A stretch of 64,000 nucleotides of DNA from Acholoe squamosa (Eukaryota > Annelida > Polychaeta > Phyllodocida > Polynoidae): contig OX439038.1 in the NCBI GenBank assembly GCA_949317995.1, positions 33,564,613 to 33,628,612 on the forward strand, read 5' to 3'. Shown in pieces: positions 1-64,000 of the stretch (the first letter of the stretch is position 1; every line of letters begins with the position of its first letter). The translations under genes were made by a program, and so were the position numbers. The notes below the pieces were generated by a model. It did no database searches. It worked only from the letters and a program-made list of their open reading frames with translations, and was not told the origin of the DNA.

Positions 1-624
1 TACATCATACTTAGTATATACCTTTAAATAGACCATAGCACTCTACATCATACTAAGTACATATACCTTTAAATACACCATGGCACTCTACATCATACTT
101 AGTATATACCTTTAAATACACCATAGCACTCTACATCATACTTAGTACATATACCTTTAAATAGACCATAGCACTCTACATCATACTTAGTACATATACC
201 TTTAAATACACCATGGCACTCTACATCATACTTAGTACATATACCTTTAAATACACCATGGCACTCTACATCATACTTAGTACATATACCTTTAAATACA
301 CCATAGCACTCTACATCATACTTAGTACATATACCTTTAAATAGACCATAGCACTCTACATCATACTTAGTACATATACCTTTAAATACACCATGGCACT
401 CTACATCATACTTAGTACATTGTATATACCTTTAAATAGACCATAGCACTCTACATCATACTTAGTACATATACCTTTAAATAGACCATGGCACTCTACA
501 TCATACTTAGTACATTGTATATACCTTTAAATACACCATGGCACTCTACATCATACTTAGTACATATACCTTTAAATAGACCATGGCACTCTACATCATA
601 CTTAGTACATATACCTTCAAATAC
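1..624. repeat. 45-bp satellite array, about 14 units
   Basis: Head-to-tail copies of a 45-bp AT-rich unit that includes TACATCATACTTAGTACATA and CCTTTAAATACACCATGG. Some units are 43 bp, and some carry an extra TTGTAT. The array runs off the left edge. A 72-codon open frame at 488-706 is only the satellite read as a 15-residue repeat and is not a gene. Confidence 0.95.
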
Positions 625-767
625 CAGAGATGCCACTCACTGGTCGACAAAAAAAATCCAGGAAAACTGGACTTTGGACACAGTTTCCGAGTTTAACATA
701 ATTTGATACAAAAATATTGGAATCGAAACCAGGAATTCCTGGTAAACCAGGAAAAGTGGCATCTCTG
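625..767. mobile_element. 143-bp MITE inserted in the satellite
   Basis: The ends are inverted: CAGAGATGCCAC at the left and GTGGCATCTCTG at the right. The satellite hexamer AAATAC is present directly before (619-624) and after (768-773), as expected for a 6-bp target-site duplication. There is no coding capacity. The superfamily is not recognised. Confidence 0.8.
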
Positions 768-773
768 AAATAC

Positions 774-1189
774 ACCATAGAAGTTGCTACATGTGGGCTG
801 TATGAATAGACGGTTCTTACCCTTGTTCTGATCTTAGGTTAGGCAACAATAATTATTTATTTCAGGTAATATGTGGAAAATGTAGGGTAATAGTATGTCA
901 GATTTTGCTTTTCTATTGCAATATGCAGGGGCGTAGGAAAAGGGGGGGGGGGGCAGGGGGGCCCCCCCAATCAACAAGGAGGTGGGGCCTGAGTATGTCT
1001 GGCCCCCCCCCAAATTTGTCAAAAAGTCATAACAAAATGGAAAAGAAACTAAAACGTTGCACCTCAAATTAGATTGATACTGGTGATGGGATAGGGAAAT
1101 GGGGGGCTGAGCCTAAAATCAGAACCAAAAATTACTTTTCTATACAAATTATATATACAGATGTATAGGTGTCATCGCACTTGATATGA
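774..1189. other. no gene seen; G/C homopolymer stretch
   Basis: Apart from G- and C-runs at roughly 942-1016 there is no recognisable feature. Short open frames here are not supported by any family resemblance. Confidence 0.5.
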
Positions 1190-1345
1190 TTTTTCTTTGA
1201 CAGCTATAATGTCTTGAATTGAGTCACAGTGAGTCAGGGATGACTAAATTGACTAAATATCTGCCAAAATACATATAATTGCTTCAAAATTAAAGTGAAA
1301 ATTCTAGGGTCGGCCCTGTTTTGCTAGGTAGGGTCAGGCTACCTG
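1190..1345 (+). repeat. fragment of repeat family Y (right end)
   Basis: It resembles the right half of the element at 9411-9660. Both carry tandem GACTCA-like tracts (TTGAATTGAGTCACAGTGAG), then TTGCTTCAAAATTAAAG, then AGGGTCGGCCCTGTTTT and GGTAGGGTC near the end. The left end is missing here. Confidence 0.6.
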
Positions 1346-2132
1346 TATCTCAGTGTGGAGATATGTTGGGTTCTTTGTGTCTCTAATCTAATGCTGACTA
1401 CAATACGTCCATTATTGTATAGATACCCATTCTCTGGCAGGATGCGGGTAATATTTATAGATACTTCTCTTGGGTCTCAAAAAACCTTGGAGTGATCAAA
1501 TGGAAATTCATGAATAGAGATCTTCTATAGGTTATTATGTGTCTCCAGAAACGAAAAAGAAAAGAAATGACGGCAAATGATCTTGAGGACTCCTCCCAGG
1601 CTGTCCCCATTACCAAGACACATTTTTCTTAATACAAAATATAAGGGCACACGTTTCTCTTCAGTCTTACTACCTGTCAGCAAGCCCCATGCCAAACCAA
1701 CGTGGTTACCAGACTTTGGTACTGAAGACTGTGGTGAGCTTCCAACCATTTCAAGTAACTAAATATGAATTGAGGATTGGGCCTGGTTAGCTACGGCAAT
1801 GATGGTAATTTGATTTATTGCTTCACTTGTTACAATAATGAAAGCGGCCCATCTGGCACCAGGGAGGTTTGTATTCACATTCAATCACACCAGGCACCTG
1901 CCATCCACGTGATAAGCATACACGCCCATACAAGCCCTCTTCCATCGACAGTCCTCCCACCTACCCTCCCTATAAGATCCCAGTACCCAACTACATGTAC
2001 CAAGATGGCTATAAGCCATATCATTGTGTAAGTTGAACTCCAACTCTCATAGAAGCTATAAGTCACATGCCTGCGTGCAGACCGCACCCCTAACACATAA
2101 ATGTTTATGGTGAGAATAATAGAAATGGAATG
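1346..2132. other. no feature identified
   Basis: Non-repetitive AT-moderate DNA. Overlapping small open frames on both strands show no motif or splice-consistent exon that I can recognise. Confidence 0.4.
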
Positions 2133-2272
2133 AGAACGTCATGCCCCAGTAGAAGCTGTAGTTAGTAAATGAGTAATCTAATGTAATTGTACCGTGCCTA
2201 TAAGAACGTCATGCCCCAGTAGAAGCTGTAGTTAGTAAATGAGTAATCTAATGTAATTGTACCGTGCCTATA
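2133..2272 (+). repeat. 70-bp perfect tandem duplication (2 copies)
   Basis: Two adjacent copies of a 70-bp unit that starts near GAACGTCATGCCCCAGTAG and ends ACCGTGCCTATAA. They appear identical, which implies a recent duplication or a collapsed tandem. Confidence 0.9.
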
Positions 2273-2597
2273 AGGCGCACCTCCTATTTTGGGAACTTCT
2301 AAAAGGCGCAGTAAGCCTCAAATTTGTGTATGCAGGAAATTACAGTTCATATAAAGTGTTTTATGGTAGGCACATTCTGCAGGACTATACATGTACGGGA
2401 ATGTATACACTACGTATCAAGTGCTACTTGACCTCTAACATGATCATAAATTCCCACATAAAAGTTGTGCCTTATAGACTAGGGCAGAGGCTAGCTACAG
2501 CTTGTAGAATTGGGCCTACAAAAATTTTTGTGTTCAGGTAACAGGGTCGAAAAAAATTAGGGTAGGTAGGTAGGTAGGATTTTTTTTTTGTTGAGAG

Positions 2598-2846
2598 TGT
2601 AGGGGCCAGCTCTGGCTGTAAGTCCATGGCGGTAGGCCATCTGCCCCGTTCCGGTTGCACCGGCCCTCAGGGGCTGGTCAGCTGGTATAAGCTGCCCCCC
2701 TTGTGTATTATACCGATCCAGATGTAGGTGGAAGGTAGAGAATGTCAGACGGGGAAGTAGCTCAGCGGTAGAGCTTCCGCCTGCAGGTTGGAGGGTCCCG
2801 GGTTCGACTCCCGGTTTCTCCAGGACATTTTCTGCCGACCTCTACA
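2598..2846 (+). repeat. left LTR of the tRNA-bearing TRIM
   Basis: It begins TGTAGGGGCCAG and ends CCGACCTCTACA. The tRNA-like gene occupies LTR positions 154-225, with a TTTT tract (2828-2831) shortly after it that could stop RNA polymerase III. Only one mismatch separates it from the right LTR. Confidence 0.8.
2751..2822 (+). tRNA. tRNA-Cys(GCA)-like gene inside the left LTR
   Basis: These 72 nt fold as a cloverleaf. The acceptor GGGGAAG pairs with TTTCTCC (two G-U pairs). The D stem is GCTC/GAGC. The anticodon stem TCCGC/TTGGA has one mismatch next to the loop, and the loop CTGCAGG gives anticodon GCA. The T stem CCGGG/CCCGG is perfect around TTCGACT. Internal promoter boxes are present: A box TAGCTCAGCGG and B box GGGTTCGACTCC. 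A TTTT terminator starts at 2828. The discriminator base is A, whereas canonical tRNA-Cys has U, so aminoacylation with cysteine is doubtful. It could be a functional tRNA, a pseudo-tRNA or only a Pol III promoter for the element. Confidence 0.75.
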
Positions 2847-2847
2847 C

Positions 2848-2860
2848 TGGTGGAGAAACC
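2848..2860 (+). promoter_or_regulatory. primer-binding site matching the element's own tRNA
   Basis: TGGTGGAGAAACC begins one base after the LTR end. Its complement is GGTTTCTCCACCA, exactly the last ten encoded nucleotides of the LTR tRNA (2813-2822) followed by the post-transcriptional CCA. Extending to 18 nt keeps 16 matches. This suggests priming by the LTR-encoded tRNA or by a host isoform with the same acceptor end. Confidence 0.75.
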
Positions 2861-3119
2861 AGCAGCCCCGTTTCTGGAGATCCCAGCCCCCAGGGGCTGG
2901 CATCCAGTGGTAGCTCCCCCCTACGTGTGTGTCATACCAATCCAGGTGTAGGTGCCTGGAACGGTATAATACAGATACGCTTCGACCCTGGCAGTACTGT
3001 GTACTGGTAGGTCAACTGGGAAGTCAGGAGTGCCTCACACTGCTTGATAAAGCCCAATCGATCTGGTTGGGAGGAATGCTTGGTGCTGGTTGGCCATGGT
3101 TGAAGCTGGTTGGGAGGAG
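2861..3119 (+). other. internal region of the TRIM, non-coding
   Basis: There is no open frame of note. Positions about 2886-2958 are a degenerate copy of LTR positions about 2662-2733; both carry CAGGGGCTGG, CCCCC, TATACCRATCCAG/CATACCAATCCAG and TGTAGGTG. It ends in the purine tract GGGAGGAG at 3112-3119, a plausible polypurine tract. Confidence 0.6.
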
Positions 3120-3368
3120 TGTAGGGGCCAGCTCTGGCTGTAAGTCCATGGCGGTAGGCCATCTGCCCCGTTCCGGTTGCACCAGCCCTCAGGGGCTGGT
3201 CAGCTGGTATAAGCTGCCCCCCTTGTGTATTATACCGATCCAGATGTAGGTGGAAGGTAGAGAATGTCAGACGGGGAAGTAGCTCAGCGGTAGAGCTTCC
3301 GCCTGCAGGTTGGAGGGTCCCGGGTTCGACTCCCGGTTTCTCCAGGACATTTTCTGCCGACCTCTACA
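3120..3368 (+). repeat. right LTR of the tRNA-bearing TRIM
   Basis: It matches the left LTR at 248 of 249 positions and is followed directly by AGAG, the second copy of the target duplication. Confidence 0.8.
3273..3344 (+). tRNA. tRNA-Cys(GCA)-like gene inside the right LTR
   Basis: It is identical over all 72 nt to the copy at 2751-2822, with the same A and B boxes, GCA anticodon, A discriminator and following TTTT (3350-3353). It is the second tRNA-like gene of the same retroelement. Confidence 0.75.
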
Positions 3369-3460
3369 AGAGTTTTCTTTAGGCCGGCTGTAAATTTCCG
3401 CGCCTACGCGACGCGAATTTGATGCCTGAGATCGGGGGAAAAAAACTTATGTCTTGATAA

Positions 3461-3759
3461 GGCCACACCAAAAAATAAGTTGGTCTACGGATTTCCCTCT
3501 CCATATTTCCGGAAATACATTTTTTTTTTTTTGTTGAAAAATAATCTCGTCTACTGATTTCGCTCGCTTCACTTTCTACAAGTTTTCTCTTTGCGATGTT
3601 TGCAAAAAATTTTTAAAATAAAATTGTTTTCGCTCGCCTCACTTTTCCAGCAAGGAATCCATTGGTCGCCAAAAAATTCTTTAAAAAAAAAATTACGCGC
3701 GCTTGCACCATTTTTTCAAAACAAAAATCCGTAGACCAACTTATGTTTTTGGTGTGGCT
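3461..3759. mobile_element. palindromic MITE Z (copy 1), TAA target site
   Basis: The left end GGCCACACCAAAAAATAAGT and the right end, which reads inverted to it through GTAGACCAACTTATG and TTTTGGTGTGGC, give inverted repeats of about 40 bp. TAA flanks both sides (3458-3460 and 3760-3762). A 3-bp TWA duplication is typical of PIF/Harbinger-type elements. A shorter copy is at 47730-47864. Confidence 0.75.
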
Positions 3760-3850
3760 TAAGTGCCAAATTATCAGATTTTCCCCGAAAATGCCCAAAA
3801 AAAAGTTAGGGTAGGACTAAAAATTTAGGGTAGGTAGCGTTACCTGAACA

Positions 3851-4690
3851 CAACAATTATTTTTTTTATGCCTTGGCTTAAACTCAAGGTGTGGCTTACA
3901 GGAGGGGTTTCTATGTGATCAACTCGACTATCAAAACTATCTATTTTCAAGCCCAAGGTGTGGCTTTATTAATAGCATTTCCTCAGACCCAGCTATATGT
4001 GAGTTGTTTTTTCTGTACCACACTGTCGAGGTTAACGTTGTTGAAACTAGTTATCGGTTTATAATTCAACATCCAGGTAGGGCATAACAGCTGCTGGACA
4101 CCACAATAGAAATGTGACTGTAAGTCCCCCCCCCCTACCTCTCCCATACAATTCATTGGGTTTTGGGTTTTGCCTGAACTAAAAGTTCCTCTCCTGACCA
4201 TGGTAACTATGGTAACGGCAATGTGCGGTATACGGCAATCCCACATATAATGCACACAAATAAATGTGTGTGGTATTATAGTCTGTATTTACATTTGCTA
4301 TGCTTCTCTACATGAGTGGCAAAACCACCTGTGCCTTCTACCACAACGATATAAAGTCTATAGCAATACAATGGTGTAACCCCCCCCCCCCCCAAAAAAA
4401 AAAAAAAAAAAAGGTCCCTACCTGGCAAAACAGGGTTGACCCTAGGTTTTTTCTTCAAGTTTCAAACAACTTTTTATATTAAGAAGATTTTTTTTGAGTC
4501 CATCTAGTCATCCGCGATTCACAACTTTTTTTTTCCTAATGTACACATTATACCGTTAGAGGGTGTGTTTGGGTGGAGGTGGGGGGAAGGGTAGAGGTGG
4601 GGGAGGTATGGAGGCAGGTAGTGAATAAGTGAACAACTCTTGAGAAGGGGTACCAATGGAGATACACTGTAGTAGAAAGCAGGCCCGTAA
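3851..4690. other. no gene; scattered fragments and homopolymers
   Basis: It contains C-run/A-run homopolymers at 4381-4412 and isolated GGTGTGGCTT motifs (about 3890 and 3962) that resemble the end of MITE Z. Nothing else is recognised. Confidence 0.4.
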
Positions 4691-5231
4691 CTACAGTAAA
4701 ACCCCGGTCATAAGCCATGGGGTGAGTTGAGGCCAAAATTATAAGTCGATTTTGGTATTTTTTGAGCTTTTGAAAACCCCCTGCCATAAGCAGGGATCAG
4801 TATTTCATTTCATATTGGAAACAGTGGAATCCAGTAGTCCCCCTAAAACCAAAAAATCTAACCACTTTTGGGGCAAATTTGTGGAAATTTTGTGCATCTT
4901 AGAAAGACACTTCTCTCTGTGAACTATGGTAATCCACGAGTTTAATAATTTATCATAGAACAGACCTAAAAATGAATTAGCATAATAAAAATCGTACATA
5001 TTAGATTAATAAAGGGTTTCAGGTTGTGTAAAGCTGTCTTAGGTCTTACTTCATATTGATTTCTACTGAAATATGGTTAAAAGTAATTCAAACTTTTGGA
5101 AAACCCTGGTGATAAGCCGGGGGTAGACTTTGGGAGAAACCCTAAGAAGCTGGTCTTGGTTCAAAATAATTTAAAAAAAAATTCCGGCATAAGACCGGGT
5201 TTTTATGGTAGCACTTATCGCGGGGTGTTTC
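4691..5231. repeat. possible inverted-repeat element (ACCCCGG-ATAAG ends)
   Basis: AAAACCCCGGTCATAAGCC near the left and CTTATCGCGGGGTGTTT near the right are roughly inverted. Further CCGG/ATAAG motifs occur between them (GATAAGCCGGGG, GGCATAAGACCGGG). Boundaries and class are uncertain. Confidence 0.3.
4795..4841 (+). repeat. 47-bp exact repeat shared with 5762-5808
   Basis: The segment from GATCAGTATTTCATTTC to CCAGTAGTCCC recurs without change at 5762-5808, about 970 bp away in direct orientation. It may be the end of an unrecognised element or a local duplication. Confidence 0.85.
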
Positions 5232-5509
5232 GATTTTCATATAAGATGGACCTTTATCAGTTTACTGCTGAAATTTCATCCAACAATTTCAAGGAATTAC
5301 CTCTTTTAGATACTTCAGTTTTATCAAAATCGGCCACATAAGAAAATTCTCTCTATCATGGTATTCTCTGTAAAAACATGAACATTTGTCCGTAAAAAGG
5401 GATGGAGGGACCCATGTAGACATAATTATTGGAGGGACGCAGGGAGATATAAGCCAGGTTCAGCTCTCTGCGACATTTGAGCATGTTGTCGGTGTGATAG
5501 TGTCAAAAG

Positions 5510-5513
<4 letters not shown>

Positions 5514-5585
<72 letters not shown>

Positions 5586-5610
5586 TTAAACATATCTCCG
5601 TGGGTCACAG

Positions 5611-5697
<87 letters not shown>
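5514..5697. repeat. two (TA)n microsatellites
   Basis: Pure TA runs at about 5514-5584 and 5618-5697 are separated by 33 bp of unique sequence. Confidence 0.95.
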
Positions 5698-5701
<4 letters not shown>

Positions 5702-5971
5702 GGGAAATGGGTAGATTATATGCCAGATGTTTTTTTGGGTGTGGCTTCAATATGTGCCTGAGATCAGTATTTCATTTCATATTGGAAACAGTGGAATCCA
5801 GTAGTCCCATAGGCTTGACCTACGAGCTCCGTATTTCACACACCCCTATGAAATAACCTGGTGCCATATTCCACAGCCAGCAATAAGACACCTCGTGAGA
5901 TAACCCTTAGTGCCCACAACTCGTGAACTTTTGTCTATATATTTCTATTTTTCCAAAGATTCTGTACTCAC

Positions 5972-6091
5972 CTGAGCAAATACTTTGGCCATCTCAAAGG
6001 TTCCGACTGTGTCCATATTAGATGCCATGACCGGTATGCCGCTGTAAGTCCGCTTGGAGTTTCTGAATTCATACTGGCGTTCTAAATCCAC
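5972..6091 (-). CDS. GMPR: GMP reductase, exon 2 (codons 30-69)
   Basis: A 120-nt exon lies between an AG acceptor (rc 6092-6093, AATTCAG) and a GTGAGT donor (rc 5966-5971), phase 0 at both ends. It encodes 40 residues beginning [13 protein letters not shown] and including [16 protein letters not shown], which I recognise as the conserved N-terminal barrel segment of eukaryotic GMP reductase (IMPDH/GMPR family). The enzyme converts GMP to IMP with NADPH in cytosolic purine salvage. It joins exon 1 (18862-18948) in frame. The catalytic Cys loop and later strands are in exons I could not find left of 5966; they probably lie outside the window. The exon is intact and is the only coding island in about 19 kb of repeats. 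Confidence 0.93.
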
Positions 6092-6439
6092 CTGAATTTG
6101 AATAGCAGGAAAAAAGATAGAACTTTAATCTAAAAAAAGAGAAGAGAAGACAAAAACGTTTTGTTAATTACGGTAGACTAGTTGGAAACTACCGAAGCTG
6201 TTAAGAGCCATGCCTTCAAAAAAATCAGCTTAAAAAAAAAATGAAAACTTTCTGACATCCATAGGATAAAAACGAAACAAAGTTGAAAATAAGTTTGCTG
6301 TAAGCCATGAAAATTTCCACTGTGAACCTGTCACTTCAGTGAAAAAAGATTGCCGTCAACATCGATTTTTCCCCTGACAATCTGTCAACTCCGAAATTCA
6401 CATCAATCTCTCAATTAAGGAAAACACATTTGTGACAGC

Positions 6440-7102
6440 TGTTTTATGTCATGGCAGATACGATCGTTACTAAATAAGCAAATGTCAATGAGCATGGGAT
6501 ATTTTTGCATCGTATTGACCGAGGTGAGGCTGTCCGTATTCAAAGATGCCTTATAGGCAGAGTTGAATGCCGACAGGCATCACCAAAGTGAATACGATGC
6601 AAAAATATCCCATGGGAATTGACATTTGCATTTATGTCATGGCCTACAGAGTTAAAATAGCTTTTTTTCCTCTTTTTTCATAGTGCCTGCATCTTGTTTA
6701 TAACCACCATGTTGGATTTTTAACGAGCATATTGTATTCCATCCCCCCATTGAATACGGCGGTTCTAGTACTAATCTACAGCGACGTTCGTATCAGCCAT
6801 GACATATTGGACATGTCGTATTTAATGGGGGGATGGAAAACAATGTGTCCGTATTCAATGGCTGTGCCCTGTTGCAATAAACACAGCTAAATTTAGTTGA
6901 ATTTCTTCATTTAAAAGCTTAAAAACCTGTGTAGCCATGACATAGATGCAAATGTCCACTGCCAGTGAATAATTTTGCATCGTATTCCCCTTGGTGAGGC
7001 CTGTCCGCATTCAACTCTGTTTATAAGGCGTCGTTGAATACGGACAGCCTCACCTCGGGGAACACGATGCAAAACTATTTTCTGGTCATGGACATGTGTA
7101 TA
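6440..7102. mobile_element. foldback element FB, copy 1 (three hairpins)
   Basis: There are three successive inverted repeats. At 6475-6640, TTTTTGCATCGTATT and AATACGATGCAAAAA oppose each other. At 6735-6845, TCCATCCCCCCATTGAATAC is opposed by GTATTTAATGGGGGGATGGA. At 6935-7095, TTTTGCATCGTATTCCCC is opposed by GGGGAACACGATGCAAAA. The outer hairpins are related to each other. A second copy at 14908-17064 is interrupted by insertions, and this copy shows the uninterrupted site near 6777-6800. Confidence 0.7.
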
Positions 7103-7317
7103 TACCGTATTCGTTCTAATAAGCGCAAATGTGCGGAATATTAATTGTTAGATGCTCAGAACCCTATTGAAAGAATTAATTCTAATAAGCGCACCCCCAA
7201 AAGCCTAGAATCGCTGTTTCTGCCCTAGAAATCTTTATTTTTACACTTCATTTGACTAATTTTACACCAGAGTGGGGTCTAAAAAAGGAGGGGGGTGCGC
7301 TTATTAGAGCATTAAGC
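7103..7317. mobile_element. short inverted-repeat element V (AATAAGCGCA ends)
   Basis: The left end TACCGTATTCGTTCTAATAA carries on to GCGCA. The right end reads inverted through GTGCGCTTATTAGAG. An internal copy of TTCTAATAAGCGCACCCCC lies at about 7167. No coding capacity. Confidence 0.4.
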
Positions 7318-8578
7318 CTTGAAGGGTCATTAATGCACTGGTGCATCATACCCATTCGTCAGCATGATACACCAATGAAGCCTCCTTGGGTGTATAGACA
7401 CTGTGGGTCAGCATAGTGCCCTGGTGAGCCAATCAGCAGGGCAGCATTCATGCAATATGGTGATCAACCATGACGACTGCACTATTGGCGCTTGACCCTT
7501 TAAGGGCCGCTATGTAATGCATTAATACCCATTGATTGGTCATCATAGTGCATGAATGAAGCCTGGGCAAGTGACTCAACAGGGCAACATTTAAGCATCA
7601 TGCCGACTCTATACCGAGGTTGCAGGTACCTTACAAGGAGGCACCATTGCTTGATCTGATACCTTGCAAGATAAGCACTGATAACGACCAGCATGGTGGG
7701 AACCAGGTGTTATGTAATCAGGGATATTGCCAGAATTTTTTGCCGATGAGCCAATGGCGCACTTCTGGAGAGATTGATGCACCATTTAGAGACATAATGG
7801 GCCATGAAGTAAGGATGACAACTGTTAGTATGGAAGGAGATTTCTCCTTGTGGACTCCCAATGAAGTTATTTTGCACGTCCATGCCCTCACATGAAGGTC
7901 CCCACTCCACCTTGGTGGTGGACTTATAGGTAAGGCTTAAAAAAAAATGTGAATGTAAGTGGTCCCAATAGATTGTTTAGGATTGAATTCTCTAAAGGGG
8001 TGATATAACATTTTTAACATCTTTTATAATCTTTATTACTAATTTCAATATATTATTGATTCTTATAAGTATAATCAGCATTTTCTAAACACAAAAAGAG
8101 GTCAAAGTTCATAGTAAAGGTTGGAAAATGGGTGTTGGGTAAGGATCTGGGACTCAAAAAAATCATCAAATGCTATTAATAAACAGTACAGATGAGTCTG
8201 ATCCTAGTCGAATTAAGCCACCAATGTTATCTTAATGGGTCAATAACACAAAAGAAAAAAAAACTAAGTGTGGCCCCCCTAGTGTGGGGAGTGAAATGGT
8301 CATACTTACTCCAGTAAATGTTGTGTGTATGTAAACTATGCATAATTGCGCTTTTAGCTATGAATTTAAAGAAATTTTATTATGATTTTGGACCCAAAAA
8401 ATGTTGTTTTATCATCGGACATTTTGTTCAATAACTCTGGTTCTAATAGGAATTTTTTAAAAATTCTGTCCATTTTTGAAAGCCCTATATCAGGGGAAGA
8501 GGGATCCGCCAAATGGCGCACAATATGGTGCAATTAATGCGCCATATTAATGGCGATATCCCTGACTGTAATGCACCC
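7318..8578. other. no feature identified
   Basis: Mostly non-repetitive. The stretch 7320-7600 has several CATCATA/CAATGAAGCC variants suggesting an old degenerate repeat. Open frames on opposite strands near 7620-7910 shadow each other and have no recognisable domain. Confidence 0.35.
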
Positions 8579-8581
8579 TAA

Positions 8582-8825
8582 TGTAGTGGCCATTATTTAT
8601 CAACAGAGGGGGGGGGGGTTGAGGGGGGGCATAAAAAATACAGTCCCCAGCTGAGGGGGGGGGGAGCAAAAAATGCAGATTAAAGAGGGGCACAGAAATT
8701 CTCCACGCCTGCAGCACACTAGGGGGGTGCGGTGCGAAAATCTTTGACTGCTGTCAAGGGTGGGGGGCTCAAAAAGATTTCATGCATCCACGTGAAAACC
8801 CCATTGATAAATAATGACCACTCCC
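8582..8825. mobile_element. MITE H, copy 1 (TAA target duplication)
   Basis: The ends are TGTAGTGGCCATTATTTATC (a variant of GGGAGTGG...) and the inverted GATAAATAATGACCACTCCC. Both are flanked by TAA (8579-8581 and 8826-8828). The interior is G-run rich (AGGGGGGGG tracts). The 3-bp TAA duplication points to the PIF/Harbinger group. This family recurs at 12923, 22617-24365, 37245-37832 and, in a variant form, 26034-31589. Confidence 0.75.
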
Positions 8826-8828
8826 TAA

Positions 8829-9395
8829 AAATGAAAGGAATTTTCTCATTGATCAATAAAGTATCCCGCTAGGTCACTAGCATATCAAGACATGGAGGCT
8901 CTTGGTTAGGCCCCCGACTCCAGAGCAGTGCATCATGGGAGAATTTCTTATCAGCACCCCTTTTCACACCCTTGATCAAAGTCAGTAATGAGACTGATAA
9001 GCTGAACTGCACAGTTAACATAGTCACCTAAGACCCTCCCCTTTGTTTGAGGTGTGAGAGGAGGGGATTAGCCTGATAAGGAGACAATGGGTTAGGTGCA
9101 CAAAGCCTTTGGAACATTTGACGGAGCATTGGGAACGGGAGTAGGATAGAGCTACGAAAGTGGCAAGGGAAAAACATGTGAGGAAAACATGTGACCGCCT
9201 TTGGAAATTTCAAGGTTTTATTTCTCTTGAGTGATAAGATTTAGATTTATAAAAAGGTTATCTCATTAAATTTTAAAAGTATTTGCTATCCATAGATATA
9301 AATTATAACTACACATAGTAATTGAGGAAGAGTCTATTAAAGTATACAGTACAAAGAGGCTATATGTTGATCTAGCTCCCGACTACATGAGGCCA
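8829..9395. repeat. inverted-repeat arm pairing with 12415-12919
   Basis: Several blocks recur inverted in 12415-12919: AGTATTTGCTATCCA, CGACTACATGAG with CTAGATCAAC, and GATTAGCCTGATAAGGAGAC. Each arm is immediately adjacent to a MITE H copy on its outer side, so the whole 8582-13943 region has mirrored architecture around family Y and X elements. Confidence 0.6.
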
Positions 9396-9410
9396 AAAAA
9401 AGTAAGTTGT

Positions 9411-9660
9411 GTGTTTCAGGTAACATGGAGACAAAAATTAGGTAGGGTAGGTCGGAGGTTTTTTTTGTTTTATTTTGTAGTTTTTTTTTAACTACAACAA
9501 AGACATGCGATGACTCTCGGTGATTCGCAATGACTCACGGATGACTTAATTGACTCAAAAGTAGCCCAAAAAATTGTATAATTTCTTCAAAAATGAAGAA
9601 AAACTTTAGGGTCGGCCCTGTTTTACTAGGTAGGGTCGGGTGACCTGAAACAATTTTTTT
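9411..9660. mobile_element. repeat family Y, copy 2 (about 250 bp)
   Basis: The left end TGTGTTTCAGGTAAC and the right end GTGACCTGAAACA are inverted. Short tandem GACTC tracts lie in the middle, then AGGGTCGGCCCTGTTTT. It is shorter than the host copy at 2531-3850. Confidence 0.65.
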
Positions 9661-9904
9661 TTTAGCCTGAGCTACCTAGCTGAATCTCTTAGTACTAGCA
9701 ATGTGCTAGTCCCGTATAGTGTCATACACTCCTGGAGGATTGACATGACGCACCAATTATTAAAAGTGCTGACAAGCATAAAGGCTTAATTACTCTCAAT
9801 GGAGCAATCGAGTAAGGGCCCTCAGTTTTCCTCCGGTTTTGTAGATTTTAACTACCATAAATTCTCTTGTATAAGCCACGGCTTATAGACTCTACCAGAC
9901 CCTA

Positions 9905-11885
9905 GGCCGAAATACCTGCCTGCTTACAGGCAGGATCCAAAGGTGTCTGTTGGTAGTCTATCTACTCTGTCAGATTGGTTGAGTGCCCAGTTCTCACAGA
10001 AGTACTTAATGTCAGGTCAAATGCTTCCACCAACACTTCCCTCAATGTATATCCAAAGATTCCCAATACACAAGCACTAGAAATACTTGTGATAATTAAT
10101 TGTGATAATTGCCACCTCATCAGAGGAACTTCAACAACACTGACAGGTTATTTCAGTATTGCAAAACATGGCATTTAATAGTCAACATGGTCAAGTCAAA
10201 TATAATGATATTCAATGGAAAAGATAAAGATAGAAGAGTGACCTTCAAATATGGTGATAGAATATTAGAGAGAGAGTAGACTCATATAAATACTTAGGCT
10301 TTTTACACTAAACTCCAAACATCAAGATTTATTTTTTGAAACTTATGACCAACTTCGTGATAAAGGCCGGAAAGCCATCTACCAATCATACTCATGTTGC
10401 TATCAGAATATTGGGAAACCAAACCCTAGACTATCCCTTAAGCTCTTTGACACCCAAATATGACCATGCCTTGAATATGGATGCGAGCTATGGGGCCTGA
10501 ATAAAGGTAGGAAACTATATGATTTTAAACTGATCCATCTTAAATACCTGAAGTCTATGCTTGGTGTAAGGAAGCAGACAACTTCAGCTGCAGTATATGC
10601 AGATACGGGTAGAGTGCCTCTGAAGGCTCAATGGGAAGTAAGAGCACTAAAATATTGGGAAAGGATTGTTAACTTTGAGGAATCGCATATTCTCCATAGA
10701 TGTTGCATGAAACTGCACCATCTTGACCAGCAAGGACAGGATAACTGGTGTACAAATGTTAAAGGTTTGCTATATTCGCTTGGTAAAAAAAATATAGTCA
10801 GCTTTGGGAAAACCAGCCTACATTCAATAAATCTAACATCATAGCTAGTGCAACTGAACCAATTTTTAGTAAATATTCTGAAAAAATTATGAATGAGATT
10901 GCGCTTGCTGGGGAGGGTAAAAAGTTAAGAACATTCAAAAAATTCAAGAGGGAGTTCAGGCTAGAACACTATCTACTTAAAATTAGCAATCAAAATCACA
11001 GGATGGCACTAGCGCAATACAGACTTAGTTCCCATAATTGAGATAGGGAGGCATTGTAGGCCCCCCAAACCTGAATGTGACAGAGTATGTCTATACTGCT
11101 CAACTGGTGCTATTGATGATGAGGTGCATTTTTTGACAACATGTGAACTTCATAAGGCAGCTCGAACAACTCTTGGAAATCATATAGATGGTCAAATCTG
11201 TAATTACTGGGATATGTCAAATATGGATAAGTTTGTTACGGTTGTGAAAGAAAATGACCCTAGTATAATAAATGCACTTGCACAGTTTGTGTATACTGCG
11301 TTTAAGCAGAGGCAGCAGCAGCTTTAGACTACCCTCTGTGGAATCCAACTATTATCCTAGGTGCTATGTATATTGTACGGTTTCACCTAGTATTATATCA
11401 TCACATTCATAACTTTAATGTATATAAATATATGAGTTGTAGGTATGGTACAGTTGACCCACCTAGGTTATGTATGCCGTGTCTGTATTTGTGTATCTCT
11501 GTAGGGATTTTCGTGTGTGTGACTGTGTGAGTGATCTGTCTTATACAGAAGTATCTGTTTTCAGGGCTTTTGACAGGGCTGCGCAGTGCGTAATACACGC
11601 TTTTAATGCTTAAATGTCACATTTAATTGGCTAGAATGGCCATTCATTTACAGAATGGCACATTGTATTTGCTAAAAAGTGTGCAATTGGCGCATTGCAA
11701 AAAATCCTGTCAAAAGCCCTGTGTTTTCATAGATTTAGTTCTGTAGTACTGTAGACTACGCATGTAGTTTGTAGAACATAGAGCATATACATTATTGTAG
11801 TGGACTTACTGTATGACACATAGGTCAGCAATGACCTCACTTTTTGTTGTCAATAAAAGCCATTATTATTATGATCATGATCATT

Positions 11886-11925
<40 letters not shown>

Positions 11926-12304
11926 ATATTAATCCAGGTCATTTTCAAATCTCCCTCCCTTACTGCAAAACATTGTAGGCCATCTTGAAGCCAGGTGTAG
12001 CCACCTAGGTTAGTCCTACGTTTCAAAAGAAGGCTAACACCAGGTAGCACCCCAAGCATGTTGACAATGGAGGCCATTGAGGTAGTGATATCTAAGCTCA
12101 AGATAAACATGTCAGATATATTGGATATATCTCATGATTCAGTCATTATAAGCTGATGTATATGAAAACTACATGTCTGTGAATAGGAGGGACTATTTCC
12201 AGGAACTGACAGGGAGTAATTAGTTCAGAATAGCCATGTGTTTGTGCCACTATAGACTTGTATACATGTTGGATTCTGCCTGTAAGCAGGCAGGTATTTC
12301 GGCC
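9905..12304. mobile_element. element X, copy 1, hosting a LINE fragment
   Basis: Both ends carry inverted repeats of about 36 bp starting GGCCGAAATACCTGCCTG, which include an internal hairpin CCTGCCTGC-TTA-CAGGCAGG. TA dinucleotides lie outside (9903-9904 and 12305-12306). Without the LINE insertion (about 10101-11930) the element is about 570 bp. Copy 2 is at 17607-18742, and the left end of a third is at 63881. The TA flanks fit a TA-targeting DNA transposon group, but no transposase is present. Confidence 0.75.
10101..11930 (+). pseudogene. 5'-truncated non-LTR retrotransposon (LINE) with 3' tail
   Basis: Broken plus-strand frames match the C-terminal, post-catalytic part of LINE reverse transcriptase proteins. 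At 10557-10844 the frame opens MLGVRKQTTSAAVYADTG, followed by VPLKAQWEVRALKYWERI. At 11065-11327 a cysteine-histidine segment CLYCSTGAIDDEVHFLTTC is followed by a short tail and a stop. About 500 bp of 3' UTR ends in AATAAAAG and an (ATT)n microsatellite at about 11865-11930, as many LINE 3' ends do. The polymerase catalytic domain is missing, so this is a dead 5' truncation. It interrupts element X between GATAATTAAT and AATCCAGG. Copy 2 of X near 18575-18600 keeps the uninterrupted sequence. Confidence 0.75.
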
Positions 12305-12414
12305 TACTAGACCCCAAATTAAAGTGAGGCTTAATATGATCAGAAGAAGGGGTGCGGCTAATAGGAGGGGTATTTGGCACTTTACGGGACAGAGCCATTG
12401 CTAGTACCAAACAA

Positions 12415-12919
12415 ATTTCCTAGGTGGCTCATGTAGTCGGGGGCTAGATCAACAGTTGGCCTCTTTGTAAAGTTTACTTTGGTTGGCCCTTCCTAATAGT
12501 CTATATGAAGGTATATTCTAAAAATCTATACCTTTGGATAGCAAATACTTTAAACTTAAACAATATTAGCTTTATATAGACTTAGTACTTCAAACACAAG
12601 TGAAATTAATTTTTAAAAGTTTTCTTATAGGGAACATATAATCCAGGCTGAGTAAAACCAAGCCATTGTCTCCCTATCAGGCTAATCCCCTCCATTCACA
12701 CCGAAAACAAAGGACAGGTACTTAAGGTGATTAAGATAGAGGCAGGGGCAGCTTATCAGTCTTACATATTCCCATTCTTTTCTGTGGGTGGAGAGGAAGA
12801 TAAGAGATTACCCACAATCCTCTGCAAGATCCAAGATGGCCGTCAGGGGCCAATTACATAACTAATTTCAAGATGGCCACCTCCATACAGGAATGGCTCT
12901 GTTCCCTATAGAACAGAAC
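12415..12919. repeat. inverted-repeat arm pairing with 8829-9395
   Basis: Right-hand partner of the arm at 8829-9395, in opposite orientation and ending directly beside MITE H copy 2. Confidence 0.6.
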
Positions 12920-12922
12920 TAA

Positions 12923-13943
12923 GGGAGTGGTCATTATTTATCAACAGGGGTGGTGGTTGCTTTTTGTGCGGTGCACAAAAAAATTTTTACGCACCCCCCT
13001 CGACAGCAGTCAAAATTTTTTGCCCCCCCCCCACACGCCGGAGAGTTTTGGCATCCCTCTTTTATCGATAGTACCGTAATCTCCCGCGTATAAGGCGCGT
13101 CTTATACGCGAATCAGATTGAAAGTGCGCCTTATACGCGGATACCTCCTACTTTCAATTGATGAACTTTGGAAGTAGGATATTGATCATATATTTTTTAG
13201 AATGCCACAAATAAGGTGTGATAAGAAGTAGAACTTAACTCTAACATTGTATTATCAGTTTTTTCTCCATTTCAGAATTCTATCAATGTGTTGGCATGTT
13301 AGGAAATGAATTTATATCATCACATTATCTAAACATCGTTTGAATTTTTTTTTTGAGTTATCTAAGTTCATCTAAGTACCCAATCATATAGAAAAGAAAT
13401 TGTATTGTGGTGGCACCTAGTGTTAATTCTAGGAATCACCAGATGGCAGCACTGTAATATCAGAGGAGTATTCTATAAGGGTTCATCTTTATTCTCTTGA
13501 TTAAAAGGTCAATAGCATAATTAATAAAATTGTCAGTTAGTGGGGTGTACATATATTTCTATACACATTATGGATAGCAGAATAGTATGCTCAATACATT
13601 AATTTATGGGTACGAAGAGCACCATGGTATCAGCTACACCTTTTCTTTGATTAAAGCAAATACATGACTAATAGAGGAGTTGAATCCCTTACTATCTGGG
13701 GTGCGCCTTCTAGGCCAACCAGCCATCCCTGAGTTGGGGGTGCGCCTTATACGCGCACCGCGCCCTATACGCGGGAGATTACGGTAGTGCGCGGGCATTT
13801 TTGCTAAAAAGAGGGTGAATTTTTAAGCCCCCTCCTCAAGAGGGACAAAAATATTTTTAGCCCCCCCTCGGGGTCTGAAAATTTTACGCCCCCCCCTCAA
13901 ACCCATCACCCCCCCCCCCCGTTGATAAATAATGACCACTCCC
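12923..13943. mobile_element. MITE H, copy 2, interrupted by element W
   Basis: The ends GGGAGTGGTCATTATTTATC and the inverse are flanked by TAA (12920-12922 and 13944-13946). The interior matches the uninterrupted copy at 23417-23698 (for example TCTATAGTAGTGCGC and GCTAAAAAGAGGGT), except that W1 is inserted at the TA within ATAGTAGTGCGC. Confidence 0.8.
13074..13784. mobile_element. element W, copy 1 (711 bp), TA target
   Basis: The left end CCGTAATCTCCCGCGTATAA and the inverted right end TATACGCGGGAGATTACGG are flanked by TA duplicated at 13072-13073 and 13785-13786. The MITE H copy at 23417-23698 preserves the pre-insertion sequence, which proves both the insertion and the TA duplication. 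Two 233-bp relatives lie at 44369 and 48018; the interior here is longer and unrelated, so it is probably a bigger or compound copy. Confidence 0.8.
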
Positions 13944-13946
13944 TAA

Positions 13947-14596
13947 ACCTCCCTGCCTAAACTTACTATTTTCACGTACTATATATACATCATATCACTC
14001 TCCAAGGTCGGGGGTGCATCTTTACACAGGAGCTAGCCCGGGGAGCTACCACGCTAATGTACAGCCGCATTAAAAAAAAGAAATCAAGTGACCACCCCGC
14101 GACCAATCAGATCGTTGCAAATTTTTCGCTGGGTCCCGTGAGTTAATCAATGATCTTTGAACTGGTAGATCTACCCATGTTGAAATGGTTGAAATTAGAG
14201 TTTTTGCAGCCCCGACGTGAACGTATCCGTACTGCGTAACCAGGCAACCATGTGCATTAAGTCATCAAGTCAATCTTAAGAAATGGCTATGTCACAATGT
14301 CGAATTTAGGGGTCTAGGGCTATGTAGCCACTCTCGTAGACCTACCAAAGTAGGGCTACTGGGCGAACCCCATTCATTTTGAGGGTGAAATTTTCAAAAG
14401 GGTGGGCTGCACTAAAGCATTATCTTTAGACAATAAATGATACATGTCTGGACAGATATTTGTGAGTTTGTCTCACCTTTGCGGGTTGCATCAAATTAGA
14501 ACTAATGAACACATTTTGCAAGTGTTTTGATGACATTTCTAATGAAACCTTCAGTAAGAAACACAATGGTGGCCATTTTGACGTCTATATGACATT
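13947..14596. other. no feature identified
   Basis: Non-repetitive intronic DNA; no exon-like motif found. Confidence 0.4.
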
Positions 14597-14907
14597 GTAA
14601 TATGCAAAATGTCGCTCCGTGAGAAATGTTTCCGCGGAAAATCAAGTTACACTTTGCATTAATCATACTTCTACAGCGTAGGGGCAGTATCATTAGGGTT
14701 GTTGTTTTTTTCAATTTCTATAAGAGGAGAGGGATATTTTCATGGTTGCTTCCTTTCAAAGAAAGAACTATTTGTTTCGAGATTAAGTAAAGTTTATCAC
14801 TCTTCAAGCAGATATTTTGATCTTGCATGATCCGATTTAGAGGGTGCAAAGTCTGTTGGAAGAACGCTGGAAACATTTTGCATGGTAGCGACATTCTGCA
14901 TGCGACA
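14597..14907. mobile_element. element K, copy 1 (about 311 bp)
   Basis: The ends form inverted repeats of about 31 bp: GCAAAATGTCGCT... and AGCGACATTCTGC. The core contains CGTAGGGGCAGTATCA and AGAGGAGAGGGATATT. It is highly similar to 23832-24142, and a partial copy lies at 63215-63880. No coding capacity. Confidence 0.75.
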
Positions 14908-15266
14908 ACGTACCATGTTGTCATGGTAATATATAAGCAAATGTCAACAACCATGTAATATTTTTGCATCGTATTCCCCTAAGTGAGTCTGCCGTATTCA
15001 AAGAGGCCTCACATGACTGACCTACTTATGGTAATTAGCAGGAACCCTCCACAAACAGAGTGTATTATGGGAAACCTCAATAGACAAAATGGGAGTTGAC
15101 ATTTGCATTTATGTCATGGCCCTACGAGGTTAATTTGCTTTAAAATAAAGAAACACAGCTCAAATCTGTTCAGAATCCAAGATGGCAGACACCCATTGAA
15201 TATGGCCACATTGTATTCCATCCCCCCCATTGAATACGGCATATCCAGTACTGTTCTATAGTAACG

Positions 15267-16751
15267 GTAGGGATGGGCGCCACCAGCTACTGCTGAACAC
15301 TGCCTCTCTGTCACTATAGTAAATAGAGCAACTTCAAAACCTGAATTTTGTTACTTCTGTTCCATGGAAAAATACCATCTTTTGGTATGTTATGTAAAAA
15401 GACCCATAGAATAGGAATACCATAGGCATTTTCTTGTGGGATGTGTAGTTTTTTATAGATGAAGTTTTCAAATGGCAATGTTTGCTATGACCGGAGTGCC
15501 TCTGACCCTGACATCAGTTACTAAATTTGTTATAATTCTTACAGTTAACATGCTTTTTGGAGCAATTTGAAACTTATGATATCAAGCTTCCTGGCTAATG
15601 TGGAAAAAAAGAGTTTTTGAAATTTTCAAATTGGAAAAAAATAATTCAGATTTTTAACCATTTTTTTGAAATTTCAAAGTATTTGTTCACCTTTTAGAAC
15701 TACAACCAAAATGTCTGCAATTTTGTCTTCTACAAAAATCTAAAATCTATTCCTATCTATCTGTGTGCTGAAAAGTGCTAGAAGTAAAACAGTAACAGCA
15801 TATTTTGCTTAAAATTGCACAAAACTGACCTGTGTGATTTTACTCCACCACAGGGAATTTTGAGTTTCCATCAAAATATGATAGACTTCTCCATATCAAA
15901 TCATAAAAAAAATTATACCCCCAGAACCACCAAACTGTTTTCTGTCCACTGATGTGACTGGCTTCTCTCTAACTTAAACTGTTACAAAATTATGAGTATT
16001 TACAAGAGATTATGTCAAAAATGCACCACTCAGTGAGTGTGGTCAGTGAGGCATGATTTGACCTAATTTTCCCTCACTGAGCTGATATTGACCAGGAAAA
16101 TGTGACAGAAAATACTCCTAACTTTTTTATATTCAAAAATGCATTGCTTCTCTTCTAGTTACTGTATTACATTTATTCAAAAAGCATAATGTTAGCAAAG
16201 ATTTCTTCTTTCTAGGGTATAATTTTTCGATTGGATGGTTAAAGGGATATAGTCAAGCAGAGAATGAACAGGATAAGTCTATGGATGTAACTGAGAGCTG
16301 GAGTATCGTGTGACACAGTTACCAGAGTTTGGGGTGGGGGCAGCAGATGGGGCCTGTCTAACCTGTCAGCACCTCCGGGGGCAAGGGTCAAACCAGACAT
16401 TGGAACTGTTAGAATTTGAATCTGAGGATCAAAACAAACAGCTGTCATCTTCTTTATATGCAATATACTAGCATGACACTTTCTTCATTTTATATGAGTC
16501 ATAAGTATATTGGTCCATGCATTGAAATGTGTGAAAATGGCATGTCCATTTATGTTCTATAAAGAGTAATTTAGCTATTACTAGACACCCTTCCTCCTAA
16601 GCCTCACATCCACAGTGTACACAGATATGTGATTGTGAGGCTGTCACTGGTAATCAATCAGATTTGCTCACCCTGTGGTTCTGGCGGTGGTGTACAACCA
16701 AACTGAGCATGAGTATATCCCTTTAAATATTTAATTTTGGGTGCCCATCCC
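15267..16751. mobile_element. non-autonomous hAT-like element, 8-bp target duplication
   Basis: The left end GTAGGGATGGGCGCC and right end GGTGCCCATCCC are inverted over GGGATGGGC. TAGTAACG occurs directly before (15259-15266) and after (16752-16759), and an 8-bp duplication is the hAT hallmark. No transposase frame is visible in the 1.5-kb interior. Confidence 0.65.
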
Positions 16752-16759
16752 TAGTAACG

Positions 16760-17003
16760 TGGCCCCCAAGGGGTAAAAAACGACATGGCGACATTTGGCC
16801 ATTTTTTGGTGACATTTCGACTTTGTACCCTTTTAAAAGTGACATGTGATATGTCCAATCCATAAAAAAGTGACATTTGATCTGAGGCCTTAAATTTTGA
16901 GATTATTAGACATGTTTTTTTTCCCCTAAAAAAGTGACATGTGATCTGAAGCCTTGCATTTTGGCGACATTGTGACCTCAGGAGGGGTCCCCTTGGGGGC
17001 CCC
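16760..17003. mobile_element. 244-bp element with GGCCCCCAAGGGG ends
   Basis: TGGCCCCCAAGGGG at the left and CCCCTTGGGGGCCCC at the right are inverted. AGTAACG is found before (16753-16759) and after (17004-17010), so it re-used the duplicated site of the neighbouring hAT-like element. The interior repeats GACATGTGAC/GACATTT motifs. A related left end is at about 28455. Confidence 0.7.
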
Positions 17004-17064
17004 AGTAACGGTCGTATCTGCCATGACATAATTTGTTGATGCCCTCAATATGTCGATTCATTGA

Positions 17065-17604
17065 GACGAAAAGTCCCGTAACTACGGCAACGGTCCGACG
17101 TCCGCACACCGGAAGCCGGGGACAAAGTGGTGCTCTGCCCTCTACACTCCCCCTTACGTACCATAATAAAAATGCTACACTGGAGCCCTGCACGTTTTCA
17201 AATGCAGATTACGGCAGTAATACTGTCCCAATCTCTTACTGACAGACATGGCATTATCTTCTCTGTCATCCCATTATACTGTGCGAATAATATTGCCATG
17301 AATGCCATATTTTGGGAGAATTTAGACATTGAATGGTGAACGCAACACTGGAGCATACAAAATTGTCCCCGGCACAGTATGGCGCGGTCCGTGTGCACGT
17401 GACACTTTACATTGGTAATTTACTACGTTACGTGGTTACCGTCCGGATGAATACGTCACAGTCATTCTGTGAATGGCAGAACCATTACAGACGATACTCA
17501 GTCTAAAGCCTAAGGTAGCGAAGTCAGTCAAGCAACGGGACCGGTGGATTGTATCTGTCACTATGCTAAACAAGTGTTTTCAAAATTGGGATTTCTAAGG
17601 CCAT
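17065..17604. other. no feature identified
   Basis: Overlapping small frames on both strands but no recognisable protein or repeat. Confidence 0.4.
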
Positions 17605-17606
17605 TA

Positions 17607-18742
17607 GGCCGAAATACCTGCCTGCTCACAGGCAGGATCCAAGATGTATACAAGTCTATAGTGGCACAAACATATGGCTAGTCTGAACTAAGTACTCACT
17701 TTCAGTTCCTGGAAATTGTCCCTCCTATTCACGAACATGTAGTTTTCATGTACATCAGCTTATATTGACTGAAGCATGAGATATATCCAATAAATCTGAC
17801 ATGTTTATCTTGAGCTTAGATATCACTACCTCAATGGCCTCCATTGTCAACATGCTGGGGATTCCACCTGGTGTTAGCCTCCTTTTGAATACGTCCGTGC
17901 TTCACAGCGCCCGGATTCAGAAGGCGCTGTGTTCACGTGACGTCAGCTGCCGTCGGTCCGTACGGTAGAAATGAGTTTGTTTACATTCCAGTTTGGCATA
18001 TTACAGATATCCCTACAACATTTACACCTTACCAGGCTACTTCTATGATAATAATCTACAGCCAGATAAGAAATGATTGTTTACTTCCAACAATTAAAGG
18101 AGTAACATGTCCTGAAAGTCTGTTACAAATGGCCTTGAGAATTTGACCTTGCTTTTGGGTTGTTTTGATTTGAGCACCTGTAGTCTCAAAACTTTGTGTA
18201 TAAAATCTACTAAATATTGGTATATGATATACATTATATATCTATTTTTTTTTCTTGTCCAAACAATATACATTTCCACTCAACAGTAGGAAGAGAAAGC
18301 CATCTCTTGAAAAACAGAACAAAACAGGGGGTTTGAGGCTCAAGCCACTTCCAGCCACTTTTGGCGGATCCAAATAACGTGATATCAGTGCCATATAGCG
18401 CTAGCGGCCACTAGGCACAGAGAGCGCCAGCGGGTTTCGGTGTACCTTTTGAAACATAGGGCTAACCAACCAAGAATAGTGTAGTTTTTTGGCACTAGGT
18501 GGCTTCACCTGCCCTTCAAGATGGCCGACAATGATTTGGAGTTAGGGAGGGAGATTTGAAAATCACCTGGATTATTAATTATTACAAGTATTTCAAGTGA
18601 TTTGTTTATTGTGAATCTTTGGATATACATTGAGGGAAGTGTTGGTGGAAGCATTGGACCTGAACAGTAAGTACTTCTGTGAGAAATGGCCACTCTGCCA
18701 GATTGGCTGACCAAACAGACTACAACAGACACACTTGGTCTC
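17607..18742. mobile_element. element X, copy 2 (inverted relative to copy 1)
   Basis: It starts at TA plus GGCCGAAATACCTGCC and runs through sequence matching the reverse of 12304 down to about 11931, then of 10100 down to about 9930. It is interrupted at 17890-18444 and has lost its far inverted repeat. It shows no LINE at the position occupied in copy 1. Confidence 0.7.
17890..18444. mobile_element. 555-bp insertion with 9-bp CCTTTTGAA duplication
   Basis: CCTTTTGAA flanks both sides (17881-17889 and 18445-18453), and the combined flanks read continuously in element X copy 1. The left end contains a hairpin CACAGCGCC/GGCGCTGTG. Terminal inverted repeats are weak. The class is unknown, and an 8- or 9-bp duplication would fit hAT or a Mutator-like group. 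Confidence 0.6.
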
Positions 18743-18861
18743 TGAGGTTCCCTCAGAGCGTCTACGGAGTAAAGGCCATAGGCATAGCCATAGTCTATAG
18801 TATAGACTATACAGTATACTGACACTGTCAATGTTTTCAAATAAATAAAACTCAGGCTTAC

Positions 18862-18948
18862 ATCCGCTCTACTCTTGATCGTGCTTCTCTTCGGTCTAAA
18901 AAGAACATCCTTGAAGTCAAGTTTAATGTCCGTATCGATTCGTGGCAT
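18862..18948 (-). CDS. GMPR: GMP reductase, exon 1 (codons 1-29)
   Basis: The start codon is at rc 18946-18948 with A at -3. The exon encodes 29 residues, MPRIDTDIKLDFKDVLFRPK plus RSTIKSRAD, the highly conserved N-terminus of animal GMP reductase. It then meets a GTAAGC donor (rc 18856-18861), phase 0. The open frame runs on to 18505 without being coding. Joined to exon 2 (5972-6091) it gives 69 codons in frame. A palindrome array starts about 160 bp upstream, so the promoter must be short or lie within repeat DNA. Product: cytosolic enzyme of purine interconversion (GMP to IMP). Confidence 0.93.
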
Positions 18949-19111
18949 GTTGACAGCTACGAAGGAAAAAATGTACGTCTCCTGCTGCCGAAGATCTGCT
19001 GTCTAGTGCTGCTGTTGTCCCAGGTTTGACATTTTAGTTCTCGACAAGGCCGTTAGGTGGTGGATGGTGTCGGGGCAATGTGTTCCCCCTGTTTACATTC
19101 TCCTGCCCGCG
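18949..19111 (-). promoter_or_regulatory. GMPR: GMPR 5' flank / probable core promoter
   Basis: These 163 bp lie between the GMPR start codon and the foldback array. On the gene strand they contain CAG-rich tracts (GACAACAGCAGCAC) and no TATA box near the ATG. The assignment is positional only; no motif proves promoter activity. Confidence 0.35.
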
Positions 19112-20994
19112 GCAGGATACCGATGACAGCGGTTTAGCTAGTCCTCAGGGCTACAGCGCCTGCCGCGTCTGCAGCGGACTCTACGCGGATCCTCCCGCGG
19201 TGAGCGTAGGTGCGCGGGCGTAGTGGTAGTCCTCAGGACTATAGCTAATTATGCGTTGCTTAAGTCTAACGCTACTAGTAGCTAGTAAGCCATCCTTAGT
19301 CCTGGGGACTAGGTGATCGTTTAGCCCACAACTAAACTATACCAGTCAAGTCCTGGGGATAAAAGCATAGTCCTAAGGACTAAAGCCTAGTCCCCAGGAC
19401 TAAGAATATGAGGATATTGTCCTAGGGACTAATTGTACATTCCCATGAATTACCCTGCAGACCGCATGACTTTGTATAAGACTGTGCTGTTAGTCTCCAG
19501 GACTAAGCTTTTAGACCTGGGGACTAATTCGTAGACTCAGGGACTACTTGTTTAGTCCTGAGGACTACAAAAACATCTGCCTAGTCCTCAGGACTAATGC
19601 ATGTGGTTCTGAGGACTAATTCATTGATTGATGTCTAATGTAGTTGTGACTAGGGATGTAGTCCCCAGGACTTCAAATTTAGTCCTGAGGACTACTTCTT
19701 AGTCCCCAGGACTGCTCTGTGTAGTCCCAGGGACTAAAGATACAGTCCTGGGGACCAAGGACTGTGTCTCTTGTCCCAAGGACAATGTTGCAGTCCCCAG
19801 GACTGTATCTTTAGTCCCTGGGACTGCACAGTAGTCACTGGGACTACAAGTAGTCCGATGGTGACCAAAGGACTGAAGGTAGGCCTATGGTCCTAGAGCA
19901 TAGTCCTTGGGACTAAGACCCTACATCCCACCTACCCCTTGAGACTTGGCAGATATAGATAGTCCTCGGGACTAAGACCTAGTCCTCAGGACCGGCTGGA
20001 CTGAAATAGTAGTCCCTGGGACTATGTCTCTAGTCCCCAGGACTACATCTTTAGTCCTGAGGACCAGGCAGCTACGTCTTTAGCCCTCAGGACTTAATTA
20101 ACAGTTAGTCCCTGGGAGTGAACCTTGTACCAGGGTATAGATATGGAAAAGGCTGCGTTCATCAATTTCTAGCCTTCAGGACCATTCTTCTAGCCCGAGG
20201 ACTACACTTTAAGTCCCTAGGACTAAAGTTGTAGGCCTCAGGACTAACGTCCAATCACCAGGAATGTCTCTTGTCACTAGCACTAGGTCACTAGCACTAG
20301 ATGTGTAGTCCTCAGGGCTAAAATATCATCCTGAGGACTATAATCTTTAGTCCTCAGGACTAAGTTTTTAGTCCCAGGGACTATGTCTTTCTAGCACCGA
20401 GGGCTGTTCGGCATACCCATGTGGTCGTAAAAATAAAACGTAAGGCCTTAGTCCCAAGGATTGTATCTTAGTCCCAAGGATTATGTTCTAGTCCCTAGAA
20501 CTATATGTTTAGTCCTTGGGACTAGACAGACAGACTTTGAAGCTACAAGTCAATCCTGGGGACTAAAAAATAGCTCCAGGGACTAAAATTCTAGTCCCCA
20601 GGACCAAACCTTGACTCCCCATGAGCATGCATCGAGATGCAGTCCCTAGAAGTTTCAGCATTGTTACTTAGATTCAAAGCCTATAGTCCCTGGGACTACA
20701 TAGTCGTCCCAGGGACTAAAGATACAGTCCTAGGGACTAGATTAGAGTCCTTGGGACTGAGACCCTGGCTCATAATCATCCAAGAGTAGAGAATAGTCAT
20801 GGTGCCCTGGGGATGAGATTCATAGTCCCAGGGACCACCTGTTTAGTCCTGAGGACTAAACTGTAGAACGCATAGTAAAGGCGCGTTCTAGTCCCCAGGA
20901 CTAGATGTCGGCGCGTGGCTGCTGCTGGCCGCTGCGGACGCGGCAGGCGCTGTAGCCCTGAGGACTAGCTAAACCGCTGTCATCGGTATCCTGC
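19112..20994. mobile_element. foldback element built of AGTCC-GGACT palindromes, copy 1
   Basis: The terminal inverted repeats of about 67 bp (GCAGGATACCGATGACAGCG... at both ends) are nearly perfect. The interior carries short palindromes of the form TAGTCC(N)2-3GGACTA, such as TAGTCCTGAGGACTA and AGTCCCCAGGACT. I count about 22 in the first 0.7 kb, and they continue throughout at irregular 15-40-bp spacing. No open frame. It lies directly upstream of GMPR exon 1. Confidence 0.8.
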
Positions 20995-21007
20995 CCCGCC
21001 GCGGGCA

Positions 21008-21850
21008 GCAGGATACCGATGACGGCGGTCTAGCTAGTCCTGAGGACTAAGGCGTCTGCCGCGTCCGCGCTGCCCCTGTTTGCCGCGTACGCTGCAGCGG
21101 CCAGCAGCAGCCACGCACCGACATCTAGTCCTGGGGACTAGAACGCACCCTTACTATGCGTGCTACCCTTTAGTCCGCAGGACTAAACAGGTGGTCCCTG
21201 GGACTATATGAATCTTATCCCCAGGGCACCATGACTATTCTCTACTCTTGGATGATTATGAGCCAGGGTCTCAGTCCCAAGGACTATAATCTAGTCCCCA
21301 GGACTGTATCTTTAGTCCCTGGGACTACACAGAGCAGTCCTGGGGACTAAGAAGTAGTCCTCAGGACTAAATTTGAAGTCCTGGGGGCTACATCGATCCC
21401 TAGTCACAACTACATTAGACATCAATCAATGAATTAGTCCTCAGAACCACATGCATTAGTCCTGAGGACTAGGCAAATGTTTTTGTAGTCCTCAGGACTA
21501 AACAAGTAGTCCCTGAGTCTACGAATTAGTCCCCAGGGCTAAAGCTTAGTCCTGGAGACTAACAGCACAGTCTTATACAAAGTCATGGGGTCTGCAGGGT
21601 AATTCATGGCAATGTACAATTAGTCCCTTGGACAATATCCCCATATTCTTAGTCCTGGGGACTAGGCTTTAGTCCTTAGGACTAAAGTATCACATTTTTA
21701 TTAGCTATAGTCCTGAGGACTACCACTATGCCTGCGCACCTACGCTTACTGCGGGAGGCTCCACGTAGAGTCCGCGTATTTAGGTCAGCACGGACGCGCC
21801 AGTCACCTTAGTCCTCAGGACTAGCTAGACTGCCGTCATCGGTATCCTGT
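21008..21850. mobile_element. foldback element of AGTCC-GGACT palindromes, copy 2 (inverted, shorter)
   Basis: The same GCAGGATACCGATGACGGCG ends are present. Its first 310 bp are the inverse of 20690-20994, and its last 560 bp are the inverse of 19112-19760, so it is an inverted copy lacking about 0.9 kb of the middle. Only 13 bp (20995-21007) separate the two copies, which makes the pair one giant palindrome. Confidence 0.8.
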
Positions 21851-22282
21851 GCCTCGGGCGAATGCACCATGGCTCGAGATAGAGTGTACACTCTGAGGTG
21901 TACACTCTGATGTGTACACTTTCAGGGTTAGCATAGTTCCATAGTTTTATATAGGGAGTGGTTATTTTTTATCAATTGCCATTTGGGATTAATAGTGAAC
22001 CAAATAATCATACTCCAAGCTCTAATAGAACTCAAGACAATTATAGGGCTAAGGATACTGTCCCTACACCATAGAACTACTTTTGCCAAAAATGTTTTTG
22101 CATCGAAGCTATTTGCTTTTTTTTTAAAGGATGATTGCGAGTTTGTACTACACCGACTCCTTGAGAATCCCGCCGGGAATCCCGACTTATATTTGTACAC
22201 GTCCCCTCCAGAGTGTACACCTGAAAGTGTACACCTCAGAGTGTACACTCGAGTTCGAGCCATGCTTTTATGCCTCGGGCAG
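21851..22282. repeat. inverted repeat with GTGTACAC palindromes
   Basis: Arms of about 75 bp (21851-21926 and 22208-22282) each contain three GTGTACAC palindromes plus TGCCTCGGGC and ATGGCTCGA. The 281-bp spacer begins with a GGGAGTGG MITE-H-like end at about 21955. Confidence 0.75.
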
Positions 22283-22796
22283 TGGGGAGGGGCCGGTGTC
22301 GGATCCGCAGCGGGGCCGATGGTCAGCTTTCTGTGTCTCTGAAGAACACAGCAGCAGCTCATTATGTAGTCTCCTTGAAGGATACAACCAACTGACCAAT
22401 CAGGAGCCAGCTTCTGCTGCAGCAGCTGCACATCTGCCTAAGACCAAGATGCTGAACTTTGTGATACCCATTCAATGCATAAATGCACTGATCTCTCCAG
22501 GGTAAAACTTAAAGCAGTAACTGTTCTTTGAAATATTTGCAAACAAGTTGAAATAAAAAAAAAGAAGACTAATTTGATATTCTTCTATTTATCACTGCTC
22601 ATTATTTGCTCACTTAGGGAGTGGTCATTCTTTATGAACAGGGGGTTGTGGGTTTGAGGGGGGGCTAAAAGAATTGACCCTCTTTTTAGCAAGAAAGCCT
22701 GCACGCTACTATAGATAAAAGAGAGGCGCAAAAATTCCCCTCGGCTCTGGCTCGTTGGGGCGCAAAATTATTTTACTGTCGTCGAGGGGGGGCAAA

Positions 22797-23050
22797 AACC
22801 AACCACTGTGTCCTTGAAGGATACAAGCAGACTATTGCGTCCTTGAATGACACAAGTAGATCACTGCGTCCTTGAAGGATACAAGTAGGCCAGTGTGTCC
22901 TCCAAGGACACAAGCAGCCCACTGCTTCCTTGAAGGCTATAAGCAGCCCACTGTGTCCTTGAAGGACACAAGCAGACCACTGCATCCTTGAACGAAACAA
23001 GGAGATCACTGTCTCCTTAACGGATACAAGCAGACTATTGTGTCCTTTTT
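22797..23050 (+). repeat. tandem 34-37-bp repeat with TCCTTGAAGGA palindrome
   Basis: About seven units of the form ACTGTGTCCTTGAAGGACAC + AAGCAG. Each centre is a near-perfect inverted repeat. Isolated related units occur at about 22368, 24388, 24446, 24860 and 24885. Confidence 0.85.
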
Positions 23051-23416
23051 GGTTAAAGCTTAAAGGGGGTTATTTCTTTTGCCCCCCAACAAACCAGCTC
23101 CCCTGTTCTTAGAAAATGCACATATGTTACAATCACCCCCTGAGGGATGTGATCATTTTAGGTTCTGGGTTTATGCAGGCATTTTGCCCGCCAGGGTTGA
23201 AAAAGACAAGTCCACTCCCAGTCAATGGGTCAAAAAAATTGCCCCCCCCCCCAAATCCACCTCCAAATGATCACTCCCTATTGAGAGGTACTAAAATTTA
23301 TTTGTAGGCTACTCCCCCCCTGTTTTTAAAAAATGACCAATCCCACCCCCTTCCTCAAAACCACCAGCCCCCTTGTTGATAAAAAGTGACCACTCCCTAT
23401 AATTGCAGTAAGGTTA

Positions 23417-23698
23417 GGGAGTGGTCATTATTTATCAACAGGGGGGTGGTGGGTTTTCCGCGCGGACACACAATAATTTTTTACGCCCCCCCTCAACAGC
23501 AGTCAAAATTTTTGTGCCCCCCTCGGACCGGAGGTGCGGGAGTTTGTGCACTCCTCTTTGATCTATAGTAGTGCGCAGGCTTTTTTGCTAAAAAGAGGGT
23601 AATTTTTTTTGGGCCCCTTCTCAATTAAGTGGGGTCTGAAATTGTTATGCCCCCCTAAACCCACCACACCCCCCTGTTGATAAAAAATTACCACTGCC
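23417..23698. mobile_element. MITE H, uninterrupted copy
   Basis: The left end GGGAGTGGTCATTATTTATC follows TTA. The right end is the inverse, with one change (CCACTGCC), before TAA. It serves as the empty-site reference for the W insertion at 13074. Confidence 0.7.
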
Positions 23699-23831
23699 TA
23701 AAAAAAATTTAACCCCTCTTGAAGGGGGGGGGCTAAAAGAATTTACCTTCTTTTTAGCCCAAAAGCTGTGCACCACTATAGATTAAAGAGGGATGCGAAA
23801 ATTCTCAGCGCCTTCAGCCCATTGGGGGGGT

Positions 23832-24142
23832 GTAATATGCAAAATGTCGCTCCATGCAAAATGTTTCCGCGGAAAATCAAGTTAGACTTTGCATTAATCA
23901 TACTTCTACGGCGTAGGGGCAGTATCATTAGGGTTGTTGTTTTTTTCAATTTCTATAAGAGGAGAGGGATATTTTCATGGTTTCTTCCTTTTAAAGAAAA
24001 AACTATTCGTTTCGAGATTAAGTAAAGTTTATCACTCTCCAAGCAGATGTTTTGATCTTGCATGATACGATTTAGAGGGTGCAAAGTCTGTTGGAAGAAC
24101 GCTGGAAACATTTTGCATGGTAGCGACATTCTGCATGCGACA
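23832..24142. mobile_element. element K, copy 2
   Basis: It is closely similar over its whole length to 14597-14907, including CGTAGGGGCAGTATCATTAG. It is nested inside MITE H sequence (TTGGGGGGGTG before, AGGGGTGCAAAAA after). Confidence 0.75.
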
Positions 24143-24365
24143 GGGGTGCAAAAAATTTAGTCAAGGAGAGGGCGTAAAAAAATTCTGTGCATCCACGCGA
24201 AAACCCACCCAGTCAACAAAAAACGTTGCAAAACATTTCACAGAACATTTCCCTTCGGCTCCTTATCATGGAAAAACTTTTTTAAACGTCAAAAACGTCT
24301 AAATAAAGTTTTTTTTGTTGACTGGGCACCACCCCCCCCCACCTGTTGATAAATGATGACCACCC

Positions 24366-25560
24366 CTTTAGACCTGCCAGCTGTTGTGTCCTTGAGGGAC
24401 ACTAGACTAGCCCACCCCAATGTGTCAACAAAGAATTGGTGTTGTGTCCTTCAGGGATACAAGGCTAGCCCACCCATGTAATGTGTCAACAAAGCTTTGA
24501 ATCCAGGATCATCATCCATGAAGACAATAAATGAGCATTTCAATTTCTTTCTATCACTATTTTGATCTGTCAAATTCTATAACAAATAAAAATTCTGCCC
24601 ATTTATTCAGAAATCAGTGTGTTTGTGCTTTGAATGCAGGCTATACGGCACATGGCTATTGTATTATTGACCAATGGGAGGAATCCCTGGCATAAACTGC
24701 GGAGTCGGGGGCTGAAGGTGTTAGTCATAGTGGAGTCGGGGTCTAATGGCGGCCCCCAGCTGATAATGGCTATGTGAGCTATAGAAGGTACACCATCTTG
24801 GTTTTATCAGATGCCATCTGCTGCTGCAGAGACTGGCTCCTCATTGGAAAATTGCTTGTATCTCTGAAGGACACAAAAGCTTGTATCCTTCAGGGACACA
24901 GAAAGCTGCTGCGTCGGATCCAAGAGGAGGGTAGCTTTAATCATTCACCCCATTAAGGTTAGGTTTTTCCTGCCTGCAATGAGTTTCCTGTGTGTGTGGG
25001 TAAAAGATGACACCTGCTGCAAATTACCGCAGCTGATTGGATTTTCCGATTTTTCAACCTTTTCTCTCAATCTTTGATGTATCCAACCCCTACAAGGTTG
25101 AATACATAGAACATACCTACTTAAATAGCATATTTTTGTGGGTTAAAGCTGGGACAAGATCTGAAATATATAGACTTTCCAAGTTCTGCATATCTATCAT
25201 CACCACACTTGTGAAATTGTCCTGCCAAAATCTCAATCTATTCAGTGCATTCTAACCATGTCAAATTCAAGCATATATGTGTGTAGAAATAAAATGCTTC
25301 CAGCATTTTATTCATGTCAACAAGCAGTCTTGATTGTACCAGCACAGTGCCTCTATATGAAGCCATAAAGCAGAATATTCTATTATGGTGGTGAATTCAA
25401 TTTGGATGCCTGGCAGCAGAGCAGACACCACTCAGTGCTGCCGCCATGAGGCTGTGACCAGAACTAATTAACCAAGTGGTTTCCCTTCCCACCAAAGAGG
25501 AAAGACTAGCTGAAACTAAAGTCCAATGATGTGCACATAATGAGCCATATCGTGCCATAA
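24366..25560. other. no gene; sparse TCCTTgAGGGACAC units
   Basis: It contains single copies of the TGTCCTT..AGGGACAC motif near 24388, 24446 and 24860-24900. Otherwise no recognisable feature. Confidence 0.4.
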
Positions 25561-25642
25561 TAATGGGTCTAGACCCCTAAATTTGACAGGGTGACATGGC
25601 CATTTCTTAAAATCGACATGTGACATGGAGCTTAGTGACAAG

Positions 25643-25871
25643 TGTAGTGTCTTAGTGTTATCCACCCTACACACTGTTGTTTATATGTTGCTATGTACTT
25701 GTGCTGCCACCAGTGGTGAGTCAATGAACTGCATGACCTACATGTTGAGTTGACCTAGATCTGTCTCTCTGGCTTCCATTTTGAATGCATACAGACCATG
25801 GAATAAAGGCTCCACATAATCCAACAGCAGCTGCCTGCCTTATTACTATACCACACTTGAAATACAATATA
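25643..25871 (+). repeat. Gypsy-1 5' LTR
   Basis: It begins TGTAGTGTCTTAG and ends AATACAATATA. It contains GGAATAAAGGC, a polyadenylation signal, about 70 bp before its end. Its mate is at 35903-36131. Confidence 0.9.
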
Positions 25872-25872
25872 A

Positions 25873-25887
25873 TGGCGAGGTAGGAAC
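25873..25887 (+). promoter_or_regulatory. Gypsy-1 primer-binding site
   Basis: TGGCGAGGTAGGAAC starts one base after the LTR. The initial TGG would pair with a tRNA CCA end. The particular tRNA was not identified. Confidence 0.6.
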
Positions 25888-27169
25888 CTAAGAATCCACT
25901 GGAGTAACATTTTGAAAAGTTTTGACAAGTTTTAGTGTGTGGTATTTAGATTGGCATTTTGGCATTGGAACCTTGCTGGTTTGGTATTGTGCTATACACT
26001 GGGAGCTCAAGCCTTTCTACAGAGAGCATCTAAGGGAGTGTTCATTTTTTAACAACAGGGGGGGGGGTTGGTGAGTTTGAGGGGGGGGGCGCAAAATATT
26101 TTGACCTCTCCTGAGGGGGGGGCCAAAAATATTTCGACTGCTCTTGAGGGGGGGGGCGTAAAATTTTTAGACCCTTCTCAATGAGGCACGAATTGATGTG
26201 ACTTGCTGTAAATACCCAATTTGTAGTGGGGATAATTTCTCAATATATTACTTGCAGAAGGAGAAAGTTTATACTGATAACTTTACAATGCATCAGAATG
26301 CACCATTTTCTTTCTAAAATTTCTAAATTTTTCAGGGGAATCATACTTCCAACAAGATTATATGCAGAGCTCTCAACACTCAAGCATCTGGCGTGAATCT
26401 CATGCATCTGGCGTGATTCTCACACATTTGGGGGTTGTCTCACTCTCTCACGCTGAGGAGCCTGTTTCTCATTTTAGACTTTGTAATTTCAGTATATACT
26501 TATATAGTGAACTTGAGCATCTATCCTCGGTTTATTGTACCAAAATGCTCTAAAAATCAACAAATGAACTTCCATATTTCTGCAAATTTTCTTGGGGGCA
26601 TACCCCCAGACCCCCTGAAACTGCATTTATTTCAATGCATCTCGGAAATCTAGAAAATTCCAAGCTTCAGGGAAAAGTCTCACTCTTTGGCTCCATTAGA
26701 ACATGAGAGCTCTGTGGTATGTGTGACGCCTGTTACAGATGGCTCATGCATACATGTGAGCAAACTCCTCATTTTTTTCAGTTTTCTCCTTTATTCTAAG
26801 ATCTCTCAGGGTCAATCTTTGTCCAGATCCCAAGAGATATCATTTTACCATTTTATATATATGGTGGGGTCTTAGAAAGATTTGGATACAAGGGCATCAG
26901 CCACCCTGAAAAAGCACCAAAATGCACCAATTGACGTCTCAATATTCAAAATTGTCCTGGGCGAGATACCCCCATACCCCCCCCCCCCATTTTAACCTAT
27001 CAATAGCAAATCAAAGAAGAGTCTTTACTTTTAATGCCTCGATTTTTTTGCGCACTCGGAATTTGCATATATGTCATGGTCTGTTCTCTCTCTCCCTAGC
27101 CTTTCCTCCCATCTCCTCTTCCCCTAACCTTTCCCCAAATCTCTCCCCTCATCTGGAGTGGGCCTAGCA

Positions 27170-27460
27170 AGACATACCTGACCTGACCTGGATGGCCTGA
27201 CCCGGATGGCCTGACCTGTACCCACCCAGACTGCCCCTGGACAGATCCATCTGGACAGACTCACACAGACTGGACTGACCCGGACAAGACAGATCTACCT
27301 GGACTGCCCCCAGACTCACCCTGGATGGATCCACCCTGACGGACCCAGACCTGGACTGGAAATACCCGGACCAAATGGACTTGGACCAAATGGATCTGGA
27401 CTGAACCTACCACAACAGACCCAGTCAAGACTTCAATGAGACCCAGACCAGACAGGGCTG
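27170..27460 (+). repeat. degenerate CCTGGA/GACC-rich minisatellite
   Basis: Repeated variants of GACCTGG, CTGGACAGA and GACCCGGA at irregular spacing. A related short tract is at 29935-30020. Confidence 0.6.
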
Positions 27461-29175
27461 GGCATATTTGAAAATCCTGGAGCCAATGTTAGCCGGGCTG
27501 TAGCCCAGGACCGAAAAACTTGCATATAAAGGCAGCCGAACCATTTGAAAGTTTGGGGGGGTTGTGCAAAGGGGGATGGGTGGGTAATTTCTGCTGATAC
27601 TTGCAAAAGATACTAAACTATAGACTGAATAGACTTATTGTCGTAGCCGGGTCTCCCCAGGAAAACTTGCTACATTCAAATATTTTTTTACGATAGTTGT
27701 GTCTAGGCTGAGGGCATCCATATTGAAAAAGCATAGTACTTAGGGGTGAGGGTGGTGGAAAAATTTTGAAAGTCTGGAAAGTAAATGGTGCATTCTGATG
27801 CAACTTAGCACACAATTTCCTTCTCTCTCTCTTATCCAAGAAACCCAGATCTACCAGGGACCTTAATGTCCTAGGCCCCCATATCTCTCCCCACACCAAT
27901 GCTATCCCCCAACATTATTCTCTACCACCACCCCCTACAGAAATGTTTTGAAATTTTAGAAGTAAATGTTGCAGTTTGATGAGTTCTTATAGCATGATTT
28001 GCCTGCTCCATTGGATTGATAATGTAGGCCCTATAATGGTGGAGTGATACTGTCCTAAAAAGTAAAAATATGAAAAAAAAGTTGGGGGCGGGCAAAAACA
28101 TATCCCCCAACATAAAAGTTGAGGGGGCATATATATGCCCCCTGCACCCTGGTTCCATGTCACTAATTATAAGCCATAAAGCAATCTTGTGGCACTCCTT
28201 TGGGCTGAATCTCTGGGGCACATAAGAGTGGGGATATATGCCCGACACTGGCTATTTAGATCCAATGCTTGTGTCATTTCGGCAACACTGTGATAGGCTC
28301 ATCACAAGAAAAGGGCACTAAATTCGCAATGGATAATGGTAACTAGTGTAATCTGTAAACATGCCCCTGAGGAAAATTTTTGATTTTAGAGGTCATTTGG
28401 TGCATTGTGTTGCATTTTGAGAACCTGATATCTCAAACAATTCATCACAAAATAGTGGCCCCCAAGGGGTTAAAAATGACATGGTGACATTTGGTCATTT
28501 TGAGGTGACATTCTGACATTTAAAACTGACATGTGACATGAGAAAACAAGATGAAAGTGACGAGACATGCCATTCTGTCAAAAATTTGACATGTGACAAT
28601 TGCCAGTGTATAACAGGTGCAGATTTATCAAAAATATTTTTTTCAAAATTTCCAATTTCTGGGCTTTTCAACAGCAAAAGAATTTCTCAAATATCCCTAT
28701 TAGAATCGAAGTTATAAAGTCATTCCCAGATTCATAATACATCTTTTGACATTGATATTTTCAAAGAAATCTTAACATCTTAAACAGGTGTAGACACTAA
28801 TGCTGGCCCGGGAGCCATGGGCCTTTTGGCTGTGGGCCCATAGTTTTCTCAAGAATTACCTTCCTGTGGGTCAGGGATGGCCCACAGAAGGTTACAGAGG
28901 GGCATCTATAAAGGTTAATTCCATTGACCATCATCAATTTCTCTTTAAAAAAAATTAAACTGGCTATTCTGGGCCTGCAGCTTTAGTTCCAAGCCCATAG
29001 ATTTCTAAACCTACAGGCTGGACTTGCCAGTGGCTGGAAAAGATAGTGTCTACCTCTGTTTAAATAGTTACTTGCTGTGGAGTTCCTGTAGTCTTGGGTT
29101 AAACTTGGGGATATTCTTATAAATGCTATATTACTGTAATCAACTCATAAATGTAATTTAGATTTAGATGACAGA

Positions 29176-29176
<1 letters not shown>

Positions 29177-29242
<66 letters not shown>
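29177..29242. repeat. (TA)n microsatellite
   Basis: An uninterrupted TA run of about 66 bp. Confidence 0.95.
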
Positions 29243-29246
<4 letters not shown>

Positions 29247-30049
29247 GGATTATTTTGTTAATTTGTGAGACAGTATAAGAATTGAATGTTGAGTCATATG
29301 TTAGGGAGGATCAGTTTATCAATCCACTGATGCTGAACTAAACTTGTCAGTGGGAATGAAGGTCCTCTCTTTCTTCATTGTTCACCTAAACGCCCGCATA
29401 GCAGAATCCATTTTAATTGCTGGTATTTCATTTGTTCACATGGCTTGAATCATGATTGTTACTATGATGGATTGACTTCCATAATACAGGTGGTTTGTGC
29501 TGAATGAACAATGAAGAAAATTCAAACCAGAACTTTAATTCATTAAAGTAGGGCCAGCAGTTTAGTTACTGATCTGGTTAGTTTTCATTATATTATCATT
29601 ATTAAATGTTACAATTAAATACATGTTATATATAGCCATCACATGAAATATGGAATATTCAAGTTTACATCAGAATTCATTACTGAGCGGCTCTGAGTGA
29701 TTGGAATAGGGAGGTGGGGTTGGGGCCATTTTCCTAAGAAAATTTTGAAATTTTCCATGTCAAAATATTATGCGTTCTGGTGACTTCTGTGAATTATTTC
29801 ATAACTTTGATTCTATTAGGAATATTTGAAAAATTCTTTCACTATTGGAAAGCCCAGAGTCTGAAGAACATTCTGAAGGTAGATGTTGCTATTTTCAAGG
29901 CCATTGTCGCCACATTTTGGCTACATGGCGACAGCTGCCCAGCCCTGCCAGACCGGACAGAACCAGATGGATCCAGACTGAACAGAACCAGACCATACAG
30001 ACCCATATGAGATGGACTGGACGGGGATAAACCCGACCCATCCAGTTAG

Positions 30050-30460
30050 GTCATCCAGTCATACCTCAACAAAATGCACCATTTGACTTCTCGATATTCA
30101 AAATTTTCCTGGGGGACATCTCCATATACCTGTAAGCTCCCTGAGCCAAAAACAGTGTATTGATGATGCAGGGGTAGTAAAACCTTGGGTACAGATGGGA
30201 TGTGTGCCCACCTGCACCATCCAGTCATACATCAACAAATTGCACCATTTGACTTCTCGATATTCAGATTTTTTCTGGGGGACATCTCCATATACGCCTA
30301 GGCTCCCTGAGCCAAAAACAGTGTATATGATGCAGGGGTAGTAAAACCTTGGGGTCAGGTGGGATGTGTGCCCCCTGCACCATACAGTCATATGTCACCA
30401 AAATGCACCATTTGACTTCTCAATATTCAAAATTTTCCTGGAGGACATACCCCCATACCC
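30050..30460 (+). repeat. about 164-bp tandem repeat, 2.5 copies
   Basis: TGCACCATTTGACTTCTC recurs at about 30074, 30240 and 30403. Each time it is followed by TTTTCCTGGGGGACAT-like sequence and, in the first two units, CTCCCTGAGCCAAAAACAGT. A related fragment is at about 26920. Confidence 0.85.
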
Positions 30461-31801
30461 CCCTCTGATTCTTACTCTCTATCACACATTAATCACACTA
30501 ACAATAAAAAAAAACATGCCCAAGAGTTTTAAACATTTTTCTTGGAAAGCAGTATGCACATACTTAGAGTTGGCCTGGCCATTCGCTCACAAATTGACCT
30601 GAGAAGACATGATATTCTTGTCTAGATTTTCCAAATTTCCCTGGGGAACAAATCTGCAGATAGTACTTTACAGCAGAATCAAGTAACTGAAAGGCTAGGG
30701 GCATATCAATTCATGTCTTGGCAGTCTTCTGGTATCCAGGGTTCAAATTTCCATTAGAATAGCAAGATATCCATCATACATAAAGAGGTCAGACATTTTC
30801 AGAAACCCAAACCCCTAACCCATGTAAATGGTAAAGTTTTTGATTTGCAGGTTTGGATTGTTTTGGTTACCCCCTCCCCCAAACAAAATTTTCAAAGGCT
30901 GTGCTAAAACAGCCCATCTCCCATTCCCTATAGTTAAGAGTCATAAAGGCCCATGTGTGTCTGCAGCAAGTTGGTTCAGACTTAAAAGATCCTTCAAATA
31001 CAGTTTGCTTGCTTGCTTTAAACTAAGACCACAGAAATCAATCTTGTGATTCATCCAGATCCATGGGATGAGATCCAATTTAAACTATTTGTATGAAGGG
31101 TCCCTATAGTAGAATTTTAAACAGAGGGTATAGGGAAACCTCAAAAACCACCAGAATGCATAAATTTAGGCTCTAGATTTATAAAACTGTTTGACTGGGG
31201 CAGGTGATGCCCCCAGACCACCCTATACTTAGCTTGTCCTGGCTGCTTGTTAAACAAAAGACATAAGGCTAAGTAGTGTGTGACTCGCACTGCAGCTACT
31301 GATGAAATTGGTCTTCTTCCATTCCAATAGAAAAATAATAAATTGATGATAACTCTGGGAAGTAATCCTTTTACCTTATACTTCAGTAAAACAATACAAT
31401 TGAGTGTGATATGATGCAATGTGGTGCAACACAACTCGATGTTGGGGGGGGGCGCAAAATATTTTGACCCCTCCTGAGGGGGGGGCCAAAAATATTTTGG
31501 CACCTCTCAAAGGGGGGGCGGAAAATATTTTCAGGGGTAAAAATGAAAACTCACCAACCCCCCCCTGTTGTTAAAAAATGAACACTCCCTAAACACTCAT
31601 TCTGTTCTTTAATTCCTACTACAGTGATCTGGAAACCCCTAATTACGACATTAGAGGGCACTTTTAGTGAGGTTTGGTGAACTTTTATTCAGTTTGTGTG
31701 TTTTTGTTGCAATGGACATCACAAGGTAGGCCAGTTACACATATTGAACTTTGTTGCCCCACTGGTAATATCTTGTATAGACAGTCAGCCATACGAACAT
31801 T

Positions 31802-32644
31802 TTGCTACCATGGATGGTACTTTCCCCACATTTCCTTCATTTGACTATATTTGATAAGGCCAGTGCAGGCTCCAGGTGGAAGAAATGGCTGGCTAGACTT
31901 GAGAATCTGTTTGTGGCTATGGACATTTGTGAGGTGGAGGAGGACAACCGCCGCTGTGCTCTCCTTCTGCATTACGCAGGAGAAAGAGTGTATGACATTT
32001 ATGATGCTGAAAAGGGGGATGGAGAAAAGACATACAAAGAAACTAGTGAAGTCCTAACAAAATACTTTGAGCCCAAAACCAATGTCCAAATGGAGATATT
32101 CTCATTCAGAAGTTGTGTCCAAAAACCAGGTCAGTCCCTAGATGACTTTGTCACTGAACTCCGTACACTATCTAAAAATTGTGAATTTGCCACCGTTGAT
32201 CACGAAATTCTGTGCCAGCTGACCCAGCCCGGCAGGTCCCTCGCTGACATACTTGAGCTTGGGCGTACCCTGGAATTAGCTGATACCCAGGCGTCGCTCA
32301 TGGAGAAGGATTCTCGACAGGAGACTCCGGTAAATGCTGTCAGACACCGAAACCCCCGACCTGCTAACCGGTCTGGTCCACATAAGACTAGCCTTTCCGA
32401 CAACAAAACTGACAGGAAATACTCATGTGACCGGTGTGGTAGCAACCGACCCCACCCTAAAGACCGAAAGTGTCCTGCCATTGGTAAAACTTGCAACTAC
32501 TGCAAGCTTGATGGCCACTTCAGATCAGTCTGCTTTAAGCTAAAACGCAAGGATCAGCGTAACAATGGCAAAGTGAACGCCGTTGCTGAGACGTCAGCGC
32601 CGTCTGACTCTAGCGACGACGACTACAGTTACGAGGAGAGGTGA
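31802..32644 (+). pseudogene. Gypsy-1 gag, frameshifted near its start
   Basis: The 280-codon frame covers most of Gag, the structural protein that packages element RNA. A capsid-like segment with RWKKWLARLENLFVAMDI lies near residues 25-45. Two cysteine-histidine knuckles, CDRCGSNRPHPKDRKC and CNYCKLDGHFRSVC, lie near residues 215-250, and the tail is acidic. The frame has no proper ATG at its start. A well-placed ATG at 31810 opens a neighbouring frame that stops after about 14 codons, so a small indel near 31855 has broken the N-terminus. The insertion at 26034-31589 also separates it from its promoter. Confidence 0.85.
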
Positions 32645-32939
32645 CGCCAGACGGCGCCACTCAACTATATCTGCACAGAAGACTGTGTTTGTGTAAACTT
32701 TGTGAACTCAGGCCTCCCAATTGCTTCAGTGAAAATTGACAATACCCCTTGTAAGGTTATGGTAGATACTGGAAGTGTGTAAATATTTTAGATGAAACTC
32801 TGTACAATAAGCTAGGTAGGCCCCAGTTGAAGCCAGGTAAGGCCCGGTTATGTCCCTACGGTGGTGGAAAACCGCTGAAGGTACTCGGTACATGTAATCT
32901 CACAAGACTAGAAAACAAATCCAGGTTCACAACTTCCAG
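32645..32939 (+). pseudogene. Gypsy-1 protease remnant
   Basis: A frame at about 32670-32780 contains VDTGS, the aspartic protease active-site motif. It then meets a stop at once; the expected downstream residues continue in the next frame, which points to a one-base deletion. The region links gag to the reverse transcriptase frame. Confidence 0.7.
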
Positions 32940-35078
32940 GTGGTATCAGGTAATTACGGTACTCTTGTTGGGTACAAATCTGCAACAGAACTTGGTTTGG
33001 TTAAAGTAAATCTAAACTCTATACAAAAAACTTCAGAGCCTGAAAAACTCAAAAATGACTTTCCCAACCTGTTCAAGGGTATTGGATGTATGAAAGATAC
33101 ACAGGTAAAATTGCATATTGACAGTTCTGTACAACCTGTGGCCCAGTGGCACCGCCGCACACCCTTTCACCTTCGCAAGAAGGTTGAGAAGGAACACGAA
33201 CAATTGTTAAGTCAGGATGTCATCAAAAAGGTAGAGGGAGAACCTACTCCGTGGGTCAGCCCTATTGTGGTTGTGCCAAAGCACAACAAAGATGAAATCC
33301 ATATTTGTGTAGACATGCGCGAGGCTAACAGAGCCATTCTGAGAGAAAGACATTTGTTGCCTACAACTGAGGAACTGATTAGTGACCTAAATGGTGCATC
33401 TGTGTTTAGTAAGATTGACTTGAAGGCTGGTTATCACCAGTTAGAACTGCACCCAGAGTCTAGGTATATTACAACATTCAGTACACACAAAGGTCTTTTC
33501 AGGTATAAGAGACTTTTTTTCGGTATTTCCTCAGCTTCTGAAATCTTTAATGAGCACATAAGAAATGTGATCCAGGACATTCCGCATGCTAAGAATGTGA
33601 GTGACGATATATTCGTTTTTGGTAAAGGCGAAAACGCCGACAAGATGCATGAAAAAGCTCTTAGAGAAACTCTAGCAGCCCTCGAGAAGGCTGGTCTAAC
33701 TGTAAACAGTGCCAAGAACGAGTATTACAAAGAAGAGGTTAAGTTCTATGGTCTGAAATTCGGTCCGAATGGTATCGCCCCTGACCCCGAAAAGGTCAGC
33801 GCCGTTCGAAGCATACCCTCTCCTACAAATGTTTCGGAGGTTCGAAGCCTCATTGGTATGTTGACATATTGTCCACGGTTTATTCCTGATTACGCGACAT
33901 TAAGTGAACCGATCCGTCGACTACTACGCAGTGATTGCAAGTTTGTTTGGACAAACGAGCAAGAAAAAGCACTGAACGCTCTGAAGACAGTATTGTCTGA
34001 TGAGACAGTCCTACAGTATTTCGACACGAGTAAAGACACAGAGCTAATCGTAGACGCTAGTCCTGTTGGTCTAGGCGCCATGCTCTGCCAAGACAACCGA
34101 GTTGTGGAATTCGCTAGCCGTTCGTTAACACCAACCGAGTCTCGCTACAGCCAGACCGAGCGTGAAGCTCTGGCGATTGTATGGGTGTGCGAACATTTCG
34201 ATATGTACCTCCGTGGTGCCCCCAGGTTCATAGTGTGGTCTGACCTCGAGACTATCTGGAAGAAAACGAATGCGCCTTCACTGAGAATAGAAAGATGGGG
34301 ACTCCGCTTACAGTCTTACGACCTAGACATTAAACATCTCCCCGGGGCCGAGAACCCCGCAGACTGGATGTCCCGGCATCCCGCGCCCCATCGACAAAGC
34401 TCTTGCGAGGAGCAGATAGCGGAACTTTACATTAATTTTGTAGCTGAAAATTGCACCCCTGCTTCGCTGATGCTCAGCGATGTTTGCGATATAGCCTCTA
34501 ACGATAAAACTTATTGTAAGGCTTTGGAGTTTGCCCTGTCAAGCAAGTGGCATTTGGTTAAGGACTTAAATGTAAATGATTTCGATGTAACTGAACTCAA
34601 AGAGTTAAGCACGGTTAGAGATGAGCTTACTACACATCCATCAGGTGTACTTCTAAAAGGTCACAAGATAGTTCTACCGAAAGGTTTGTGTGACCAAGCC
34701 ATCTCTATTGCCCATGAAGGTCACCAGGGCATGAATAGGACCAAATCGTTTATAAGATCCAAGGTTTGGTTCCCAGGCATTAATGAAAAGGTAGAGAAGG
34801 TAATTAAGAACTGTACCGCATGCCAGCTCATATATTCAAATCCTGTTCGTTTAGAACCGTTACGCATGTCCGATCTACCTGACTGCCCATGGGAAAATCT
34901 GAGTGCCGATTTTTGTGGCCCATTACCATCTGGCGACTATTTGTTTGTGATGACAGATGAGTACTCTAGGTACCCCTTTGTGGAAATAGTTAAATTTGTT
35001 TCCGCCAATACAGTAATTCCAGTTCTGGACAAAGTCCTATCAGATTGGGGGGGGAGTAAAACAAATCAAAACAGATAA
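32940..35078 (+). pseudogene. Gypsy-1 pol: reverse transcriptase, RNase H, integrase N-half
   Basis: The 712-codon frame has the domains in Gypsy order. Reverse transcriptase is at about residues 35-290, with WVSPIVVVPK, SKIDLKAGYHQ and the catalytic box SDD (NVSDDIFVFG, near residue 220). RNase H is at about 365-480, starting LIVDASPVGLGAML. The integrase HHCC zinc domain is at about 588-627 (HEGHQGMNR ... CTACQ), and the first catalytic aspartate follows in SADFCG. The frame then breaks at a G-run (about 35046-35053), where one extra or missing G shifts it. The catalytic residues seen so far are intact, so inactivation looks recent. Confidence 0.9.
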
Positions 35079-35841
35079 TGGTAGCCCATTCAACTCGCAT
35101 GCATTTGCTGAGTTTGCAAAGCACTCCGGTTTTCACCACCGCAAGATAACACCCAGGTGGCCAAGAGCCAACGCTCAAGCAGAAGCGTTTAATAAGCCTC
35201 TCATGAAAGCTGTACGCGCGGCATCCATCGAACGTAAAAACTGGAAACATGAACTCTATAGATTCCTCCGCCAATACCGCGCTACCCCACACCCGTCTAC
35301 CGGTTTCACACCATACCGCCTCCTTTTAGGCCGTGAACCTCTCACGAAATTACCAGAGTGTAAACCGAAGTCGGATGACCTCATTCATCTGACCGCGAAA
35401 CGAAACGACGAACACGCAAAAACGAAAATGAAAGCGTATGCTGACACTCGAAACCATGCAGAGAGGTCGAACATTCAGATTGGCGATAAAGTTCTAATAA
35501 GAACCGAGGTGAAACACAATAAGGTAACACCTTAGTATGTCCCAAAACAGTATGTAGTGACTAACAAAAAGGGTAGTATGGTCACTGCCAAATCAGATGG
35601 CCATGCGGTAACTCGCAATAGCTCCAGGTTCAAACCCACCATGGTATATCCCGAAGTGGTAGATGATATTGATGAAGAACTATACGAAGCGCCAAAGATT
35701 AATGTTGAAACCGCAACTCCTATAGCTGCACCAGTACTGCCTAGCCCCAATCGCAATGTAACACCCTCACCCCAGAAGCGTGTATTGCCAAGTCGTGCTA
35801 GACGACCTCTGAGTCATTTAGAAGACTATGTGTCTAAATAG
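35079..35841 (+). pseudogene. Gypsy-1 integrase C-half and tail
   Basis: After the G-run frameshift, the next frame carries TDNGSPF (second catalytic Asp) and RANAQAEAFNK (catalytic Glu). It continues as a 110-codon frame (35203-35535), meets a TAG at about 35533, and resumes in the same frame to 35841. The C-terminus is rich in Pro and Arg. The pol product ends 61 bp before the 3' LTR, with a purine tract AGAAGGAAAGAG at 35890-35901. Confidence 0.8.
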
Positions 35842-35902
35842 TTTGTATTCTATAAGTGTGTTCGTATATCATGGTATAGTTTTCATTCAAGAAGGAAAGA
35901 GA

Positions 35903-36131
35903 TGTAGTGTCTTAGTGTTATCCACCCTGCACACTGTTGTTTATATGTTGCTATGTACTTGTGCTGCCACCAGTGGTGAGTCAATGAACTGCATGACCTA
36001 CATGTTGAGTTGACCTAGATCTGTCTCTCTGTCTTCCATTTTGAATGCATACAGACCATGGAATAAAGGCTCCACATAATCCAACAGCATCTGCCTGCCT
36101 TATTACTATACCACACTTGAAATACATTATA
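35903..36131 (+). repeat. Gypsy-1 3' LTR
   Basis: It is 229 bp and differs from the 5' LTR only at CCTGCAC, CTGTCTT, AGCATCT and ACATTATA. ACAAG follows directly. Confidence 0.9.
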
Positions 36132-36300
36132 ACAAGGACATGGAGAATGAAAAAGTTAGTGACATGAGACATGATCTTTCCTTAAAATCGACATGTGACA
36201 TGGAGCTTAGTGACAGGGACATGGGGAAATAGAAATTTTAGTGACATGTGACATGGCCTTTTCTTAAAATCGACATGTGGGACCCCCCATCTAGACCCCC

Positions 36301-37244
36301 TTAATAAGTGGCACCCTATGACTTGGGAAGGGGTATATATTCCTCTGACATACATATCAGACCACACTATATTAGCTTTTATACCAGCTTTAAGATAGAG
36401 AATTAAAGGGATAGATTCCGTTGGTGTACATACGAACTGAAGTCCTGCTGTGTCCTTACAGCATGTGTATACTGCTTCCACACAGAGGTGCTAATTTTTA
36501 TTGCCCCACAGGTGGTCCTGTTTGAAGTTTGGTCTGTGTGGGGTCATTAGGGTTTGGGGGTGGAGGCTGGAGCAGCTCCATAAACTGACCAACAACTCAA
36601 CAGAAGTGGGTTGGTGTCTATTGATGGAACAGCCTGATTTCAAAATTTTGACAGTTGGAGAAAATAAAATACTCAATTTCTGATTGTTTTATTCATCAGA
36701 AAAAGCTGATTTTAGCTATACCTATCATTGAGGTACTCACACATATGGTATGCGCTTTGCAGAAAATAGTATTCACTAAAGACAGAGATATTTAGGATAA
36801 CTTGGCATATTTGACCAGAGCTCTTTACCCCACCTTATATGAGACCCCCTGTGGGATCACAGGCTGTTCCGTCCTATTTATAGTCTTCGTTCCCCTTTAA
36901 GAATAGGAGAGAACATTTAAGATTGCCTTCATCCCCCGTGCTTCTACACACACCGTTGCACCTTAAAAATCATAAACAAATGCACTCATTGGATAATAGC
37001 AGTCATGTGACCACCTAACAGGTGTTGATGCACAGGAACCCTGTCTGAAATAAGATGTATTATGGGAAACTCTCTGCTTTAATCGGAACCTAAACTCTCA
37101 TCTCTGTACAGGTTGCTAAGCTAGGGGAGGGGATATGGGAATCATATGGGGGAGGGATCCCCGTCCCCCCTGACCCCCTGAAAATAGACCTTTGTATGAT
37201 TTTGTATAAAGGAGTCATATAGGGTATTCAGTGTAATTCACCCC
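36301..37244. other. no feature identified
   Basis: Intergenic DNA without a recognisable exon or repeat; the small frames are unsupported. Confidence 0.4.
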
Positions 37245-37832
37245 TTCTGCCCCTTTTTAATAACAGAGGGGGGGGGGGGCTGAATTTTTGAGGGGGTCAG
37301 AATTTTTTCGACCCCTTGACCAAATCATGAAAATAAACGTGGTTATGAGTTTTCATACAAGAAAAAAAGGGTCAGAATTTTTTTGACTCCTTAAGGAGGG
37401 GGGCTCAATATAATTTCACCTGTTTTCTGCGAAAAAGCCAGTGCGTTACTATAGGTTAGAAGGGTTCATTCGCATGCGATTCTTGGTTCTTCCAGGGTGG
37501 GCAAATAAAATTTGACCCCCTCGAGATGGGGGGGGGGTCAGAATTTTTTTCGTGCATCCACGCGCAAACCCACCAGCCCCCCTCTGTTGTTAAAAAATTA
37601 TCACTCCCTCAGGGAGTGGTCATTATTTATCAGCAGGGAGATGGCGGGTTTCTTGCGCAGACGCATGAAATGTTTGTTGCGCCCCCCTCCCCTATGCTTT
37701 GATCTATAGTAGCGCTCAGGCTTTTTTTTGTCAAAAAGAATGTGAATATTTTTATGCCCCCCCCTCAAATGGGGTCAAAAGTTTTTACTTCCCCCCCACC
37801 ACCCCTTGTGGATAAATGATGACCACTTCCTT
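37245..37832. mobile_element. two adjoining MITE-H-type elements
   Basis: The first runs from TTTTTAATAACAGAGGGGG (about 37252) to TTGTTAAAAAATTATCACTC (ending about 37609). The second starts GGGAGTGGTCATTATTTATC at 37614 and ends at GATAAATGATGACCACTTCC near 37830. Both have G-run interiors and no genes. Confidence 0.6.
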
Positions 37833-38429
37833 ACCAACATTGTACTATCCTACAATCATTAGTACATGTATAAATAGCTTTTCACTGAAGTTCCCGTACA
37901 AATAACATTACCCCATAAATTGCCTTAATGGATGATTACTCCCATCTGAGCGTCTCCCTCCTGCGTAATCAGATGATGACACCAGAGGGCGCAGCTCATG
38001 AGGAACCCTCTTGTGTGTACCTTCCCAAAAGAGTAACAGGCCCATGAATGGAAAACCCTGGGCCTACGTACTAACAGTTTAGTTCTACTGGAGGAGCCTC
38101 CAACCTCCCGTAGATGAGTTCAGAATAAGACACCAACAGCACAGTACCTCTCTGTGATACTGGTATATAATAATGCCAACTGAAGACACAACCAGAAAGC
38201 TCATACAAACTGTATCTTTCTGACACAAATAGGGACTTTACTCTCTATCATCTAATACAAGCAAGTGTTGAGTTCATGGGAACATTTAATCTTTGATTGT
38301 TTGCCTGGTGAGGCATAAAGGACGGGTGAAGTCTTGCTTAATCTGAAATCTCCATAGTCTATGATATTTAGGACTAATTTCTGGCAAAAGAAAAACAGAT
38401 CAGGTTGCCACCAATGTTGAAAATCTCCT
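37833..38429. other. no feature identified
   Basis: No exon-like or repeat structure recognised. Confidence 0.4.
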
Positions 38430-39092
38430 ACCCCCACTCCCTAAATGTGTAGTTTTTACTTGTGCTCTAGAAGGATAGCAACTTACATTGATTTGTCTAT
38501 AGGAGGCCCTGGGGTGAATGGCCCCCAACCCCAGAATCATAGGAAAAAAAACTGCCTCCCATACTTTAAATCTGCAGTTCTCATTTGTGCTCTAGAAATG
38601 TTTGCAACCTAGATCTATAGAGCCTCTGGTAAAAGTTACAAATTTTCTGGGGTGGGGCTCTGGGGTGATTGACCCCAACCCCAGAATTCTGGGGAAAAGT
38701 CTTCTGCCCCCACACCCTAAATCTTGAGTTCTTATTTGCACCCCTGCAAGGTTTGCAACCTAGATCTTTAAAGATTCTGGTAAAAATTGTAAATTTTCTG
38801 GAGGGGCTCTGGGGTGAGTGGCCCCAACCACAGAATAATGGGGAAAAAATCGCCTGCTCCCACTTCTTAAATCTGTAGTTTTTATTTGTGCTCCTGTTAG
38901 GGTTTGTAGCCTTGATCTATAAAGCCTCTGGTAAAAATTACAAATCTTCTGGGGGTGGGGCTCTGGGGTGAATGGCCCCAACCCCCAGAATTATGGGGAA
39001 GAAATCTCCTGCCCCCACACCCTAAATGAATAGTTCTTATCTGTGCCCCATGTAAGGTTCACAACCTAGATCTATAAAGCCTCTGGTAAAAA
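38430..39092 (+). repeat. about 150-bp minisatellite, 4.3 copies
   Basis: CTCTGGGGTGAATGGCCCC or variants recur at about 38508, 38658, 38807 and 38960. Each is followed by CAGAAT..TGGGGAAAAAA, CTAAATCT and CCTAGATCTATAAAGCCTCT. The copies have diverged. Confidence 0.9.
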
Positions 39093-40290
39093 TTGCCTAC
39101 GTGAGTAGTGGTGCCACCTGGTGGAAATGGGAGAAATTATGGGTCGCCATCTGGAAAACAGGGGCAATTTTATGCAGTGATCACCACTTTGCATAGGGCC
39201 TAAAAGATATTTCTAGTAGAGATATAGAAAAACAAAAAAATGGGTTTTTTCTTTTAGATACTATATTCTTAATTAGGAGAAACATGGACAGACACAAGTT
39301 TGACAGACAATAACAGAGGATGGACAAAATCGCAATTTATACCTCTACCATTTTTGAGACCTTTATTTTCCTATGGAATAAAAATGAAACAACTAAAGGT
39401 AGTCTTAAAATGAGCAATAGACCTGAAAAAGGAGTTATTGAAGAACACTGTCACCAAATTTCATAGAAATATTCTTTTTCGTCTAGCTTCAGGTGAAAAA
39501 AGGTGCCTACAAAGACGGTTCAAGTCAAACGAATGAAGTACAATCAGTAGAATAAAGTGCATTTAACATCATTCTGACTTGACTCGTCAATAAGAAGGAG
39601 ACACAACACCAGCCTGTTTCATATTCCTAGATTGTGGCATGGGTGGGAAGAGGAGACAGAATAGTGATGAAAAAGCATATTTTTCGGGCAAGAAAGATTT
39701 CAGACTCCTCGGGGGTGGAGGGGGGGGGGGTTAGGGTTGTTTTTATCCCTTATATCCTAGGATATTCACACCTGGGGTAAGGACAGGATGAAACTGAAAT
39801 GAAGGTATTGTATGGCATTGTTAGGGAAATCAGGCGAATTTGGGATATAGGCTGCTGTTAAAATGTGACCACCCCTAAGTCCACTATGACCCATCCTTCA
39901 TCCTGGCATCACCTTCGGTCCCAGCGTTCATCCATCCTCAACATCAACCTGGCACCAGCCTCGGCCAGGGGTTTTTGATACCAGTTCAATAGTAGCCTAT
40001 CATCGGGATTGTGGGGGCCTTTCCTCTGCACTTCCTCCCAGCTCTCCACATTTGATCCTTTTGCCTCACTCTTTCTTTTATCATTTACTACTTACCTGAG
40101 GAATGCGAATACAAAAGTTTCCACAACCCCACCTTCAAATTCGCCCAGGCCACCCCCTCCCCATGCTGCCCCAAAACAGAGTACGTCTCCCATCTTGTAT
40201 TAGCTACCCGGGATAAACTACTATACATTGTATATTGAAAAGGCAGGTAGACACATGTTCGGTGGTTGGGGAGATGATGGGTGTGGACCA
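39093..40290. other. no feature identified
   Basis: It includes a G-run at about 39716-39730; otherwise nothing recognised. Confidence 0.4.
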
Positions 40291-40365
40291 CTAAATTTGA
40301 CATGGTGACATGGCAATTTCTTAAAATCGACATGTGACATGAGGATCCACACCCCCGAGATGCGT
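40291..40365. repeat. MITE R fragment
   Basis: CTAAATTTGACATGGTGACA and TTCTTAAAATCGACATGTGA match the left half of the element split by Gypsy-1 at 25570-25637. Confidence 0.6.
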
Positions 40366-40941
40366 AAATTCAATGGGGAGGTAAAGGCACCTGGAAACAA
40401 ATCGGTGGATGTGAGTGCTAGCTAAGTGTGTGAGGGAGGAGTAGGTACATGTAGTAATACACAGACACCAAGAAGCAAATGCAGGCTGTCATTGGGTTTT
40501 TATAGGCCTGAGTAATATGGGTGGTATTCCTAAAGAGTGAGTTAGTCCAGTCTATTCAGCCTAAAAGTTCAATATGGGAGATTTTCCTAAAAATCGATAG
40601 GATCCCATCTACTTGCTCCTTTCTCCCTCACTTTAAAACAAGGGCAAGGGCCTCAACCATCCCCGCAGCGGGCCCTTAAACTCCCAACAGAAAAGTTTTG
40701 TGAAGAGGTCGAAATTCTGACAATAAAAAAAAAAGAAGAAAATTTGGTATGCATTCTGATGACTTCTGGGGATGAATTCATTTACGTTGATTCTAGTTGG
40801 ACCTTATTCCAACCTAGCAGTATACATTATTGACCAATCAGAAAATTCCTTTCATTCAGTGCAGACTTTTTAGAGTGCAATACGTTTGGCTGGTCCCGCT
40901 GCCCAACCTCCCACGCTCGGTATAGGGCAGGTAGCTAGCAA
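40366..40941. other. no feature identified
   Basis: Intergenic; nothing recognised. Confidence 0.35.
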
Positions 40942-41063
40942 CTTCAAGCATTGGCATTTTCTAAATATCGGTATTGGCGAGTGAAGCGCGCGCATGGGCA
41001 TGCACATGCGCGTGCTTCACTCGCCTATACCAAGGCTTTGTACTTTGCCAATGTTTGAAGAGT
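40942..41063. repeat. 120-bp imperfect palindrome
   Basis: The centre at 40976-41025 has a 21-bp stem (GGCGAGTGAAGCGCGCGCAT... against ATGCGCGTGCTTCACTCGCC) with one mismatch and an 8-nt loop. The outer parts CTTCAAGCATTGGCA and TGCCAATGTTTGAAG extend it. It is probably a MITE or foldback remnant. Confidence 0.75.
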
Positions 41064-44000
41064 GATATGCAAATCATAATTTATGATAATGATATTCTGG
41101 TCACGTGTTAGCTCTACTAGAACTCGTGACGTCATAAGGTCAGTTAGTAGCTACCAGCGGGCAGATCGCATCGATCCCGCAGTGGTACCAGCGAAGCAAT
41201 ACGTAACACCTGGTACCCATCACACTGGCTGTTATCAGTCCTTACCTCTCAAGGTACCAGATTCAGCAGGGGTCACCCCACTAAGGATCTCGCTAACCAG
41301 GATTTTTCTGTTTGCTGGGATTTTTCTGGAAACAACTACGAGAGGTATTTACAGTGTGAAGGATTGAATATGTACATGAGGTATCTCACATTGAGGTGAG
41401 GTTTAAAATATGTACAAGCCAGAATGAGCTGATAGTTGTTTTATGGTTTAACTTTTACGTCCCAGTACTGATATTCATCATTTGTTAATCAATACCAATT
41501 GGTATATCTGGTACTTCATTCTAAAATGATTTGTCCAGGTTTCATCTCGAAAGAAGTCATGCAATTGTCAAAACGACCATGAAGAGGTTTATTATTTATT
41601 ATCACAGACAATAACATCTTGACAGAAAACCAACACTGAAATTGGGCCGACCACCGGTATACCGGTAAATTTGTATACTCTTTCCAGGACATGCTCATAT
41701 ATCAACAGATGGCAGAATGAAGGTTAGATACACCATCTGCCAGGAAAGACGTGAACGAATACAACATAAACATTGAGGAATACTTCAAATTAGGATTAAG
41801 CAAATCTGAAACTCTCACTTTTGAACATTCTTGACGATGTGGGATGTGTAAGATGGTGGGGATGGTCCTGTAAATTTCGAGTGATCATGGATCTGCAAAT
41901 TTGTTATTGTAACTGAGTAAAATGTGTTTTTTCATTCATCGGGTAAATTACTGCTTGTATAGGTCCTATCTCAACTCTCAATATCTCGTGTATAGCTAAC
42001 TGGTACCTATAACATAAAGTTATTTCAATACTATCGTGTCAATACTGTCAATACCACATATGCATTCAATTCATTTTGTTAACATTTTATATACTTTCTC
42101 TGCATTTCAACATTCAAAATACATAATTTTTTTTTCATAATTGATACTGTGTATGAGGAATTTCATAACTGAATCCATGCACAGCTGATGCACTTTTCAG
42201 CCAAATGCCCGTCGTCCTTTGCTTCGGTAAATAAAGCAGCAGAATGAATACTTGCAGCGTTTTTTTTTGTAATAGGCATACTCATACATTTATTTTTGTT
42301 TTGGGCTGACTAGTTAAATTTTCGTGTTGACTTGATATCATACAAGTGCTAATACTTAATGAAAAAAAAGGTCTATAAAAGTCCTTCTATATTATAATAT
42401 ATATTCCTAACTCGTGAATAGGAAACTGAAGTATGTTAGCACGCATTCAAACACAGGGATGTAAGTCAGACTGTTTGAAAAATTTGAAGACATATTAAAA
42501 AATTCTGCATTTATTGTAAAACATTAACAAAACTTTGATCCAAGAAAGGCAATTTGGTTAAATCTTTTAGACATGTTTGATTCCAAAAATTCTGAAATCA
42601 GACAAAATTCTGAGAACTTACATCCCTGCTGAAACAAAATGTCGGTACAATGTATTGATTGTAACACCCATATGTGTATATGATTGTTTCTGAATAAAAG
42701 CGTCATCGCAATTCATGATCAATTTGCAATGTAACCTCTGTATACATGTATTTAAACTAACACCATGCAGTGACTGGATTTGTATATAGTGCTACAGCTC
42801 AGGTAGGTTTTGTTTGTGTTTGTATGACGATGACATTGATGTACCACAACGCACCACAGAGAACAGTGTCCATATTCGGCATTACTTCAAATGTAATGTC
42901 AAATGATAAATCTTCTTTTCACTGTGTCACTTGGGACTGCATAAATATTCAAATGCTTGCCACAATTGCTTCGGAAACATATTACAATCCATGGCAAAGA
43001 GTTGGATCGGCGCCCAACTCACATACTTGTGACTTGGGCCTACTGGGGCCTCAGTTTTTGAGATTGAATGCGCCTTGACATTCGGCGCACTCTCCTGCTT
43101 TTATTCCTAGTTTGTATTAAATATAACTTACAATTCTGGATAATTTGAACCCTTAACTTGCACCACAATCAATTTCATTAAGGTACGACTTTTGTAACCT
43201 GTCGAAATTGACATTTTAAAAATCCTGACATGTTTTACTAGAGAAATAACATGGCGGCCGTGTTAAATTTTCGGACATGCACTTGGCAAACTTCTACGGC
43301 ACAGTACCACTGTCAGTCTCATCTACTTGTAGGGGGGTCACTGAGACCCTACATCGTAGGGTCTCAGACCTGTGACTAATGGCAAGAGGTATACTTAATG
43401 ATACTTTTGGCACGAAAATTTATACAGTCTATTTCGGAAGTGTTAGATACGTGGATTTAAAGATGTTTTCCCCCATTATTCATCCTGGATGGCTGGTGTC
43501 ATTAATCAGACACCGTGTCATGCATCTCAATTGAATAGGCTCACTTAAATATGGTTCAATCTATGATCAACATAGGTAGCACACCTAGAATCCGGCTCAG
43601 GGTATTTTAGTGGAGGCCACCGCTCGGCACTTCGTTCTGTGCGGTGGAGGGTACTGACCATAGGAAATTTTGAGGTCCTGCACCGGAGATGGCCACGCAT
43701 CTCTCATGCCGGTCAAGTTCTATCTGCCATAGCTGAATAAATATGGCGAATCTAGTTTCTATTTTTTGAAATGTTGTAGAAATAGACAATACCTATCACC
43801 TGTATCTTTCGTAAAGCTCAATTCTATCTCTAAATAATCGGTCAGACACATGTAAACAAATCATATGAACTTTTGCCTCTTTGTGATGTCTATTTCAATG
43901 GCCACTCATGAATTGCCTGTACAGATTTAACTATATCTGCATATATTTGGAAGCAGAATTATCATAATCAGTAAATAATATATTGGAGGTAATTACGGTA

Positions 44001-44348
44001 GATGTGTATATGCACAGAGCTATATAAAATGGTGAAGGTCACAGGCAAGGAGACGTATCACAGATATCACAGGCTTACAGTGATATCTATTTTCAATGTG
44101 TTATATACAATGTACTATGCTAACATGTACTGACAAATAGTGACTTAAGTACTAATATATATTAACTAATTTCTGTGTAAATACTGACATATTTTGACTA
44201 ATTGCTGACACATACCGTAATCTCAGTGTCATGTCAATACAGTCATTGTCAGCATTCTGGGTGCATGAGGGCTGTAGGCGTACAGTCTACAGCAAGCTGT
44301 CAACCCAATGACCACACCCCCCGTCCCTCCCACACTCAACAGGCGCCA
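41064..44348. other. intergenic, no gene identified
   Basis: More than 3 kb with only short unsupported frames. A strong hairpin at 43341-43367 is listed separately. Confidence 0.4.
43341..43367. other. perfect 12-bp hairpin
   Basis: CTGAGACCCTAC, loop ATC, GTAGGGTCTCAG. The stem is perfect with a 3-nt loop. It is isolated and not followed by a T-run on either strand. It is too short for a pre-miRNA, so its role is unknown. Confidence 0.7.
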
Positions 44349-44368
44349 GCCGTCAGTGGGTACTACTA

Positions 44369-44601
44369 CCGTAAACTCCCGCGTATAAGACGCGTCCTCT
44401 ACGCCAAACAAAATGCTGGGGAGTCTTATAGCTTTCTCTCAAGTTGGGGGTGCGTCTTATACGAGGGGTAATTTTTCTATAGATATGTACTAATCTTACA
44501 AATATCAGCATTAAAATGTACGTCTTATACGCGAAAATGCATGTGCTAAGTTTGGGGTGCGTCTTATACGCGCAGCGCGTCTTCTACGCGGGAGATTACG
44601 G
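44369..44601. mobile_element. element W, copy 2 (233 bp), within a larger palindrome
   Basis: The ends CCGTAAACTCCCGCGTATAA and GCGGGAGATTACGG are flanked by TA on both sides. Outside it, GCCGTCAGTGGGTAC (44349-44363) and GTACCCACTGACGGC (44604-44618) are themselves inverted. It is similar throughout to W copy 3 (48018-48250) and of the same length. Confidence 0.8.
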
Positions 44602-44621
44602 TAGTACCCACTGACGGCAGC

Positions 44622-45290
44622 GGCCCTTGGTTGCCATGCGTTACAGCTAGGGTAGACCATACTACGACTAGCTTTTTATGGCTATTCATTTTTTACTGCA
44701 GTGGTTAAGCCTGTGGGCCACAAAAAGAAAATAATACTAAGACCCAGAAGCACGTCGTAGAAATTCGTACTCTCAACTGGTTACAGTGATGTCGACATCA
44801 CTGTAGCAATAATATGGGCCGAAATTAAGCATCACAAAGAAGGGAAACTGCATGCAACCTGACTGAGTGCTGCACGGATGTGATGAGGCTCGGTATTTGT
44901 AACCTGCAGACACCCTATGCATGCCATTTAGGTCTGCCTTACTTGGGCAGCCTACCCCTACGGTTAACTCCCGCATATAAGCTGCACCCGTGTGTGTATC
45001 AGCAACACCCTGTGTTCAGTGTGATACTGCAGGTCAAATCTGGGGTTAGAAAATTGCAGGTGTTTTACTGTTCTATATAAGGGAGTGATCATCTAAGACT
45101 TACACCTGCAATGTGGATTAGGGAAGACTAAGTGGTAATATGAAATTATCCTAAAATTGATTCGTGTCATTATTCGAAAATTTGCTGATAGAGGGCAGAG
45201 TATCAGGTATACATCAATGTTTGATGGATAAAAATCTGCTAGGGTCAGGAGCTTTCAAGAACTATCAATATTAAGAACATGTCAATCTCA
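44622..45290. other. RNF180-like 3' flank, no feature identified
   Basis: DNA downstream of the RNF180-like stop codon. No clear polyadenylation signal close to the stop on the minus strand. Confidence 0.35.
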
Positions 45291-45799
45291 CTAGAAGGAA
45301 GTCCTTTGGTTGTCACGGAGGGGCTTCAACCATACCGCACAATGGCTGTACCTGAGTACAAACACGAATATGAAACCGAAAAGGAAGACACCAGCGAAAC
45401 CCCACAGCTTAGGGGTGAGCATCGCAAGGTAGCGAAATAAGCCAAAAACTCCAGACAGCGAGACCTCAAAGAGTTTCTCATGTAAACCCTGGTCATATAT
45501 AACACAATAGAGGCACAACATTACCATCAGGAACAGCCCCTTGCACAGGATAAATGCAAAGGCTAATGATATAAAGCGCCAGATATTGATTCGAATTGGA
45601 GTGGTTCCAATCCTTGTACGTCTCCTTGCTAGTCTGGTCCTGTCAAGTCTAGACACAATGCGTGAAAGTTGGTGTTTGGGAGAAAATATCTCTGGGTAAG
45701 AAGAAGGCAGGGGGTGTCGCATATATTTGTTGTTCTTTTCCAAACGATGACGTCTGTTGTAATCTTCTGCTCGGTAGAATTCCACCAAGCCATTAATTT
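45291..45799 (-). CDS. RNF180: RNF180-like E3 ligase, last exon (codons 442-610)
   Basis: The exon starts after a TTTGCAG acceptor (rc 45800-45808), phase 1, and ends in a stop at 45291. Residues 443-482 include EINGLVEFYRAEDYN and HPLPSSYPEIFSP, which resemble the conserved post-RING block of vertebrate RNF180 (Rines) with its PLPS motif. A basic stretch (about 493-512) leads into two hydrophobic segments, about 516-543 and 572-592. Vertebrate RNF180 is a C-terminally anchored ER-membrane ubiquitin ligase; a second hydrophobic stretch here suggests a hairpin or two-pass anchor. The exon is intact. Confidence 0.88.
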
Positions 45800-46196
45800 C
45801 TGCAAATAGAATATTATATATTACACTTACTCCATTCACGTTTACAATGTATAATTATGAGTTGTGCACCACAATAAAGTATTTTTTTCCCTCTTAGGTA
45901 AGCAAATAGATATGTTGCAATTTGGGTCCCTTCCCTTTGCAGACCTCAACCTGATTCACCATTAAGTCATATAGTGTACCGATAATTAGAATTTTCTTGC
46001 GATTGAGTCGCGTTAGATTACTGTCCACAACAGATAACTGTATTCTTTTTTCATATACCACATTCCCTGAATTTAAGTGCTTTACATATCTAACAATAGC
46101 TGTAAATTATCTGCAATGACTTATGAGAAATAAATTTCTATTCAACTGAAAAGCCTCGCACAAAACTCAAAGTAATTGAATGAGCCCAAAACCTAC
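45800..46196 (-). other. RNF180: RNF180-like intron, 397 bp
   Basis: It runs from the GTAGGT donor (rc 46191-46196) to a TTTGCAG acceptor. No repeat or gene inside. Confidence 0.85.
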
Positions 46197-46428
46197 CTTT
46201 GTTTGGGTTGCAGCTTTCAATTGGGTCACGGCACACAGGGCATGTGGTATGTCGCATGGAATCACGGCTGCACTTAGCAAGATGACGAAGGCATGGTTCA
46301 CAGAACACATGACCACATGGACTCAGCGAGTGAGCATTGTAAAAGACATCAAGGCACACGGGACAGCGCAGTAATGTTGGCACCTCATCGGGCATCCCCT
46401 CCCCACTATCATCCATTTCATCCAGGTC
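46197..46428 (-). CDS. RNF180: RNF180-like E3 ligase, RING exon (codons 365-441)
   Basis: This 232-nt exon lies between a CTAG acceptor (AG at rc 46429-46430) and a GTAGGT donor. It enters in phase 0 directly after codon 364 of the upstream exon and leaves in phase 1. It encodes a C3HC4 RING, with CPVC at 386-389, CGHVFCEPC at 402-410 and CPVC at 427-430. CLDVFYN and [11 protein letters not shown] match the RNF180 pattern CLDVYFN and FCEPCLRTLAK. The RING recruits a ubiquitin-charged E2. An acidic linker precedes it. The RING exon is separated from the upstream exon by a 14.7-kb intron filled with the Gypsy-2 element and minisatellites. Confidence 0.92.
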
Positions 46429-46599
46429 CTAGATACAAACAGATTTTGTTAATCTCATAAGAAAAATGAATGGGCTGCAAATGCCAGCAACGATTGAAAC
46501 AAGAGACAAGATTGAAATGGTATAACCTACGAGTTCGAGGATGTAGAGCAAGCTCTAGCCCTTGTCTCTGCATCCAAATGTAATTGGAACATTTTGGAA

Positions 46600-47057
46600 G
46601 GGTAGTGGTGGAGAAAAGCTAGATAGTGTAAGTTCAACACACATTTTTTACAGTGTAGGAAGGGTGGTGTAGGAGGGAAGCTAGACAGTGTAAGTTCAAC
46701 ACACATTTTTTACAGTGTAGGGAGGAGGGTGGTGGAGAGAAGATAGACAATGTAAGTTCAACACATATGTTTTTTACAGTGTATGAAGGGTGGTGGTGGA
46801 GAAAAGCGACACAGTGTAAGTTCAACACACAATTTTTACAGTGTATGAAGGGTGGAGAACCTAAACAGTGTAAGTTCAACACACATTTTTTTACAGAGTA
46901 GGGAGGGTGGTGGTGGAGAAAGGATAGACAATGTTAGTTCAACACACATTTTTTTACAGTGTAGGAAGGGTGGTGGTGTAGAAAAGCTAGACAGTGTAAG
47001 AACAACACACATTTTTTTACAGTGTAGGAAGGGTGGTGGTGGAGAGAAGCTAGATAG
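46600..47057 (-). repeat. about 62-bp minisatellite, left block
   Basis: Seven or so units of the form GTGTAAGTTCAACACACA, TTTTTTACAGTGTAG, GGTGGTGGAGA, AGCTAGA. The same array resumes at 59065-59600 on the far side of Gypsy-2, so the retroelement landed inside it. Confidence 0.9.
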
Positions 47058-47425
47058 TGTAATGTTTTGAGTTCTTATATAACTTCGGTTGAGTTCGAGA
47101 TATGTTAATATTGAGCAAAGCCAGACAAGTTAGCTTGGGTTAGTGCAACCGGCACATATTTATTCAGGAGTCACATGAGTTTAAAGTAGTGCTATAAGGA
47201 TAGCTCGGTGCTCAGCAGGTGTTGCTCTGGCTGTAGCCAGAAGCCGACTGAACTCCCTACGCAGTCCCAGGTAGGGAATGGAGCAGCGACGACCAGTGCT
47301 GCCACCACCCCATAGTGACCAGAGATCGAAGCGACCTCTGGTCCTACTGGTGGTAACCGCACCGACTGACCTGCCCTCTCAAATAGGGAGCTAAAACCAT
47401 ATAAGACGCTCCACGAGCGCCTACA
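47058..47425 (-). repeat. Gypsy-2 3' LTR (368 bp)
   Basis: Read on the minus strand it begins TGTAGGCGCTCGTGG and ends CATTACA. A TATA-like CTTATATGG lies near the start and a polyadenylation signal AATAAATATG further in. A G-rich polypurine tract GATGGGGGTAG precedes it (rc 47426-47436). Apart from its last 90 bp it is almost identical to the 5' LTR. Confidence 0.88.
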
Positions 47426-47729
47426 CTACCCCCATCAGCTATGACTAGGGTAGAAAACACATAGGAAATAGTCTAGAAACTACAATAGGGTTCAAGGTAA
47501 GTATTTACACAATGATAAAGTGGAGTGAGATATATATTAAGTAAGTAACACTATGAACATGTGAAATAACAAACCTAGTAGTAAATATACTACTTCAAAG
47601 TAAGATACACTTTAACTTCGAGGGTGTGTAAGGTTAAATTATACAACAGTAGTTTGAAAGAACAACTATTACATTAAACATGTTACAAGTACTTGGTTTT
47701 AAACAAGCATTATGAGATTATAATACTTA

Positions 47730-47864
47730 GGCCACACCAAAAAAATAAGTTGGTCTACGGATTTTTGTTTTGAAAAAATGGTGCGAGTAAGCGAATTTTT
47801 TTTTGTATTTCCAAAAATATGGAGAGGGAAATCTGTAGACCAACTTATTTTTTTTGGTGTGGCC
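47730..47864. mobile_element. palindromic MITE Z, copy 2 (135 bp)
   Basis: The ends GGCCACACCAAAAAAATAAG and inverse are flanked by TTA (47727-47729 and 47865-47867). It is inserted in the 3' part of Gypsy-2. Confidence 0.85.
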
Positions 47865-48017
47865 TTATGTACACTTTTTCCCGAAAAAGAAAAATTTTAG
47901 AACTCACGTATGAGTTACCTTTTTTAGATTTTTTTTTGGTCAGCTCATCAAACTGATTTTAGTTTTATACAATAATATTGAAAGAATAAAGTTTCTATTT
48001 ACACACTTATCTGACTA

Positions 48018-48250
48018 CCGTAATCTCCCGCGTAGAAGACGCGTCCTCTACGCCAAACAAATGCCTTGTGCGTCTTATAGGATTTTCTGAAGTTCGGGGT
48101 GCGTCTTATACGAGGGGTAATTTTACTATAGAAATGTACTAATCTTACAAATTCCATCCTTAAAATGTGCGTCTTATACGCGAAAATGCTTCTGCTGATT
48201 TTGGGGTGCGTCCTATACGCGCAACGCGTCTTCTACGCGGGAGATTACGG
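48018..48250. mobile_element. element W, copy 3 (233 bp)
   Basis: The ends CCGTAATCTCCCGCG and inverse are flanked by TA. It has exactly the same length as W copy 2 and similar sequence throughout. It is inserted in Gypsy-2 downstream of its last open region. Confidence 0.85.
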
Positions 48251-48837
48251 TATGTTATATATTTGAACACGGACGGTGAACTTCAAAGTGACTTAGAGAT
48301 ATATGAATATAGTACCATAGTGAGATACCACACCTTCAAGTTTGGTTTACAGATCAAAGGTACATAATACTGTAATTCAATGTCATACACATATGCTATG
48401 TTATGAGATCAACTCATTTATGCATAGTTAAATAGTAGAAGTCACTTTTCAAAATTATTATACATAGATGTATAAGTGTAATACAATGTTGGCAAGTTCG
48501 AACCCATCCTTTAAACAGTAATATGTAATAATAATATAGTTAAAGATGGCCCAGTGTAGTGGGTCCATCTGTACAATAATAGTTAGACTTCAAGTGTCTT
48601 CGTATTCATATCACTGCTTGTCTGCAGATCCATTTGGCGTGTAGGTCGAACTTGGCGGTGGCAAAAAATGTTATGTTGTGCCCTGATGAAGGTGGGAAGA
48701 TGTAGCTCATCGAAGGCGATTCGAGGCTGCATCCGTCCGGTCATCAAGGCCATCACTGCATCGGTCGGGGTCTAGGTAAAGAATTCCAACTTAGAAAAGA
48801 AATTACCTTTAAGTTGAATCGGTGGTGAATCAGTTAT

Positions 48838-51052
48838 TTATCTTAAAGTTTCAATGGCACAGGCCTGATCAGACTTCAGACTTTCTGGTATAGTACCTGT
48901 CGGTTTATCAGACCTAGCAGACGAAGCAGAGCCCGCTGCAGCACTTGGTCCGGACCTGGGATTCAGTGACTTAGATGGTCGATTCTGCGATTGCTGTTTC
49001 ATCAGTAACTCGAAGGCAGACTCAGGTGTGCCATCACATTCAGAGAAGAGGCACCCGAAAGCCCCCATGAACTTAGTGTCCATGAAGTCCATTTCTCACT
49101 TTAGTTTCTTAAGTTTCAGATCACACATGCCATTCATATTGGCAGCTTCCCTCAGATTCTGGTCTGCAGTCTGGCGATCTTCATCAACTTTAGCATATGC
49201 TTCTGTTGTGATCCGCTTAGTCTCTCTTCGCTGTATCTCATTAAGGCATTCAAATACGCCTTCAGTCATACTGCAAGGATAAGTCACGCTCTGGTTCAGA
49301 TGGACTGCTGACATCGTTTTTTTATGTAATCATCTGGATCCTTGACTTCCAGGTCAGTTGCTTTTTGAACCCTATGGAGAATAGGTCGCCAATACATTCC
49401 GGCAGAAGACGGTGGTGGTGGTGTAGAAGAACTATCTCCACCACTGGTGAAGTCGGAATGTGCAGAGCTCGTAGTCGCCATACTCGGAGTTGGGCTGGAA
49501 TAGACGGTGGTTGGTTCGGGTCTGTCATGGCCACCTCCCTTCCAGGGCCGGGACGTTTGGCCTTTGCAATCGGTGCTGGGTTCGAAAGTGGACCCATTGC
49601 TCCTTTGGTCTTCCCACCAGCAGTCACTACCTGTGACTCCTTACCGGGGGTCGCAACTGTCTGAAGGGCAGGGAAATCATCATTCCTCCTCTCACATCTG
49701 ATGACTTGTGCAGCGGTATGCACGGTCTGGCCTGTCTCAGTTGTTGTTACTGGCGTTCGAGATTGGTCTGCCCGACCTCGAACCCATTCATTGTATGTAT
49801 ACTGGGTCCCTGACCTGAGCCAGGTCAGGAAGTCACCAGCATTCGATTGTCGCATCACTACCTGCGACTCCTTACCGGGGGTCGCAACTGTCTGAAGGGC
49901 AGGGAAATCATCATTCCTCCTCTCACCTCTGATGACTTGTGCAGCGGTATGCACGGTCTGGCCTGTCTCAGTTGTTGTTACTGGCGTTCGAGATTGGTCT
50001 GCCCGACCTCGAACCCATTCATCGTATGTATACTGGGTCCCTGACCTGAGCCAGGTCAGGAAGTCACCAGCATTCGATTGTCACATCAGAGGGGAGAATT
50101 GTTCCATACCTCGAGGACCAGTCTGGGACATGATCTCATCGAGGGCTGGAGATCGTTTCCTCTCCGAAGTTTCTGGTGGTGCAGGTGACTGCGATTCGGA
50201 TCTGGATCTCTTCTTTTCCTTCTGGCGTGGATCAACCCCGGGGTGGGGCTTCTCTTTGCTGTTCTTATACAGGGTATCCCTGTCCTTTCTCATGACCTTC
50301 ACCTCCCAGTGAGTTTCAGGTGTCATGTCGAATCTGTGAGACTTCACATTCCTCGTAAAGTAGGCGTCTTGTTTGCCTTCAGACACATGGCAAAAGTACT
50401 CAGTTGTAATGAGCAACTCATTCCTTTTGCTTCAGGTCATACCATGCATTCATAAGGTTCAAATGCAGCTTATGGACTTTGGCCATGGCGTCCTCGGCCT
50501 TCAGTCCATGCTTCTTTACTATGTGCTCGGTTATAGTAAAGGCGAACTCGAATTTGCTCGTCCTCAGCGATCTCGTCGACTACCTGAGTCAGTGCGTCAC
50601 ATCTCATTTGCAGGTCCATGGCGATACAGTCTGGTGGCAGACCCTTATCTCCGAGCATCCAAGGAGCGATCCATCGGTCTTTGCCCGAAGCGGTATGGAT
50701 GTACCCCTTCATCACATTAATCCATCCTCTCAATGTTCTCTAGTCCTGGGACAGTGACTGGCACTTCAAGAATGGCGTCAACTGATTCAGGGATGACTAC
50801 ATGCACTCTGGATTCAGCACCTACGATCAACAGAACTTCGGAACGGTGACTTGATCCTTCGGGGTTCGGTTGTGCTGGTGTAGAACCATCGGTTGCTGTC
50901 ATGATTGTTTCGACAATGGCTTCTGAAGTGTCCATTGCCTCCTCAGAGTCGGTGGCTGGGACAGGGTGTCCCTCGGGGTCGGTGTTTAAGGTCGCCGTAA
51001 CCTGGCTCTGGGCCATCATAGTAGCCCAAGAGCAGTCAGTCCTTTTCTCCAC
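48838..51052 (-). pseudogene. Gypsy-2 extra open region downstream of integrase (function unknown)
   Basis: A chain of minus-strand frames (51052-50717, 50733-50470, 50416-50081, 49954-49322, 49314-49096, 49092-48838) covers 2.2 kb between the integrase end and the 3' LTR and looks like one protein broken by small indels. The first part is Thr/Pro/Glu rich (TEDSEEAMDTSEA-like composition). The middle has charged Ser/Lys/Arg tracts (KEKKRSRSESQSPAPPE). A 77-codon unit is tandemly repeated at 49625-50086. There is no signal peptide, membrane segment or envelope-like motif, so I do not call it env. It could be an extra Gag-like or regulatory ORF carried by this element family. Confidence 0.5.
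49625..50086 (-). repeat. 231-bp tandem duplication inside the extra ORF
   Basis: Two direct copies (49625-49855 and 49856-50086) differ at only a few bases. 231 bp equals 77 codons, so the duplication keeps the reading frame. Each copy encodes GKESQVV, GDFLTWLRSGTQYTYNEWV and VHTAAQVIR. Confidence 0.9.
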
Positions 51053-51493
51053 ACTCCTTATTAATTATTAGTATTATTCGATACACCGCCTCACTCAAGA
51101 ATTAGTTAAACAGCAGTGGAAACTTCCACCAAACAAAAGCATGTCCGTCTCCTACGGATCGGGACGCTTGCTATGAGCAACAATGGGTGCACAACAACCC
51201 TTAGCGCTTCGATGCGATGCGTGTAGGGGGGACTGCGCCACTCCAGTTTTTAACCGGCATGCAACCTTTCCCGCCGCGGCAAGAATTGGTAATACGTCAG
51301 GCAGCACCTGTCGCAGTTCGAGGATTTTTCTCGTTGCGTTGCGTGTACCTACACTGTTCATATCATCGGGAGTTTAACAGAATCGCATGCAGTATCCTAC
51401 GTGCATGCCAGCTTAGCTGTCTGTTACCCACAGGAACCATGAATGGGGCACTTCAGTGCACCTGACCCTACTTCGAGTCAGTCTCAAAGTATC

Positions 51494-52900
51494 TCAACTT
51501 TCATTAACAAATAACATTACACAATACAGGAATATATACACTTGTTGTGTACCAGGACTTAAGTAACGGCAGTCCTCAGGGCAAGTCTGTCTTGGGCTGA
51601 GCCTCTCTCCTACTCGACATTTCTTTTTCAACCCAGAAGTCTGAGGTGGTTTATCAGAAGATACCAGCGTCCTCTTCCTACCTCTACTTCTGTGTCCTAG
51701 CGAGACATTTTCCTTGTGATCAGATTTTAGATTCACATCAGTTCTCTTAACCTTTTTCCTCGAATTGTTTTTCGTTCCAGTTCTCTTAGAATTCTTTTTA
51801 TTTAATTTTACACCTTTATGCGATGTTTTTAAACAATTTTACAATTTCAGGCAATGTCTTTAAACATTCTTGTCTCATAAGGATCTCATCTTTCTCTCTA
51901 TTCCATCTCTCAGATAGTTCCTTACATTCAGCATTAGCAGCTTCTCCTCCTCTCCATCGTCGTAGTTTACAGACGTTCGATTTATTAATTTTACCCGTGG
52001 GTAAACTTAATATCGTCATGGTTGACTCAGAAATACTTTTTGTCACTATATGAGGGCCATCCCACCCTGAAACCAATTTCTTAGATAACAAGGGTTCATG
52101 GATTCAGAATACTTTATTGCCAACATTAAAATGTCGGTGCTTCAAATTAGTGTCATAACCAATTTTCTGCCAGCGAGCACTTCTCATTAGTTCAATTCCA
52201 ACTAGCTCATAAGCTCGTTTGAAGTGTTCTCTCAGTGATTCTACAAAACATTACTGAGCATGGGACTTCAGAACTAATCCCAACTACACCATACACCAAG
52301 TCTGCAGGCATAATGATATCCTCGCCAAAAGGTTTGGAGAGCAGTTCGCCGAAGCATGTACAGTGCTATTATAAGCATGTACTACGAAATCGCATTGTTC
52401 ATCCCAATCATCTTGGCACGAATTTACCAAGGGTTTCAGGACTTGAATCAATGTTCTATTGAATCTTTCCACCTGGCCATCAGACTGAGGTCTGTATGGG
52501 TTAGTTCGAGTTTTACATCTTGCCAAATAATGACACATCTCCTGCCATAGGTTTGACTCGATTTCTCTTCCTTGGTCACTATGCATCATTAGAGGTGCGC
52601 CTAGATGTAGGACCCATCCTCTGACAAATGCACTAGCACAAGTAGCGGCTTTGTGATTGGGCAGTGGGAATATACGAGTATATTTCGTGTAGTAGTCCGA
52701 AACTAACATCATGCAAGTGTTTCCCCGAGGTGTGGGTTCCAGTCCACTTATGATATCAATAGCTATTTGGGCGAAGCTTACCCCGAACAGTTCTTGCATC
52801 AAGGGCATTTTGCCCATACCGGAGCCGGGTTTGTTCTTACCACATTCGGGGCATGTTAGACCCATCTGGTAAGATCGCTACTCATTCCAGGCCAATAATA
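51494..52900 (-). pseudogene. Gypsy-2 integrase
   Basis: The frame 52865-52284 carries part of the zinc domain (CPECGKNKPG) and the catalytic core. The core has Asp in IAIDIISG, Asp in HSDQGREIE and Glu in SDGQVERFNR, the D,D-E set of retroviral-type integrases. The frame 52091-51816 gives the C-terminal domain (KLVSGWDGPHIV, CKLRRWRG). A basic tail follows at 51736-51494. The frames are split by indels near 52280 and 51815. The core itself looks well preserved. Product role: insertion of element cDNA into host DNA; this copy cannot make an intact protein. Confidence 0.85.
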
Positions 52901-53089
52901 GCGCCTGGAGAGACGTTCGAGTGACCTCTTCTTCCTGAAATGTCCACTTGTTTTGTGGCCATGACAGAAATACATAATGTCCTGTCAGAACCCCATAGAA
53001 AGTGCCGAAATTTCTTAGTATACACCACCACAGCCAACAACGCACGTTTAGTGGTGCAATAATTTTTTGCGCTTTATTCAAAGTATTAC

Positions 53090-54101
53090 TAGCAAAAGCA
53101 ATGGGAACCTCAACTCAATCTAGCCCCTATGCTATCATTGCCGGCATCGGTATCGAGGATGCAATGCCCATCCGAAGTTGGATATTTCAACACTGGCGTA
53201 TTTGCACACAAGTCCAATGTGCAAGTATCTGTAAAGGATAACTTACTTAGGAATAGTTCAGGATAAAGTCTCTATAGTATGAGCAAAAGCCCAGGAAGGA
53301 TCGAATCTCCCTGGCATTTTCAGGCTTAGCCCATTCTGAAACTGACTGAAGTTTCTCAGGGTCGGCTTGTATGCCGTCAGGTGTTATAATTCAGCCTAAA
53401 TAAGTAATAGATGTTTTGAACAAATTACATTTTTAGGTTTAAGCTTTAATCCATTGGCTTGGATTTGTTTCAAAACCAGTTCGAGGTTGTTAGCACAATC
53501 CTCAAATGTTTTTTCAAATACGACAATGTCGTCAAGATATACCAGAGAGCGTTCCTATAAAAGATACTCAACATGGTCTCCATCATGGCTTCGAACGTTG
53601 CTGGCGCATCACACAACCCGAACAGTAATACATTATATTGGAATAGTCTCATATGGCTCGAAAAGGCTTTTCTATGTCCTCAGGTTTCAATCCAATTTGC
53701 CAATACCCGGACTGTAAGTCTAGGGTACAGAAATACTTATTCCCTTCGAGAGAGTCCGAAGTTTCATCTATCCTAGGTAAAGGATAAGAATTCTTCTTAG
53801 TTAAATCGTTGAGCTTTCTATAATCCACACAGAACCTTATAGTTCCGTCTTTCTTCGTAGTCATGCAAACAGGACTAGACCAAGGGCTAGTACTAGGTAC
53901 TATAACCCACTCCTTCAATTGATTAAGGATTTGCTTCTCTGCTTCGAGTTTCTGTTTCAGAGGCAACCTCCGATAAGGAATCTTAAAGGGTTTAGCATCC
54001 CCAGTATAAATGCTGTGTAGAACTTTATCAGTCCTACCCACCGGACCTCCATCCTCCCTGAAGGCAGGGAAATAGTCTGTCAACAGATTTCGAAGTATCA
54101 T
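53090..54101 (-). pseudogene. Gypsy-2 reverse transcriptase and RNase H
   Basis: The frame 54101-53649 has the N-terminal polymerase motifs: WSSPVCMTTKKDG, CVDYRKLNDLTKKNSYPLP and LDLQSGYWQIGLK (first catalytic Asp). The next frame (53652-53470) contains LLFGLCDAPATFEAMME. The YLDD catalytic box is present at about 53535 in a third frame, displaced by an indel. RNase H is reduced to fragments around 53240-53100, including CILDTDAGNDSIGARL. At least three frameshifts make this a pseudogene. Confidence 0.85.
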
Positions 54102-54148
54102 TTCTCATCAATGTTGGTCAATGAAGAGTCACAAACAAGCTTGTCCAG

Positions 54149-54978
54149 CTAGTCAGTCAACTTCTTATTGGGTATTGGGTCTGCTTCGCTTTCGAAGTGG
54201 GCTTCGGAAATGTATTCAGTTAGGGACATTTGCCCTATATGTTCACTCTTATGTAAATAGATAAGGTCCGATCCTCGTTTTGTCACTGGGATGACTGTCC
54301 AAGCTCCATTACCAACCAGAGTATCCACAGATTCCAATCTTAAAGAACTCAGCCTCTCCTGACTAGGTTCAAACACCGCGTTGGCATCTTTGAACGCTAA
54401 GTTCGAGGAGCACAACACGTCACAAGTAGTTCCAGGAGGAATCTTCACAGTCTGCACTACCATAGCAACGGAAGACACATGTCTCAACACACAGCAGATT
54501 TCACAGTTGTATGGATGCCTGACTTTCAACAAACTATGCCGTGGGTCCAACATGGCGCCATACAAGTCCAGCCCAATTATTCCATCATCACTGATTTCGG
54601 CAATGGTGGGGCACATGACGAAGTCATGCCCACCCATTCCGATTTGTATGAAGGTTTTACCAAAAGTCTGCATGCGGCTACTGTCACACCCACTTGGAGT
54701 GCATCAGGCTTACCCGACATCGGTTCGAAGAACTTCCTGGAGATGGACGAACGGCTGGCACCAGTATCTATCAAGAATTCCCCGACCTGTTCCTTCACCG
54801 ATACAGTAACGTACCATCTTTTCCCTCCTAGGGGGAGAGGATTCTCAGCAAATCGAACCTGTTCTTCAGAGTCACCAAGCTCCCATCTATAACCTGTCAA
54901 GAAAGCTAAACATGGATGGTCTGGGGGAAGGTGTGTCACACTCACCTGGGCCAGCTCTCCTGACCTACCTTTCCTCAT
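54149..54978 (-). pseudogene. Gypsy-2 aspartic protease region
   Basis: The frame 54978-54577 contains FLIDTGASRSSISRKFF, the active-site DTGAS motif of retroelement proteases, about 70 residues in. The frame 54673-54149 continues with ISDDGIIGLDLYG, the usual ILGLD-like second protease motif, and leads toward reverse transcriptase. Confidence 0.8.
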
Positions 54979-56371
54979 CTTCGATGCAGGATTTCTCCTT
55001 CCGGCTTCGGATCCCCTGATCCGCCGTCACATCGAAGCTCCCGGCCCCGAATGGAGTGAGGGGATCCTTCTCACTTACCAGACTCCTGGGAGGAATTGGC
55101 TCTTTGGACAGTTCAATCTTGTCGTTTCCGGTATTCTGGCAGTTCCTTTCAGGGATCACATCTTTTGCCCTTAATGTGACCCCCTCATTCTCACCCTCTT
55201 CGATAGCCGTAACACGAGCAAGTAACACTGCAACCGAGATCAATCCACCCTCTGTCGGGGTCGTCTCATGGTCATGGCTTCAGTAAAAGTTTTAACCCTT
55301 TCTTCCATCATCTTTGTCACATCCATTTGTGATGGGGTTGCCACAGTGGTGGTAGCATTAGACGCTGTTGAAGTGGGTACCGAGGAAGACCTCAGACCTT
55401 GAGGATTCACTTCTTCCATAGGGGTGGATTCAGTTTTGGGTCGGACATCCTGATTAGGGACTTTCTTACTAAACATTCGTCGAGGTATATATTTCCTCTT
55501 CATGTCTCGTTTGACCATCTTCTTCTTCGATCTCTATCACCTCAACATCCGAATCACCCCCATTGGCCTGATGCATGGAAGAGACAAGACCTGTACGGGC
55601 CATAGCGGTAGCAGCTGCCTTCATGGGGACTTTACCCGCCATTAAGGTTCAAACTTTATCAAAGTCGTCTATTCCCTCAAAAAGGTCCGTCAGCCCGGCA
55701 TTCGTCCCTTTCCAAGCTGCCATGGCGGCCTGTTGCTGTTCCTTGTCTCTCAATCCTTGTATGAATTGAGGTAACAGATCGTTGATGAAGTACTCCTCAT
55801 TCAAACCGACACTAGGACGGGCTTTATGCAGCAGGGTCTGCAGCTCAAATCCGAAAGCTCTGAAAGTCTCATGAGGCTTTTGGGGTCACTTCCTAAAAGC
55901 CATCATAGAGTCCTCGGTTACCAAGTTATACAGAAGTACACTTGCAAACTCCACCAGATCTGTGAAGGTGCCACATTCGTTGTACACCTCGTTCCATTTG
56001 GCCACTGCAATCTTGCCTGGTCCAGCCTTCAAACATCTGATCAGATGTGGCAGTGCCTCTTCAGGCGACCATGGGTTACAACTCATGTCATCTGTGAAAT
56101 TCAAAAACCATTCCTTCCATGTGGTGGTCTCGTCGTAGGTTTTAGGAATGATGGCCACTCTTCGAGCAGCATTGCTGGTGCGTACCAATTTTCCAACTTG
56201 GCTAACACTCCAGTCTCGAATCGTTTTTCCATTATGGGCACACCCTGAAGTGTTTGAAGATTGATTCAGCAGATCATCAAGGGTAGCTCGAGATCGGCTT
56301 CTGCTTCCAAAAGTTCCCCTAGTGGCACCTGTCATCCCACCATTGGACCTTGAAGCTCCCCCCGGTAGCAC
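54965..56371 (-). pseudogene. Gypsy-2 gag capsid part and gag-pol linker
   Basis: The frame 56371-55886 holds a capsid-like segment (YDETTTWKEWFLNFTDDM, LPHLIRCLKAGPGKIAVAKW). The next stretch (55870-55640) continues it in another frame with FELQTLLHKARPSVGLNEEY and LLPQFIQGLRDKEQ, typical of Gag from animal Gypsy elements. The frames 55518-55240 and 55243-54965 form a low-complexity linker before the protease. No clear CCHC knuckle was seen. Several indels. Confidence 0.7.
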
Positions 56372-56543
56372 CCGAAGTACCTCCTGTGGCTCCTTGGTTC
56401 TGATTGTTTCCAGCTCCTAATTCACGTGGAGAGGAGTCGTCTTCATACGAGATGTCGTGAGCTCCATCTTCACTGGTACGAACTGTGTCCGGACCCTGAT
56501 AGGATCCACCAGTTTCATCAGTGTAGGCTCCCAAAGTAACACC

Positions 56544-57400
56544 TCAGACACTAAATCTCAGATTTTTATGTCCACCACCATCAGATTTATGTCCAGCTTG
56601 ATACACACCATCGCCGGTGACATTCACCCTAGCATTGTCATTGATGAATGGATCGTAGTCAGGTAATCTATGTCTCACCAGGGCATCTGCAGGTGTCGAA
56701 GTTGTCATTGGTGCCACACCTTTGACAAATGTCTGATCAGAAGGTATCTCTCCGTCTTCCTCAAACTCTTCTAAATCAGCTTCATCAGCCACATCACAAC
56801 CTAAGGTTGCAGTAGTATCTGTATGAAAAGAATTTTCATTGGTGTCGATATGAACATCTTCAATATTCGAATTATCGTCAACTGTTAGTTGGCATTTCAT
56901 GGTGGACTGTGTTGCCAGTTCATGTTCCGCTGTAGTCAACTTTGGTGGTGGTATCGTATTCTCTATACCTGCTATATAACAATCTAGAGCATTCTTTTTC
57001 TTAGTTAGCTGGGCTATCTGTAAACACAGCTCTTGCTGGTGAGTTATTAGGTCCTCATTATTGTCCTTTATTTCCAGCATTAGCTGTTCATTGTCTTCGA
57101 TCATAGCATTTTGAATCTGTACCAACTTTTCATTCTCAGTTTTTCTAAGGTCAATGTTTTTTTTATTTTATTCTCTTCAGCTAACAATTGGTTGCGTTTC
57201 TCCTCTTTATCCCTCTCCCATTGTTCATGCTCGATTTCTAGTCTGAGTTTCTCGTTTTCCAATTAGGCTCTAGTTAATTCTAGTTTCTTTTGGATAACCA
57301 GACACTCCTTCTCGAGAGATTTATTTCTAGCTTCCTTATTTTCTACATTTTGTTCAAGATTGTTCAAAGTAAAAAATAAGATTTTTTTTTTTCATTTTCG
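56544..57400 (-). pseudogene. Gypsy-2 gag N-terminal coiled-coil region
   Basis: The minus-strand frame from about 57400 to 56544 (one stop and one frameshift near 57150-57265) encodes long charged heptad-like sequence. Examples are NKSLEKECLVIQKKLEL, EIEHEQWERDKEEKRNQLL and IEDNEQLMLEIKDNNEDL. An acidic stretch follows (EDGEIPSDQTF). A coiled coil of about 130 residues ahead of the capsid would promote multimerisation. The stretch 57401-57800 upstream contains more broken frames of similar composition. Confidence 0.6.
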
Positions 57401-57807
57401 TATTTCTTGCACTGTTTTTCGAGATTTCGTAGTCGCAATACCTTGCGTTCAGAGCTTTCCAACTTTTTCTGTTGGTCAAATCTCATCATCTCGTCTCGTT
57501 TGATTGCTTGTTGTCTCAAGTATTCTTTAGCAGATATTCCCCGGCTTTGGCTACCACCTATATCAAATATCGCTGTACTTAAGCCTTCTAAGGACTTCCT
57601 GTCTGTAATTAGTGTTGGTGTAGCAGTACTAGCGGTGGTAGACGTGTGTCTTCAAACCGAAGTATTCATCATCATGATGGGACTTCAAGTTGTCTGTTCT
57701 GAGGTATTCAGTTCACTTTGTAGGAATAAATCCTGTAACTGTCCTGCTAAATGCGATTTCTTTGGATTCGAAGTGATTTGTATATGGGCAGTTGTCACCT
57801 TCGGAGT

Positions 57808-58146
57808 CTAAACTACCTTTTCAGTAAATGAGTCGGCAATTGTCGTATAACCATCTTCGGTTTCAATAGTCAGGCTTCGGCCTGTACCAACCGTAAATGG
57901 TGGTGCCTTTGCTTCAGAACCTAAGTAGCTGAAGTTGGATTCAGTGGACTCAGCACTGTCAGACCCCAAGTCTCCCTGGGTCGGTTTGTCATGATTCCGG
58001 TTCGATCTCCATGGTCGCGCACTTAAACCAAAACTGGCCACGGCACCAGTGTAATGGTTCGATTTCTTATATGACTTTGGTTGAGTTCTAGATTTGTTAA
58101 TATCAAGCAAACTAGACAAGTTAGCTCGGGTTAGTGCAACCGGCAC
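57808..58146 (-). other. Gypsy-2 leader with open frame starting in the LTR
   Basis: A 112-codon minus-strand frame starts inside the 5' LTR, crosses the primer site and ends at 57808. It may be the original gag start read from the LTR transcript or chance. It shows no recognisable domain. Confidence 0.3.
58034..58048 (-). promoter_or_regulatory. Gypsy-2 primer-binding site
   Basis: Reading away from the 5' LTR end on the minus strand: one base, then TGGTGCCGTGGCCAG. The TGG start fits pairing to a tRNA CCA end. The tRNA was not identified. Confidence 0.55.
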
Positions 58147-58344
58147 ATATTTATTCAGGAGTCACATGAGTTTAAAGTAGTGCTATAAGGATAGCTCGGT
58201 GCTCAGCAGGTGTTGCTCTGGCTGTAGCCAGAAGCCGACTGAACTCCCTACGCAGTCCCAGGTAGGGAATGGAGCAGCGACGACCAGTGCTGCCACCACC
58301 CCATAGTGACCAGAGATCGAAGCGACCTCTGGTCCTACCGGTGG

Positions 58345-58632
58345 TTTGTTTGTTTAGTTTTACGTCCGGGGGCCATCGAGGAACTCAGACATCAAAGGTC
58401 TCGGACATTAAGTCCTTTCTTTTCTTTTTGGACAGGTATTTATATATGCTGCTTGCCCGACACAGCAGTGAACGAATCTTTGAATGACAAAATCTATGAG
58501 ATGTGTGACCAAATCTACGAGGAGGGGTGAGGGGGAAAACCACTACCGGGGCTTCATTCCCCTACTCTTTTCGAAGGATAGCAAGTGTTCTTTTATTTAC
58601 CTGGTCCCATAGGCAGGGCCAGACAAACCACA
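58345..58632. mobile_element. 288-bp insertion, GTGG duplicated
   Basis: Absent from the mate LTR, whose sequence reads CTGGTGGTAACC straight through. GTGG is found on both sides (58341-58344 and 58633-58636). The ends TTTGTTTG and CAAACCACA are roughly inverted. The start TTTGTTTGTTTAGTTTTACG looks element-specific. Class unknown. Confidence 0.7.
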
Positions 58633-58684
58633 GTGGTAACCGCACCGACTGACCTGCCCTCTCAAATAGGGAGCTAAAACCATA

Positions 58685-59036
58685 TGTAACGGTTCGTTTC
58701 GACTTATATGTTGGGTGGCTCTTTGGCTCGCTTATTACTAGAGATACCAACACAACACGAGTAGTTCGGGTTGGGCAAAGCCCCAGACTTCCTACCGCTC
58801 GGGTAGGCCTTTATTGAAGGTACAAACACACGTCTGGACTGGACTACGTCCAGTCCCCTTCTGCGGTTCATCCGGCTCCTTAGTAGGAGCTGGACGCGAG
58901 GTGTGGTGCTGCCCCCTCTTGTACCAAACGGGTACCGCAAAGCGACGCCTGGTTGGCATAGAAGGAACGAGCACCACACGAACACATCTCTCGGATGAAG
59001 CGCACTAATATATATACAACGATGCCGACACCTACA
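58685..59036 (-). mobile_element. solo LTR (352 bp) with CATA target duplication
   Basis: On the minus strand it begins TGTAGGTGTCGGC and ends CGTTACA. It contains a TATA-like TATATATATTAG near the start and a polyadenylation signal CAATAAAGG. CATA flanks both sides (58681-58684 and 59037-59040), and the mate Gypsy-2 LTR shows the empty site. Its termini resemble those of Gypsy-2 LTRs (TGTAGG ... TTACA), so it comes from a related family. Confidence 0.85.
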
Positions 59037-59064
59037 CATATAAGACGCTCCACGAGCCCCTACA

Positions 59065-59600
59065 CAGTGTTCAACACACTTTTTTACAGTGTAGGGAGGT
59101 GGGGGAGAGAAGCAAGACAGTGTAAGTACAACACAATTTTTTTACAGTGTAGGAAGGGTGGTGGTAGAGAGAAGATAGACAATGTAAGTTTAACACATTT
59201 TTTTACAGTGTAGGAAGGGTGGTGGTGGAGAGAAGCTAGATAGTGTAAGTTCAACACACATTTTTTACAGTGTAGGAAGAGGGGGAGAAGCAAAACAGTG
59301 TAAGTTCAACACACTTTTTTTACAGTGTAGGGAGGGGGAGAAGCTAGACAGTATAAGTTCATTTTTTTAAAGAGTGGGAAGGGTGGTGGTGGATCAAAGC
59401 TAGACAGTGTAAGTACAACACACATTTTTTACAGTGTATGAAGGGTGGTGATAGAGAGAAGCTAGATAGTGTAAGTTCAACACACATTTATTACAGTGTA
59501 GGAAGGGGGGAGAACCTAAACAGTGTAAGTTCAACACACTTTTTTTTACAGTGTAGGGAGGGGGGAGAAGCCAGACAGTGTAAGTTCAACACACATTTAG
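59065..59600 (-). repeat. about 62-bp minisatellite, right block
   Basis: Nine or so units of the same repeat as 46600-47057 (AGTTCAACACAC, TTTTTACAGTGTAGG, GGGAGAAGC). It continues the array broken by Gypsy-2. Confidence 0.9.
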
Positions 59601-59734
59601 AGGGGTGGTCGCAATAGAGGGAGTTTTTTACATTAAAACAAACAGAAAATTGCTATAGTCTTTCCAAAAATAGCCGTAATAGTGAGGTGGTCGCATTAGA
59701 GGGGTGGTCGTCAGGTGAGAGTTGACTTTATTAC

Positions 59735-60115
59735 TAGCTGCTGGCCGAGGCTGGTATTCCCAGCTGCTGGCAGAGGCTGGTATTACTAGCTGCTGGCCAA
59801 GGCTGGTATTACTACAGCTGCTGGCCGAGGCTGGTATTACTAGCTGCTGGCCAAGGCTGGTATTACTAGCTGCTGGCCAAGGCTGGTATTACTACAGCTG
59901 CTGGCCTAGGCTGGTATAACTAGCTGCTGGCCAAGGCTGGTATTACTACAGCTGCTGGCCGAGGCTGATATTACTAGCTGCTGGACAAGGCTGGTATTAC
60001 TACAGCTGCTGGCCAAGGCTGGTATTACTAAATGCTGGCCAAAGCTGGTATTACTAGCTGCTGGCCAGGCTCGTACACATGTATTACTAGAACTGCTGGC
60101 CGAGGCTGGTATTAC
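59735..60115 (+). repeat. 26-30-bp tandem repeat (AGCTGCTGGCCGAGGCTGGT)
   Basis: About 14 head-to-tail units of AGCTGCTGGCC(G/A)AGGCTGGTATTACTA, some with an extra CAG. Open frames across it on both strands are repeat artefacts. Confidence 0.95.
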
Positions 60116-60660
60116 TACAGATGATCGCGCAGGTTCGAATCCCATTGTCAGCAGACACGTTTTGCACCATGCTCCTGGCTTTCCAGCCGTGTGGGCAGAA
60201 AGATATCAGGGCCAATTAGAGCCGTCACATGAGCGCACCAAACTGTATGTCATTGTAACAGCGTCAGGCAGTTTTCCCGCGACAGGGCGACGGTGGCCCT
60301 CCATATGGTGGGAGTTAGAACTGCTGTATCCCAGGCCTGAGCAGGCGTCCGCTGACGATGGGATTAGGCTGGAAACCTACCCCTGAATTCCACTCCCGCT
60401 TCTCTCCCACTACATATGGGGCAGGTGGAAGCCTTGGCCATTTTGTTGGAAACTGTTGGATGTGCATGAGTGAGCACACTCTCCCAGCAGATGTTATCAC
60501 TGATAAGTTATCTGAATGTGTGGGGGAGAGTGTGAAATGAGACTGAGACAGACAGAGTGCAGAATAAACATCCACTAATCACCCCAAATTAAGCGATTAG
60601 GATAAGAATCTCTTTGATATAACAAGATTATATTTCTATAATCCTCCCTCTCCCTGTCTG
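60116..60660 (+). repeat. possible tRNA-headed SINE-like sequence
   Basis: A B-box-like GCAGGTTCGAATCCC starts the unit just after the tandem repeat, without a clear A box. About 500 bp of non-coding sequence follows. No second copy is in the window, so this is only a suggestion. Confidence 0.25.
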
Positions 60661-60754
60661 TGATCTGACCTTCAGACAGGAGGAAGTAAGGGGAGAGGGG
60701 TTGGGGGGTGGAGCCCTATGCCTGCGGTAGTTATACAGACCGCAGATGCCCAGC

Positions 60755-60835
60755 ATACGATGGGATTCGAACCCGCGCGACTGGAACATTTTGCGGCCCG
60801 GGATAGAGCCACGAAAACTCACTCCCGATCACTTG
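60755..60835 (-). other. tRNA-like Pol III promoter sequence (pseudo-tRNA or SINE head)
   Basis: The minus strand reads GTGGCTCTATCC about 42 nt before GGGTTCGAATCCC, spacing close to that of tRNA A and B boxes. I could not form a full cloverleaf, so a decayed tRNA or SINE head is likelier than a working gene. Confidence 0.35.
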
Positions 60836-61093
60836 TTGAGATTTAAGTTCCTTTGTCGAAACAAAGGAAATAAGATGCACGGATGCGGATGGGTTCATTT
60901 TTGATGATCTTATACTGTCCAATGTCTATTCTACCTCACATATAATCCTCAGCCAAAAAGAGGTTGTTGTTTTTTTTTGTTTTATTGTGTGACAAACCTA
61001 AAACATGGAAAGTAAATTTTGATTTTGACTACCTGACTCATCAGTATCTATATGTAATGTACTGATTAAGTATAGGGAGGCCAAGCTACTCAC

Positions 61094-62219
61094 ATGTTTC
61101 CTTTTCTTGCGTCGTCTTCCTCCTTTCTTGTCTGGCCGCCTCTGTGACCTTACCCTTCTTTGCCTTATACCGATGGTGTCTGCAGGACTTGGAACATTTA
61201 CTTCCACATCAAAAGTTTCAATTTCTATTTCACTCTCACTCTCCTGAGATAACATCCTAACATTGCTCTCTTGAGATAACATCCGGATATCAGAGAGCAT
61301 GTCATCTAGAGCAGTAGCAGGTCCATAGTTTAAGGCATGGCGACCATCAGCACTGGCCGCAGACTCCCTGTGCACTGCAATGTCAAGATGTGCAACCCTG
61401 GGTGGTAAAGGTTTAGTATTACTGGATCTCCAGTTTGATTCATTCTCCTCAGTAGTACTCTTTGCTCTCCTTCTTGACGGAGCTGAGCGAAAGCGTGTTC
61501 GTGGTTTCCGTGTCTCACTGTCCGAGAGGGCTGCCCGATCTTCCCTGCCACTAGCCACATGATCAGATAACAGGGAGTTAAGTGAGGATTTGCTTGATAG
61601 AAATGTCTTTTGCTCAGAGCTGTTCAATTCAAGTTTGGATTTTGATGGGGATTGATGAAGAGAACTTGTGTTTTTCAGAAAGCGTGGGCCAGGTGGGTCA
61701 CTTGGAGAAAATTGAGAATTGATGTCCTCTTTTCGAAATGATAAGCTCCCCTCTTGCATAGCAAGGTCGGTTGTTTTTAAGAGATGAAAATGTGAAGGAG
61801 ATGGTAAGGCAGTGTTCAATTCTATCCCCCCCTCGAATAATGGAACATCTGCACCTAGGGTGAAGGCTTCCTTCTCTGGGCATGCTAGCATAACATCTTC
61901 ATGTTGTGGTGTGGGTTCCAGGTCATGCAATGCATCACCTGGATCACAGTCTGACATAATTGCAGATGAAATAGCTTGGACATGCTGAAACTGAGGGCTT
62001 CCTACGAAAGTTGCTTCAGCAGTCCTTAAAAGTAAAACTTCAGCCTCAGTAGAGGCATCACTTCTATTCATCCCTAGCATATTTTGATGATCTGTCTCAG
62101 CTTCAGATGGCGGCATTGAACCGACATTGATTTGTTGTATCTGACCTTGACCTGCATCATGGTCGTTGCCTTCAGGTTCCTCCATACTGTCTGCTTAAAC
62201 TGTCAGACTCACTGCATTC
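61094..62219 (-). CDS. RNF180: RNF180-like E3 ligase, first coding exon (codons 1-364)
   Basis: A good acceptor (TCTTTGGCAG, AG at rc 62220-62221) opens the exon. An in-frame TAA 12 nt before the ATG (rc 62183-62185, A at -3, G at +4) makes this ATG the start and 62186-62219 5' UTR. The 364 residues are Ser/Asp/Glu rich and probably disordered. They end in a basic run GGRRRKKRKH just before a GTGAGT donor (rc 61088-61093), the position where vertebrate RNF180 has a basic stretch ahead of its RING. With the other two exons the protein is 610 residues (human about 590). The N-terminal cysteine-rich part of vertebrate RNF180 is not seen; it may be absent, or encoded on alternative upstream exons beyond 64 kb. 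A non-coding 5' exon must lie upstream. Confidence 0.8.
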
Positions 62220-63214
62220 CTGCCAAAGACAATGGGAAGAATATAAACAACAACACTTGAAAATATCTAATTCCGTCTGGGTATTAATATAAAAGACTGA
62301 CCATGTATATATAATAGATCGTAGACGGTAGAGACTCAAACTGTGGAGCCCGCAGCGTAAAGTCCGGGATCCACTACTGTGAACGCTAATTAGGTTGGAA
62401 ATAGACAGATCGTAGCAGCAGATCTCCGACATACACACAATGTCCAGTGAGCGTCTTGCGAGAGAAAACGCAAACATCATCAATTCTTGATATTTGTGGA
62501 TCAACATGGTAAAAGGTATGCCCGCACACCCCCACGCGGGCGTCCCTTTTACTGTGTTGATCCACATTTGCTCTTGTGTGTTCTGTCAGACGTTAGCATT
62601 CACACCAGGTAACGCAGTAGTGGATCACCCCCTTAACTTGGGTGCGTTTTCTCAACCTAATGTATAACTGCATAAAACACGTAGTCAATGTAACTGTAAG
62701 CTGTGATGTAACTGTAATATAAATCAAAATTGAAAAAGTGCTTTGTCAGCGCTAACCCTTTTCAATTAAACATAAGCAGCTAAACAAAAGGCTTGGTATC
62801 TAGAACTTTAAACCCATGAGTATGAGCATGGACCTAAAAGTGCGTTGTACTGACTAGTCTACAGGTCCATGTTGTGACGTTGAATTCAGATGCTACAATA
62901 TCGAAAAGGTAGTCTCGCGGGTGTATTATAAATGTGGTTGAATGGAGTGTCACAGTGTATAGTGTATTGAACACTAAGTATATCATAAACGATATCACAG
63001 ATAACAAGGCCACTTAATACTCCAACCGATTTCGAAATCTTAGCCTAAAGCCCTAACCCACCATTGTTAAACCGGTAACTGGACAACTCTGAAGCAAGGA
63101 CAGGTCGGAAGCAGACATCTCAGAAGCAGGGACAGGTCGGAAGCAGACATCTGGGAAGCAAATAACTTTTCTGAATAATTGTCTTGATATTTTTAAACAT
63201 ATTTTCGCCATTCC
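62220..63214. other. RNF180-like upstream intron, no feature
   Basis: A 34-bp near-repeat (GGACAGGTCGGAAGCAGACA) occurs twice at 63095-63150. Otherwise nothing is recognised. Confidence 0.4.
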
Positions 63215-63880
63215 ATGATTCTACGGCGTAGGGACAGTATCACTAGGGTTGTTGTTTTTCAAATTCTATAAGAAGAGAGGGATATTATCCCCGGGGGGCC
63301 ACTCTGTATCTTTTCTATAGTAACAATGTGCGTACATCACCCCAAACCTTGGACGCTTTTGGCGGGGCAATTTTCCTTGAAAATTTACCCCTTTTAATGG
63401 GAATTTGCTTTTAAAGGTATCCCTTTCCCTGCTCAATGACACACTCTCATATTTGAAACCCTTACAACGAACTATTGTCAAAAATGTACCCCTTTCCTGG
63501 CCAATTTTTGAGAATTTCCTTGAAAAAAGTAGCCCTTCTCCTGCCATTTACTGAGAATTTTCCAGGAAAACATACCCCTTTCCCATCAGCATTTTAAATG
63601 GTAGGGAATGAAAGAAAAGGTATGGATGAAAATAACTATAACTCGTGTTCTATTTGGAATTTTTGAAAAATTCTTTCACCGTTGGAAAGCCCTAAAAAAT
63701 GTACCCCTATTGACCCAAATTGGACCCAAAAGGGGCCCCTTTAACAGGTCTGGGCGGATCCGTTGTTTCGGCCGAAAAAGTACCCCCTTTCCCGCTAGTT
63801 TGTATACGCACATGGTTTCCATGTTTCCTCAAGTGCCTGCCCCCCCCCCCCCCCCCCGGGATATTATCATGGTTCCTTTA
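63215..63880. mobile_element. element K fragment split by a 570-bp insertion
   Basis: ATTCTACGGCGTAGGGACAG to AGAGGGATATTATC (63217-63285) and GATATTATCATGGTTCC (63860-63876) are consecutive parts of element K (compare 14670-14750). Between them lies about 570 bp with ends CCCCGGGGGGCCACT and CCCCCCCCGG and with GATATTATC on both sides, a probable 9-bp target duplication. The interior repeats TACCCCTTTCC motifs. Confidence 0.6.
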
Positions 63881-64000
63881 GGCCGAAATACCTGCCTGCT
63901 TACAGGCAGGATCCAATGGTTTCTGTTGGTAGTCCGTCTTGGGTTACGTCTTTCGGGGAGAAGCGCTAACGTGGCGCCATTTTCGCTTGTTAAATATGAG
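63881..64000 (+). mobile_element. element X, copy 3 (left end only)
   Basis: GGCCGAAATACCTGCCTGCT onward matches the left end of copy 1 through TTTCTGTTGGTAGTC, then diverges. It is inserted in element K sequence and runs to the window edge. Confidence 0.65.

Follow-up and report, generated by a model that had tools for sequence, protein, structure and literature searches.

LTR retrotransposons and retroviruses are, to our knowledge, held to take their primers from the host or, in rare cases, to prime from their own folded-back transcript. The locus studied here raises the question of whether an element may supply a primer tRNA of its own. It lies in a stretch of 64,000 nucleotides from the annelid Acholoe squamosa (contig OX439038.1), which was analysed as a whole and is called the window below. 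It is a short element in which both LTRs contain a tRNA-like gene and the primer-binding site (PBS) fits the 3' end of that tRNA. As judged from sequence, the locus is probably a Helenus-like TRIM whose LTR tRNA is predicted to be its own reverse-transcription primer: the complementarity is found in more than 1000 copies, persisted where the tRNA changed, and sets the elements apart from the host tRNA-Ala genes found.

Structure of the element

The earlier note on this DNA had described two 249-bp LTRs with one mismatch and AGAG on the outside, which repeat alignment and the flanks confirmed. A direct repeat was found at 2595-2846/3117-3368 of the window sequence, and the two LTRs differ at 1 of 249 positions. 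The parts of the element are as follows (window coordinates, strand, feature and basis):

2594..2597, strand., left copy of the TSD, AGAG (sequence and flank comparison)
2598..2846, strand +, 5' LTR, 249 bp, TGTAGG...CTCTACA (direct repeat and alignment)
2751..2822, strand +, tRNA-like gene inside the 5' LTR (ARAGORN, Cys-GCA; Rfam RF00005)
2758..2768, strand +, stretch TAGCTCAGCGG in the tRNA of the 5' LTR, which we take to be A-box-like
2802..2812, strand +, stretch GGTTCGACTCC in the tRNA of the 5' LTR, which we take to be B-box-like
2828..2831, strand +, T4 run of the 5' LTR, candidate Pol III terminator (sequence)
2848..2860, strand +, PBS TGGTGGAGAAACC, complementing the LTR tRNA 3' end GGTTTCTCCA plus CCA (sequence)
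2859..3119, strand +, intB, the interior common to full-length copies (comparison with full-length copies)
3108..3119, strand +, polypurine tract (PPT) GGTTGGGAGGAG (sequence)
3120..3368, strand +, 3' LTR, 249 bp (direct repeat and alignment)
3273..3344, strand +, tRNA-like gene inside the 3' LTR (ARAGORN, Rfam RF00005)
3350..3353, strand +, T4 run of the 3' LTR (sequence)
3369..3372, strand., right copy of the TSD, AGAG (sequence and flank comparison)

With a total of 771 bp, the element falls within the size of TRIMs (under ~1000 bp) and, as in TRIMs, has its PBS 3' of the 5' LTR and its PPT 5' of the 3' LTR. None of the 11 ORFs of at least 150 aa in the window overlaps it, which indicates that it has no coding capacity. 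The 72-nt tRNA claimed for each LTR was recovered by ARAGORN at both places, and RF00005 matched the window LTR tRNA with 52.3 bits (E 2.3e-08). Its acceptor stem, read by eye, carries G3:U70 and A73 and is presumably tRNA-Ala-like. The anticodon arm of this tRNA type (type I below) is imperfect by reading, with a mismatch at 31:39, and folding the window tRNA by itself did not give a cloverleaf as MFE structure (z -0.53). The Pol III boxes and the TTTT which had been noticed in the LTRs were found again, the boxes by reading and the T4 run 5 bases behind the tRNA. Between the tRNA and the end of the LTR lie 24 nt, as had been stated, and the PBS, which starts one base beyond the 5' LTR, is the exact complement of the last ten encoded tRNA bases plus CCA. 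The CCA itself is not encoded after the window LTR tRNA, where GGACA stands instead.

In the window copy, part of the interior has been deleted: its LTRs are 273 nt apart vs 484-492 in the commoner near relatives, and it lacks intA together with the first 25 nt of intB. A degenerate U3 copy (71-77% in blastn) is located within its interior at 2883-2954. Upstream of the element, a 70-bp segment forms two adjoining copies at 2133-2272. Elsewhere in the window, five near-copies of TGGTGGAGA occur in ~450 bp at 46606-47048, which probably form a local repeat without relation to the PBS.

Copies in the genome

Further copies, for which the earlier note had proposed a search, are abundant: at least 77 matches were obtained by DNA similarity in the element's own 1.48-Gb genome (40 of 2321 candidates scored), besides the 1297 exact tRNA/PBS pairs treated below. 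The usual unit in near relatives consists of an LTR of 249, an interior of 484-492 and a second LTR. It had been considered that the repeats might turn out to be independent tandem units without a shared duplication. In the copies read this was not the case, as identical 4-bp flanks were present in 26 of 28 two-LTR copies (exceptions L013 and L029; truncated, rearranged or interior-starting copies are left out of this count) and tandem units stood inside such flanks. Tandem copies with shared LTRs were seen in L003, L031 and L041, with a unit of 735 or 741 bp. When 41 copies were parsed with the duplication as anchor, the two LTRs showed 0-3 differences in 30, more in four and unequal length in seven. 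Since most pairs differ at 0-3 positions, the family has been recently active.

The T run behind the tRNA is exactly four T long in 179 of the 183 type I and II LTR instances fitting the search form, some of which are overlapping loci. Between the two tRNAs, T4 runs besides those in U5 are absent in 57 of 59 elements (present in L019 and L060). The use of this absence as proof of full-length Pol III transcripts was rejected, because A4 runs are just as scarce and only ~1 is expected after dinucleotide shuffling of one copy.

Five copies (L009, L030, L045, L010 and L015) begin exactly at an internal purine tract that is followed by a degenerate LTR start; the first three have 4-bp duplications, the last two none. 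They look as if integration had followed plus-strand synthesis from the inner PPT. The interior of L003 (1476-1596) also holds a degenerate U3 copy, preceded by its own purine tract. The internal U3 copy is a nested relic of an older LTR.

Complementarity between the LTR tRNA and the PBS

The exact fit of the PBS at 2848-2860 to the last 10 tRNA nucleotides plus CCA, which the earlier note had pointed out, goes beyond chance. Genome-wide, 1297 exact matches were counted for the arrangement of GGTTTCTCCA, 15-45 bases and TGGTGGAGAAACC, against 0 for its reversed-pattern control. These, like all pairing counts given here, are exact-pattern counts from one genome and therefore lower bounds. The fit was also checked in 40 loci picked by DNA similarity and not by their PBS, in which 79 LTR 3' ends could be aligned to the last base. 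N+TGG adjoined 40 of the 79 ends, 34 of these 40 carried exact TGGTGGAGAAACC, and GGTTTCTCCA stood at the expected place in 71 of the 79 LTRs. The tRNA end and the PBS are mostly 25-26 nt apart.

A generic search (B box, LTR end, other PBSs; 131 matches, control 4) exposed LTRs whose tRNA ends in GTGTCTCCA. In this second type (type II), the end GTGTCTCCA is combined with the PBS TGGTGGAGACAC in 249 genome copies (control 0). The type II tRNA has an Ala-like body and, by reading, the anticodon TGC, and the LTR is generally built as in type I. Among 20 type II copies read, 19 have the anticodon loop TTGCAAG, L095 being without it through a deletion. Four of six type II elements parse as an LTR of ~249, an interior of 209, the tract CTGGTTGGGAGGAG and a 4-bp duplication; the other two gave a poor parse (L173) and no parse (L171). 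As type II has a different tRNA and a compensating PBS, tRNA and PBS have been exchanged together.

Mixed combinations of the two types number 9 and 9 genome-wide vs 1297 and 249 matched ones, the type I/I pattern being two bases longer than the other three. Sixteen of the 18 mixed copies were read. Those with GTGTCTCCA and GAGAAAC comprise type II LTRs (L104, L106, L107, L109, L111), a type I body (L108, L110), one copy without a tRNA body (L103) and one outside the family (L105). Those with GTTTCTCCA and GAGACAC comprise type I LTRs (L097, L101, L102 and L099, one of three on C10), a palindromic joint (L096) and a small subfamily (L098, L100) with another tRNA body, the end GTTTCTCCA and the PBS GAGACAC, which misfits its own tRNA. 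This subfamily speaks against a strict own-tRNA rule, and priming by the type II tRNA would explain its misfit. The possibility that the PBS might match unrelated tRNAs in most members did not hold for the copies seen, most of which match their LTR tRNA; a misfit was met in this small subfamily.

Two more families showed the match. Among 20 loci from the generic-search list, the own-tRNA match after TGG was at least 9 nt in five, 6-7 nt in three and at most 4 nt in twelve. In the family alpha (tRNA end CATCTGGTG), the PBS TGGCACCAGATGC of L117 and L119 matches over 10-11 nt behind TGG, L118 combines this PBS with a mutated tRNA, and the LTR L116 is followed by unrelated sequence. In the family beta (tRNA end GTTGGGATT), the match is 9 nt in L120 and L122 and 6 nt in the decayed L121; L123, with the tRNA end GTTGGGATC and the PBS TGGGATCCCAACC, matches over 11 nt. 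A genome search for beta with both bases allowed on both sides gave 17 matches (control 0), of which 15 were family-like by their spacer. T73 stood with PBS A in 13 of these and C73 with PBS G in two, and none was mixed; the two matches set aside by spacer were one C/G and one mixed (C15:43795198). The covariation of tRNA and PBS, proposed beforehand as a test, was accordingly positive in two independent settings, at position 67 between types I and II and at position 73 within beta. Four tRNA types, with the 3' ends GGTTTCTCCA, GGTGTCTCCA, GCATCTGGTG and GGTTGGGATT, each match their own PBS.

Other candidates were not accepted. Families with the ends ATTCTAGAC, CTGGGGG, CAAGCTTGG and CATGGCC have self-matches of at most 4 nt save for L128 (6 nt), and so do L132, L134 and L135; L133 (7 nt) and L128 were not counted as self-matching. 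In L114 (1-141), an LTR-like end holds another tRNA, Asp-like by reading, with the end GGTGATCCTA, a possible fifth family.

Proposed mechanism

In the mechanism proposed here as the most likely, the LTR tRNA would act as promoter, R region and primer, with Pol III transcribing from its internal promoter. Transcripts ending at the T4 run of the same LTR would be pre-tRNAs, which would be trimmed and supplied with CCA to become primers. Those running on to the T4 run of the other LTR would be templates with the tRNA at both ends (R region). With Ty3/Gypsy enzymes acting in trans, the tRNA-CCA would be extended from the PBS, either on the same RNA or on a sister RNA, and the product would be integrated with a 4-bp duplication. 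The primer could also write itself into the PBS via the plus strand; that tRNA and PBS change together would follow, because the plus strand copies the primer 3' end. The usual primer copy is 18 nt long. In all four families, the match comprises TGG and 9-11 nt and then ends, which suggests a common primer footprint of ~12-14 nt; a PBS rewritten by an 18-nt primer copy would match further, and the stop at 12-14 nt speaks against such rewriting.

The capture of the tRNA by simple primer read-through was rejected, in agreement with the earlier note: it would leave an antisense tRNA after the PBS, as in the 25 palindromic copies described below, and the functional tRNA is in sense orientation and upstream. 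The statement that the element supplies its own primer tRNA is supported on the sequence level by the match in most members and by the change of both partners in type II.

More tentatively, these elements might form a class with the primer built in. The LTR tRNA would be promoter, R region and primer at once; the RNAs, perhaps via tRNA-CCA 3' ends, would prime themselves or each other; and the PBS would be rewritten in each cycle and would follow when lineages swap their tRNAs, with at least four pairings in one genome. We regard this wider reading as possible but less likely than not.

Palindromic copies

In one mixed copy (L096/L141), the PBS is continued by a type II tRNA and LTR in reverse complement. 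A genome search for this arrangement (an LTR end, then N and TGG, then the 3' part of the tRNA in reverse complement) gave 25 copies (control 0), all of which were read. They join at the last base of the tRNA, via TGG. In 18 of them, the copy spans the tRNA and reaches through U3 to the start of the LTR; two of these (L144 and L169) have small deletions inside. In L146, the copy covers the tRNA and ~27 nt of leader. Several terminate exactly at the LTR start and several extend into the PPT and internal sequence. Where both ends were readable, a 4-bp duplication was found in three of four (L157 CATT, L152 CCTA, L169 AGGG; none in L167); L153 was excluded from this count, its left LTR following a purine tract. 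The duplications indicate that the palindromes are integrated cDNA products.

These copies bear on a special form of the preferred explanation, in which one molecule would be primer and template: the 3' end of the element RNA would be cut after the tRNA of the 3' LTR, receive CCA and prime the same or a sister RNA. The 18 copies that run past the tRNA through U3, several of them into the PPT and interior, are in favor of it, and so are L141, L143 and L152, which combine different subfamilies, so that their two sides come from different RNAs and the primer side from another RNA. However, ends exactly at the U3 start equally fit plus-strand strong-stop DNAs that anneal after priming by a released tRNA, and six of the 25 (L155, L156, L158, L161, L167 and L168) end within the tRNA or skip part of it. 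Palindromes could also arise when PBS copies anneal to the LTR tRNA after priming and therefore do not on their own name the primer; they fit both a released tRNA and a processed 3' end of the element RNA. We hold the one-molecule form to be possible, though on balance doubtful.

Possible alternatives: host tRNAs and hairpin priming

According to another explanation, priming is by host tRNAs in the normal way, the LTR tRNA has no role beyond that of a Pol III promoter, and the likeness between tRNA and PBS stems from shared host-tRNA ancestry. Published animal Helenus families are read in this way (PMC10886601), the type I and II tRNAs resemble relatives of tRNA-Ala, and the L098/L100 subfamily misfits its own tRNA. 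A comparison of 3' ends with the host set, as suggested in the earlier note, was carried out for the tRNA-Ala isotype; genes were recognised by their anticodon together with a motif in which several T-arm bases and the terminal TCCA are constant. This gave 47 genes (control 0), ending in GGCATCTCCA in 43, GGCATGTCCA in three and TGCATCTCCA in one; AGC-anticodon genes were not among these 47 matches. Thirty-five of them lie in one cluster (C15:5103895-5141531), often ~0.9 kb apart.

The common host form would require the PBS TGGTGGAGATGCC, from which the type I and II PBSs differ at two positions each, and at both positions they agree with their own LTR tRNA. Because the host genes end in GGCATCTCCA or close variants, the PBSs fit the element tRNAs just where these differ from host tRNA-Ala. 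For the 47 tRNA-Ala genes the comparison thus came out in favor of the claim, and this misfit is the strongest argument that element tRNAs, and not host tRNAs, would be the primers. Moreover, the covariation at positions 67 and 73 and the fit of four tRNA types to their own PBSs stand against host priming, which we consider unlikely.

A hairpin as in Tf1, with an LTR segment folding onto the PBS and being cut into a primer so that no free tRNA is involved, appears very improbable: the 10-nt tRNA end and the PBS could pair in the transcript at their usual distance, but the TGG with which the PBSs start, lacking in Tf1-like sites and part of the exact TGGTGGAGAAACC at 34 of the 40 N+TGG junctions, pairs only with a post-transcriptional CCA (the LTRs read encode none after the tRNA and have GGACA, AAGAC, TGACA or similar there), while ARAGORN and RF00005 both found the tRNA in all 12 further loci scanned, whose LTRs are divergent, and the A-box and T-arm columns are better conserved than U3 across LTRs.

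Comparison with known systems

Helenus comprises TRIMs with tRNA-like sequences in their LTRs in fungi, animals and Selaginella, and the animal members are mobilised by Ty3/Gypsy elements with 4-bp duplications (Kojima 2024, PMC10886601). By the published description, the elements studied here are alike in TRIM size, the tRNA-like LTR sequence with A and B boxes (boxes by reading), the PBS, the PPT, the 4-bp duplications of animals, the high copy number and the tandem arrays. However, complementarity between LTR tRNA and PBS was not found in Helenus, and the LTR tRNA was considered not to contribute to initiation (section 3.6 of PMC10886601), whereas here it is exact, widespread and covarying. 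The published behavior, a PBS that fits a host tRNA and not the LTR tRNA, is no formal criterion of Helenus and was not observed here.

Cassandra elements of plants, as outlined in the same source (PMC10886601), likewise carry a Pol III gene in both LTRs as promoter, within which the transcripts start and end; there, however, it is 5S rRNA, while here it is a tRNA, and the captured RNA matches the PBS. In self-priming of the Tf1 type, the primer is also supplied by the element, but through a loop formed by the 5' part of its transcript, and the TGG signature is absent (excerpt of PMC5006619, citing Levin 1995), whereas the TGG of the PBS here implies a CCA-tailed tRNA. HIV-1 engineered to need a tRNA in trans can be primed by an added tRNA when its PBS is altered to fit it (passages of PMC1785368); that is a laboratory construct, whereas the element described here is natural and its own tRNA is the one fitting its PBS. 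The biv-TRIM of bivalves resembles the present family as an animal TRIM that occurs in tandem and as solo repeats, but in the sections consulted its canonical PBS was not identifiable and an LTR tRNA is not mentioned (PMC6934838); both are present here. No earlier report of an element-encoded primer tRNA was found in the literature search, whose scope lay outside subscription journals and preprints.

If true, a primer-encoding element would initiate independently of the host tRNA pool, and its primer and primer site would evolve together. With covarying variants occurring in nature, both the choice of primer and the rewriting of the PBS can be tested on sequence data. tRNA annotation is affected as well, for tRNA finders call such LTR copies as tRNA genes.

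Ty3/Gypsy sequences

One of the partial palindromes, L158 (1-450), consists of an LTR without its tRNA, then TGG, then 35 nt of reverse-complemented tRNA ending at the anticodon loop. It then goes on into a reading frame with ..YLDDVVVFGKSF.., which by eye looks like a Gypsy-type reverse transcriptase. L158 is likely a template switch, and it hints at a Ty3/Gypsy partner. Within the window, Pfam domains of Ty3/Gypsy pol were recorded at 32940-35078 (strand +; RVT_1, RNase H and H2C2) and, with weaker RVT_1 and rve, at 52284-54101 (strand -).
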